Positions 1 to 64,000 of a stretch of 64,000 bases of DNA are shown piece after piece. The translations under genes were made by a program, and so were the position numbers. A model generated the notes under the pieces. It did no database searches and was not told the origin of the DNA. It was given only the letters and a program-made list of their open reading frames with translations. This DNA is from Telopea speciosissima (Eukaryota > Streptophyta > Magnoliopsida > Proteales > Proteaceae), in the NCBI RefSeq assembly GCF_018873765.1, contig NC_057916.1:14094001-14158000 (forward strand), in the 5' to 3' direction. The first letter of the stretch is position 1. Each line of letters opens with the position of its first letter.

Positions 1-1691
1 GAAAGTCTTGGTTCCATCCAATTATTATTATTTCCCCCCAATTTTAAGCCTAGTGTTGTTCTTTTTCTTTTTGAGAAGAAGGTTTTGAATCCCAACTGCA
101 AAACCAGCTTAAATTGACGAGCCAACAACAAACCCAAAAGTTGCTGGTCCTTATATATATATATTTTTTGAGAAGATAAAGGAAAACCCATTACCCACTC
201 CTTTAAAAGATTTAATTAATGAAAGGTCCTCACTCACATGAGTTGTCTCTTTCTTTACCCTGAGACCTTATTAGAGACTGAGATTGGGTATTAGGTGATA
301 CCCCTAGTGGCCCAATCTGATACTGATTTGACATTAGACAGCAGCAAAATCATGTGATGAAAGGTCACTCTTCAAGTGAGTGAGTGAGTGCCTATACATA
401 TCATTTGGGGTTGGAGTGCACCAAGAAAAGGTTTCCTCTTTATGTCTCCCTTCCCTTGCTACACAAAATTAAGTTTAACTGTTCTGTGTCCTTCACAAAT
501 TACAAGTTAGAAAGAGGGTTGCAATGAGATGGACCCGTCAATGTGTTAATTGCTGCGGAGGAGGAGAAAAAGGGGCCCCAAGCATTTGGGAAATGTGGGT
601 CTCTCCCAAGTCCCACCCACCACCTATTGCTGTCTCCACGAGTTGGTGCGTGACAGTGCTCGACTACATCACTTTTTAATGAACTGATATCTCTCACTAG
701 TCACTACCATTGCAATTCAAGCGTCAAACACTTAATGAAAGTGTTTTTAAGGTTAATGGAACACACACTCTCTAATCTCCACGGGGGAGAATTTAAGAGA
801 TTAAAAGTTTTGATGGTGGTGAAACAACTTACCATTAATTTGTTCCATTAATTCAGGTTTGTGAAAAATGGATTTTGGTGGTTGATTTAATTTAATATTA
901 TATTTATGGGAAAAAGGTGGGCATGTGACTACGATGTAGACGATCCTCATAGACTCTCTCTCTTGATCTCTTTTTATACAAATTGATACCTAGCAAAACT
1001 CTTATCTTCTTCTAGACGTGTATGGTGCCAATCGTTAGACAATAGATATTCGATTTAAGATGTGATTGAAGAACCATTGATTGTGAGTGGGGGACATTGG
1101 TGAATATATTATGTGTCAGACTATATCAATCCGAATCGGCCAATCCCATATCGATACCTTAATCCATGGCCATCGCTGCTCTACAATTGAAATGCTGAAG
1201 TCAGCTCCGCAATGCCTCATTAAAAAGCCCAAGCAATCGGTGAGGAATTAGATGGGCTGAGGCCCACACTAGTTTTGTTTCACAACCTTTTCAGAAGCCC
1301 GATGCCCGTGCTAAGTAGCTTAGGCCCATTTTCCTTCTTAGGATCCAAAAATAGATTCATTCCAATTGGGCCCAAAAACTATTATCCTGAATTGGCAACA
1401 AAATAGAAACCGAAACCGTTTAAACTGAACCATTTATTAATTAATTTCGATTTAGGGTATTGAAACCGTTAAAGAAACGATTTCTACCCTTCACATTTTG
1501 AATTGAACTGAAACTGATTCGATTAATCGAAAGTTCGAAACCGAACCAATAAACACACTTACTCTTGCCCCCTATTAAACCCTAAGGCATACACCCCTGT
1601 CCCCCGGCTGGACGTCCCAGAATCCAGTAATGGTCCTTTCAAATTGTAGAACTGTAGGCTTAGAGTTGGATAACCGCCAAGCGCCAACTCC
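1..1691. other. Intergenic / promoter region upstream of the TPR-like gene
   Basis: AT-rich sequence with no coding potential that I can support. From about 1385 to 1555 it carries degenerate AACCGAAAC/CGATT-type low-complexity sequence that looks like an old repeat. The 100-200 bases before 1692 presumably hold the promoter of the following gene, but I see no convincing TATA box. Confidence 0.5.
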
Positions 1692-2359
1692 ATGCTTCGC
1701 TTCACGGGAACAAGACTCAGAACAGCGGCGTCCGCAGGCGCTCGGAGCAACGGGTTAGCTTTCCAATCTCGGAAACGTTCCCTCGTCTTTTCCAAACCCT
1801 TCAGGTTTTACGGAACCAACGCCCCTGATGTCGACCCTGTTTCTCTTCAGATGATCAAATACGCACTCGATCACGCTAGATCTCAGAAATCAGGTCCATC
1901 TTCCTCTCTCTCATAACCCAAAGAATGTATTTAATTTAGTTGTTATCCTCTATCCATTCCACGATGGTGGCTTCGATATTATCTGAACCATTACAAGTGG
2001 ATAAATTCCTGTTATATAGATATATTTATATTATCTGTTCACAGATGAATCCTACGCACAAGGCCTCCTTGTTCTGGAGCAATGCCTCTCCGGTAACTTA
2101 CGAGAGGGGACAGATACTTCAAGGGGAATGGTCCTCCTCGCTATGTCCAGCTTATTATCAGAAAGGTTCGTTAACCTTTGATAAAACTGAAAGCAAACCA
2201 AACCCAACAGAAAATTCGTATTAGTTTTACTTATTTAACAATTGACACTACTATTTGCGGTCAATCCATTTTTTTTATCCAACAGGGGAAAAATCGACGA
2301 AGCAATAGAGAAACTGGAGACAATTCAAGATTTGTCCCGATCTTCTTTGGCTCTTAGAG
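1692..2359 (+). CDS. TPR-like organelle protein, first three exons only
   Basis: Three exons join in frame: 1692-1893, 2045-2165 and 2286-2359, each with GT donors and AG acceptors. They encode about 132 residues. The N-terminus is rich in Arg, Ser and Ala and lacks acidic residues for about 40 positions, as in a mitochondrial or plastid targeting peptide. Exon 2 includes DESYAQGLLVLEQCLSG and exon 3 includes GKIDEAIEKLETIQDL, a helix pair typical of a tetratricopeptide repeat. The family assignment comes from memory of plant TPR-like superfamily proteins with this LEQCL...SRGMVLLAMS...EAIEKLE pattern; I do not assign a symbol. The third exon has a donor-like AG/GTTGGT at 2359/2360, but I could not find the expected next exon anywhere downstream. 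Repeats start about 50 bases after it. The gene is therefore either truncated by transposon insertion or has a very large intron. TPR proteins act as protein-protein scaffolds; no specific partner can be inferred. Confidence 0.6.
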
Positions 2360-2411
2360 GTTGGTTGGCATCTTCCTTATTGTTGTATTTTATATTAATA
2401 TTCAAAATTTG

Positions 2412-3236
2412 TTGCCGGCATCGGATAAGGATTTACCGACATTGGGTGAGGTTTTTGGGACTAGTTGCCAGTGTTGAATTGTTGGTAATATTCATCCAAA
2501 ACCATAAATGTAAATAAGGGAAACAAGATACTTATTTGAACCATAGACATACCACAATTGATAAGGGCAAACTTAAGCACCCAACTTGGCATCACGAAAT
2601 TGAAAATGCATGAAGAACCTTAAGGAATTGGTGGAGCTGAGTTGCGCCACCAGTCACTTTCCTTAAGGTTGTAGACACCCCTTATGGTGCAAACCTGGTT
2701 CTTGCAGATCCCCTTGCTTACTGGGCCGTGTTGGGACACACTCGGGTTGTGCTCAATCAACAAAAGAAAGAAACTCTCAAGAACACACAAAAACACTTGA
2801 AAACAACTAAGCTCTACTGAAAAGTGGGAGAAAGTGTGTGTGATGTAGAGAGGAGGAAGGAGACACTTAAAACTCTAACTATCCAAGATGTCCTCTATTT
2901 CTAGAGGAGAGGCATCCCTTGGAAGCACCTCCAATAGAGCCCAAAAGATGTAACTCTCTATTAGAGAGAAACTAAAAAATTATCCATTATCGAAGCCCAA
3001 TGAAATCTGGACGACATGTAATATGAAATTTCCGACACTGTCGACATGTCGATTGACACACATCTGACATCGATCAAAACTCATTACACATTGGACAACA
3101 TATAAACCATGTAAGAGTTTCTTATAAAGCCCAACTATGAGAAACCTTTGTCCAACGTTTAGAGAAGAACCACCGACATTGGCAACACATCAACAAAACC
3201 TCCCCGACATTGGTAAATCTTTATCCGATGTCGGCC
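2412..3236. mobile_element. Inverted-repeat element (TIR-like) just after TPR exon 3
   Basis: About 60 bases at 2412-2475 recur in inverted orientation at about 3178-3236. Both arms carry the core CGGATAARGATTTACC followed by an ATTGG/TGTCGG block and GAGGTTTT. The 700 bases between them hold no recognisable protein. This is consistent with a non-autonomous DNA transposon or fold-back element. I could not fix exact ends or a target-site duplication. Confidence 0.4.
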
Positions 3237-3584
3237 ATGAAGTTTGAATTCAACAATCATCCACAAGATTGAAAATTCCTAGAAAACAAAAACCGGAATG
3301 ATTGAGCACACAAGAATTAGTAGGATGTTCCAGATGTCTTTCGGACTTGAATTTACACTAGGTCTGATAAATCATGCTATGGAACAACTTTAAAACCCTC
3401 CCAGATAGGATCCCAAGTCAAAATCCCACTTTGATAGAAACCCGAAAACTGACTGAAAACTCAAACTTCTCAGAATAACACCAAACTCTAGGAAACAATA
3501 GTTAATATTTCATAGGAAGAAGGATAATAACCCCTCAAAAGATGAGAATGATCCGATGAACGGTTTGGGAGTAATTTGGGTAAT
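3237..3584. other. Unassigned repeat-like spacer
   Basis: No open reading frame of note and no recognised repeat. It lies between the inverted-repeat element and a SINE and is probably old transposon-derived sequence. Confidence 0.35.
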
Positions 3585-3595
3585 AGTGATCCCAC

Positions 3596-3730
3596 GGGTT
3601 TGAGTCTGGAAACAGCCGTGAGTCTGGAAATAGCCTCTCTGTGAAAGCAGGGGTAAGGCTGCGTACATTATGACTCTCCCTAGACCCCGCTGTGGTGGGA
3701 GCCTCGTGCACTGGGTATGCCCTTTTTTTT
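3596..3730 (+). mobile_element. Au-type SINE, 5'-truncated
   Basis: The segment carries the tRNA-like B box (GGGTTTGAGTCTGG) and then the conserved Au SINE body with GGGGTAAGGCTGCGTACAT and a GTGCACTGGGTATGCCC end followed by a T run. It is flanked by 11-bp direct repeats differing at one base (3585-3595 and 3731-3741). The A-box region is missing, so the copy is 5'-truncated. A short internal duplication repeats GAGTCTGGAAAYAGCC. The family name is from memory of the Au SINE consensus. Confidence 0.75.
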
Positions 3731-3741
3731 AGTTATCCCAC

Positions 3742-4185
3742 TAGCAGAGATCTCAGGAGCAGTAAAACTAAAATTAAATTTAATCAAGTCAACGGATTCC
3801 CTTCAAACTTGGATCGAGTCTGAGACTAGGTAAGACTAATAAAACCCCTAGGATTGGAACTCAATCAGATGGCTAGATAGGAAGCAACTAAAGAAATAAA
3901 ATTCTGAAATCCCAAATTTGCAGGTTTAGAGTAATTATTGATAGCAGTCAAATAACAGAACCAAAGGACTTCAAACTCAGGTCGAGTTGCACCCTAGGGG
4001 AGGCCTTTTGTATCCCAGAGTTTCACAGCAGACAACCCAAGGGTTTGGGTTTAATCAATGCTCAACTATATGCTGAAAACACGAAGAAAATAGAGCATTT
4101 GCAGGTATGGTAAATCAGAGATTAAACACTGTTTTGACTTCACCTGTGGATTGGGGTGGACCTTTATCCCCTGAGGTTCACTGAC
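3742..4185. other. Unassigned spacer
   Basis: AT-rich spacer with no supported gene. Likely transposon-derived by context. Confidence 0.35.
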
Positions 4186-4335
4186 CGGTACAGTTGTGCG
4201 GTTCCTCTCATAGGGGGGCTGAAATGACCATTCCACCCCCTGACTGAACACACTGCCCAGGTGGGGTCCACCCCCCTTTTATTAGAGGCACTAGGGAACC
4301 GCACCAGGCAGGGGAACCGCAGGTGATAAAAATTC
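4186..4335. repeat. Palindromic dispersed repeat, copy 1
   Basis: The segment starts with CGGTACAGT and a TTCCTCTCATA arm, and an imperfect inverse of this arm (AGAGG...GGGAACCGCAC) lies near its end. The same layout recurs at 24230-24379, so this is a dispersed MITE-like family with at least two copies in the window. Confidence 0.5.
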
Positions 4336-5373
4336 GGATTGGGGTATGATGATGGAAGAATAGGCAGGTAAATCTGTTGAATTCAGTGATTGAACTCCAA
4401 CCAACAACAACAATTGTTGATCAGATCTCAGGTCAGGATTTAAGTGGCAGTAGAACAGAGGAAGATGAAGAAACTAGAAGCAGTCGACCTCTCTCAGGTC
4501 TGGGAATCTCTCCCACTCAATCTCTCTCTGATTCTCAGAGCTCAAAGCACTCAATCATTCAATTAATCAAAGCATGTCTGGCTGAAGAGCTGTACATTGT
4601 ATATATAGACTTAGAAAGTCCTATTCAAACTATTCAAACTGGAAGTCAGACTCCTATCATGAATAGGTAATGTAGTCCTAGATGGGTAGGAGACCTACTA
4701 GGAGCCAAACAACAGGATCAAATAACAAAAGGGGCTGCTTGTTCGAATGGACAGCACTAGGATTTAGGTCAATTCCTAGGGTTAGGGTAGGATAATGGGA
4801 ATATAGTTTATACGATTAAACTAGGCAGGTTTTGGGGAGTTTAGAAAGCTAGATTTGGTTAGGTTTAGATGAGAATTCAAAATTTCAGAAATTAGGGTTA
4901 GGGTTTCAGGTTTTGGGTTTTAGAAATTAATCAAAGTTAGGGTTTTAAAAGACAAATAGGGGCAGCAGTTGGGGTCGAATGTAGGGGGGTGTTAAGGAGA
5001 GGTTGTGGTTTGAATTTGAAGTAATTCTAATGGTCAAATATGGCTGGACAGCAAGATCTAGGGTTTGATGGAGTTAGGGTTTATGGGATTCAAATAAAAA
5101 ATAAAGGGGATCGATTGGGGAAAAGGATTAGAGGGTTAGAAGAAGAAATTGGGTGTCAAACTTACTGGAGATTCCACTGGCAGCAGCTTGAATAGATGTG
5201 AAGGATAGAACCACCTTCGAATTGAAGAAGATCCTCCCAGCCGTCATGGCGTAAGGAGTCAACTGGATTCCACCAGTCCCTTTCCACCTTGATAGAACCA
5301 CAAGGATGCACACTTACAAGGAGCAACACTCAACAGAGCAGGGCAGCAGCAATGGCAGCATACAAAAGCTTTT
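4336..5373. other. Repeat-derived spacer with telomere-like TTAGGG words
   Basis: No supported gene. The stretch near 4870-4950 repeats TTAGGGTT words, and 4377-4670 has a Ser/Gln/Thr-rich open frame with no recognised motif. Its position beside an LTR fragment suggests internal or leader sequence of an old retroelement, but this is inference. Confidence 0.35.
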
Positions 5374-5804
5374 CATTAATCAAATTCGTGTTCAAGGCTT
5401 TGCCCCCTTACAACCTTATATAAAAGACTCAAAAATAGACTTCTACTCTAAAAAGGAAAGGCCTAACCCAATCTTTAACCTATTAGGTAACTTAAACTGA
5501 CTAGGAAACTAAAATACTAAAAGAAATAGACTCAAAACCTGGTTGGACTTATAGAATCCTAATCCAGTCCAACTTACATCATATGACCACTTAAACAAAT
5601 CACATGATCACTAATTACATAAAAATCAAAACTAAGGAATTAAAACAGCTAATCCCGTATGCAACCTAATTACCCATACTTTAGGCCCATAAAAGTGGCC
5701 TATTACACAGGAAACCCATGGGATCAAAGGCCCAACATACATATAACCCAACCCTAGACTTATTTCTAAAGAAATAAGCCCATTTCGGTGATGAATCTGC
5801 ATCA
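5374..5804 (-). mobile_element. LTR fragment, same family as 19315-19688
   Basis: The segment matches 19315-19688 along most of its length, sharing CATTAATCAAATTCGTGT, AAGGAAAGGCCTAACCCAAT and a TGCATCA end (TGATGCA on the minus strand, a typical LTR 5' terminus). It is a relic. The family is probably Ty3/gypsy, judged from the better-preserved copy. No coding sequence is attached. Confidence 0.5.
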
Positions 5805-6106
5805 ATAGGAGTATGTACAGCCTTGCTAAAATTAAAAATCAACTAACAACTATATTCCTACTTGAATTAGGAAAGAAGTAAACTAATTAACTAACTAAAA
5901 CTACTAAGAAGCTCATGCGAGCTTGCTGAATTGACCTAGCCCATCCGGCTGCTGTCTTCCTACTGCCCTTCTTCTTCCTGCGGCTGTTGTGTTGTCCAGC
6001 ATACTTATCTACATCAGCAACCCTACAAGGTATCACTACTCAACAACAATACTTTGGAGGTAAATCAGCGTACTTGTTTAGTACTGATATTATTTGTTTA
6101 TTCTGG
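5805..6106. other. Spacer between LTR fragment and LINE
   Basis: No gene or structured repeat seen. It forms the flank of the LINE 3' end. Confidence 0.35.
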
Positions 6107-8618
6107 TTTTTTTTTTTGCTAAAGGTCAGCAATTTGTATTCAGAAAAGAAATGGAAAAAGTTACAGCAGCTGATAGCTAAAAAAAACTATCAACAATATG
6201 TACATAGGCCCCTCCCCTTTACATGAATCTATAGTGTGGCCTCCCTAGTGCTTCCCAATTGACCACCTGAGCAACAAAACTCGGAGCTGAGTCCCAACTC
6301 AGCGTAGTCCTTCCTTTTGCAGCATGGTTAGCAAGAGCGTCAGCAGCTGAGTTTGCTTCTCGGAAGCAGTGCGTGATGCGCCATTGGATAGTATCTAGAT
6401 AGTCCGAGACCTCCCACCACTCTTGCATGTATCGCCAAGGTAATGATCGACTAAGGACTGCTGAAACAAGAGCTGCAGAGTCACTTTCAATCCACAGGTT
6501 ATCAATTCTTAGGTCTTGGGCTTGCTTGACTCCAGTGAAGAAGGCTCCTAACTTTGCCCTGTAGTTGGTCCCTATCCCCTGAAAAGCCGCAAAGCATCTT
6601 CTTACCATGCTCTAATGGTCTCTAAAAATTCCTCCTGCACCCATCAAACCTAGATTACCCAAAGATGACCCATCGATGGTCATCTTCCACCATCCAGCCT
6701 GGGGTTGCCTCCAACTCACCTCAATTATCTTTCTGGCCGGGGGTTTTGAAATTGCACACTGCAGCTGCCTTGCTAGAACCAGGTCCTGAACCGTTCTAAC
6801 TTGCACTCCATGCACTCGAGAGCAGTACATAACTTCTCTGAAGCAAATCTTTGTCACCTGCGATGGAGTTCTTCTGCTATTGTCATAACGTCTTCTGTTC
6901 CTTTTCAACCAGATTTGTTGGCATGCAATTAAGAGTAACGCATTCCACGCTTTCCAGAGGGAAACAACGTTTGCTTTTCTTCGCCACCATGAGAATAGCA
7001 ACTCCATGGTTGGGAAGCCGCCCCAAGTAATATGAAATAAAAGCATTATTTCTCTCCAAATCTGTTCAGAAAATGCGCACTCCAGGAACAGATGTTGGAG
7101 CGTTTCACTTGCCTCCAAGCACAGATCACACCTGGACGCCATAGACACTTTTCTACTGATAACTTTGTTGTCAGTAGGAAGAGCATTGTATGCCAATCAC
7201 CATCCGAACACTGACGTTCGAGGGTGCAAATCCTTATTCCAGATCAATCCATACCAAGCAGGCTTCTCTGCTTTCCTTCTCAGCTCCTCCCATGCCGACT
7301 TGATTGTGAATTTTCCATTCGCAGTATGAGCCCAATAGCGCCTATCCTCCCTAGCTGATGGTTTTATGTTTAGAGTAAGGATCTTATTAAAAATATTTTG
7401 GAGAACATTGTCACCAACAGCCGGGAGATTCCACTGCCCGTCTTCCACCACATCTGAAATTTTGGCGCTTAAAGTTCTTGGGATCACACTGGGCTGTAGG
7501 AGATCTTCAATGCTTTGTCCTTCAATCCATTTGTCATACCAAAAGCTGACTGAGTTGCCATCACCGATCACCCACCTCTCCGTTGATGCGACAAAATTCC
7601 AAACTTTGCGAATGCCTGGAAGCATCGTAGAGGTCCCAGCCGGTTTTTTTAATGAGCCATCTTTCCTCACAAATCTTCCCCTCAAGAAACGAGCAAAGAC
7701 CGTGCTATCTGTTTTAATTGTCCATGCAAGCTTGGCTATGAGTGCCAGATTGAGGTCCCGCAGCCGACGAATTCCAAGACCCCCTTCATGTTTTGGCTTA
7801 CACAGGCTATCCCATCTCACCGTGATGGCCTTGGCGCGGTCAGCTTCTCCTGACCAAATGAAATTGCGTATGCATCTTTCCATCACCTCTATAGCACTCA
7901 CAGGCCAGAGGTACACTGAGAAGTTATGTGTATGCTGCCCATCACCGATCGAACCAGCTCTATGCGCCCCGCCATAGAGAGAAGCCTTCCCTTCCACGAA
8001 GCCAAACGTTTCTTGAATTGGTCCATAAGGGGAAGGATCAAATCGCTGCGTACTCTGCCTTTCTTCAAGATTACCCCCAAATATTTTGTTGGAAAGGTGC
8101 AAACTGGGATATGTAGAATCGACTGCAAGCGCTGCCTTCTAATGCTTGAGATGCGGCCCAAGAACACTTTGCTTTTTGCCAAGTTGACCACTTGCCCCGA
8201 ATACCTTCCATATGCCTCCAGGAATTGCTTGACTTGTCTCACATTTGCAATCTCTGCCTTCATAAATATAAATAAATCATCAGCATAAAGTAAATGTGAG
8301 GGAGTGGATACCTGCCTTGAACCATTCAGCGCCTTCAACCACCCTCTTTCCCGCATCGCTATTAGCCCTCTACATAAAATTTCTTCTGACAAAATAAATA
8401 GAAGAGGGGACAGCGGGTCACCCTGTCGCAATCCCCTTTCCATGCCAAAAAACCCGGCAAGACCACCATTAATTAAGACTGATATTCTTGTTGATTGAAG
8501 AATCTGGTGCACCCAGTGAATCCAGCGTTGATCAAAGCCAAACGCACCCATCACATCAAATAAAAAACCCCATTCAAGGGTGTCAAAGGCCTTTTGAATA
8601 TCTAGTTTCATTCCTGCA
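6107..8618 (-). mobile_element. 5'-truncated L1-type LINE with RNase H
   Basis: On the minus strand the order is reverse transcriptase (MKLDIQKAFDTLEW, then the catalytic LLYADDLFIF near 8270), a zinc-binding RT-associated domain (CDLCLEASETLQHLFLEC, about 7100) and an RNase H domain (MTIDGSS near 6670, WIESDSAALVSA near 6500, REANSAADALA near 6350). The 3' end is a poly(A) tail seen as a T run at 6107-6117. The endonuclease and the N-terminal half of the RT are missing; LINE homology stops near 8618, the usual result of incomplete reverse transcription. The coding sequence changes frame near 8000, has an in-frame stop between the RT and zinc-binding parts (about 7197) and another interruption near 6610, so it is inactive. 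RNase H after the RT is characteristic of a plant L1 clade. I found no target-site duplication, which suggests an old insertion. Confidence 0.9.
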
Positions 8619-9800
8619 ACTCTCGACAGAGAGAGTTCTTCACTCCTTCGAAGTTCGAACTTCTCTGGCAACCTCCAGGACTCCAAGTAAGTAAATTTTT
8701 ATTTTTTTTAAAATTTGGTTCTTCTTCCTCCTCCCAGTCCTCCGGCAACTCGATTTTTCAGTTCAGTTCTTCAGTTCTTCTCCTCCCAGGCAGACCTCTT
8801 CTTCTTCTTAACTTCTTCTTCTTCAGTTCTTCTCCTCCCAGCCTCCGGTAATGATTACAGCCAGTACTAGACTACTAGTAGTATCGTTTTTTTTTTTTTT
8901 TTTCCTTCTTGCCTAGCACAGCCACAGTTACACACACAGAGACAGGGAGAGAGTCGAGAGACAGAGGGGGGGGATTTATTTCAGCTAGTAGTCCTCGACT
9001 CCACTCGGTTTTTTTTTTTTTTCTTCTTCACTTGTACAGTCACAGAGACAGGGAGATGGTCGAGAGACAGAGGGGGGAGGGATTTATTCCAGTCAGTAGT
9101 TACAGCCATAGCCTATCATTTGATTTTTACTATTGCTTTCAATTATTTGATAGGCTAATCTATATTTTCATACTTTCATATACACTAATGGATATTACAC
9201 TTTCATGAATTAAACTATAGTATATTAGTAGTACACTTTCATGTTGATTTTTGATGTTATAAGACATATATTATAGCATACTAAATGACATTAAAAATAG
9301 AGAAAATAAAAAATAAAACATGGTCGACATGCTCGCCATGGCAACGCCATGGCGGGCGACATGTCGATATATCCACGTGACACCCCTCCACCGACTTGGA
9401 TCGCCGTGACAACTATGCTTGCAGCGACTTCAACAGAGCTCAACTCAGACCTCAGTCCTTCGACTCCTTCTCGAGTTCTCAGTCCTCCCTCTCAATCTCC
9501 ATCCTCCACCGGCGTCCGGCGAGGCTAATTGTAAGTATCGTGTTTTTTTTCCCCCTTTTTCCTTCTAAAATCTAAACCCCTTTCCCCTTTTTAAGTTCTA
9601 ACTTCTAACCTCTCCTCTCCACCGACACCCCCATCTCGAGCATCCACCCCCACCGGCGACATCTCCAGCCTTGTAAGTATTGTGCTTTTTTTTCTTCTTC
9701 TTTTTTCCTTCTAAAGCTAAACCCCTTCTAACCTCTCCACTCTCCATCGACATCTCCAACCTTGTATGTTCTTTTGTTTGTTTCTAAAGAGGACCGTGGA
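8619..9800. repeat. CT-rich region with tandem duplications
   Basis: Pyrimidine-rich sequence with two visible local duplications. One pair covers about 8888-8992 and 9010-9105 and shares a T run, AGAGACAGGGAGA, GTCGAGAGACAGAGGGGG and GGGATTTATT. The other pair has GTAAGTATYGTG plus a T run and CTAAACCCC near 9530 and 9672. A near-palindrome around CGCCATGG lies at 9318-9366. No protein is recognisable. It could be leader sequence of an unknown transposon. Confidence 0.4.
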
Positions 9801-10236
9801 CTGTGGAGTAACAAACAGTTCCTTTAACTTCATTCAATGTTGTCTTTCCTTCTTTTCCTCCTTTTTTTTTCACAGAATTGAATGATTTCTTTAAGGGACT
9901 AAAATGAAGTGATCACAAGACCAGAACTTGTAAATATTTTATATTTATGAATGGTTTTGAACTTTTGATTGGGCCGCTCTCTTGGCTGCATTAGGATGGA
10001 CTTAGGAGAGAGGTCTTTTCGTTTCATTTTATCTTTCCCTCTTTTCCATGGAGGTCTTTAAGGTGTTTGTAGAATGCCCTACCCTTAGCTGACATGTCAT
10101 GATTATGCTATTTTGTAATTCCTTGATTATGTACTTCAATTCTTTAATATTTATTTAGGATACAAGTAGAATTATATAAAAATTAATATGCTATTTATGC
10201 CTAATAAAATGGTTATATAAAAAAAAAGAACACTAG
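9801..10236. other. Unassigned spacer
   Basis: AT-rich, no supported gene or repeat. It does not continue the Copia coding sequence found on the far side of the MITE pair. Confidence 0.35.
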
Positions 10237-10674
10237 AACGCCTTGTTTGCCAAGGTGATGCTTAGCAAGGTTCGAGAACTCGCGAGATCTCGGATTTTTT
10301 AAATCTCGAGACGAGATTGCTGCGAGTCTCAAAAGTGCAATATCTCGGCGAGATCTCGGCGAGATCTCGGTTTCAACCCATTATTTTAACCCACCTACCA
10401 CTTAAATACCTTACCTAATTGGACAAAACTCGACATATCTCGGCGAGATCTCGGATCTCGGGTCCAGATCTTAGGTTGACCCAAAGCGAGGCTTCGAGTT
10501 GAAAAAAAAAAATGCACCAACTCGGCGAGATCTCGACTCGTCTCGGTTTTTCCAAGAGTCGAGTTGGCACCGAGACCCGAGTTTTAGTACCTTGATGCTT
10601 AGAGGCCGCCCTATCGCCAAGGCGCTTAGGAAGTCCCTCAAACGCCATGGTCGCCTTGACGCCTTGATAACTAT
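10237..10674. mobile_element. Older MITE remnant, split by a younger hAT MITE
   Basis: Sequence on both sides of the 10266-10594 insertion is of one type, built from CGCCTTG, GCCAAGGYG and CTTAGG words. Its right end, CGCCTTGATAACTATG, matches the terminus of the 56143-56246 MITE (CATAGTTGTCAAGG inverted). The left terminus is missing, so this host copy is truncated. Confidence 0.5.
10266..10594. mobile_element. hAT-type MITE, 329 bp, with repeated CGAGATCTCG palindrome
   Basis: The element starts CAAGGTTCGAGAACTCG and ends with the inverse of CAAGGTACTAAAACTCG, giving 17-bp terminal inverted repeats with 14 matches. It is flanked by perfect 8-bp direct repeats, ATGCTTAG, at 10258-10265 and 10595-10602, the duplication length of the hAT superfamily. 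Inside are five copies of the 10-bp palindrome CGAGATCTCG (10283, 10349, 10360, 10444, 10526). There is no coding sequence, so it is non-autonomous. Confidence 0.8.
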
Positions 10675-12939
10675 GTCAGCCACTCTAACTTTATCTTTGC
10701 CAGAAGCAGGGGAATAGGTATAAAAGAGGGTAGAAGAGCCTGTCATGTGATCAGTGGCACCGGAGTCTATAATCCATGGAGTGGAGACAATCGATGCACA
10801 GTGACCAGCAAAGGAAATACCTGAACGAGCAAAGTGGGAACCTGATGGAGTGGAATAACTGGCAGGAACAGATGTAGTAGATACAGTGGAAGGCTGTAAC
10901 ATAAGCCGGAGAGCCTGGAACTCCTCCTGGGAGAAACTATTGTCAGCAGTGGGGCATGTAGCTACACTTTTAGTGTGATTGGCTTTGTTTTTAGGCTTAG
11001 CACGACCACGTTTATCCTCAAAATCAGCAGGCTTCCCATGTAATTTCCAGCACTGAGCCTTAGTGTGGTAGAGTTTGTTGCAATGTTCACACTTGAGAGG
11101 CTCCTTTGCAGGATCAGTAGCAGCAGCAGAAGCACTATTCTCAGATGGAGGAGCTTTGGAACCAGCAGCCTGTAGGGCTGATCTCTCAACTGTAGGAGCC
11201 AACATCATTGCAACCCGACGTGTTTCCTCAGTTAGAACATAAGATAAGGCCTGCTCTAATGTAGGGAAAGGCACCCTACCAAGGGCTTGCACACAGATGG
11301 GATCATAATCAGCATTAAGACCAGCCAAAAAATCATAGACAGGAAACTTATCCACATATGCTGAATAGGCAGTAACATCAGCAACTGTAGTGAGCTGAAA
11401 TGGAGCATAGTGGTCCAATTGTTGCCATAGACTTTTGAGGACAGCATAGTGCTTGTGACGGACAACTCCTTCTGGGTAGTGGAATGGAGTGTCTTCCAGA
11501 TGTCATAAACATGTGCATCATTTCCCAATTGTCCATAAGTGCCCTTAGCAGCAGCCCATATCTGTGCGGCTGTGTCAAGGAGAAGGTACTGGCTGGAAAG
11601 TTCTTATGGCATGGAGTTCAAGACAAAGGACATAACTATAGCATCATTGGCAGCCCATCGAGTTTTTGAGGAGCCCTCTTTAGTAGGCTGTTTAGTGGTG
11701 CCATTAAGATGGCCACCAAGTCCTCTACCAGCCACAGTGAAAGAGAGAGACCTGGCCCACATTAGATAATTGGTGCCATCTAGTTTAATGGAGGCAGCAT
11801 AAGGGAGGAATTCTGTTCGTGGCTGAGTAGTCTCCCATGAGGTAGATGGAGCCTTGGCAGGAAATCAGAAAAAAGGACCTTGAATGAATGGTAGATTGAT
11901 CCTCCTGGCAGCAAAAAACCTAGGAAGGTAATGGCAGCAACAAGCAGCCCTAACTCCTAAAAATCGAAAGAGCCCTAGACTAATGATAAGAAGTTCCTTG
12001 TTATTGGTCCTGGTTTGATTGGCTTCTAGTAGGGCTTTACCCTATCTAGAACTACATTACAGGGTTTTTGAAAAATGCCTGAAAGAGAGAATCGATTGGG
12101 ATTAGGGATCTTCAAAAGGCTGGAAAAAATTGTCGAGTACTCCTTGAAGTGATGTGAAGGTGCTCTCCAGATCAGCCCAATCATAGAACAGAAATTCCAA
12201 AAATCGATGAGTGTCAGGGTTTTTCAAAAAACCCTGAAAGGAGATCGATATTGGGTATATGCCTCAAATCTGTTGAAAGAACCTGTGATAGTTGCTGTCC
12301 AAGACTGCTTTGATGGATCTCAAATAGGAAAACCAGCTTCGGATGCAAAGGGAGACTGATCTTCAAGAGGAGAGAACTCCAAAAAAAATATCGCAGAAAT
12401 AATGGCAGCAGCTATCGAACTGGAGATGGGGTTAAATCATCTATTGAAGAGGTGATATATAGGGCAGCATCTAGATCTCAAGATCACCTCATTAGATCTG
12501 CCCTAATGTGGGAAGAGAACCAAGGGAAAAAAAAGGTGAGAAGATCGAGTGGGAGGGGAGGGGTGAAAGAGGATCGAGTGGAAGGAGATGAAAGAGGAGA
12601 ACAATGGAAGGGGTGGAGTTTGAAAAAAACTAGATCAGAGAAGTGGCTCTGATACCATGTAGAGAAGACAGAATTTAGGAGAATGCTTGATTGATCAATG
12701 AGATCGGCCAAGCTTTATATTTATAATATGAGGAATTACAACCAAAAGACCATAATGACCCTAGCATAACCGACATAGCTAGGAAAACATAAAACATAAA
12801 AAATAAAGCTGTAAAAGACCAGAATACCCCCACGGTATTCTGGTGTACATTATTCAACAAAGACCATATTGGGACAACCAAAAAAGCCTGTTCTCCACGT
12901 CCTCTGCTAGAAATGAAGGTGGTCATATGTTGCATTACA
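10675..12939 (-). mobile_element. Broken Ty1/copia element: 5' LTR, primer site, gag and protease start
   Basis: Read on the minus strand: a 282-bp LTR at 12658-12939 (starts TGTAATGCA, ends CTACA), then a tRNA-Met-type primer binding site (TGGTATCAGAGCCAC, 12643-12657), a leader, a gag region with a zinc knuckle (CEHCNKLYHTKAQC, near 11090) and the start of the protease (WIIDSGATDHMTG, near 10770). The element stops at the MITE pair near 10675; integrase, reverse transcriptase and the 3' LTR are absent. It is a fossil with several breaks. Age cannot be estimated because only one LTR remains. Confidence 0.85.
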
Positions 12940-13956
12940 TCCAGCCCTCCCTTGATCCCTTATAAATGGAGTCACAGGCAAAATAGATCATTAGAGTAAC
13001 TAGCTAGTGGGGCATTTCTTGGGCAGTAGGCCCTCTTTTGAGGCTGTGAAAAATGCTCTTCTCCGTCAGTTGGCAACCATTGTCTCCCTACCTCCCCGCT
13101 AGATGGTAGCCTACGTCTTGTGGTGGAAACCCTTGTTGTTGACACTTCTCATTCTGTATCTTCCTATGGAGACACGTATGCGTTGGTGGGGCCTCTGTCC
13201 CTCCTGTCGCAATGGTTTCGCACCCTAGGGCTTTACCCTATGTTACAAACTCTACTTCCACACTTCTTAAATCTGATCATACCTCTTCCCAGAAACGCAA
13301 AGGCAGACATGATAAGAAAGCCACAGCCTTAACCCCCCCCCCCCCCCCTCCTGCATTGCTGGTCAAGAATCACCCACTTGTTTCTCCTCCTTCAATGCCT
13401 CCCATGTGGCCCTCCATAGCCCCCCCCCCCCCCGGGAGTTTGGGTATTCCCCTCTGGCTGAATCATTGCACAGGTTACATCCCCAAAATCCTCATGAAGG
13501 TCCTTGTAGTGACCCTCTTTATCCAATCTACATGCTTCAAGGTAATTGGGAGTTGGGACTTCATCAAAGAAAGTGCTCTAAAGGTGGATACTAGCAAAGA
13601 AAGATCAGCCAGGCTGAGCACCTCCATGGAAAACAACCTTACCCTTTCAGGGAAACCTCCACCGGACAATATCCTGGAACCTAGTGCTGCTGCTCTAGTG
13701 ATCATCCAAAAGTACTCCACTACTCCTTCGGGCTCTTCTAGTCAAACCTGAGAGGCACCCTTCAAGCCTCTCCTCGAAATTCCACATGCTTTGCTGAGAG
13801 TGGAATCCCATCCTCATGCATCGGTAGTTTAGGCCGGACTCCGACCCTATTAGAGTTGAATCTAGTTTTTTCCAATGGATGAGAGTTGAATTCTGATGCA
13901 GAGCTACAGCCCTACATCCGCAAAAGGAAGAATAAGAATAAGCTGCTGCCCAAGTG
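12940..13956 (+). other. Pro/Ser-rich open-frame region, possible LINE ORF1 remains
   Basis: Open frames at 13212-13751 and 13120-13332 are Pro- and Ser-rich and contain long C runs (about 13330-13348 and 13421-13434). No conserved domain is visible. The plus-strand LINE begins further on (about 15060), and this could be its ORF1 region or an unrelated element. The call is weak. Confidence 0.25.
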
Positions 13957-14470
13957 ATATATTCAGTAATGTAGGTGGATCCATACTTAGTTTATTTTAA
14001 AGTGTTTCTTTATGTTTCGAGTTGAACCGGTCCAAACTGGTTCATCCTTTGGTCCAGTTTAAGTGACTTGAGTCACCATTTAATTACTTATGTAATTTTC
14101 TTTTCTTTTCTTTTTTCGGTCCACACCATACTCCCACAATTTAGAGAGGAGTGTGGATTAGATAGGTCGGCCAGGGGTAATTTAGACTCCTTGGCTAATT
14201 ATGTTTTAGGCTGTTAAGCCCTATTTAAGATTAATGAAATCGTGGAGCTCCTCATCTCCACTTTTATGAATTAAATCTGCTATTAGCAAACTGCTCTTCT
14301 CTCTTGAGAGTTTTGCTTTGTGTTTGTTCAAAGCAAGGTTGGTGTTTGATCCAATAGACATCTTGCGTTGCGAAGTCCGGGTGGTTCAAACAAGCTTCTT
14401 CTCCAGTATTCTGCTGCAAGGTTCGTAGTCTCTTCAGGCTGCTACTGCTGCCAACATTCTCTGCATCTCC
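13957..14470 (+). mobile_element. LTR-like segment
   Basis: The stretch begins TGATATATTC and contains a TATA-like TATTTAAG followed by AATGAAATCG, then a CT-rich part ending near a splice-donor-like AAGTAAGT. This layout resembles a retroelement LTR. There is no second copy in the window and no confirmed target-site duplication, so family and ends are uncertain. Confidence 0.3.
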
Positions 14471-15059
14471 AAGTAAGTCCAAGGTCCTCCCCATCCCCAT
14501 ATCTTCTCTCCTAAAACCTCCACAACCCAACCCTAACTTCCCCCCCCCCCCTTCCCAAATTAAAACCCAAAACCCTAAAACCTGCACAGCCCTTTCAAGC
14601 CATCACCTTCCTCTCAAATTTGGATCGATTATCCCCCTCCCCAATTGGGAAACTCGATCTGAGTTTGGTCCCCAAACTCCCACCCAAACCCTAGAAAATG
14701 CTACCTCCATTAAAACCCCAAAACCCTAGTTTTCTGCCCAGCTATTTCCCCCCATCAGAATCTGCCCAAACTTGGATCGATTCTTCCCCTCACCATTAAG
14801 GGAACTTGATTCAAGTCCCAGCCCAAAACACCATCTCTAAACCCTAGTTCCCTTCACTTCCCTCTTTTTAAAGACCCGAAACCCTAACCCTATCCTGCTG
14901 TCCTGTGGTTTACCTCATTCCGATTCACCCAACCACCACTAGACCTATATTGTTAGCCTTCTCTACACCTGCCTAGCATTACCTTACCATCAAACTCTAA
15001 CCTCACCCAACCCTAACCCTTATTTTGATCCAAAGCCTATTTCTGCCCATTCGAACTGC
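14471..15059. other. CCCTAA-rich, C-rich spacer
   Basis: Repeated AACCCTAA, AAACCCTAG and C-run words give this 600-base stretch a telomere-like composition without a regular array. No gene is supported. Confidence 0.4.
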
Positions 15060-17680
15060 ATGTTCACAACAGATCCTAAAGTAGCTGATCGCTTTCAAGG
15101 CCTATTTAGGCCAGACTACCTCCCTATTAGAGAACAGTTGCCTAACGCTCTACCCAATAAACTTCTCCTTGATGACCAGTAGTCCCTCCTCAGGAAAATC
15201 CGCAATGAAGAGGAGATTTTTTAGGCAATCAAATCTTGAAAACCAAACGAGTCCCCCACCCCCAGACAGATTCAGTTAGTAGTTTTTTACTTCAGCTTGG
15301 AACATTGTGAAAGAGGATCTTGTTAGTGCCAACAGAAGCTTCTTCACCAACCCTTCCTAGATCAAGGAGGTCAACCAGACATTCCTATGCGTTATTCCTT
15401 AAGCTGAAGGGACGAGCTCCATCACCAAGTTCAGGTCTATTGCCCTTTGTAATCTCCTTTACAAGTTCATTCTAATGTTCTAGTCAATAGACTCAAAAAG
15501 GTGGTTGTTTCATTAGTGAGTGAAAATCAGCCTGCTTTTATTGAGGGTAAGAAATATAAATGAAAACATCCTTCTATGTTCGGAACTTGTACGAGGTTTT
15601 CATAGAAAGAATCACTCTCCAACTGCTATGATGAAACTTGATCTCCATTAGGCTATTGACTCTGTGAGATAGGATTATATCAAAGAAACTTCAAATGAAA
15701 GTTCCTTCAGCTTTTTTGTATTGGCTGTACTCTTGCATCTCTACTACTCATTTCTCTATCTTGGTGAATAGGGGGGACTCTTATGGGTAATTTTGGCAAC
15801 AGATTTGGAACCCGACAAGGGTGTCCTCTCTCTCTTTCTCTCTGCTCTCCCCTTCACCTTAGTTATGGAAGTCTTCTCCAAGTTCATTCAAGCAAAGGTA
15901 GAAGTCAAGCTCATTGATCTCGCTTCCAAATGTAAGCCTTTCAACTCTCTCATTTAGTGTTTGCTAATGATTTGATGATTTCCACAAAAGCAAGCTCCAC
16001 TTCCTTTGCTGAAGTCTAAAGCCTCCTGAGCTCCTTTGCCGCCATGTCTGGTCTCAGTGTTAACAAGCAGAAGTCACTAGGTCCCTCCTTTATTTTAGCT
16101 GGTTGTTCTGAGGACCAAAAAATGAGATTGAAGGTCATCTCAGGCTTCCCTGAAGGTCATCTCCCTGTAAAGTATCTTGGGTTCCTCCTCAATTCTTCAA
16201 GGCTTTCAACTCACCACTGCTCCCCTATTTTGGACTCCCTCAAGAAAAGGCTGCAGCTCTTGAAAGCCAAACTCCTCTCGTTTGTTGGTCGGTTGGAATT
16301 GATTAGATCGGTCATACAAAGCTCCTACATCTTTTGGACAGGGACTTTGGGCTCCCTTGGTCTATTATTCAGCAAGTTGAATATTTAATGAGTACTTTCT
16401 TTTAGAAAGATACAGACAGAAATTTCTTCACACTATTGGCCTCCCTCTATTTGTTTGTCTAAGAGGGAGGGTGGCCTTGTTCTGAGAAGGGCTAAGGAAG
16501 TAAATTTGGAAGGAATTCTCAAGCTTGGTTAGCGGGTGGCTGATAAAGTTAAGAGCATCTGGGTGGACTCAATCTCCTCCCATTACCTCTCAAAGGATTC
16601 CATCTGGCCAGTTACAACTTACAAGTCACCAAGATGCCTCTTGATCTTGTAGGAAAATCTTAAATTATAGACACTTAGCGACCTCCATCATATCCAAGAT
16701 CGATGATGGCTCATCAACCCTTCTTTGGTTAGACAATTGGCACCCTCATAGTGTTCTTATGGACACTAATGGAAGAAGGATTAGATACAATGCGGGTTTT
16801 GAGAGACTAACAACAGTTTCTTCAATTATTAGAAATGACAACTAGTGTCCAGGGCGGGCTTCCTTCCCCAGCCTTATTGAGGCTTGGGGTTGCTCTTCCT
16901 GAGATCTCTATAGGCCCTCGAGGAGCTGTTGACTGGGTTCGTGGACTGTATCTTCTTCTGGTGCCTTCTCCCCCTATCTGCTTGGAACCTAGTGAGGTCA
17001 AGGGAGACGAAGTTCCTAGGTTTGATGTTAACTGGTTCAAGCAGCTCATCCCTTGTCATAGTTTTATAGCTTGGAGGGTCCCCACCATCTCTCTCCCAAC
17101 TCAAGATTTCCTTATTCAGAAGCATATCTACTCTTCATCCTCTTGCTATAATGCCCTGGAGGATATACTTCATCTCTTCTTTGCCTCTCCATTCTCCTCT
17201 CATATTTGGGAGTCTCCTCTGGAAGTGCTGGCCTTAACCTAGACAGATCCTAGGTTTCGACAAGGAATGGAGGTGGATTGAGAAGAAATTTAGTATGAAG
17301 CCTAGCATTGACTCGCTGGAGCCTGGGAAACTTGGTATTTTGTGCTACTGTATACCAGATACTGCTAAATAGAAATACAAGAACTTGGACTCGACATCCT
17401 AGGACCTCTGATTAGATCTTGGGCTCCATCTTCTTTGAGGTTCGTGCCAAGTCGGAGCTAGGAACTTGTCAGGACTCTCCCTGTAATAGACATATTGTGT
17501 CATCATGGCAGCATCCAATACAGTTAGGGCCTTGGTTGGGGTAATTTCCCCTTTTCTTCCTCTTTCTTTTGTGCTTTTTCTGTCACCCCACTTTGGGGTT
17601 CGATGTAATCCTTGGGCTTTGTTGAAATAAGTTGAATTTACCTCCCCCCCCCCCCCCCCCCCGCCCAAAAAAAAAAACAA
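15060..17680 (+). mobile_element. Heavily decayed L1-type LINE
   Basis: Plus-strand remains of LINE ORF2: an RT region with FAIEGK-like and MMKLDL-like blocks near 15540-15650, a changed catalytic box FAND where YADD is expected (about 15957), the RT C-terminal part at 16044-16388 (LPVKYLGFLLNSSRL, SFVGRLELIRSVI) and a zinc-binding RT-associated domain at 16990-17240 (VNWFKQLIPCHSFIAWR, then ALEDILHLFF). Many stops and frame changes interrupt it. The 3' end is an A run near 17668-17678, preceded by a C run of about 18 bases (17645-17662). It is older than the minus-strand LINE judging by decay. Confidence 0.8.
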
Positions 17681-19040
17681 GGAAAAATAATTGCACATCA
17701 CTCAAGTGATGATCAACATTTTAATGGTTGAATCCAGACAATGTGAATCTTGATATAACTGATACCTGTAAAGTGTATACAGGTTGCCCCTATCTGCTTC
17801 AGGTGACAGATATTTTCCTCCATCTCAATCAAGGTCCAATTGCAGAGGAAACTTATAAAGATCATTTATCTATAAAAATGAAAGACAATAATTAAATCAT
17901 TTTTAGAAGAGAATATCAAATAAGTATTGGGGTGAAATTATTCTCCCAGCAAGAGAAATTCATTTTCTATTATAATTGTGAGAAAGAAGAAGAAAAAAAA
18001 ATTCAGCTCATAGCACAAAGAACAAAATATAATGGTTCAATTAAACAATTGACCAAAATAAGTGACCCGGCTGCTTACTAAAAAGGAGTACATAAAAAGA
18101 GCAACTAACCATAATATAAAACAACAATTTAAAATTTGCTTTGAGTCAGTTTTCACTTGAACCCAATATGGCTTCATATAAAAGGCACTTAAAGTTACCA
18201 AGCAAGGAGGAAGACCAAGGGGCAGTGCCAAGATAGGATCTGTACCTGCCATAACGAGGAAGCTACATCCTCGTAAACATCTCCCCATGCACAAAACAAA
18301 GGGCTTGAGTGCAAATCCTCTACCAAAAGACAGCAGCCCCAACACTACTACATAAAGCAGTGACTAACAGTGGACGTTGGCAAAGATGGTCACCAGAGTT
18401 GCAAGGTTCAATGCAGCATTAAAAAGAGAGAAAGGAAACCAGCTTTAATCTCAGGTTAATTTATATCAAGATCTATCTTGGTAAGCCTTCCAACTGATGC
18501 TATTATACACTGCCTTGCAGTCTACAATCTGTATGCACAAGACTAGTACTAATCTCAGAGTACCCCTGAAAAGTTGTGTGTGTAAACTAAAACAAAGCTT
18601 TAACACAACAACTACAACAAAAACCTTATGCCACTGTTATACGCTACCAGAGACATCTTCTAATAAATCACAAGTCATCAAAAGATTTCGGAGCACCTTG
18701 AATCACACCTCTTACCAGCTCCACTGGTACTTATAGATTCTTTGAATTGCATTTCATCACTCCTCAATACATTTGTCTTCACTGCAAATGATCAAGTCAT
18801 CTCTGATGTAGAACGAAGAAGGAAGAAGAGAAGAGAGGCCAACGAGAAGCCCAATTTGGGCCCTTGTGGTTGAGCTTGGTCCACTTAATAAGCCATACGT
18901 AAGTCCATCAATTGGTTCTTTAAAGTAGTCCATGTGTGAGGGCCTGTATGCTAGTTTCTATTTTACTTTTTAATAGTTACTACAAGTAGTTAGTTTCTAT
19001 TTTGGTTATTTGGTAGCAATAGGCTAGTTTCTTAATGTAT
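17681..19040. other. Spacer; possible terminal exon remnant at 18678-18781 (-)
   Basis: No clear gene. On the minus strand, TTTGCAG just before 18781 could be a splice acceptor opening a 34-codon frame that ends in TGA at 18678-18680 and is not obviously repeat-like. Downstream sequence to about 18040 would fit a 3' UTR. I do not recognise the peptide and could not find further exons. Confidence 0.25.
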
Positions 19041-19314
19041 ACAGGTCCCTAGTGATAACCAGTCCACAAGAGGATCACAAACCTCAGGTCCAGCAAGAGT
19101 AAATATTTCAATTGGAAGTCAGATTTGTAGGAAATTTCCGAACAATAAAATATAAAAAAAAAAAGCAATTGAAGAAGGAAAGAAGAAGATAGGGTAGTCT
19201 CTCTCAAACTCGGGTCTCTCACCCACGGCCTCTCACTGTATTTTGGTCTCTCTAACCAATGGCATCTCACCATACTCTCTCACAGAGCAAAGCACAAAGC
19301 TATGAATTTTTTTT
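19041..19314 (-). other. Probable continuation of the gypsy LTR (U5 side) or its flank
   Basis: This stretch follows the conserved LTR core on the minus strand and is not shared with the 5374-5804 copy. Ends are not defined. Confidence 0.3.
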
Positions 19315-19688
19315 GCTCAATATCATTAATCAAATTCGTGTACAAGGCTGTTGCCCCTTACAAGCTTATATCGAAGACTCTAAAAAAATACTCAAACACT
19401 AACAAGGAAAGGCCTAACCCAATCCGTAACTAATAAGGTAACATAAACTGACTATGAAACTAAAATAATGAAATAAACAGATTCAAAAGAAGAAACTAAT
19501 GAAGTAAATCCCGTTTTCCTACTTTCTATCCATATCTTAGGCCAATTAAGAAGCCCATTACAAAGATTTTTTTTTTTTGGTAAACCATTACAAAGAAAAC
19601 TCATAGGATCAAAGGCCCAACATGTATAGAACCCAACCTAAGGCTTATTTCAAATAAAATAAACCTGTTTATGTGATTATCTGCATCA
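19315..19688 (-). mobile_element. Ty3/gypsy-like 3' LTR segment with purine tract
   Basis: On the minus strand the LTR begins TGATGCAGATAATCAC at 19688. Immediately before it is a G-rich purine tract, GTGGGGTGGGGTGGGG with flanks (19692-19718), as expected of the polypurine tract preceding a 3' LTR. The core is shared with 5374-5804. It is an old relic. The superfamily is inferred from the tract and terminus, not from coding domains. Confidence 0.55.
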
Positions 19689-19691
19689 ATT

Positions 19692-19718
19692 CGCCCACCC
19701 CACCCCACCCCACCCCAC
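19692..19718 (-). repeat. (CCCCA)n tract at the polypurine site
   Basis: About five CCCCA units on the plus strand, directly next to the LTR start. This looks like microsatellite growth of a retroelement polypurine tract. Confidence 0.7.
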
Positions 19719-21909
19719 ACTTAGAAAAAACTCAACCATGAGTTTTGGTTAGTTGGGGACTAATCTTCACATGGTGAATGTTCGCGTTCAATCCATGCAA
19801 AATTCAGGCACCTCCTTGAAAGTACAAATGTAGTCGTATAGGCAAGGAGGACTCTCTTCAAGGTACTTTCAGGGAATGATGAACTCCACATGCTTAACTT
19901 CAACATCCTCAGATGTATTATGGGATCATCCACATATGCCTCTCCAACCATCTCAACTGCAAACTCGAAGCTCTTTCTGTAAAATAGGTATTTTTAACCC
20001 TTAGACCCCCTCCCCCGCCTTCAATAATCAACCAATAACCCAACCCAAGTAGATCAATAGGCAGCAGCCTATACAATTCATCCGCAGGTCAAGACTCAAG
20101 AGTCCAAAAAATAAGTTGAATCAAGAAACACTGAAGCACATTAGGGACTGGGAGGGAATATCAACCTGAAGGTAAAGTAGAGTAGGAGAGCCGGTTGGGG
20201 ACGGGAAGAAGAAAAGGGAAGGTAAGGTTTTGGGACAGAGGAGGAATTAACATAAATACTTACCATGGTGTTCCAGTTACGGGTGAAGCCTTTGCTTTCT
20301 ATTATTCTATCGGTGCCTGTTCAGGGACAGAGCAGGTAGAGGTAATGAAAAGAGGGAAGGGCAGTAGTTGAGGTGCGTTCCAGACCAATGACTGAAACTG
20401 AAGTTATTTCAATTCTTGAATTAGGTCAGAAATTGTCACACCCCCATCCCCAGATCAGGATGATTTGATGGGAATATCCCTGTATCCCACTCTAAATTAC
20501 AGGATCGACACTTTGCTGTGTCATGTTCACTATCCGATTTCTCATTCGATGATCAAGAAAAGAATCAAAGTAACGGCGGATATGAATAATAATAAAAGAT
20601 CAATAGTAAAGAGTTATAAATGATATCACATTTATATAAAAGGTCAATTATACCAGATAGCAAGTACTAAATAGCAAATATAAGAAAGGATAAAACCATA
20701 TCGAATTAGAATTATCAGTTACAGTCATCCTCAATAATTCTCAACATAAAGCATGCCAAAATCCAGCCACAGTGCATCGTGTTGAACGAAACCCAAAAGT
20801 TTCAATTGAAAGAAATAGTTCAAACTTTTCGTCGCAACAGTGCATCTACTGTACTGAACCTTATAGAATATGTTCTGCAGAACCCAAGGAATGCTCACAT
20901 CCATCAGGGTAGTTGGAATTTTGTACACAGCCTGAAATACACAATATCAAATACAATACTTTGTTATTAGAAAAGTAAAATTACAGGGAAGGGAGGGGAG
21001 GGGGGAAGAAGCAAGTCCAACATAAACTGTTTCCTTTTTCGAGCTATATGCCGAACAATCCACATCCTCCTCCTCATTCAGAAAATATGGAACATTGAAA
21101 CGCTGAGAACAGTCACCTTAACAGACTACAGAGCCAACTGTAACTCCCAAATGAAGCAAAAAACAGAGCTTGGATCAAGTAAACTCAAACCCTATTGATT
21201 TAATGAAAACCTTAAATTCTATTCAGAATCTCTTAATTGAAAGAAAAAAAGAGGACAATTTTTTAGATCTACTAGATAAAAACGAAAATCACAAGATAGG
21301 TAGGTTTCAAATTTGTTTTCCATCCATTACTTTCTATTTTAAAAAGATTTACTCAATCCCCAAGTTGGTTAATAGTCGTGTGATGCAAGAATAAACTTCC
21401 AAAATTACCCAAAAAAACCGTTTTAAACTTTTAAACCACGATCTGAAAATAGGAGGGAAGGGGTGCGCAATTTTCTCTATAGCTTTTCTTTTTTAATTGT
21501 TCGTATCATTTTTGTTTTTTTTTTTTTTTATCGAATTTCCTTCCATCAGTTTTTAAATGAGATCCTATTCACCGAAGGGAGAGAGGGTGGGAATAGGTAT
21601 TGGGAGGGTCTTTTGGAAGATACTAAAACCCTAGGAGAGGTTGGTGAACCCTAGGAAGGTGGGTGAACCGTCCTTATTTTCTTATTTTATTTTATTTTAT
21701 TTTTTAATATGTTTTCATTGTTTTTTATTCCAACAATTAAGATGTACTCTCCTTTGGATTCGATGTTATAATTTTGTTTTTATTTCTTTTAGGAGATAAT
21801 AACCGCTTTGATTTCTACTCCTACAATTAAGGTGCACTTTAATCGGATTTCACAGTTTGTAAAACAATTAAATGAGGTTGGGTATAGTAGCAGACTTTTT
21901 CTCTATCTC
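19719..21909. other. Repeat-rich spacer, some retroelement internal remains
   Basis: The first 300 bases (to about 20000) would be the 3' internal region of the gypsy-like element; a TGTCACACCCC-like LTR start appears near 20437. Short open frames at 20731-20970 and 21170-21394 have no recognisable domain. A (TTTTA)n tract lies near 21680-21703. No host gene is supported. Confidence 0.35.
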
Positions 21910-22015
21910 TCTCCTATTCATATGAAATGACCTAACTATCCTCCTATTTACAAAACCATCCTGGCACATCTCATTAGTGTACTCCCCCCTATGCTGCTTG
22001 CTCAAAGAATCCTCT
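21910..22015 (+). repeat. Dispersed repeat, copy 1 (partner at 30766-30885)
   Basis: CATATGAAATGAC, an ACAAAACCATCC-like block and CCCCTATGCTGCTTGCTC appear in the same order and spacing at 30766-30885, with scattered differences. The segment lies directly before the 22035 MITE and may be part of the same larger element. Confidence 0.5.
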
Positions 22016-22034
22016 CACAAGTAATAGGGAGAAT

Positions 22035-22175
22035 GTTTTCTGCGTGGGACGCAGGGGCCACGCCCACACACAATAGGGGCCGGAATGACAGCCATGCCCC
22101 CATGTATGGCGGAAATTCCGCCAAATCTCATTGGTTGGCGCATGCGGCGTGGCCCCTAAATCCCACCCAGAAAAC
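22035..22175. mobile_element. MITE-like element with 29-bp inverted ends
   Basis: The left end GTTTTCTGCGTGGGACGCAG and following GGGCCACGC pair with the inverse of the right end (GCGTGGCCCCTAAATCCCAC then CCAGAAAAC), about 24 of 29 bases matching. The interior is GC-rich and non-coding. No target-site duplication was resolved. Confidence 0.6.
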
Positions 22176-23429
22176 AGCACCCCTATATATTTTATGGGAG
22201 AAAGTTCTCTATGAGAGAATATACTATCCACCTCCCGACACAGAGGGGGCAAAATGACCACCCCCAATGACGAAATATCATCCTCTAAGATGCCAATGCG
22301 TGAATTCTCATTGGAACCCCTTGTGTGGAGGGGTCATGCTCCCACACAAAGAACACCGACCCATATGAAATAGTAGACGAAATCCACCAATAAACCAATC
22401 CTCAACACCCCACCCCCCCCGGGAGCCGACTTTGAGATGATAAGGTCATCTAAAGACATTTTCAGATAAGATTGCATGAGGCATTCAATAAAGGAGGGAG
22501 AAGGGATGCTACATGGCTCCCAATCCCATTGCCCCTTTTAAGGTGGCTCATTTATGGGCACCACGCTCTCTCACAGAAACCCATTTTCCCAACAGCTTTT
22601 GTCCACGTGTACAAACGCCCCTAAAATTTCTACATCCCTCTTTAGTCTTTATCTATCCCCCAAACTTGTTTAGGACTCAGGGAGAGTTGGCCTGGATTTT
22701 CAGAAACCCAGGCCTGATTTTCAAACGCTTATCCCAGCCTAGCTCAATTTCCAGCTGGGAAATACTAAACCTGCCCCGGTTCTGTCAGGCTCATCCAACC
22801 CATACTCCGTCCAGAAAAACTGATCAAAAATGTTTACACAAAAGCTATTTAGTAGGGAAAGTCAAGGTCATTAGCATTGGAACATACAGTCATATTTGGT
22901 TTTCTAATGCTCCAAGTATTTCACTTAAATGAGGTATTGGAAAAATGTATTTAAAATGTAAAGTTTCAAAAATGCCTCCTTCCCATACTTGAAAATTTGG
23001 TTTTACTGCTTTTCTTCCTATAAGGTTTGTTACGTTTATACTGTTGTTTTATTGGAAGTAAAACACTTTTTGTGTGGAAACTTTAGTCCAACATTGGAAG
23101 TGAATGAAAGGTTAATATATGGAAATACTCTTTGTGGATGTCAAGCTTTGTTAGAACTTCCAAGGGTTTTTCATCTCTATTTATAAAAAAATTGGGGGGA
23201 AGTCGGGTTTTATTGTGTCAGCTTTTGAGGGCTTTAGATTTATTTTCTAGTAGAACATTGGCCTAAATTCAAGGAGAGGTCGCTGTTGCGATTCCCCCAT
23301 CTGATTGATAAATATCATGTTATTCCACTCTTTCTTGCCCTCAGCCACTCTCTTTCTTGAGTTGGGTATACCCCTTAAATAGGATCTAACACAAAATAAT
23401 AATAATAATAATAAACTTACAAACATGGT
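22176..23429. other. Spacer without supported genes
   Basis: An open frame at 22513-22932 is Pro-rich and has no recognisable motif. An (ATA)n tract sits near 23393-23413. Otherwise this is AT-rich sequence with short C runs. Confidence 0.35.
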
Positions 23430-23665
23430 ATTATTACATGGTATCGGATCAAGTTTTGATCATGCTCAAATTGATATGATACCGGTATAAATTAGTTATA
23501 TCGAACAAATTTACCTCTAATTTTCCTAAAAAAATGAGTTTTGTTTTTTTACTATTTTACCTCTTATCCATATTTTGTCTCATTGATACGGTACTGATAC
23601 CGATCACTTTAAAACTGTGCAGTAGCGGCTGTATCAGGCGATCCGATACCAATATCTTAAACCAT
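23430..23665. repeat. GATACCGATACC-type MITE-like repeat, copy 1
   Basis: Words of the type GGTATCGG, GATACCGGT and GTATCAGGCGATCCGATACC recur here and in two other places (37530-37700, 43395-43480). At 23640 and 37640 the words end in AAACCATGG, suggesting a common terminus. It is a dispersed non-coding family, and the individual copies are diverged. Confidence 0.45.
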
Positions 23666-24229
23666 GGTTGCAAAATGTTTGAAGGCGGGAAGCCACTTAA
23701 GCCAGCTTGGAGTCCTTCCCTCAACGATTTGATGGTTCGATCGGTATCGGACCGGCAGGTTTATTGTCGCCTCTACGGGTTCACGTAAGCCCAAAAAATG
23801 AGATTCAAAAAGTTTTGACTTTGTAAAACGTGTTATTTTCCCGCCAGCAAATGAATTTGTTGCGCAAGGCACGATGTGGTGACTTCAGACTTTTGAGGAC
23901 CCACACGTCGGAGTTGTTTTCTTCTCACGTTTTGACGTTAGAGGTTAGACATATTTCCAAAATTACCCTTATACTTGCCAAATTATCGCCTTTCAAAGCA
24001 AGGTCGCGTTTACCAAAAAATAAAATAAAATGGACACTTTCGTAGGCGTTAATGGACTTATCTCTTTACCAAAAAAAAAATAAAAATGGACTTATCTGAT
24101 ATTAAAGTTCTTAATGCTTCTTTCATTGATATTTCTTTTCATTTTATTCTAAGGGACCTGAATTGTATAGAAGATAATTCGTCTAGGATGGCTCTGTCTT
24201 TGGACCATTATCGTCTCCTGTTCTTTGCT
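23666..24229. other. Spacer without supported genes
   Basis: Nothing recognised beyond A-rich low-complexity patches near 24015 and 24070. Confidence 0.35.
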
Positions 24230-24379
24230 CGGTACAGTGATCCAGTTCCTCTCATAAGAAGCAAGAAATAATGACCTAACCCCTGCCCGAACACACTGCT
24301 CGGAGAATGTCATGTCCACCTCCGTATGAGAGGAATTGGACCACTATACTGGGCAGGGAACAGAACAAGAAAAAAATTC
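24230..24379. repeat. Palindromic dispersed repeat, copy 2
   Basis: Second copy of the 4186-4335 family. Its inverted arms are clearer here: CAGTGATCCAGTTCCTCTCA pairs with TATGAGAGGAATTGGACCAC with few mismatches. Confidence 0.55.
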
Positions 24380-25510
24380 CTCTGCCTTTCATGTGTGTGC
24401 CAAATTGACCTGTCTTCATTCTTTGGTTTCAGATGATGTGTTTGTCCGAAGTCTAAGGCCTTTCACATGATAATCATCAGCAATAGAGGAGAGAGAGTTT
24501 ATTGATCAGAAAAGAGGTGGAGACAACGGGGAGAGAGAGAGAGGTCCAAGAGCCATGGCATGATGTATATATGCTTTGACAGTTAGAGTGGAGCAAGGGT
24601 ATTGACATTTGACAACCGTGGGGTCAATTACTTTTTTTGTTTTTATGGGAAAGGGTCAATTACTTGCTATGGGATGAAAAGGAAGACTCATTTCATTTCA
24701 TCATAGTACGAAAATAGATGGACACTACTAAACTCACTTTTCATGCATGTATAACGAAAAAAGGTCATTAGCACTCCATAAAAATGTTACCAAACTAGGC
24801 TTTATGAGTAGGGATGTAAATGGTTAATCGAAAATTCAAATTCGATCCACATCTGTATCCGTTTAGGGATATTCGCATTCGTTTAAAGATATCCGGAAAA
24901 AAAAAAAATCCGAATACTTAATAATAGAAAATTAAGTAAATAATGATCTTAAGGGTTTTTGAAAAGAGAATCATGATTTAAGAGATATGGGGATCGAGAT
25001 TAAGTTGTATCCGCTAGGGGGAGGAAGGTCTGGGTTACATAAGGCATAGATATAAACAGATGGTTGAAAATCCGAATTTGATCCCCATTAGAATCCATTT
25101 AGAGGTATTCTTATTCTGGCAGGGAATATCTAGAATCGATCACATCCAAGCCGAATCTGATCCATTTATAGGCCTATTTATGAGAGGTGTTTTTTATTGG
25201 ACAAAGTTTTCCTCCATCCATAGAGGACAGTTTACAAACCCCTCATAGGATTTTTGTATGATCCAAAGTACCCTCCTGATCCCCATTCCCGTCCCCTCTT
25301 GGGCCTCGATGAATGGAATCCCATTCACGTGGGTGGAGGGAAACTTGGTCCTTTTTCTTTTTTTGGGGGTAATGTTATTAGAGGGTAATGAAAGCTTCAC
25401 AAACCAGGTTTGCGTATAGGATGTACGAATCCCAAGTTTCTAACCACACAAACACATGATGGAGTCTCTCTCTCTCTCTCTCTCTCTCCACTCCTCCCCC
25501 CCCCCCAATA
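24380..25510. other. Spacer with hAT-like terminal repeat words
   Basis: Near 24807 and 25040 are GGGATGTAAATGG / TATCCGTTTAGGGATATTCG-type sequences like those at 63798-64000, which resemble hAT terminal regions. A (CT)n tract sits at about 25466-25489, followed by a C run. No gene is supported. Confidence 0.4.
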
Positions 25511-25723
25511 CAGATTGTCTATTGCCCAGCTGCCCGTAGCAGCCTATGCGGCGCAGACTAGGTCGTGCATGTAATGACCGCCTTACCCCTGCCCAGTGCC
25601 TTGCCCGAGTGGGGGTAAGGTGGTCATTGCGCATGCGATCCTATCACGTCGCACAGGCTACTATGGTCAGCTGGGCAGTAGGAGATCTGTGCGACGATGG
25701 GCAGCTGGGCAGTAGGAGATCTG
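25511..25723. mobile_element. Long fold-back element
   Basis: The left arm starts CAGATTGTCTATTGCCCAGC and the right arm ends with its near inverse (CAGCTGGGCAGTAGGAGATC, then TG at 25689). Inner blocks also pair: AATGACCGCCTTACCCC with GGGGTAAGGTGGTCATT, and GCAGCCTATGCG with a CGCACAGGCTAC block. The last 22 bases are duplicated at 25702-25723. The interior is non-coding, and the whole could fold into one long hairpin. Confidence 0.65.
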
Positions 25724-28700
25724 GATTCCCCCCCCCCAACAAAAAAAAAAATTATTAGATTATTGGCCCCATTTCATGGAGTCTTATTTTCATTTCCCTT
25801 TACACATAAGGGTATTTTCGTCATTAAAATTTAGGCATGAATAGAAACTCGAGCATTCCCCAGCTTCCCTCGTTTAGGTGGTAGTCTCTCTCTCTATATA
25901 TATATTAGCAGGTGTTGCCATAACATGATCAGAAATGACTCATTCTGATCTTATCCACCATTTTTAAATCTTTATTGGAGTGGACAACTGGGTATTTTAC
26001 TCTCTCAATTTGATGTGAGCTTTAAAGTTAAAGATGGTTGTATGAGACTTGTATCTCATTATCTCTCACAGAAATCTCGGTGGGTGTTGCTCTGGGCATT
26101 TCTTCCTCGCGATAGTTCTGAAGATTTCAAGCATTTTGCATTGTCGACCTGCCATTCACCGGAGAAGGTTAGTATCCCATTTCTGATTTCTGATCTGTGA
26201 AACTGAAAGTTATTTCCTCGTTTACTTTCAAGTTCTATGTTCGCAATGATTTCCATTTGTCTTTCGGATGTTGATGATGTAGGTTAGTTCGATTTAAGTG
26301 TTGACTCTTTTCACAGGATTTATTGTTCTTTTTTCTGTTCAATGCCAGGAGATTCTTCCTTTATCTCTTGAAATTGGAAGAGTTGGAGTCTTCTCTCTGT
26401 CTTGTAATGTGTGGTATAGGCTCTGAAATTTTGAACTGTTCCCCCTGTGATCTCTTCTACTTGAACTGTGTTCGTGGAATCATCGTAATAGTTTTCTGAT
26501 CACGATCTTTCAAATTTTAGACGGAGAAGAAAATCGAAAAGGAAATACCGCTAACCTTTACTTGAGCAATGATTTTGTTTTTTAGAAATTCTGGAGATTT
26601 TTCTCTGTGGGAGATTATTCTAGGTTCTTCGGTTAATTACATTGTGACGAGAATACCCTTATCCGTGGCTGTAGCTTTGCCTGTAAATATCCTATTTGAT
26701 CTCTGTTTTTTCTGTCTTTTAGTACCCTGTAGCGAGGGTACTATGGTCATTGACTCCAAGTAGTCAAATAATTTTTTATGCCTTTTACTTTTATATTTTA
26801 AGGACTACTTGATCTCAGAGCTTTTGTTAACCTTTCATGGACGTAGCTGTACCTTTTGGTCGATGACAGATCACAGTGGTAGGGCCAAGAGGCCCAACAC
26901 CCACGCACCCTTCTCTGAACTGTTGGCCCTCCTCGAGTCACCATTACAAATTAGTGCTTGCCATAAATACACCTTTTCCAAAACCAATATAGAGTGATAT
27001 GGAATCATAATACTATTTATGAGATATGCTTTCTTCTCCCTGTATTTGTTCTGTCTTGGGGACCCTGAGATGATAGCAGAAAATACAGAGCGAAATGGGC
27101 TTTAATTTAGATACAGGATTAGGATCTTCACTTACAAATTAGATATGGATCATGGTTGGTACATGATACATGCCCTAGATCAGTTATTTGTGAGAGTTAA
27201 ACATAAGCCCTTAATCTCAAGCTTATGGTACTGTTTATACCTATGACTAAAACATACAGGATTAGGAGCTTTACTTACAAATTAGAGATGGATCATGGTT
27301 GGTACATGATACATGCCCTGGATCAGTTATGTGTGAGAGTTAAACATAAGCCCTTAATCTCAAGCTTATGGTACTGGTTATACCTATGACTAAAACCCAT
27401 TCATAATACATATAACGGCTGTGTATATTTATATTTTTATGATCCCTTAAGTCCTATTAATATGTTATTGATCATATAAGGGAATTTATGTCATGATAAT
27501 TCTACCATAATATACATATCTGTAAGTGAAATAATCAAATAGGAGGTAGGTATTGTTTGGTGTATTGTGTTACCTTGAGATACATTCAACGGCGGATTTC
27601 GAAATAATGATGTTCAATTGTGGAATTAAAATGATAGATTTATGGGTGTAGATTTCCTCAATTCTGCAAGGAACTGAATGAATATTTGTCATCGCATAAG
27701 CTCTCCAATTGACAAATATGGAAAGCTTTCTAATAGGAACTATTATAGCCATTATATTAAATCTGAACTAAAATCCCAAAATCTCAATCTACTATTTTTT
27801 GGGCACAATGATGTACTGAATCCATCAATTAAGGGAGCGGATTTGTGATTGTGTGTATGGCCTTGTTACACAACTGAAGGGACAGATTTCAAGTGGCTTC
27901 TTGGCGTAGTCATTTGATGTAAAATTTTCTATTATGCCATTACTGGTCAATCAGTGAGCCTAACCTGCCCATCCTGTTCTTTCTTGTAACTTGCATCATT
28001 ATCTCAAGCTTTTCTCCATGTTTCAATAGTCTAACCTCTATTCCTCAAAATGCAATATAGAATTATTTAAAAAAAAAAATTTCCTCTGTTACAAAGTTAG
28101 GAGGCTCACATGGGAGCTGTGCACAACCCACTAGAAGCCTACTTGACATCTGGGACCATGAATGACTACACCCACATTTTTCCAAGTTCACTTTTTGTAT
28201 AAATAGTAGAATGTGTGACTATATAAGAACTTTATCTAGGTTCTTCCCTCTGTTCCAGTTAATGAAGGGAATTTATAAGGAATCTCAACTCTTAATTCAG
28301 GTCCAATCTCTTGCATGAATCCCCAATTGTAGACCCTTAGCCCATTGCAGCCCAATGATGTGGTAAGTTTACCTTTTCAACAATATAAAAGGTCATATCA
28401 TTTATCATACCTAATGACTGGTCATTTATCTGCTATTATATGAATAAGAGCATGTGTAACCATTTCGGCCAGTCATGTACAATCTCTTCTTCCCGCTGGA
28501 GCAATGATGGATTAATGGATGGTGTAGGCTAAAGAATTTGTGTAGTGTGCACTCATATCATGTGCAAGTCTACAATGCAAACTCTTTATCCTTCAGTTGA
28601 TTAGGATACATGGGATATGGATATTTCTTATATTATCTACTGTTTTCTTTAACTGTTGGTTTAGATCAATGTATCCATAGCTATTTGCATGTGAGTAGAA

Positions 28701-30230
28701 GAAATATCATATGATTGTCGGTTTCTTTTTGCAATCCGTAACTCTCTTTTCATGAATTTCTCTTAGGGGGATGGTTATCACTGATGGATCTTTGCATCTT
28801 TTCTTTCCTTTCACCCCAACCCCACCTCCCTCTTATGGAATGCTCCTTGGGGAGATAACTGTTAATGGTATGAGGTTGGCTATGCATATTCATTTCCCAC
28901 CATACTCTTATCTGTAGCCTGATATTCTGTTAAACCACGTGTAATCCACTCCTGAGCCACTACCTCCACCCTGATGGATTCAGCCACGGGGTTTGTCCCT
29001 GAGCTCCTATCTTCATCTCTTAGTTTAGCCCTTCTGATCTTGTATTTCACCTTTCATCATCCTCTACTTGCCACATTTGTTCTCTTTATGTCTTGGTTGT
29101 TGATTGCCTATATTCCGTTCATAAAGGATGGCTTCTCATAACCATATTAACTTCCCATCAACTTGATTGGTTTTTGTCAATCATAGGGCACTCCATAATC
29201 TCCTGTCTCCTTCAATCACCTTGCTTCTGGTTGTATAGAGTATGTACAAAATGCTCTTCATTCACTTTCCTGTTATGTGTAATTAGACCGAGCTGGCATT
29301 GCTGTGTTTGGGAACTTCATAGTTTTCATTCTTTATTTCTCTCTCATTTCTATCTACTCTTGTTTTTACTGATAATGCACTCCTAAATTCTCTCATTCCA
29401 ATTTATTTAGTAAACTGTTTATTGTTAGACATCCTCAACAGTTCTTACCTTGCATTACACTCTCTTTATATCCTTCTAGCTATTCATCAACAAACAAAGA
29501 ACAATGTACCTTTTCTGATATGCGAGCTGTTCCAGTTATGAGCAATACGGAAAGATAAGGCCTGCTTCTGACCCATGTTGTAGACCTTCTAAAATCGGGA
29601 TGTTTATCTCAACTTTTTTTTTCTGAACTATCTAATGCATTATTATACATCTCTTGTTTTGTCAATACATATGTTTGAGACATAATTCCTCTTCCCCACC
29701 CACCAAAAAAAAAAAGACCCCATTTTATGCAACAAAGACTCATGAAGTTCTTTCCTCTTCTAAACTTCATTAATTGGTTGAAATAAAATAGCTTTGTAGT
29801 TAACCTCTACCATTGAGGCAACCTTATCTTTAGTTACTCTCATTTCAGATCTTCAACCCTTTCAATTATAGCAACTTGTGTAAATATTAACAGTATTTGG
29901 TGAAGTTCCTAAGAAGCTTTGGTGTCTTAAATCTCATTTAGATAACCTGGGCTCAAACTAATGCAGAGTCGATATTCAAATCCTTCTCCTGATTCTTGTT
30001 CATTGCTTATTTTTCTTGGAAAATTTAATTGCTCAAAGCTACAATCCGGGTCACTTTGGTTATAAATCTCATTCTTTTTTTTTTTTGTTTTGGGTAGAAG
30101 TTATAAATCTCATTCTCTAACCATGATTTATGTCGTCTTGTACCTATTTAATCTCATTGATTTGCTTTTGGTTTAAAATGAGCTTTGTTTTCTTAGCTTT
30201 GGGGTCATGCTGTTTGTTTGTATGCTTCAG
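25724..30230 (+). other. Upstream region or long 5' UTR intron of the NET4-like gene
   Basis: No protein-coding gene is supported in these 4.5 kb. A CT/TA-rich promoter-like patch at 25885-25910 followed by AAG/GTTAGTATCC near 26168 could mark an untranslated first exon and donor, with the acceptor at 30230. That would be a roughly 4-kb leader intron. Contents include a 143-bp tandem duplication (27111-27396) and T-rich intron-like sequence. Confidence 0.3.
27111..27396 (+). repeat. Tandem duplication, 2 x 143 bp
   Basis: 27111-27253 and 27254-27396 are near-identical direct repeats, with only about nine differences by eye. Both carry GGATCATGGTTGGTACATGA and CTTAATCTCAAGCTTATGG. The high similarity suggests a recent duplication. 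Confidence 0.85.
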
Positions 30231-30236
30231 GCCAAA

Positions 30237-32971
30237 ATGAGCAAGAGTTTGATGAGGGCAGAAAGAAGAAAATCACATCCTTTGTGGTGGGATAGTCATA
30301 TTTCCCCAAAAAGTTCAAAATGGATGGCTGATAATACGGAGGGTAAGAAACTGTAATTGCATCTTTCCATTCTCGTTTGAATTGCAAGTAACATTTTAAA
30401 TTTCTTTGAGAAGAAAAAATGGAAAAAGAAATGAAAGTAAACAAAACAATGTAGCAGGCATACCACAGATTGAAAGTTTTTTAGGGCTGATATGGTGGAT
30501 CAAGAATCCCAAAACATACAAATCGTGGGGAACTCTGTCAATTAGCCAGATTTACAATTGCCTTCTCAACATCAGTCACCTTGCTCTACACAGTAGACTT
30601 AATCTGTATATATTTATAGGGTGAGGGTCCTTTAAGCAAGCGGCATAGATGAGTCCATCAATGGGGTGCGGTAAAACTATATCGTTGTCATTTCATATGA
30701 GAAAGATACAGAAATATGGGAAAAAAAGGTTCTTTGAGTCACTGGGGCAGGGTACACTGGTACCCTCTCTCTCTCCTCCTCACATGAAATGACTTCATTA
30801 TCTACTTATGGATGAAACCATTCCCGTTTACACTTCATTGGTGAGCTCCCCTATGTCGCTTGCTCGGAGCACCCTCCCCCTATATATAATTCGCTGTTTG
30901 ACATTCAATATTTTTTTTGAGGAAAAAAAATTTTCAAAATGCAAGAGTGGAGATTCTTTCCCATGCCCTCTTATACGATGAGCCATGAAATCTCACACGA
31001 CACTCTCTCCTCAAACAAAATGTGAGCCTCCGCTCTTATTAGTTGCGGTTGTTCTGGGCGTGGAAAAGATACCATATAACCATATTTGATTGGAAGTGGA
31101 CAAACTGACCAAACGGTTTGAAGTTTGAAAAATCTTGACCAGTTTTGACCCCCTCCAACCCTTTTTCTCTCCTCAACCTCCGGAATAAAATGGTGAGCGT
31201 ACTTCCCAACCTTAAACCGCTCAACTGTCAGTAAAATTTTTCTAAAGTATGCATTTTTAAGCTCCTCACTGTCAATGATCAATTTGAAGAAGTCTCCCAT
31301 TTAAGTTTCTCACCAAGATTTCCCAATTATTCAAAAATGACGAAAATGTCATTGACATCAGAGATGGATCGCAGCGTCCAACGGATGTTGAAGCTGATCG
31401 AAGGCGAAGGAGACTCGTTCGCTAAGAAGGCTGACATGTATTACCAGAAGAGACCTGAGCTCGTCTTCCTTGTCGAGGATTTCCATCGGATGTACAGATC
31501 TCTCGCCGAACGTTACAATCACTTGACAGGAGAATTGCGCAAAACCATTCCCTCTGATTTAAATTCGCAGAGCTCTGGCATTTCTGAAGCGGTCTCTGAA
31601 CAAATCACTCCCATTTCAACATCTGATCGGAGATCTATCCAACGGAGGACTACCCACCGGGCTGCTGGTTTTGATTTCTTTCTGGGTTCCGCCGGAGGCA
31701 GCTGCAATGACCTCACTCTGAAGGATGTTGAGCATTCATCGTTGTCTTCGTTAGATTCCGACTTGGATTCTGATGATGCCTCGTCTACCAACAATTACTC
31801 TGGTCCACCCGTCAATGGCAACGGCGAAAGATTGCATCGGCGGGTTATTGAATTGGAGATCGAGCTACGCGACGCTAAAGAAAGACTCCATGAAGGAGAA
31901 GGAAACAGAGATGGTGGTAATGCGAAGACCACCGATAATAATGAGAATTATGAGAAATTGCTACATAAGTTTGTAGGGTACCAGGAACAGCTGAGAATCA
32001 CAAACGAGAAGCTGAAGCTCGCAGAGGAAGAGATTACCAGGTTGAAGCGTGAGCTTGGGGATGGTGAATCAATGAAGATTGCCCGTAATTCTCAGGCTCA
32101 GCTTGAATTAGTGCAGAAGGATATCAAAGTGGTGGAGACCGGCAATAAATCAGGGGAAGGGCGGTCGTTCGATATGCAGGTACAGATTCCTGGATTGGAG
32201 ACTAGTGTCCCGGCCCTAGATTCTGGGTCCTCGATTGAAATACTGAAAACTGCAAACAGAAGGCTTCAGGATAAGGAGGACGAAATTGCAAGGTTAAAGT
32301 TTGAATTTGAGAATGATAAACGATCTTTGGAAGAGGGTACAAGCGATACAGGGTTGGAGGTAGAGGTATTGAGAGAAGAAATATCCAAAATTAGCCAGAA
32401 TTCCTCTGCGGAGAAGGAGCGGTTGGAGGTTGAAATATCAAAGGTGACAGAGGAGCGTGCCCCGCTAGAGGCGAAGCTCAGAGACTGCGAATCGAAGGGT
32501 CGATCTCTGGAGGAAGAGATGGAAAGATTGAAGGCGGGCATTACACAGAGAGGAGATGATGTGGAAGCATTGAACAAAGACCTTGACGTATTAAAATTAA
32601 AATACGAAATGCTGGTTGCAGAGAGAGACGGGTTGAAGGCGACGGTGGAGACAATGATGGCGGAGGTTAGTTGCAGAGACGATCGGATGGAACAAATGGA
32701 AGAACATCTGAAGAGATTGCACATGGAGCAGATGGAGATGTTGGCAGGGGCAGAGAGGGGGAGGAAAGTTGTGGAGGAACTGGGAGGAAAGGTGAGGGAA
32801 CTGGAGGAGGAGGTGGAGAGGCAGAGAGTGACCATATCAAACGGTGCTGAGGAGAAACGAGAGGCAATTCGTCAGCTTTGTTTCTCGCTGGATCATTACC
32901 GGAATGGGTATAAGCAGCTTCGCCAGGTTTATATTGGAAACCACAAACGCCACTCGGTCTTAGCTTCCTAA
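30237..32971 (+). CDS. NET4: NETWORKED 4-type actin-binding protein (KIP1-like/NAB domain)
   Basis: Two coding exons, 30237-30342 and 31362-32971, give 571 residues. The acceptor at 30230 precedes the ATG, the donor is G/GTAAG at 30343 and the acceptor ATCAG at 31361; the junction restores a Glu codon (g+ag). Residues 12-95 form the NAB actin-binding domain: SHPLWWDSH, SPKSSKWMADN, EEMDRSVQRMLKLIE, DSFAKKADMYYQKRPEL and FHRMYRSLAERY. From about residue 190 to 545 the protein is a long charged coiled coil rich in Glu, Lys and Leu heptads. NET proteins link F-actin to membranes; the NET4 subgroup sits at the vacuole membrane in Arabidopsis and works with RAB7-type GTPases (family knowledge). 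The length fits NET4A/NET4B. One oddity is that the usual SHSWWWDSH is SHPLWWDSH here. The in-frame ATG at 31337 lies inside the intron and is not the start. Confidence 0.92.
30766..30885 (+). repeat. Dispersed repeat, copy 2 (inside the NET4-like intron)
   Basis: Partner of 21910-22015: CACATGAAATGAC, a GATGAAACCATTCC block and CCCCTATGTCGCTTGCTC in the same order. Confidence 0.5.
30951..31010 (+). repeat. Short dispersed repeat (partner at 52519-52575)
   Basis: The two segments share GATTCYTTCCCATGYCCTCT, then an ATRATGAG/ATGAG block and a TCTCTCT stretch. Confidence 0.4.
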
Positions 32972-35900
32972 ACTTTTCAATCTCTCTCTCTCTCTCTCTC
33001 TATATATTGTTTTATTTTCTATGTTGTACATCATGTATACCTGTAGATTAAATGTTTGCACTGAACTCGTGCTATTGGTTGCATTTGTTTATTCTGCCCT
33101 GTCTCTCTCTCTCTCATTTTGTGTGTAATTTTGTGGTGTAAGATGTTCGATCGAATATCTGATGGAATCTGCCTTTCTCAGTTGTTATTGTCCGAGTCCT
33201 TGAGTCTTGAATTGGGGGTAAAACCAGGTTTAAAACAAGAATCGGTATCTGGATAGGGTTCAGCTTATTCTTTGTGTTTGAACCTTTCATGTATTGGCTT
33301 TTTCCCTTACTTTACTAACGGTTCCAATTGCTTAATCATTCTCTTTAAATCATTACAACAATGCATGAAGTAAGATTATTACTTCGAAGTTTAAAACATA
33401 ACTAAGCAATTTTGTGGACAACATGTTAAAGGAACTTAAAAGCACAAAAGGCTACCACATGACAATTGTAGCATGTGTTTAAGAAAGAGCTCCCACAACA
33501 AGTATGTGAGAACCCGACCCTAAATGATGTACTTGGATACTTCTAGAATACCAATTGTACTTCCTCTCATTGTATTAGATGTTAGCTTGGTCGTATAAAC
33601 CGAATTTTAAGGGAGAGGGTTTCCTACAACACCAATGTGGGGATCTCTCACGCCACATCAATGACGATATGAAAAAAATATATTATTTTTATGAATCTAC
33701 GTGATCATGATAAAAGATAGAAAATAATAAATTAAAAAAAAAAATCTCATGCAAGACAACAATATTACACTGGCATCATGAGAAACTTTTTCCCGAATTT
33801 TATGTCTGTTGATATGCTTCTATGTGCGTCTCCCTTTACTTGAAGCCCAAGCCCAACCCCAACCCTAAGATAAGCCCATCTGAAAGAGCATAAAATTTTT
33901 GAACCCAATCCAATCAAATCCAATCAAAATGTTTCAAGCCTATCATAGCATATCTGGAGTGGGAAGAGCAAGTTTGAAGTGTGTACTCTTAATCATGGTT
34001 GTAATCCTTTTGAAGGAGATGGTGAGGGAAAGACTTTAATCTGTGTGTGGGCTCCACCCAGGAAGGACGATTTCCATAACTCCAAATCTTGAACGAGTCT
34101 TAACGTATCTAGAGGCCTAATTTTCTCCAACGAAATTTCACTGCAAGTGGTAGGAAATGATTGATGCAGACTTTTCAAACGGTCTTTTAATTGCTAATCA
34201 CCAAAGAAAGATATCTACATAGTTCATTGAACTTGAGGAGCACCCACACACCACAAACACAGAAGTCCCTTCCATGGAATTCTCAATTATATGAAGTCAA
34301 ATTAGACTGTTAAAAAACTAATAACAGGAAATAGATATATAATTAGCTCATTACATTACAGATCAAATGATTTTCTAGGTTTCCATATAATCCATAAAAT
34401 TTGACCCTATTTGTTTAATATTGGATCGTTAAAAGGGAAGGGACTTTTTTATTACAGTTTGACAAATAATTTGTAACCTTGGTTCATATATAATAACCTT
34501 AAAAAAATGTTATGGTTAAAGTGTCACGAATTCAAGCAATTAAGGCCATATGAATTCAATGTTGGATTTTAGTTTGGGAAAAATTTTGTTACTATCCAAG
34601 TTGGACGAATGTTTCTTCGCGCTATCTGGATTTGCAGTCAAAGAAATGGAATAACTCATTTACCCTTTGAGGTCACAAATATCCTCCTATGTTTTAGTAT
34701 TTTTTAAAATACCTTTTTAGATTTTCTTTTTTTTTTTTAATTTATTGTGAACCGATAGCAAGAACATTCCTGCATAACGGAGGACAGCAAAATTTTAGCT
34801 GCTTCAGTTTGTAGATCATCATTATACATATATTATCTCCATACCATACCACTTATTTGTGTAGACTCTAAACCAGTATTTTAAAAATGGACCGGTTTCG
34901 GGTTATATAGACCCGGCATGTAGTAATTTAAAATATCCAATTGCGTAAAGTTATGGTTCAATCCCAACAATCAGAATTGCAGGGGTTGCCATAAGCTTTG
35001 TAGGGAGCGCAAAGGCAGTGGTGGGCATTTCAGATGTGGATGAATTCGCAAGAGGTGGTGGATCTTTTGATGCAAATTAATAAACTACTAAAGGGTGGCC
35101 TTGCCGCCTTGGGAGAATTGTAACTTATTTTTGATACTTTTGAACTCATGAATACTTTTGAAACTGTATCAATTAAGAAGAAAGACACGAAAATAGTAGC
35201 AATAGCATATAAATGGGCTACGCAATCTAGGTTTAGTCGATTTTCTGTGTGATTAAGGGCAATGTTGATAATGTTTTGTTTATTAAGTTCTCCTTTTAAA
35301 AAAGAAAAGTAAAGAAATAGCTACTCCTTTGTCTTATTGATCTTGTCAATTTCATGAATAGAAAATATCTTTTGAAGTATTTTATTAATTAAAAAATAGG
35401 ATGTAAGAAGACGCAATGTACACCTTAGGCTTATAGAGCCTTTTCCCTTGCATTTATCTACTCTCCCAACATATGCATACAAAGAAGGCTTTGCTACCTC
35501 ACAAGTCACTTTCTTATGTGATGCATGAATCTTTTATTTAATTTTATTTTAATTTTTTTAAATGTGATGTGTATATATTGAGTTATTTACTCTTAGAACC
35601 TAGTAACTAAAGAAAAAATATAAATTATTTTTCTAACTTCAGACAGGTTTATGAGACTCATACAAATTGAGGTTGAAATTGAGACTGGGCATGCTACTAG
35701 TGTGCCTAGCAGGTGCCAATATCTCTCCTCTTCCTTTGGAAAAGACCCATTTGCCCTCCTGATCCAACCCTATAATTGGTGTATGTCGTTACGTATCAAA
35801 AATTGACGACATACCCAATTGTCTCTCAAAGATAATATATTAAAATGGAATAAGAGATCGTTGATTGATCGTGTAGTCCCTGCATTAGCACAAGTGCCAA

Positions 35901-37108
35901 TAAAAATATGCACAAGAGTATCAACATGATAGAATTTTTTATTTCAAAGAGGTGAGACAGTAAATTCTGTGTCTAGGCACAGAAACTATTCAACCAAACA
36001 ACCTTCTGTTTTTCATTAAAGATTAAAATAAAAATAAGATTAAAAATTAAAAATAAATGACGTTAGAAAAAAATTTTAATTATTAAGATTTTGACGCCAG
36101 AATATAAAAACAAATGACGTCATAAAGTTATTGAAATGAGAAGAAACTTCAATTGTCCACGTCACACTGCTTCTAGAAGTATCTGGACATGGGATATCCG
36201 GATATGGATATTGGATAATGGGCGGCAACTGTGTTCACTTTGCGTGTCGTGCGCCCCGCTCACCCGCGGAAGTGGGGCCCACGGAGTGAGGACTCTATGA
36301 GGATCCAAATTGGGACGGTATACGTATATGGTTCATTCTCTCTTTGTTTTTTTTTTGGGTTTTAGGGAGTAGAGATATGGTTCTCTCTCTTGAGCCTTTA
36401 ATTCTCGACTTTAGTGGTAGTAGTTAGTTAGTTAGTTGGGAAAACGATTTAAAAAACATCACACATTGGATTGTTGCGCGGCTGCACCCTCTTAATGCGC
36501 GCACCAAAAGAATTGAAAAGCATCATCAAACCCCAAACCCCAGTGGGACCCATTACCCCCACAACTCAAGAAATATTAATTAATATCAATATAAATAAAA
36601 AATAAATATTTTTATTCTACATTCTTTTTTTAATTCCAAAGAAAATCTATTTTTCATTCGCTTTTCTATTCTATTCTACTCGAAAGAAGGATTACTACTA
36701 ACTATAACCCGGGGGCTGATGTGGCTAATTTACAACCACTGGATGGTAATGTAGATTAGTCACATTTAATATTTTCTTGTATTTGTTTTTGGTAGGTGGT
36801 AGCGGTATGAACGTGTTGCCAAAGCTTTACCGAAATGTTCCAGCCAATATTTGCCATTTGGCAATATATTTGGCCATAAAATTTAGTTCACAAGTAATCC
36901 GGATAAAAATCCTTTGCTATGCATTGATTTGGCGGTGGGACGTGTGAGTTCGACGCGTGGATGCGGTGACATCCAACGGTGCCAAACTCAAAAAGAATTC
37001 ACTACATCTATGTGTCGAACTTGCAAGATCGGATTTTTTTTCAAGTAATATCTATCATTGTTTATCTATTTATAAAATGAGGTGATATTCTCTATCCGTT
37101 TGTGCCAC
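32972..37108. other. Intergenic region after the NET4-like gene
   Basis: The first 300 bases are the likely 3' UTR, with a (CT)n tract at 32983-33002. The rest is AT-rich with no supported gene. From 36130 it becomes locally GC-rich around 36230-36290. Confidence 0.4.
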
Positions 37109-37202
37109 TGCGTCTAGACACATGGGGTAGGACGCGATAGTCATTGTGACTATTCAGGGGAGCGGGGCTGTCACTTTGTCCACTCCCATGTGTCTGGACG
37201 CA
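37109..37202. mobile_element. Small fold-back / MITE-like element
   Basis: TGCGTCTAGACACATGGG at the left pairs with the inverse of CCCATGTGTCTGGACGCA at the right, 17 of 18 bases. The whole is 94 bp and non-coding. No target-site duplication was identified. Confidence 0.6.
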
Positions 37203-37529
37203 ACCTGTGTCCCAGTACAAAAAACATTTCCCCTTATAAAATTTGAAACAATCTAATTTTTGTGTATTAAGAAAAAGAAAGTAAAGAATCAAAGCCAAAA
37301 TTATGTACCATCTACATATACATGCATAAATGAATTCAAATTGACATGAATTTTTATACATAATTTAACATGTAGCTAATCCATAAGAGATCTTGTTTAT
37401 TCATATGATTAAAAATTGCCACACTTTTAAACCTGATCGAAATTGAAATAGGAAAAGGTAAACTGGTAAAAAAATCGTATTAGAATCTGAATGGGCAAAA
37501 ACATCTGATCCAACCCGATCATGATTTGA

Positions 37530-37700
37530 GGTATTGGTATCATATCATCCGTATCAGGCGATAGGTAATGTTTGTTAGTTGCCGATTCCAATACCCTATT
37601 GATACTGTATCGGTGATAAGATACATACTACATACTAAAACCATGGATCGGATACGATCCTATTGATATTCGGTGACTGATACCGGTCTCAATACTATTC
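37530..37700. repeat. GATACCGATACC-type MITE-like repeat, copy 2
   Basis: GGTATTGGTATCATATC, CGTATCAGGCGATAGG and AAACCATGGATCGGATACG words match the copy at 23430-23665 in type and order. Confidence 0.45.
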
Positions 37701-38099
37701 ATTCCAGCTAACCACCCCGAGTTTGGAGCCGGCATTGACTTTTACTTTACGTTGTCTGATGAGATATGTTTCAATACGCGCAATGATCAGCAATGGACCC
37801 ATTATTATCACAAGAGATGCTAATCGAATGGTTTGAATCACAATATGATATCTTGTTAAAGAGATTGTAGGAGTGGATTTAGAAGGGGAAAAAAAAAAGT
37901 TTTGTCTCTAGTGATGGTATTGTTTCTCTTTGGTTGGCTCAGATTGAACTGAAATAAAGATTACCCAAATTCTAAGTTTAACATTGACTTTGACTTGTAT
38001 AAGTCCACAACAAAACAAACGGTCGTGCGTTCCTCTACCTTGACACGTCACCCAGTAGATGTAAATACTAAATACCCGCAGTGTCCGACGTAAAAGTCT

Positions 38100-39445
38100 T
38101 TCTTCTCTTCTCACAATCTCACCACACACCCCTCTTTCATGCTGGTTACTTCTTACTACTACGATTCTTTCGCTTTCCAGGACCCGTGCCTGTGCGCAGT
38201 AGAGAGAAGAAGAAGAAGAAGAAGAAGAGCCAAGCTTCCTTGTAAAAACGACGAGGTGCGTTGGGAGCTTGAGAGAGAGAGAGAATGGAGAAGATATTGT
38301 AAGCTTGGCGTTAAAGAAAAGAATCTTTGAAGCTGTTTTCTTGGATTCCTCTGTCTGTGTTTCTTTGAAGGTTTGTGGTTTATTGTCAGAGATCTCTATT
38401 TTATTTTTTTGGGAAAATTAAGTATTTACATCTTCTGTATTTGCTTCCATCTTATTCGGCTTCTCCGCTTTTGATTTTTTCTCCATTTCACCTACTATTG
38501 GTTTGAGCTCTGGATCTTGTTGAATCTGTGGTACGTATGTCCAGGTCGAAGAAATTTCATTAATTAGTTCAGATTTGTTTCCACTTGTAATTTCTTTGTT
38601 ATACTCCGTTTGTGTTTACCCTTCTTTTCCTCCTTCTGGGAGATCCATATTAATTGATTGTTTAATGCCTGTTCGTTTTAATAAAAATGATTTTATTGTT
38701 CAAGAGTTGAAGCAATTTAGTACATCTTTCTTTCTGTGGGTTAATTATAGTCTCTCGTTCTTAAACTTGTTGAAGTGGTTTTGATCTGTTCGTTGTATTC
38801 TGTCTCGTTTATTTTCTAGTTTAATCTTTTATACTTAATTTCATTTGCTCTTTATTCGCCTTTGTTCCCCCTCTTTAATTCAATCTTAACCGATCTGTTT
38901 CTGTCGAAGTTCTTCTCAAATTAAATCGTCATCTTCAATTGATTTATTCATTTTCAGACTGTTTTCTCTCCTCCCCCCCCCCCCCTCAATTTTGTTTCTA
39001 TACTTCAATTAGTTTTGAAATTCGGCTCTCTGACCTTCTCTTCTTGTTCTGTTTTAGGAAATTTGAAGGATTTGCATTTCAAATTTGTATTTATTTGTGT
39101 CATTTCCCTTTTATTTGGCAACTCAGAGTAGTTTCGAAAGTTGTTATGGCCTTGAAATACCTAATAATGATATAAGATCCTTGGTATCTTTTCCCTGCGA
39201 TTTTCTTCCTGATGTGGACTGAATACTGGTTCAATAGAATCCTGTATGTTTATGGTTTCTTCTTTAATGATCTAAAATTAGTGATATTCTGTCTAGGGTA
39301 TCCCACTGGATAATATTAATACTTAAATGATGTCATTGGACATAGATTAGTGGCATCTTAATATATTGGAGTATTTCAGGACATGATGGGAGTTCTTTTT
39401 TGTGACAGAATTTTGAAGAATTTTCCATCTGATATCTAGAGGAAA
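38100..39445 (+). promoter_or_regulatory. 5' UTR and leader intron(s) of the EDR4-like gene
   Basis: A purine-rich stretch with an (AAG)7 tract (about 38205-38227) and GAGAGA repeats looks like an untranslated first exon, ending near GAAG/GTTTGTGG at 38371. T-rich intron-like sequence follows, with a possible acceptor TATTTCAG near 39380. Exact exon borders are inferred; no transcript is available. Confidence 0.4.
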
Positions 39446-42400
39446 ATGGCCAGTGCAACAACTAAAGTCCGATTAGTTCTATGTCCCAGATGTCGAAAGG
39501 TTCTCCCTGAGGTGCCTGAACTTGCAGTGTATATGTGTGGTGGATGTGGTGCAGTCCTTCAAGGTAACATTCTTTTCATATAGAGTAGTTCTGGGTAGGT
39601 CTAAGAGTAAGATTAGTCCACAAACACATCACACTAGATGTCCTGAAACATTGGGCTTTTTCCCCTAGTTTGGTTTGGTCACATTTAGCGTTTTACTGCT
39701 GCTAAGTATGGTTGAATTAGATATTCTCTTGAGCAAGAGATTGGTATATCCTAATCTTCAAATCTGTAGTCCTGTGTCATTTCAATTCGTAATTCAATTT
39801 TATTATTAGCATAGCTTGTCTCTTAAATGGTTGACAAGTGAATTGTATCCATCCTCCTGCATGACATTGATTGACCTACTTAATGCACACATTAATTTCT
39901 CAAATCCTTCTTATTATACTTATAATGTTGTTGGATGCAGCTAAAAATCGCAAAAATGGAAGCTCTGGATCACTTGAAAAGAGTATTCAGAAGAACCAAT
40001 TGGAGCATGATTCTGAAGACGTAAAATCACCCAGCTCAGGTCAAATAGAAAACCATTGTGACACAAAAGAATGTTCATCATATCTGAATGCGAAAGAGCA
40101 ACTTAAATCTACGGATTGCAGTATCGAGGCATCTGGAAGCAGCAATTTCTTGAGTGAAGTTTCTTTGGGCGAGTCAGAATGTTTGTCAGATCTGAATGCA
40201 GAGGAGCAATTGGAACATGATTCTGAGGATGTAAAGTCAACAAGATCGGGTCAAACAGAAAACCATCGCGACAAAAAAGAGTGTTCATCAAATTTGAATG
40301 TGAAAGAGCAACTTGAATCTACGGGTTGCAGGATCGAGCCATCTGGAAGCAGGAATTTCTTGAGTGGAGTTTCTTCGGGTGAGTTAGAATGTTCATCGGA
40401 TCTGAATGCAGAAGAGCAATGGGAGAACCAATTGGAGCATGATTCTGAAGATGTAAAGTCAACTAGCTCGGGTCAAATAGAAAACCATCGTGACACAAAA
40501 GAGTGTTCATCGAATCTGAAAGCAAAAGAGCAAATTGAATCTGCAAATTGCAGTATTGAGCCATCTGGAAGCAGGAACTTCTTGAGTGCTGTTTCTTCAG
40601 GTGATTCAGACTGTTTGTCAGGTCTAAATGCAGAAGAGAAAATTAAATCTACAGATTGTAATATTGAGCCGTCAAGAAGTAGGAACTTCCTAGATGGAGT
40701 TTCTTCAAGTGATTCATTGGATCTTGATAGTGAGAAACAGCAAATTGAATCTATAGATTGTAGCATCAAGCAAACTGGAAGTAGAAGTTTCTTAAAAGAA
40801 GTTGCTTCAAGTGATCTTAGTGATCATGGAAGGGAAGAAAAGTCATCTGAAGCTGGATGGAATACACAAGCAGATGAAAGTGATGAAAGTCAAAGTCTTG
40901 ATGGCCAACTGTCTTCTAGGGGAAGGAGCTCATCCTTTACAGCTCAGAGACTATCTGATGAGAGCAACAACAACAACAGCTCAGCCTTATCCCAATTAAA
41001 TGGGGTCGGCTACATGGATCCTTGCCCTCCAATCAGCATCAAGAAAATGAGTTTCACACCTACAAATAAACAGTTGCAGCAATCTCATGGGATTTCTTAC
41101 CATGACTCCGACCATACAAGGTCAATAGGTATAGATGAGGCTTCAAGAACTATTGACAATGGGAACATTTCAGAGGAGCTCGGTGGTACACCTAGAAATA
41201 TTTCAAAATCTTCAACAGCCAGAAGCTCTCATGCTTATGATGCTAGTGTTTCTTCTTGTGATGGATGGGATGACCAGGTCACTGAGCAGCCTCCAAACCT
41301 ACCTAAAAGATCTTGGCTCAACTCCCAAGTGGTTAGTGACTTTGCTTCTAAGAAGGAGAGACCAAGAATGGATGATGGGGTGGTGTATAAGAAGATAATT
41401 AAAGATCCAGAATTGCAACATCAACTGAGAAAATTCTTCTCAATGTCATCAGATGAGAAGCATGGTCTGGCTGCCATGGATGGTCTGAAGTGGGAAGGAT
41501 CCAGAATCCAAGCACAGGGGGGGCAAGTGGGCTCACCAGATTCTGATGGTCTCCATCCCATAAAGAATTGGATGAGTTCCATAAGTGATGAATTTTGGTC
41601 TAGGGAGCCATCCCAAAGGGGTTTCCCCACTGTCTATGAGAATGGCAGCCCTTCAAACTATGGGCATGAAGAGTTTTTGTCCAGGACAAGTGCACACAAT
41701 TCTAGCAAACTTGACTACTCTGAACAAATGGAATTATTAAGAAAGGTGGATGAATTGAGAGATCAACTTAGTAGATTATACAACCAGAGAGGAATGGAAA
41801 ATGGAAGGTTTCCCACCGGAGGCACTCAGCAGGAAAAGCTGCAACCACTGTATTATAGGTATGGACAACCTGACCCCGAAGTTCCACATTGGTATGATGC
41901 AAACCATCATATGCATCCTCATGTGCCATTCAGGACAAGAAAAAACGGGTGCCAAAAATGTGAATTTTCACAAATGCATTTCTCAGGACAGGTTACAACT
42001 TGTATAAACCATGTTGATTATTCTTCTGATCATTGTTGCCCAGACGACTGGCAATGTCAGACCCAGTTTCCACCCTCCAGCACTTGCTGTAGCAAAGGGC
42101 CATCCAGAGGCCATTCTGGTCAAATGTTCTATGGACCTTATAGTTCCAGTTCTTCCACTCAGCCGAAGTATATGGATCCTTATTTCTCCCTACAAGGTTG
42201 CCAGATGCATTCCCAAGACCAGGGGCATATGGTCCATGATGTGCAAAAAATATACTATCAGAATAGACATCAGCCTGTTAAGCGACATTGCAGGCCCATT
42301 GCAGGTGGAGCCCCTTTTATTATGTGCTATAGGTGCTATAAACTATTGCAGCTTCCTGAAGATTTTATCTCGCAAAAGAGGATACTTCGGCTACAGTGTA

Positions 42401-42792
42401 GTGCCTGTTCACAGGTACTTAAGTTTTCACTTCAGAACAGAACTCATATCATTCCTTATTACCCAAACCCAGTGGTGCCTCCGCCAAGTGAGGTTGACAA
42501 CAGTGACTATCCACAAGGGGACCCAGTGTCATATTCTGAAGATTGTGGACCCTCAATGCCTTCAAGCAGTTATTCGGAAGCAAACATAACGAGCAAGAAT
42601 AAGCGAGCCTGGAAACAATCTGGAAACAATTGTATGACTTCCATAGCAGCATCTGAATCAGCCAGTGCATCCTTGAATGTGGCCAGACTGGAAAGTTCAT
42701 CCGTGGAAGGAGAAGTGGCACCACGATCATCTAGTTCAGCACTCCATCGGCTTATGGGTTATTCTTCCCCTAGCAAAATCATACATGGATAG
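39446..42792 (+). CDS. EDR4: ENHANCED DISEASE RESISTANCE 4-like protein (DUF3133 zinc-ribbon family)
   Basis: Exons 39446-39563 and 39941-42792 (CAAG/GTAACA donor, ATGCAG acceptor) encode 989 residues. The first exon holds a small zinc ribbon, CPRC at 13-16 and CGGC at 31-34, placed as in EDR4 proteins. Residues about 826-885 form the C-terminal DUF3133 zinc ribbon: FIMCYRCYKLLQLPEDF (Cys835, Cys838) and LRLQCSACSQVLKF (Cys859, Cys862). Residues 60-300 are acidic, Ser-rich tandem repeats of 70-74 residues starting at 60, 130 and 204 with LEHDSEDVKS, plus weaker copies. A short coiled coil (MELLRKVDELRDQLSRLYNQ) lies near 610. In Arabidopsis, EDR4 binds EDR1 and clathrin heavy chain and limits powdery-mildew-induced cell death (established knowledge). 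This protein is longer than Arabidopsis EDR4, mainly through the repeats. Residues about 382-400 are encoded by a dispersed repeat. The ATG at 39871 lies in the intron. Confidence 0.9.
40000..40640 (+). repeat. In-frame tandem repeats within the EDR4-like coding region
   Basis: Units start at 40000, 40210 and 40432 (periods 210 and 222 bases, both multiples of three), each with TTGGARCATGATTCTGARGA. A partial fourth unit follows. The frame is kept, so repeat number changes only protein length. Confidence 0.85.
40964..41022 (+). repeat. Dispersed plant repeat embedded in EDR4-like exon 2
   Basis: (AAC)n followed by AGCCTTATCCCAATTAAATG and GGGTCGGCTACATGGATCC. The same core occurs at 57349-57400 in an intron on the opposite side of the window. 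I recognise this motif from memory as a common interspersed plant sequence. Here it is read in frame and adds a NNNNSS...LSQLNGVGYMDP segment. Confidence 0.65.
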
Positions 42793-43394
42793 AGTGCTGC
42801 TGCATATTCTTGTAGTGATCCAGAAACAAACATGCCAACATGGGAGTGAGGGATGAGAGGAGTTTGCCACGGCACCTGGAGCCTCCAAATTTGGAAATTG
42901 TCGGACTGCCTCTTGGTTTATCTGAAGTCCATTGAGAAATGGAAGGGCCAGAAGTTGTGGTTCCCTTGTATATAGAGGCCTAATTTATTTTGTTTCTATT
43001 GATTGTGTCCATCTGTTTTTTTTTCTTTCTTTTTTTAATATTAATAATTATTTACTGTAAATCATCTTCTGTATTCTGTATATTTGTCATGCACAACAAG
43101 TATTTGATAGTTTGATTGCTTCCCTCTTCATAAAAATTCTGGATCATCTACATTATCCTCTGGGCAATTTTACAGTGACATTCTTATTTATAATTTTGTA
43201 TAGAGTTTTAGCACGTCTCAGTTATGCTGAAACTGGAGTTCCATTGCGATTGCTGCTCATGCTTTCAACTAGTAGTTGGAACTTTGGAAGAGCAACCACA
43301 ACGACTCATCTATTTCTTTTGGAACAATTGCAGAATGTGGAGGAATCAAAGAAGATGCAGCATGGACATGATTGTTGGCAAGGATTTAGTAATC
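42793..43394 (+). other. EDR4-like 3' UTR and spacer
   Basis: Sequence after the stop with T-rich tracts and AATAAT words near 43040 that could serve polyadenylation. No separate gene is supported. Confidence 0.4.
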
Positions 43395-43480
43395 AGTACC
43401 GGATAGATATCGATCTCAGCCGATACTGATCCGGACTGGCTCGTATCAGATGGATTTGCCATCGGATTTAGTTAAAATTC
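43395..43480. repeat. GATACCGATACC-type MITE-like repeat, copy 3
   Basis: CAGTACCGGATAGATATCGA and GCCGATACTGATCC words match the 23430 and 37530 copies in type. This copy is short. Confidence 0.35.
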
Positions 43481-43731
43481 AAATTGTTTTACCATTTTAC
43501 CCTTGGTCTCTCTCGGATAGTAAAAAAGTAGATGTAGAAAAAAGAGGTGACGACTGGTGTTAGTGTAAGGGGGTATAAATAGTGTTCTTGGCTTGTGATA
43601 GTAGATCTTTAATATGTTTCCAAGGGCAATGGAGTTGGTTTGAGATGGAACAACATCACTGATCTGAGGGTAAGAGCATCAAACTTTTTGTAATTTTATT
43701 TTGGAGAGAAAAAAAAATTCTAACGTTAATC

Positions 43732-43803
43732 GCGCCAGGTAGGGGTCGAACCTACGACTTTCTGCTTAGGAAACAGACGCTCTATCCACTGAGCTACAGG
43801 CGC
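43732..43803 (-). tRNA. trnR-CCU: tRNA-Arg (anticodon CCU)
   Basis: A 72-nt cloverleaf on the minus strand: acceptor GCGCCTG pairs with CTGGCGC (one T-T mismatch), D arm GCTC/GAGC with AGTGGATA loop, anticodon arm TCTGT-TTCCTAA-GCAGA giving anticodon CCT, and T arm GTAGG-TTCGACC-CCTAC. The internal A and B promoter boxes are intact. A T run follows the 3' end as a Pol III terminator, within the 20 bases after GATTAACG. There is no intron and no encoded CCA, as expected for a eukaryotic nuclear gene. It looks like the standard plant tRNA-Arg(CCU). Confidence 0.95.
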
Positions 43804-43869
43804 TTGACGTTATATTTATATCATAATAAGTTTTTCTAGTTATCATTATCAATTTTATATCACCATAAA

Positions 43870-44929
43870 TTTTTCTAGGTCATCACTGTCATCTTCCCGT
43901 CTCGGTCACTAGCTGGAGAACGAATTCTCTGCCAATCGGTCTTTTCTTCTTCGTTTCAGTTTCTTGAACCTTTTTTGTTCTCCCAAGCTTTTCTTCTTCC
44001 TTCCCTTTTGCTCTCAACTCATTTCTATTCGAGTCGTCGGCGGCGGTAGAAAGACTAACCCCCTGTTACCATTTCGACGGATTGCATTTCATCATCGGTC
44101 AAGCGCTCTCAGTTCACCGTCAGTTTGAGCTCTCCGATTTGGTCCTGTAGTTTTCCACATTGCAACTGAAATCTCTCAGGTTCGTCTTACCTCTCCCATT
44201 TGTTCCTTTACTTGTGCTGCTACTCCTTCATATGAAATGTTCTCCTCAAATACTAATTGTTTGCATCTGTTCAATGAATGATAAAGGCTTATACCTCTTT
44301 TTGTTATCGGTCTCTCATCTGGGTTCCATGTGATATCTAAATCCAACCAATAAGTAAGAAAAGCTTATAGCACTTGTCCTCTTTTAATCATAAAAGTCAA
44401 TTGCATGAGAATGACACAAACCAAAACCAACAGCAGAGAATAGTCCGGAACGCCTACAATGCCGACCCCCAACCCCAAATGAACAATTTAACAAACATAT
44501 GGGGACCATCAACCAACTCAACCTACCTCACTCTCCTCAATTCTGAAAGCCCTCTCCGTTTTCAAAGTTGGCATGATTCTTACTGCTTCCCATGGAACAA
44601 GTGCCCTTTCTTATTCCCATGGAACAAGTCCCCTTGCTTATAAAAATTAAATCTTTTCTGAAATATTGTCCCAAAGCAACTTCCACATCACAACACAGAC
44701 CATCAGATGAGGCTAAATTGGAGTTTTTTTTTTGCCCTTTTACATACTGAGTTATATAATATATAATTTGGTTGGATGGTCATGATTAGATTTGGATGAT
44801 CTATATGAAGATGTGAGATGTATATATGTATGTTAAGAAACCTTTTTTTTAAAAAATTAAATTTCTGTTAGTTTCATCCATTCTCATATATTAGTATTTT
44901 GCATGCTTTACAGTGACATTTGATAGGTT
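43870..44929 (+). other. Former 5' UTR exon and intron of the FAR1-related pseudogene
   Basis: A UTR-like, CT-rich exon at about 43870-44178 ends in CTCTCAG/GTTCGTC, followed by an intron-like stretch to TTTGATAG at about 44926. An open frame at 44374-44643 inside has a short internal duplication (TTCCCATGGAACAAGT twice) and no recognised domain. Confidence 0.4.
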
Positions 44930-46986
44930 ATGGATTTTTCCATGGAAACTAGTAGTCAAAGTAGTTCAGATGTGAGTCATGAAGAAGAAACAAACATCGA
45001 AGAAAATAGTGAACAAAATGCAAAAGGGAGAGACTAGTCTCGGAGAGAGTGGATGGAGGATGTTAATGATGCACTTGTTTCGAAGGAACTTCAAGATTTA
45101 GAATATGGGATTCCTTTCGTCAATATGAAGTTTGATTCAGATGAACAAGCATATGTTTTCTATAATTCATATGCGCGAAAAACTGGTTTTAGCATTCGGA
45201 AAGGGTTATTAGAAAGAACGAGAAAAAGTATTCTCAGGAAAAGAACATTTCAATGCTCAAAAGAAGGTTTTCGAAGAGTAAATAAGCGGATCCATGTGAG
45301 GAAGAGTTGTCCAAATACAAGAACTGGATGTAAAGCACGAATGGTGGTTAAATTCACAAAGGATGGAGTATGGTTGGTTACTGAAGTTGAATGTGAGCAT
45401 AATCATCCTCTTGTACCATAAGAGAAATCTTTTTTACTTAAATCACAGAGGGAGCTTAAAGATGGAGATATTCAAGTAGTATTGAGGTATTTGGAAAACA
45501 AGCATTTAGAAGATCCAATGTTCTTTTACAGTGTGCAAGCTGACAAAGAAGGTGAAATGACAAATTTTTTTTGGGTGGATGTAAGGTCAGTTGAAGACTA
45601 CTTCTTTGGTGATGTCGTTTCCTTTGATACAACATATAAGACAAACAAATATGGTCAGTCATTTGCACTATTTATCGGTGTGAACCATCATCGGCAAACT
45701 GTTTTTTTCGGTGCTGCATTGCTTTTGGATGAAACGACAAAATCTTATATCTGATTGTTTGAAACATTTTTAAAAGTTATGTCTGGGCGAGCACCAAAGA
45801 CAGTTCTTACAGACCAGCATGCTGCTGTGGGGAAAGCTATTGCTATTGCAATGCCAAAGACATGTCATCGTCTTTGTTTATGGCATATATGTCATCGTCT
45901 TTGTTTATGGCATATATACCTTAATGCTACTAAAAATCTATTTGTTGTTGATACAAATAGCTTAAAAAAGGTTCAAGAATGTTGTATATGATCCTGAAAC
46001 TAAAGAACAATTTTTTTCCAGATTGGGATGGATTGCTAAAGGAATTCAATCTTACAGAAAACAAATGGTTAAAAGATTTATTTCAAATTCGAGAGAACTG
46101 GGCTCTAGTGTATGGAAGGGATTCCTTTTGTGCAAACATCTCAACAAAGTGAGAATACTAATAGTTTTCTAAAGAGATACTTGAAAAGAAAATACAATCT
46201 TTGGCAATTTCTTAAGCGATATGAGCAAGCAGTGGAACGGCAATGCTTAAATGAATTAATTGAAGATTTTAACATCAATCAAAGTTTCCCTATGTTATGG
46301 GCTGATGTGACAATGTTAGAGGAAGCAGCCAAAGAATACAAAGCAACCATGTATGCTATGTTTGAAGAAGAGTACAAGAGGTGGATTGCTTGTGATTGTG
46401 ACATTTTTGAGGAGGTAGGATCAACTTGCATATATAAAGTTACAGAAGAAAGGAAAAGTGGTGAAAGATTGGTCATATTTGACTCCTCCAATAATACAAT
46501 TGTATGTACCTGTAAAAAGTTTGAGTTCATGGGCATTCAATGTAGACATGTGGTCAAAGTACTTAATGAGAGGAAGATCTGTATGCTTCCGTCCCTATAT
46601 ATATATTGAAAAGATGGACAAAATTTGCAAAGTTTGGGATTGTAAACACCTATGATGGATGTGTTACTAAAGATAATGATAAGGTACTCACAGGTTCTCG
46701 TTACAATAATATGTGCTACCAAAGTGTTAGCCTTGCCAGAAAGGCTGCAAATAGTGAGAAGACTACCTTATTCATGACAAAATTGTTGAGAGAGGGGCAT
46801 GAAAAGGTAGAAGAAATTTTGAAAGAAGAAGCAAGATCAAAGCATAAAATAAGCGCCTTAGTCCATGGTGTGCCAATGTCCCAACAAATAAGTGGAATTC
46901 AAGAAAAAGATGATGGTGGACCAAGTGGTAGAATAGTAAGCATTATGGAGAAGAAGAGGAAAATAGAAGTGTCAAAGCTCGTGTAA
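44930..46986 (+). pseudogene. FAR1-RELATED SEQUENCE-like pseudogene (FRS5-like)
   Basis: FAR1/FHY3 proteins are MULE-transposase-derived transcription factors of light signalling. Recognisable in order are an acidic N-terminus from ATG 44930; the FAR1 WRKY-GCM1 zinc-finger domain (about 45110-45415: DEQAYVFYNSYARKTGF, FQCSKEG, GCKARMVV, ECEHNHP); the transposase-like core (DVVSFDTTYKTNKYG, LTDQHAAVGKAI, CHRLCLWHI); and the SWIM zinc finger CTCKKFEFMGIQCRHVVKVL near 46510. It is broken: in-frame stops at 45035 (TAG), 45419 (TAA) and 45752 (TGA), frame changes near 45975-46020, and another near 46590. A 27-bp direct duplication (45862-45888 and 45889-45915) repeats the HRLCLWHI codons. The preceding UTR-and-intron layout argues for decay of a real gene copy rather than a retrocopy. 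Truncated products from intact stretches cannot be excluded. Confidence 0.88.
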
Positions 46987-48220
46987 CATTCAAGTTAAAA
47001 ATGGTAAACAAGGTACCTGAATTTTTAAACTTCTATTGTAGTTATTTTAATGATGAAAGAAGGTAAAAACTCATTACAATTTGATTACAGGACAAATATG
47101 CCAATTACCTTCCAGTGGTCCTATACAAATTGGGCATTCCCTCTCATCTCTTGGTCAGCACTCATTTTGAGCTTGCTGAGGTAGGACCTCCTATAAGGAA
47201 TGGAAGAACAAATATGCCATTTTCCTTCTAGGTTTATTTTGGCATGCTCTCATTATTCTCTATTTGTATTTTAGAGAAGTCACCAAGTTATGCTCATATT
47301 AATAATTTATGGATATTTTGTAGGACTTGGAAGTTACATTGAATCAACAAAAGGAGCAACATGATTGGCAAGGGATATGAAGATAATCATCTCATATCTC
47401 TAATTAAGGACGTGCTTTGGACTCATACATGTTTTTTTTTTCACATTAAGGACATGAAAGTATATAACTCTCACATTAAGGACTGGTTTTGATTACTCAG
47501 ATGGCTAGTTTGAGTTTCTGTTGCAGTGATGCCTAGTTTGAGTTTTTGTTACAGTATTGATTGTTGCCTTCTGGCTTTGAGTTTGAGCGAAGGTTTTATT
47601 TCTCTCTTTTTTTTGTAGTTGTATAATATTGAACTCTCAGATTATGGGTTTTCCTTTGCTTGAATGAATGGAAGTTCTACCAAAAATTATTACCATTATG
47701 TTGCTCCGAAGAGCCGCTTGACCAATAATCCTCTCCCTTATGTTTATATAAATTGGATTGAAGCTTGAAACTGCAACCAAGCACCCACCACTGTGTGCCC
47801 AACCCAAAATAGGAATATAGAACAACAGAGGAAATTAAGGATAAAGGGTGGATAAAACAGAAAGACAACATTATTTAGGATAAAAAGGTGTCACTAGTGT
47901 TAAACGAAGGTTGATCTGGAGGACCTGATCCAGAGTCAGGACTCTCCATGTACCCCTTTTTCTCTCTAACTCTGTTGGTTAATATCAAAATTTCACTCAA
48001 TTTGATTTAATTTGTAGATGCCGCAATTCAGGTGTCTGAAGTGTTTACATGTTACCAACAAATGCCAAAAGAATACTTGAAAGAACGGTTTTAGATTCGA
48101 TGTTCATTATTGGCACTGGGGAGAGTAAGTTTGCAACTGGAGCTTCTTTCCTTCAACAGAATCACTTCTTATGCTCTGTTATTAATCGCGTTATTGTCTC
48201 ACAGAAGTGCTTCTCAAGAC
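46987..48220. other. Spacer between two pseudogenes
   Basis: The start probably contains the old FAR1-like 3' UTR. The segment from about 48000 may be the 5' UTR of the SNAPC4-like copy. No further gene is supported. Confidence 0.35.
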
Positions 48221-50257
48221 TCTTCAAATGGAGATGGGCTATGCTTTGGGCGACGGTGAAGGTGATGAAAGCCTCTCTGGGAGTGACGAAGATGAATCAT
48301 TGGATGAAGACATGGAAGCCCTAAAAAGGGCTTGTATGTTGACAGGAACAAATCCAAACGAGATCAAGACGTCTCTGTTGCGCTTGCAGCTGCCTCCAAT
48401 TCTGAAGGCAACGACAGTGGAATCGATGATGTCGAAGTGTTTTGGAGCCTACAACAGCGGTTCTTGTCTCAATCGGAAGTGAATTGCCTCTTCTTTTGAA
48501 ACCTCTGAGCACTCTACCACCACTTTCTGGTTTGGATGACGAAGAAGATTTTGAAACGCTTCGTGTGATCCAGAGGCCTTTCGCCAAGTACAACTTTGAG
48601 GCTTCGAAGAAGATGGAGTCAACCTTTGTACATAACGTTAATACTAGCTTAACATCAGAGCAGGATACTCGCAAAATTTTGTTGGCGAATGGTACTACTG
48701 GTGAGGCTTTAGACAATGAGTTTCCAGATTATGAAGATGCTTGTAGTGCCTATGAGCATTCAGAATCTGTTGGTAACGGAGATCCCAGGAGTCAGCTATT
48801 GGGTTCCATTGAGTGGCATCAACTGGTTGCTCCTGTGTTATCTTCCATACCACCAAAATATTCTAGCTTTGCAGCATCTGGAGAGGTATTTGTTGACGCC
48901 ATTAAGAACAACAGGTCATGTCAGAGATTTATTAGGAGAATGCTAATAGAGATAGAGGCAAGGATTGAGGAGAACAGAAAACTGTTGGAACGAATTAAAG
49001 TTCTCAAGGACTTTCAGTCTTCATGCAAAAAAGATCAGGGCGAGCTTTCTCACAAAAGAAGGATGTTCATGTCCAGTTAATTTCAGTTCCAAAGTTCAAG
49101 TACTCTCAAGGTTTAAGGTTAATGGTAAGAAGACTTCTGCCTCATCTTATGGACCAGTTGAAAATTCTCACGTTCAATTCTATAGAACAGCGTTGACAAC
49201 ATTGTTTCCGATTTCCCTGCGTCAGCAACCATGGTCCCAGGTGGGGAAGGAAAATCTTGCCAAGGGAATAAAACAACAAATGCAAGAAATTTTGTTTGAT
49301 AAATCATTGGTGCTCTATAGTGGTTCAGAAGGAACTTCTGGAGCTTCAGATGCTGTTGATAGCATCATCACATTGATCACAGATCTTGAATTCACCCCTG
49401 AAAATTTTAGATCATTTTTGCCTAAGAATGATTGGCAAAGGTTGGCTTCCCTGCATTTTATGGGTCGTTCAGGTGCTGAATGTGAAGCAAGGTGGTTGAA
49501 CATTGAAGATCCTCTGATTAATCATAATCCATGGTCCAAATACGAGGATAAGAAGCTTTTGCATCTTCTCCAAGAAAGGGGGACTCGTTATTACTGGATT
49601 GATATTGCAACTAGTTTGGAGACTAACAGAACTCCATTTCAGTGTTAATCTCAGTATCAACGGAGCCTTAATATTCACATTATAAAAAGGGACTGGACAC
49701 CTGAGGAGGATGCTCAACTTTGTGCAGCTGTACAAGCTTTTGGTGAGGGTTATTGGCAGTTAATAGCTTCTAATTTGGAAGGAAGGACTGGTACTCAGTG
49801 CTCAAATAGATGGAGGAAAACGCTTCATCCCTCTAGGAAAATGGTGGGTAGGTGGACTGTAGATGAAGACAAACGCTTGAAAGTTGCTGTCATGCTTTTT
49901 GGGCCCAAATCCTGGTCGAAAATTGCAAAATTTGTCCCTGGTCGAACTCAAGTTCAGTATAGAGAAAGATGGGTCAATGTTCTAGATCCATCCTGGAATC
50001 TAGGAGAATGGACTGAAGAAGAGGACAATAAGTTGGAAGCAGCGATTAAGGAGCATGGATATTACTGGTCTAGGGTTGCAGCAGCTGTGCCTCCACGGAC
50101 TGATGGTCAATGTAGGAGGAGATGGAAAGTTCTGTTTCCACATGAAGTTCCTTTGCTCCAAGCAGCTTGGAAGATACAAAAAGCTGCTCTTATTTCCAAT
50201 TTTGTAGATCAGGAGTCGGTGCAACCTCAACTTGTTGCTGGTGACTTTCTTGCATTA

Positions 50258-50280
50258 TTGTATCAAAAAAAAAAAAAAAA
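50258..50280 (+). mobile_element. Minimal poly(A) retroinsertion with 14-bp target-site duplication
   Basis: TTGTATC plus an A16 tract is bracketed by perfect direct repeats ACTTTCTTGCATTA (50244-50257 and 50281-50294). Length, A-tail and duplication fit a target-primed reverse transcription event that copied only a few template bases. Confidence 0.75.
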
Positions 50281-50441
50281 ACTTTCTTGCATTACCAGGC
50301 ACAGATTCTATTCCTGACTCAGAGTATGGAAACAGTAACACGAAAAGATTAATTAACACTCCAAAGAGTAGGCCCAAAAGATCTAGAACCAAAGCTCAAA
50401 TTTATCTTGAAGAAGCTTTAAGTCCGACAAACTGTGATGAT

Positions 50442-51160
50442 GCTGAAACAATTGGTATTGATGATACCTCCTCAGAAGATAAAAGCACCCAAGTTACCTT
50501 CAAAGAGGAAGGAAACTGCTAAAATCAGTGTAGGACCACCAAGATCATTCATCAACTCCCAGTGATTCTACTTGTCTAAGGGCAATGAATGGTGACATTG
50601 AGGCCGTAGGTGGCAATGATACTACAAAGGAGAAAAAGACACCTAAATCTCTTTCAAGGAGTAACAGAAGTTCCAAACCCGCTCCAGATCACCAGTCTGT
50701 TTCTTTCTCTGCTGAAGACTCGACAACTTTGAGGATAAGAGATACTGATGAAGTGGTGACTTCAGGTGTGGGTTATGCTAATTCAAAGAAGAAAAATGCT
50801 GCTGAAACAATTGGTAGTGATGATACCTCCTCAAAGAAGAGAAAACCACCCAATTTACCTTCAAAGAGGAAGGAATCTGCTAAATCAGTGCAGGACCACC
50901 AAGATCATTCATCAACTCCCAGTGATTCTACTTGTCTAAGGGCAGTGAATGGTGACATTGAGGCTGCAGGTGGCAATGATACTACAAAGGAGAAAAAGAC
51001 ACCTTAATCTCTTTCAAGGAGTAACAGAAGTACCAAACCTGCTCCAGATCACCAGTCTGTTTTCGTTGTCTGCTGGAGACTCAACTTTGAGGCTATGAAA
51101 TGCTGTTGATGTTGAGAGTTGAGACATCGGGTGTGGGTTATACTAATTCAAAGAAGAAAA
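50442..51160 (+). repeat. Tandem duplication, 2 x 359 bp, in the SNAPC4-like copy
   Basis: GCTGAAACAATTGGTA starts both units (50442, 50801). Both end in a GGTTATRCTAATTCAAAG block. The units differ at scattered sites and by small indels. Confidence 0.7.
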
Positions 51161-51868
51161 ATGCAATCAAAGCATGTCGAAGTAGTAGGGAATATACAGA
51201 ACCAATGTAGTGGCCATAATCTTAATGGAAATAATGTTGGGACTACTGGTATGGAGGATTACAATCCCAAGAAGAAAAAAGCCTAATACAGCTCCACATT
51301 ATCGGAGTCTTTCATTGTCTTCTGTAGGTTCAGGACATTTAAAATTAACAAATGTTGATGTTCAGACCCCAGGTGTGGATTATACCACTTCAAAAAAATA
51401 AATATAGAAAAAGGCATGTTCGGAAAGGAATAAATACACTGAACCTACCCAAGGCGACCAGGATCTAATTAGAAATAACATTGTGATCACTGGTGGGGGT
51501 GATGCCAATTCAAAGAACAAAAAGTATCCTAGACAATGTTCAAAGAGGAAAATGTATGCCAAATCAGCCATGACCATCAAATTGGTGAACATATTGAGAT
51601 CATTGGTGGGGATAATTGTGTGCCAAGGAAGAAGGCTTCTTCATTTTGTTCAATGAGGTGTAAATGTACCAACTCAACACAGGACCACCGAATTCATACT
51701 TTACCTTCGGAACATTTGACATCTTTATGGGTAGCCACTGTTGAGGATGTTGAAGCCATTGTAGAGGATACCACTCTAGTTTGTGTCTCAAAGGTGCACT
51801 CGATGCATCTTCAAAAGTGGAGTCAAGAGTTGCTGATGTTGCTAAATAAAATGGGTCTGAAAAGTTGA

Positions 51869-52222
51869 CTAAAGAGAAGCCTTGTTTTCAATTATTTTTC
51901 ATTCACCCAAAAAAAAAAAGCTGCATTTTCCTGGTAAGTAGGTATAGACGGATCTACAGCTTAGGGAATGACTAGAACCTTAACTGTAGCCAGCTTTGCC
52001 GGCAACTCAGAGGACTCTACAGATTCACCACATCACTGGCCACTTATTTGGCTGATCCTCGATATCCATTAAATTCAACAGATACAATTGCACGGGAAGA
52101 GAACAATTACATGATAAATGAACTCAATCTGTCATGCCATCTTTTCACTGGACTGCTATCCAGAAGCTCACCCAGTGACGAGTTCTGGAGTTAATAGGAT
52201 TCTTTTAGGAGGTTTAATTTAA
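51869..52222. other. Spacer after the SNAPC4-like copy
   Basis: Contains an A run (about 51908-51918) that may be the retrocopy tail. No gene is supported. Confidence 0.35.
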
Positions 52223-52334
52223 TCCAGTGGGTGAGGTGCCACCTTTTCGCATAGCGGTAAGGTCTCTAACTGCTGAAAACAGAGCTTTGGGGATCAAGAC
52301 CCACCTCACCTGGGGTTTTTTTTTTTTTGGTGTG
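52223..52334 (+). mobile_element. tRNA-derived SINE-like element
   Basis: An A-box-like TAGCGGTAAGGTCT and a B-box-like GGGATCAAGACCC are spaced as in a tRNA-derived promoter, with a T run after the body. Outer GGTGAGGTG / CACCTCACC words are inverted. No clear target-site duplication was seen. Confidence 0.4.
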
Positions 52335-52892
52335 TGCGTGAGAGCATGGGGGGCGGAGGGGGGGGGGTGTGAGTTTCCCTGTTATACCAAAAAGATTAAT
52401 TAATTGGTTAATAAAACCAGGTTTTGATGGTTTCCTTCTAATAGCACAACTTGCTGCACACCCAACCCCTTCAGGGTAAAATAAATAATGGGAAAAAGAT
52501 CCCCATGCAGGCACCATGGGGATTCCTTCCCATGTCCTCTCACATAATGAGTCGTGAGTCTTCTCTCTCTCTCTTTTCTTCGACACCATGTGGACTTTAA
52601 TAGAATGAAACCATTTCCCATGCCGTGATTGTAATGGCACGGGAGATTCTCCCACGCCACGGCGTGAGAAATCCATGCCCATAACTTATCCACACTGTTT
52701 TTCTTTCATTTCTTACTGGCATTACAAAGGAAACCCATGTTCATAACTTTTACACAGTATTTTTCTATCATTTTTTACAGGCACTACATATTCAACTTGT
52801 AGAGAAATCCTATTTCTGTTATCCACACATATTATTGCAATTAAATCTGCAAAGATAGCACCTACCAGCAGAATAACCTACATTTGTGCAAT
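52335..52892. other. Spacer and 3' flank of the ABC1 kinase gene
   Basis: Contains a G-rich run near 52350-52367 and a short dispersed repeat at 52519-52575 (partner 30951-31010). The part near 52892 would be the kinase 3' UTR on the minus strand. Confidence 0.4.
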
Positions 52893-55800
52893 TCAGAAAT
52901 TAACCCTACTGTTATTCCTCCGATTTGAGACCATAGTTATCCTTTGGTCCTGAAGCATGTTAAGGTTGGGAGCTAGTAGGCGCGTATAGCGATCAAAGTA
53001 CAGAAGCTGTTTCATGAGAAGTGCAAACTCCCGAGGAAATTTCAGTCCATATGATTCACTAACACGAACCTGTAGAACAGATTTACAGCTCATCAATGGG
53101 CGTGTTTGCTGTAATAAGGAAATATACATACATAAAATAAAAAATAAAAATACTTATAGCAAACAGAAGGCCTTGAGATGTTTAGCTGATGAAAAGGAAA
53201 ATCAAGGGCAACATCGTCTAAACTCAAACTCTCCCACCCAACCCCAACCCCAAAATAAAAGAAAAAACCCTTCTTGTGTTGGCTTGGTTAAGAACCTGAA
53301 TCAATGTTTACACCATCTAGAACATGCAGCAAACTCTTGAACAAAATTATTCTGACAAAATTTCAATGTTCTGTTGGAATTTCAGCTAAAAGTCAAAGCT
53401 GATCCCAGAAGTGAAGACATTGAAATTATACCAGACCCACAAACCATTTAACATGGAGTTTCACACAGCCTATAGAATCAGGATTATTAGTTAAACTAAT
53501 AAACTTTTCACAAATTGGCTTACCACATCAAGAAATAAAGCATTCATCTGCCTCTCATCAACAAGAAGGTTAGCAGAAACGGCAGTAGCATTCGCATTGG
53601 GTCCTCTGGCTGTAGCAACAACAATTTCTGTGTCCAAATCCTGCATTAATACAAGAAACACTTTATCTAGATAGCAATAGTATGGAGAAAAGCAGTGATA
53701 GCCAAGTTATCATGAAAATGTGCAATTCCTAATGAAGTTTTAGGTCCAATATTATCAACCATCCACCAATGAGCACTATGCAGCCAGCGTTGACAGCTTA
53801 TACACAAATTTAACTAGGGAAAGAAAAGATATCTGTTCCAATCAATCTGACATTGATAAAGGGACAAGGTATTCCTGTGAGGAGATGTAGTCGGGCCCCT
53901 TGGTACCATCCTTGAAACAATGAGGATGCCAAACAGTAGCCTAAGCCATTTCAAGGTCCATTCTGTTTTAAAAACATTGATATAAATACGTCCTTCACTT
54001 TAGTTGTGGAAAATAATACTGTAAGAGAAATAAAGATCACAAATTAACAATCTAGAAACTAAATGAGTGCCATGCATGAAGTGCTTGCCTGTATTGATGA
54101 GAAGATCTTTTCCAGGTCTCTTGCAAAGGCCTTGGCATCTACATCCTTATCTGCAGCACCCATTTCGATTAAGGCCGATGCCATTGCTTCATACTCTTCA
54201 ATAGCAATTGATGTCAAGAATACCTCCATAGCTGCCCATGTTTTGGGGGATATACGACCAACGATTCCTGCAAAGTAAATTTCAGATGAAGTAAACCCAA
54301 AAGGATCAGCTTTCAAAAATAAAAGCAACATTGTAAAACACATGAATGGAATTTAATTGCAAGCAACATACTGATCTTCCCAGTTAAACCACACAAACAA
54401 ATTGCAGAACAATGTAGCAAGATAGCCATAGTAATGTATAAAACAACCTCAACCGGAAAAATTGGAAGTAGGAAATAGCACAGTTAATCAAATGAAAAAG
54501 TATAAAATCCAGGCTTTCAATGAATTAAAAATCCAAAGATTTTCACTTAGCAAGAGGAGAGAATAGATGCTGATTTAGATGTTTTCAACAACAGCACAAT
54601 ACATAAAAAAGATACATCTATGGCAAAGAGGCTCCAGCTGAATATGCTACCACCACATTCGTTTGTCTTTGTAATGTTCAGTTTCAATGTAATTTCAACA
54701 TTTAGATATAAGATATCTGTCTAAAAGCATGTTGTAAATTTAATCCTTCAAATTGAGTCTTCGAAAGTATTTAGGAAGAAAAAAAAAGGGGGGGGGGGGG
54801 CTGTAACCCAGTGCAAGTCCTGTTTTCGCAGGTTCCCAGGAGGAGTGGACTGGAGTTGGTCCTAACCTTCACCATTTCATTTAAGTGATTGCTGCCCTAG
54901 ACTCAGAACCATGTCTTCACATTGGCAGCTAAAGCTTTTAACATTGCACCAACAAACAGCTGCTAGTGGTTCCCCAAAAGTCAAAATAAATATTTATCTT
55001 TCTTGAAAATTTACTCCATTTAGGCATTTACAATTTCTTAATAATCTATACCGAATCAACTCAAGCATTCCTCCCCATTTTATTAGTGTTGTAAAATGTT
55101 ATTTTCCTAAGGTTTTCGCAAGACAAAAGATAAAGCATCAGAATGTTATGGCAACATTGGTATTGTTCAAACTTAAAATTTTCAGAGCATTAGTACAGAA
55201 AATAGAGGCCAATTATTTTTTTTACTATCTTAAAAGATATTTGTTGGTCAAGAACTGAGGAGGAAAACAGCTGTATAAAAAGAACAGAGGCAACTGCAAG
55301 GTTAATTGTAAAGATGAACAGACCAAAATCAAGAAACCCAATTCTCCCATCACGGAGTAGCCATAAATTTCCTGCATGCACATCAGCGTGGAAGGATTCA
55401 CAGGCAAGTAAACTTCCAAACCTGCACAAGATGGATGAGACAACAATAATGTAGCCATAAAAACAAAAACTTGATACAACCCAAAAAAAAAAAAAAAATA
55501 CATCATACTTCAGATCCAATAAATAAAATCAAAATAGTATGTGAAATTTGTAAGAAGGTAAAGATAAAATACAGTTTAAAGACCTACCATACATTAAATG
55601 CAGTTATCAGACTAGTCTCTGGGCTAGAAACAAGTGAGCTGATAGAGTCCAGGTCAGTGAGGGGAACTCCATACAGCCTCTCCATAGTTAAAACTCGTCG
55701 GGTACTGCAGAGAGGATAAACTCTCGGAGCCGTAGCCTGCCTTGTGAGTCCCATTGCTTCTAGATACCTCCTGAAGGCCTCAATGTTTACTGCTTCCTTC

Positions 55801-58800
55801 TTGAAGTCAACTTCTTCAAGCATCGAGTCTTTTATATCTTTGACAATGCCAACCTACTGAAAGGATGGATAAGATTGATACCCAAAACTTCTAACACAAG
55901 AACAACCAAAAAAAAGAAGGCAGATAAACAAAGAAAGAACTGTTAACTTTCTTCATTAACTGAACGCATAGGATAAAACAAATGTGAAAATAAAGATAAG
56001 GATATAAGACAGGGTCATTGTTTCGAATTGACAACCTAGAAATGCCCTTTACACGGACAAATCATAAATTGATTCCACAAATCTACTATTTTAACTGATA
56101 ATAGGAAATCCATTCCTCAAAACTAGCAGTACTAACTGCAATCATAGTTGTCAAGGCGGCTAGGTGACACCAGCAAGGCGACTAGGCGACAGCGCAATGC
56201 CTAGGTGACACCTAAGCAACGCCTAGGCAACACCTTGACAACTATGACTGCAATAAATGGTGAGCTCGCTATCTCTACTTGGAACTATAAGAATTTCAAC
56301 TCATAAGCTCTAATAGTTTCAACAAGAGGTGTTGCATCCATTTACATGACATTTACTCTTATTTAGAAAAACTAATAGTAAGATCCATCATGACATTAAA
56401 AATGACCCACCCTAATTTGCCACTCAAATTTGGCATCAAAGTCATAAAAATAAAGAGTTGCAAATATAGGTAGTTAGGCATTCATCATCCACATACCAGT
56501 GACGCACGGCTGAGCTCAGGGTTCAGGAATTCCAAAATGCGGGCGACAACATATACAAAGTTTAAATCAGCAACTAATATATCCTCTATCCCAGGCTTTA
56601 AGACCTTTATCACAACACTCTCTTCGGAACCTCTGAGTTTTGCACCATGAACCTGAACAAAAAATTTAAAGCTTCTCATCATATGCCCTGAAGTGGGGTG
56701 AGAAAAGAAATTCGAGAGAGCATACAGTAAACCTGAGCAATAGAGGCTGAGGCAATAGGCACAGGATCAACATACTCATAGACACTTTCTATTGGCCTTC
56801 CTAATTCCTCACGCAGAATAGCTTGAATTTCTTCGAAAGGAACTGCTGGAGCCCGGTCAAAGCAATTCTGAAATTCCTCAACATATTCAGGTGGAAACAA
56901 TGTTGGAGCTGATGCAATGAACTGCCAATTGCAAGAACAAATAAAGAGCATGAGAAACACCAAGCAGACAATTCACAACCTAAGTTGAGTCAGGATCAAG
57001 TTTTCCAGGGACATGGGTGAGTTCATGAGGAGTTGAGTTACAGGTTGACCTTTCCTCCCAAAGGTTAGGTTTTGGTTGGTTCCCAACCCACTCAAGATGC
57101 ATGTCTCCCAGTAAATTATGAAATCTTTCCAACTAAAAATATTTAGAAAGAAACATAGGCAAACAAGACTTACCTGACCTAACTTGATGTAGGTAGCTCC
57201 CAAGCGTTCAAATAACCTCCTTAAATAACGTGGAGAAAGTAATCCCAGCTGCATTTGAGTTGGCAAATTCCCAGATGCATTGGCTGTCTGCAGAGAACTC
57301 AAGAGTATCAGTAATCATTCATTGTTACTAGACACAATGGCTAATCTCAACCAACAACAACAACTTAGCCTTATCCCAACTAAATGGGATTGGCTAATGG
57401 CTAATTTCAACTCCCACCCCCAAAAGAAAAGGACTCAAGAGGATAATGATACACATAGCAGAGAAGACAAATATGGAACCCAGCATCATGCACAATTTTA
57501 CAGATACAAAGACTTGGCACAAATGTAAAGATCAGTATGAATAACTCTAAGATTCCATCTACACAATATATCCCCAGTCAATAATTGAATTGATCATTTT
57601 TTTTTTTGGGGGGGGGGGGTTGTTTGGGTCCACAAATGTTTACTAGATTCTCTTGACAGTAAGAAAAAATAAACTGATGCTTGAATGCTAATAATTCCAA
57701 ATCAGGTCATTTTTGGTGAGACGAGACCCATTGAATGCATAGTTGTGCACCATGTTACTAGAGTTGAAGCTTAGAATAGTGGAAGAGAACAAGAGAAGAG
57801 GAGAGAAGATGAGAATGAGAGGTAAGAGGAGGAGGAGAAGGTTGGCGGTAATGACTTGGGGAGAGAATTGGTCCCTCTCCCGTATATTCATTCACTTGCT
57901 AATATTATATGGGAAATAGAATATACACTATAAGGTAGCCTAGGGAGGTAGAAGGGACAAAGCACAACACAAGAAAATAACAAAGTACCTAAAGTACCCT
58001 TATTACATAACTCTAACAACTAGATATTCCATTTATAACTAAACATAACATTTCATACCTCAAAAACTTATTTTTTTCAGTTATAATTCCTATGGTTGTT
58101 GATGGGATCAAGGATAAAGCAGTTGGGCATCAATATGCCAATTATGACAGTGTGATTAACCTCCATAATAATGTTATGGATCCTAAAACAGAAAGCTCAG
58201 CATGTGAACTCTGATAAAAAAAAATGTAAAGAGAAATATCAGAGCAGCAGCAAAAATCAATCTGCTGGTGAATGAAAGGGGAAGAGAATAAAGTTAAAAA
58301 ACCGTTACTGAATCCAAAAAAGAGAAGAAGATATCTTTCATGCAACAAATGGTTGTGTGATATGTGATTGTTAATATCTTTACTTAAACAAAATGTGAAT
58401 TTATACAAATCTTTCTCTTGGAACAGTGGTAGTTGGATACTATAAAGATACTGATAATAAGACAATATCACCAACAAATGTAAGAAATGACCTCTTCTAA
58501 GTATCTCGAAGTCCATAAGTATTTGCAAGATCAAAACATTTCTATAATTAGAGCAGAGTTGTAGAATAGGCCTAGGTGACCAGGAAGCTCAAAGAGTTCC
58601 TAGCTGACTGTAAAATTAGGACGCGACGAAGGTTCCAATTTTACATTTCGCTACCAGATAACAGCCTAAGTATAGTTTTTCGCTAATCCAGCGACTGATA
58701 AAAGTTGAAGCGATTGTAGACCACCGTTGCCTCGTAACGAGCAACAATCTTCTTACCTTGCCTTCTACAAGACAACAGCTGGGTTGGGTGGGATGTGAAG

Positions 58801-61800
58801 AAATGGCAAAGCATTCAGCGTGGCATTCTTCACTTCCTCACTTCCAGCCTTCCTCCATCCACTCCTTCCAGCTATCATTCCTCACCTTCCTTCCTCCACT
58901 CATTTAAGCATTTCTAATCAGACCTGGTTGATGAACTGGGAACGCCATCTCCTTTTCTTGTACCGTGTATTTTCCCTTGGTGTCATTGAGCTTACGGCTC
59001 TCATAGCCAATTGGGTGCCTGAGTTTAGATGTAGGGCTGGGTGGCTGAACACCGGTCTTTATATTAAAGCTTCTGCTACCTATCTGATGATGTATTAGGG
59101 AGGCTCTTTTGACCGGTCTGAGGCTTTACCTCACCCTTTCTCGCTTACTCGTTGTGGTTTACCACGGAATCAACCAAGTTAAGATTCTCTGGGCGGCTGA
59201 CCCTATTTATTTGGTTGGGGTATATTTTTGAAGTTGGCAGGAAAGATACCACCTACAAAGAGGTTTTGGATGTTATACATACAAGGCATGGAAAAAGTGA
59301 AGCCCATAGGGTGCACCAGGTAGCATAATGAGTGTCTGTTACTCTACCATTCTGTCCACTTAGCCCTACAACTAAATGAGTTAGGACATGTTACCTAGGA
59401 AAAAATACACACTACATACTCAACTAGTAAAATTCTTGTTTACCTAAACAACGCCTAATACTGGTTAAAGATTCCATCCATGATTCCAAGTCCCTGAGAA
59501 GTCAGGCTTATGTGTGCAACGTCAAACACCAACGCAAAGGATATGAGGTTGACATCATCCATGAATTATCCTGTTGTATGCTATAAAAAATCACAGACCG
59601 ATAAAGTATGTTTTTGCTAGATAAAAATGTCAACATGTTAGCATCATTATTAATTATTCTTATTCTTTGCTTAATAAGATCACAAACTGATAATAAAAGG
59701 AGAAGGAAGCATTCACAATCAAACATGCCACAAGATAATATCAGAACAAAAGCTCAAGAAAAATTTACCTTAGAAACATCTGCTAACCACTCACTGCCAA
59801 CACCAACAACAGCTTGAATACCTTGAACCAATCTCAGAGCTCCCCGTGGCCCCGTACTTAAAGATGTTTGGACAATGTCCTCCACCAATCCAGGCAAGTT
59901 GTCCATGCCATCTGCAGGAAAGTGAAAAGCTTAAAGATTAAAATATAACTGGAAATTACAAAAAGAAAAGGTGCATATAAGATATCGAGACTAGACAACC
60001 ACACCTAGACCAAGAAAATTACTGCATATCAACCAAAATTTGTCCTTTTCTGCTCTCTTTAGGTAGGGGGAGGTTTCTGAGGGCAATTGAATCTATATTA
60101 GTCTGGTGAGATGGAGAGAGTATCAGGTGTTTAGCTGGAGAGTTGGGGAGCATTGTTGTGTTGTTCTGCTCCTGTTGATTCTTTCTTATTTTCTTCTTAG
60201 GATTTTTGCACTTTTTGCTTGCCAGGCCTGTTTCTGTTTTCTTGTTCTCTTCTTAATAAACAAAACTTTTGTTTCCTACCAGAGAGAAAAAAGAAAAAAT
60301 CATATACCATCTGGCTGCTTGAGAGCACATTTCCAAGATGAAGGACAGAAGGGGACTGTAACTTAAACCTCTTCACTTGATGAACAAAGCAATGACAGGG
60401 AAATGGCTTCATCCCTCTAACTGGGGAATAATATAGTCTGCGGAGGAGTGTTTGTGGTGGCAAGTATGGAGCGCCCATGGGTTATATCCAAAAAAAAGGC
60501 AGGGTTATCCTATGACTGAGAGTGGTAAGGGAATTATGAAAATTCTCTACTGCTTTTGGAAAACATATGCATCTATGTTGGTTCAGGTGAGTTGGTTAAT
60601 TTTGGGGATGCTACTTGGAGTAAAATCAACAATTGAATCAGTTCCCATCCTTCAAAATACTTGGAAACAAGTGGGCATAAACACATGGATTCAAGTCTAT
60701 GCACAGATGTACAGGATCCAAGGTTCCAGATAAATTTTCATGATTTGGCATCCCATCTCTTAAGGAGAAGGTTCAAGTCCAGCCCAACAAAGTGATAAAA
60801 CTTAAAAGAGAGTAGTATGTCAACCCCAAAGAATGTGTTCCATTAAGTCATTCTTCTGGTGCTAATGGCTACTCCAAACACCTAGATCATGCACAGGATG
60901 CATATATACAGGGTTAACCAAAGCCTCTGAAAGGGAAGGAAAATAAAGCTCTCACTCCACTCACAAGGCATTGATCCAAAAGGTTTAGTGGGAACTTGGA
61001 TTTTTATTTTTTTTTTAAGTACCCAGAACACATGGCTCCTGCATTTAGCAGGGTCTAGGGAGCGTCAAATGTACGCAGCCTTACCCTTGTTTCCAAAGAG
61101 GCTGTTTCCAGGACTTGAACCCGTGACCAAGCATTCAACAAGTGAGCACTTGACCAACGCACCAGGCACGACCTTTTTAGTGGGAACTTGGATACTTTTA
61201 TTAATAAACCTTTAAAAAATATTTTCTTCATGTTAGATTGGCCTTTGTTTTTCTTTTTCCATTTTTTTGTAAAAGAGCTCCAAGTTATTTGTTTATTCAT
61301 TTCGTTTGTATAACACCCTTTCTTCCACATCAAATAATGGATGAGAAAGAACATCGAACTACCCATGCACACATCCATGTAGCCATGTACTTCTGTTCTT
61401 CTTTTTCAATTTCTTAAACAAGTACTCCTATACTAATTTCCAAATAGGTTCATAAACAGCTCCAATTCATGCCAACTTTACTAGGATCCAAGATTCATAT
61501 TAGAAAAATAGAAGGTGCAGGTACAGTGCTGAAAAAATGGGTTAAGCATTGGACTTGAGGTGCCTACCTCACATCTGAAACTACAATCCAACTAAGACTT
61601 TGACTTGAGAAAAGCGCCAATATCCATTTTGCAAGTTTTTTTTAAAAAAAAAAAGGCTTTCTGCTCCACATTTCCACAGATTCAAATAAATTTCCATGCT
61701 TGCACGAGGAATAGCAATTATCACATAAATTCACCTGGCATTCAGTGACTCTTTGGGAATAAGAATTTTGAGTTATTTTATCTTATTGCATATTTGTATT

Positions 61801-63047
61801 TTATGTTAATGATAAAATTACCTACTAATTTTTCATTTTGTTGTCCATCCGTTGTTCAGGATGGACTGTAGTGCATGTGCCTTTAAAACATAATGTTGCA
61901 ACCCTCCCTATTTGTAGTATAAACAGAGCTAGAAAGGAATTATTGTTCCAGTGGGGGATAAGCAAGAATCTCGCATGAGCTTCATTTCATTATCCATCTA
62001 AACCCAAAAGCAGCAAGGGATTCCATTGTAAACCATCATATCAATGAATGAGAAAAGAAGTTCCCCCCCCCCTTCCCCCCCCCCCCCCCAACCAAAAAAA
62101 AAAGAAAAGAAAATATTATTAGATAAAAAATAAGAAGAATAAGTAAAACACCTTGAAGTCGGGAAGAAAAATCCTGTGACTGTGAATACCGAGCATATAA
62201 TGGTACTACATTTGAGTGATGTTTGAGATTCCTTATCTGAACTGAGGTCCTTATTGCTGGCAACTGTAACCAAATAATAAACTCTCTTCAAGCAACATGT
62301 TAGAAAAACAAAAAATCTTAAACCATAATTGAACCTGATATAAAACATATTTGGCGGCGTTGGAGCAGTAAAGTTTGGTTGTGCTGTGTATTCTACGACC
62401 AAAGTAGCAGACCGTTTGACTCTAAGGATAAACAACAGGAACATCTCTCCTCACGCAAAGGCAGGTAGCAATATAATTTGAATCAGATGTCAGGAATTCC
62501 TCATCAAGAATGTTAATTAGATACTTGATAATGCTTTAGGTAATGTAGTGAGACAATCTATCTACAAGAAGAGAAGTTTCACACTCTAAATCAGCTACAA
62601 GAAATTATTTGAAAGTGTGACTCTTCTCGAATACATTTCGAGTAGAACTCCCTCAAGGAAGACTTAGCCTCTGAAATATTCCAGTCCTTGAATAATCGAA
62701 TAAGGAGTTAAGGACAACTACGATGAATCTGAAAAAGTGTCAGAGAAAGAATACAGAAAACTAACATTGATAATTGGATGATCACGAATACATTATCTCA
62801 CAATCTAAACATTAAGAAATCTTCCAGAACCAAAAAAAAAATCTAGCTAAAACCCTAAACATAAAATTTAAAAAGGAAAAAAGGAGGGGGGGGAGGAGGA
62901 GGGGAACTCCCTGAATGAGAATTAATGGTTCGATGTAAGCTACAAAGAATTAAAAGAAGAAATGATTCGAACATTGACCTTAGAATTAGAGTGGTGAAAG
63001 AGTGGTAAACGACCGAAAGCTGCGCCTCTAAACGATGAAACAGCCAT
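52893..63047 (-). CDS. ABC1K9: Chloroplast ABC1-like atypical kinase, ABC1K9 type
   Basis: Eleven minus-strand exons join in frame into 539 residues: 63047-62979, 62263-62152, 59911-59769, 57287-57174, 56921-56733, 56652-56497, 55853-55588, 55421-55324, 54267-54089, 53640-53524 and 53069-52893. The N-terminus ([20 protein letters not shown]) looks like a plastid transit peptide. ABC1 signatures: KLGQ at 143-146, the Ala/Ser loop ASAS at 203-206, Lys225 in [14 protein letters not shown] at 274-282, catalytic HADVHAGN at 361-368 and DFG at 381-383. Length and C-terminus fit Arabidopsis ABC1K9 (At5g05200, from memory). The plastid ABC1K family is tied to plastoglobules and prenyl-lipid metabolism; the substrate of this member is not established. 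All introns are GT-AG except intron 9, which starts GC at 54088. The introns hold a SINE and a hAT MITE and reach about 2.5 kb. No break is seen; it should be functional. Confidence 0.95.
54780..54802. repeat. A-run/G-run tract in ABC1K9 intron 8
   Basis: A run of A followed directly by about 13 G. One of several long G/C homopolymers in the window. Confidence 0.8.
56143..56246. mobile_element. hAT-type MITE, 104 bp, in ABC1K9 intron 6
   Basis: Terminal inverted repeats CATAGTTGTCAAGGCG / CACCTTGACAACTATG and perfect 8-bp target-site duplications ACTGCAAT (56135-56142 and 56247-56254). The interior is made of CCTAGGYGACA-like words. It is the same family as the truncated copy around 10237-10674. 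Confidence 0.85.
57349..57400 (+). repeat. Dispersed plant repeat, second copy (ABC1K9 intron 3)
   Basis: (CAA)n followed by TTAGCCTTATCCCAACTAAA and TGGGATTGGCTAATGG. Matches the EDR4-like exonic copy at 40964-41022. Confidence 0.6.
57600..59768. other. ABC1K9 intron 3 sequence
   Basis: AT-rich intron with a T-run/G-run tract at 57600-57620. The stretch 58600-59300 is richer in GC and has an open frame at 58820-59098 without a recognised domain. It may be an unclassified insertion. Confidence 0.35.
60984..61193 (-). mobile_element. Full-length Au-type SINE with 18-bp target-site duplication (ABC1K9 intron 2)
   Basis: The body is 61002-61175 on the minus strand. It carries an A-box-like TGGTGCGTTGGTCAAGTGC, B box GGGTTCAAGTCCTGG and the Au body with AACAGCCTCTTTGG, GGGTAAGGCTGCGTACAT and CTGGGTACTT plus an A-rich tail. 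Flanking direct repeats TTTAGTGGGAACTTGGAT (60984-61001 and 61176-61193) are perfect over 18 bases, so the insertion is fairly young. It lies in the same transcriptional orientation as the kinase gene. Confidence 0.9.
62060..62103. repeat. C-run/A-run tract in ABC1K9 intron 2
   Basis: About 25 mostly C bases followed by an A run, close to the acceptor-proximal side of exon 2. Confidence 0.8.
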
Positions 63048-63797
63048 CGGAGCTCTCACTGCTCAGCTTTCGTTCTAGGCTCCTAATTCTTGCTTTCAGT
63101 TCCTCTGAGGAAAACGATGAATTGGCGACGATATTTTCCTATATAGTAAGAGTGAAAGAGAAAATGCCACGTGGCCTGCTGACTAACAAGGAGATCCCTG
63201 ACAAAAGCAATGACGAGCTGCGACCCTTTTATTTTGGAGGTAAGTGGATAGAAACGATTTTTACCCTTTTTCTCGGTGATGCAAAAACTATTGGATAAAT
63301 TACATGACACCTCCAGAAAATCGAACCCTGCTTAATTCATCCCTTCTTATTTTAAAATACTTACCCGTCCCTTCTAGAGTAATGCGGTGTTAACTTAAAA
63401 CAATTCAAAAATTGAAAAGACAATTTTAACCTCAATCAAAATAGGATAAACAATGACTATTGAGGTATCCAACGTTTGTAGAAAATGGATTTTAGATGCC
63501 CAAATCGCTCTACTCTCTTACCCTCTCTGTCTTTCTCTGCAATTGACTCCAAACCCCTTTTCACACGACCAGTCTCGAGCAATCAAATTCATCAATAGGG
63601 CTAAATCAACGCAGCTCTTCATAGGTTCAGTAGATTCAAGCCCGGATCCAACTCCAACATCAACAGCAACACATGGCTGCCATGAGATCTTCCAGATTCA
63701 AGCCGTCAGATCAACGGTAACTTGTTGTGGAGTTTGATTTCTTCCTCCACACATCAAAGAACTTATGCTTCAAGACCAGTTGAGTCTTGGACACTTG
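63048..63797. other. ABC1K9 5' flank
   Basis: The promoter of the minus-strand kinase should lie here. A 94-codon open frame at 63453-63737 has no recognised domain. I see nothing else that can be named. Confidence 0.4.
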
Positions 63798-64000
63798 AAC
63801 TCTTGAGTAGGGGTGTAAATGAATAGCCAAAATCCGTTTCCGTATCCGTGCCCGTATCCGTTTAGCACTATCTGAATCCATCCAAAAGCTAAATGGATGC
63901 GGATACGGATAGGCTATAGCTATCCGAAGCTATATTTACATGTAAACGGATAAAATATCCAATCCGTATTTGTGTTCATATCCGTTTAGCAGTATCTGAA
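63798..64000. repeat. hAT-like terminal repeat region, cut by the window end
   Basis: It starts AGGGGTGTAAATGAATAGCC, a typical hAT-like terminus, followed by repeats of TATCCGTTTAGCA and CGTATCCG. Related but more diverged words occur near 24807 and 25040. Confidence 0.5.

Follow-up and report, generated by a model that had tools for sequence, protein, structure and literature searches.

Element-derived sequence that joins a host reading frame is known from studies of transposable-element fragments in coding exons and of Alu exonisation (for example PMC2394776 and PMC4731929). Plant LINEs of the RTE clade, such as RTE-1_STu of potato (named in PMC3747384), have a reverse-transcriptase ORF, a 3' repeat of (TTG)n and many 5'-truncated copies. 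According to PMC3747384, the 3' repeat of RTE LINEs in plants is (TTG)n or (TTGATG)n, and poly(A) is the ending of almost every plant L1 element. PMC9033089 gives (GTT)n for RTE and, citing Seibt et al. 2020, reports that many angiosperm SINEs have a 37-bp Angio-domain at their 3' end. This domain is a conserved terminal segment common to many elements.

The locus described here, an EDR4-like gene with a repeat fragment in its second exon, shares features with all three systems. Its likeness to the RTE-clade LINEs lies in the (TTG)n 3' repeat, the strong truncation and the reverse-transcriptase sequence of related copies, whereas the insert is a 73-nt scrap without activity of its own, assigned to a putative clade by its tail and the likeness of the C terminus. 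Like the Angio-domain it ends in a segment that many elements share, but it carries LINE coding sequence past that shared end. In contrast to Alu exonisation, the fragment sits within an existing exon and no new splice site is seen. The insertion is a further instance of a known, ordinary kind of event.

The host gene and the repeat in its second exon

The window, the whole 64-kb stretch that was analyzed, is C1:14094001-14158000 of an 823-Mb assembly of 1287 contigs. It holds the following features.

39446..39563, plus strand: exon 1 of the EDR4-like gene, with the EDR4-like_1st zinc domain; boundaries drawn from sequence and reading frame
39941..42792, plus strand: exon 2 of the same gene, one uninterrupted frame with a C-terminal Zn_ribbon_12; boundaries drawn likewise
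40923..40964, plus strand: left flank of 42 nt, without counterpart in the paralogue and unique in the genome
40965..41037, minus strand: probable RTE-type LINE 3' end lying antisense to the gene, recognized from 97% identity over 73 nt, the minus-strand translation and the translation of the family
40987..41003, plus strand: 17-base core, TTATCCCAATTAAATGG, with exact matches in the window and the genome
41038..41042, plus strand: right flank of about 5 nt, inside the paralogue's 120-nt gap, its edge ambiguous by a few bases
57345..57405 (limits approximate), minus strand: second, shorter LINE-tail copy of about 45 nt, flanked by a target-site duplication, AATGGCTAATYTCAAC

Joined at these boundaries, the two exons encode a predicted product of 989 residues. 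Exon 1 matches the Pfam family PF22910 (EDR4-like_1st) at 41.2 bits and exon 2 matches PF11331 (Zn_ribbon_12, the EDR4 zinc ribbon) at 64.2 bits over exon-2 residues 787-830, each against a cut-off of 27. The gene therefore has both the N-terminal EDR4-like zinc domain and the C-terminal EDR4 zinc ribbon by which the family is recognized. Both domains are intact and distant from the insert, which lies in a low-constraint, Ser/Asn-rich linker. Comparison of exon 2 with solved structures gave no match at E values up to 0.1. A Pfam match to Elicitin in exon 2 was set aside as chance, since it scores 19.8 bits, below its cut-off of 25, and falls in a tandem-repeat part of the exon. This in-frame tandem repeat has a unit of about 210 bp in 3.0 copies with 81% matches (window 39997-40644), and the alignment suggests fewer units in the paralogue, so that the number of repeats would set the two genes apart more than the LINE fragment does. 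A tRNA-Arg gene (anticodon CCT) lies just downstream of the EDR4-like gene, on the minus strand at window 43731-43803.

An initial sequence-only reading had reported a motif that occurs twice in the window, the first time in frame within exon 2 of the EDR4-like gene, with both zinc ribbons left intact. All of this stands. Exact matches to the core (TTATCCCAAYTAAATGG) lie at 40987-41003 and 57371-57387. Within the 64-kb window this recurrence is a weak test, as 16 of 100 shuffled sequences also gave at least two core matches with up to 3 mismatches allowed. Across the 823-Mb genome, the core has 1791 + 1721 = 3512 exact copies, against 0 for a reversed control pattern. It is therefore a true dispersed repeat, as the same reading had supposed. 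A literature search with the exact repeat sequence and with "Angio-SINE" returned no match.

The segment had been placed at 40964-41022. Repeat-derived sequence is indeed present there, and the homology extends further: the best genomic copies match 40965-41037, a stretch of 73 nt, at up to 97% identity (E 1.6e-26; query 40900-41110, best 40 of 1721 candidates). The same 73-nt match is regained with a 75-nt segment as the query (best 40 of 1633 candidates scored). Read on the minus strand, the insert gives ADWRARIHVADPI-stop and then the tail; it would thus be made up of the last codons of a LINE ORF, a short 3' UTR and a (TTG)n tail, which the plus strand shows as (AAC)n.

Read in the direction of the gene, the fragment supplies residues 382-405, NNNNSSALSQLNGVGYMDPCPPIS, about 24 amino acids, and the residue stretch across the insert edge includes SNNNNSSALSQLNGVGYMDPCPPISIKK. 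The start given earlier (residues 382 to about 400) is confirmed, and translation moves the end to 405. The gene strand of the fragment is stop-free in two of its three frames, so its open reading is unremarkable by itself. The length of the host frame is singular among the copies scored. In a survey with the 28 residues around the insert as the query, which covers the best-scoring copies in the insert's own frame, the insert lies in a frame of 973 codons and the other 149 copies in frames of 25 to 106 codons (150 best of 7544 candidates). The open frame suggests that the fragment is translated.

Relation of the repeat to RTE-type LINEs

On the strand that corresponds to the gene, copies of the family begin with (AAC)n followed by CTCAGCC, then have the core and GGGGTCGGCTACATGGATCCTTGCCCTCCAATCAGCTCTATTC, and continue beyond it. 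The other strand carries the end of an ORF, WRARIHVADPI-stop, followed by the (TTG)n tail. The pattern WRA-x-I-x-V-A-x-PI-stop-LG is present in 27 of 37 loci (L001-L038 without L009), a set mostly picked for likeness to the insert and including two loci, L019 and L026, without an exact core. Of three pieces searched against Pfam, those upstream in L004 and L013 match the reverse-transcriptase domain RVT_1 (E 5.3e-13 and 1.6e-13, respectively), and the C-terminal piece from L017 has no Pfam match. In L013, the reverse-transcriptase piece and the C terminus share a strand but not a frame, which is what decay of a copy would produce.

The same elements thus have a reverse-transcriptase domain upstream, and their 3' end is (TTG)n rather than poly(A), the (AAC)n of the gene strand being equivalent to (TTG/GTT)n. 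Their C terminus presumably resembles that of the RTE clade. Taken together, the tail and this likeness make an RTE-type LINE, represented by its 3' end in inverted orientation, the best reading of the fragment. The earlier description as a fragment of a transposable, dispersed repeat holds insofar as the element is of high copy number; in place of an unnamed motif, we find what appears to be a LINE 3' end, longer than proposed and antisense to the gene.

The tail is carried by more than one subfamily, because four loci that share it (L002, L004, L005, and L031) diverge after GGATCC. Several LINE subfamilies may accordingly have one 3' end in common. When translated, L002 and L004 reveal a related LINE C terminus, and their 3' UTR is longer. 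At another locus (L018, C11:3465277-3465505), two LINE 3' ends are separated by about 156 bp and accompanied by a repeated flank, which looks like a local duplication of tail and target.

The fragment is absent from the closest paralogue

The closest paralogue of the EDR4-like gene (C2:3566349-3569057) is 66.5% identical over 850 aligned codons. Its ORF is continuous over the site, reading SSRG-EMNF against SSRG-(40 codons)-KMSF in the window gene, and the 6 kb around it contain no 23-base core, even when up to 5 substitutions are allowed. In one gene of the pair at least, the exon therefore existed free of the fragment. The earlier reading had interpreted the segment as exonized. We reject exonization in the strict sense, in which an element supplies or activates splice sites, as the fragment lies inside a single uninterrupted exon and the paralogue has both flanking sides in one continuous ORF. 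The event is instead an insertion into coding DNA.

We favor the following account, which we hold to be very probable as a whole. A copy of an RTE-type LINE, strongly 5' truncated to its last 73 or so bases, would have inserted, antisense to the gene, into a large exon 2 that was already there, probably after the gene duplication. The stop-free frames on the gene strand, together with the net change in length, would have preserved the reading frame. The copy would have landed between the two zinc domains, in a stretch under weak constraint, where NNNNSSALSQLNGVGYMDPCPPIS is now encoded. The route may have been target-primed reverse transcription or another one, and the change was probably near neutral.

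Three features count against a simple insertion. The stretch missing from the paralogue measures 120 nt (window 40923-41042, give or take a few bases) and not 73. It reaches 42 nt past the element on the left and about 5 nt past it on the right, so that either a deletion in the paralogue or extra bases in the window gene are needed. In addition, the ends of the fragment are fuzzy at 73 nt, and changes in the flanks are therefore required to keep the frame. Finally, the EDR4 insert has no detectable target-site duplication: the best match in narrow and wide flanks is 5 nt and 712 of 1000 and 280 of 300 shuffles, respectively, do as well. The second copy in the window, by comparison, has a target-site duplication matching at 15 of 16 bases, a score reached by 0 of 1000 shuffles; it adjoins minus-strand pieces, two of three with ABC1 kinase-domain matches, and may lie, as the initial reading proposed, in an ABC1K9 intron. 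The 120-nt gap and the lack of a detectable duplication leave any mechanism and age given for the insertion provisional.

The age was approached through sequence divergence. The window gene and its paralogue differ at 40 of 211 fourfold sites (corrected, 0.219), and comparison of window 39943-42789 with C2:3566394-3569054 gives dN of 0.184-0.203 and dS of 0.224-0.289 by two methods. The insert has 2 differences from the family majority, 1 of these within 40 compared columns. For comparison over the same columns, 30 copies were sampled through an exact match to a 23-base anchor next to them; of these, 23 have more differences than the insert, 4 have equally many, and 3 have none. A neutral insert older than the duplication should have gathered about 6 to 8 changes on 60-73 nt (expectations entered, 5.7 to 8.0), under which the probability of at most 2 changes is 0.014-0.077 and that of none is 0.0003 to 0.0033; as the expectation assumes near-neutral evolution, the argument is moderately strong. 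In a subfamily test, exact genomic counts for the four combinations of the insert's two differences in a 31-base pattern are 595, 27, 11, and 3, the insert being among the 3, and the two differences are associated with a p value of 0.024 with the insert and 0.115 without it. The low divergence, with too few changes in the fragment for an older age, favors insertion after the gene duplication.

The order of events could be the reverse, with the fragment present in a single ancestral gene and lost from the paralogue by one 120-nt in-frame deletion. This would explain why the gap is larger than the element on both sides, and the left 42 nt, being unique in the genome, may be ancestral gene sequence. 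Distant EDR4 paralogues, at 30% and 36% identity, are too diverged to serve as an outgroup; the translation of the 42 nt is weakly like one of them (BLOSUM score 30, 20 of 500 shuffles as good) and shows no likeness to the second, where 126 of 500 shuffles did as well. An ancestral fragment, however, should have accumulated the 6 to 8 or so changes calculated above, against at most about 2 differences from the common family states, and we regard this history as rather unlikely. If the extra 42 nt arrived jointly with the fragment, as filler in double-strand-break repair or as part of a chimeric insertion instead of an ordinary LINE insertion, then the absence of a target-site duplication, so clear at the window's second copy, and the gain of 120 nt in a single block relative to the paralogue would both be accounted for. 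Such filler should have a donor, but a genome search with 40 nt (40925-40964) and up to 3 mismatches recovered only the window itself, and a short BLAST search with the left 42 nt against the family loci examined and the window gave only the window, copies from the same locus and chance matches. Moreover, the fragment begins exactly at the LINE 3' tail, as truncated reverse transcription would give, which leaves joint filler quite unlikely.

Other explanations concern what the fragment is. It could be the 3' fragment of a SINE with an Angio-domain, given that plant SINEs share 3' ends with partner LINEs (PMC3747384) and that the 37-bp domain ends many angiosperm SINEs (PMC9033089). A tRNA-derived head with A and B boxes would mark such an element, and the insert is too short to hold one. 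Against a SINE, the insert does not stop where the shared 3' end does but runs on into CCTTGCCCTCCAATCAG, a coding stretch of the LINE (ADWRAR), and a longer form of this continuation is present in 410 genomic copies. The motif may resemble the Angio-domain; a SINE origin is very improbable. Stretches of (AAC)n and of Asn and Ser residues are common in disordered protein regions, so a chance resemblance, or ancient EDR4 sequence unrelated to the repeat, might also be considered. Its likelihood is negligible against 97% identity over 73 nt to dispersed copies (E 1.6e-26), an exact LINE C terminus on the insert's other strand and the 3512 core copies in the genome. An inverted, 5'-truncated insertion of an RTE-type LINE thus stays our preferred reading.

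Constraint on the protein and possible consequences

With dN close to dS, the EDR4-like protein as a whole appears weakly constrained. Scraps of elements are expected in weakly constrained, disordered parts of proteins, given thousands of copies, and the general view is unchanged by this locus. We consider it highly improbable that the 24 LINE-derived residues and the roughly 14 adjoining ones, likewise missing from the paralogue, form a working part of the EDR4-like protein; if they did, a jumping gene would have supplied a segment that now distinguishes the two duplicated immune-regulator genes. The effect of the fragment is directly testable, as a sister gene free of it lies in the same genome.

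The locus would provide a small, clean example of a truncated retrotransposon that extends the coding content of a plant gene and leaves the gene unbroken. On this reading, the recurrent motif in windows of this kind is the 3' end of a LINE, and comparisons of genes and domains should mask it.

Just past the insert, dN exceeds dS (0.230 versus 0.142 over 153 codons). Together with the closeness of the two rates across the gene, this may indicate relaxed or, possibly, positive selection.
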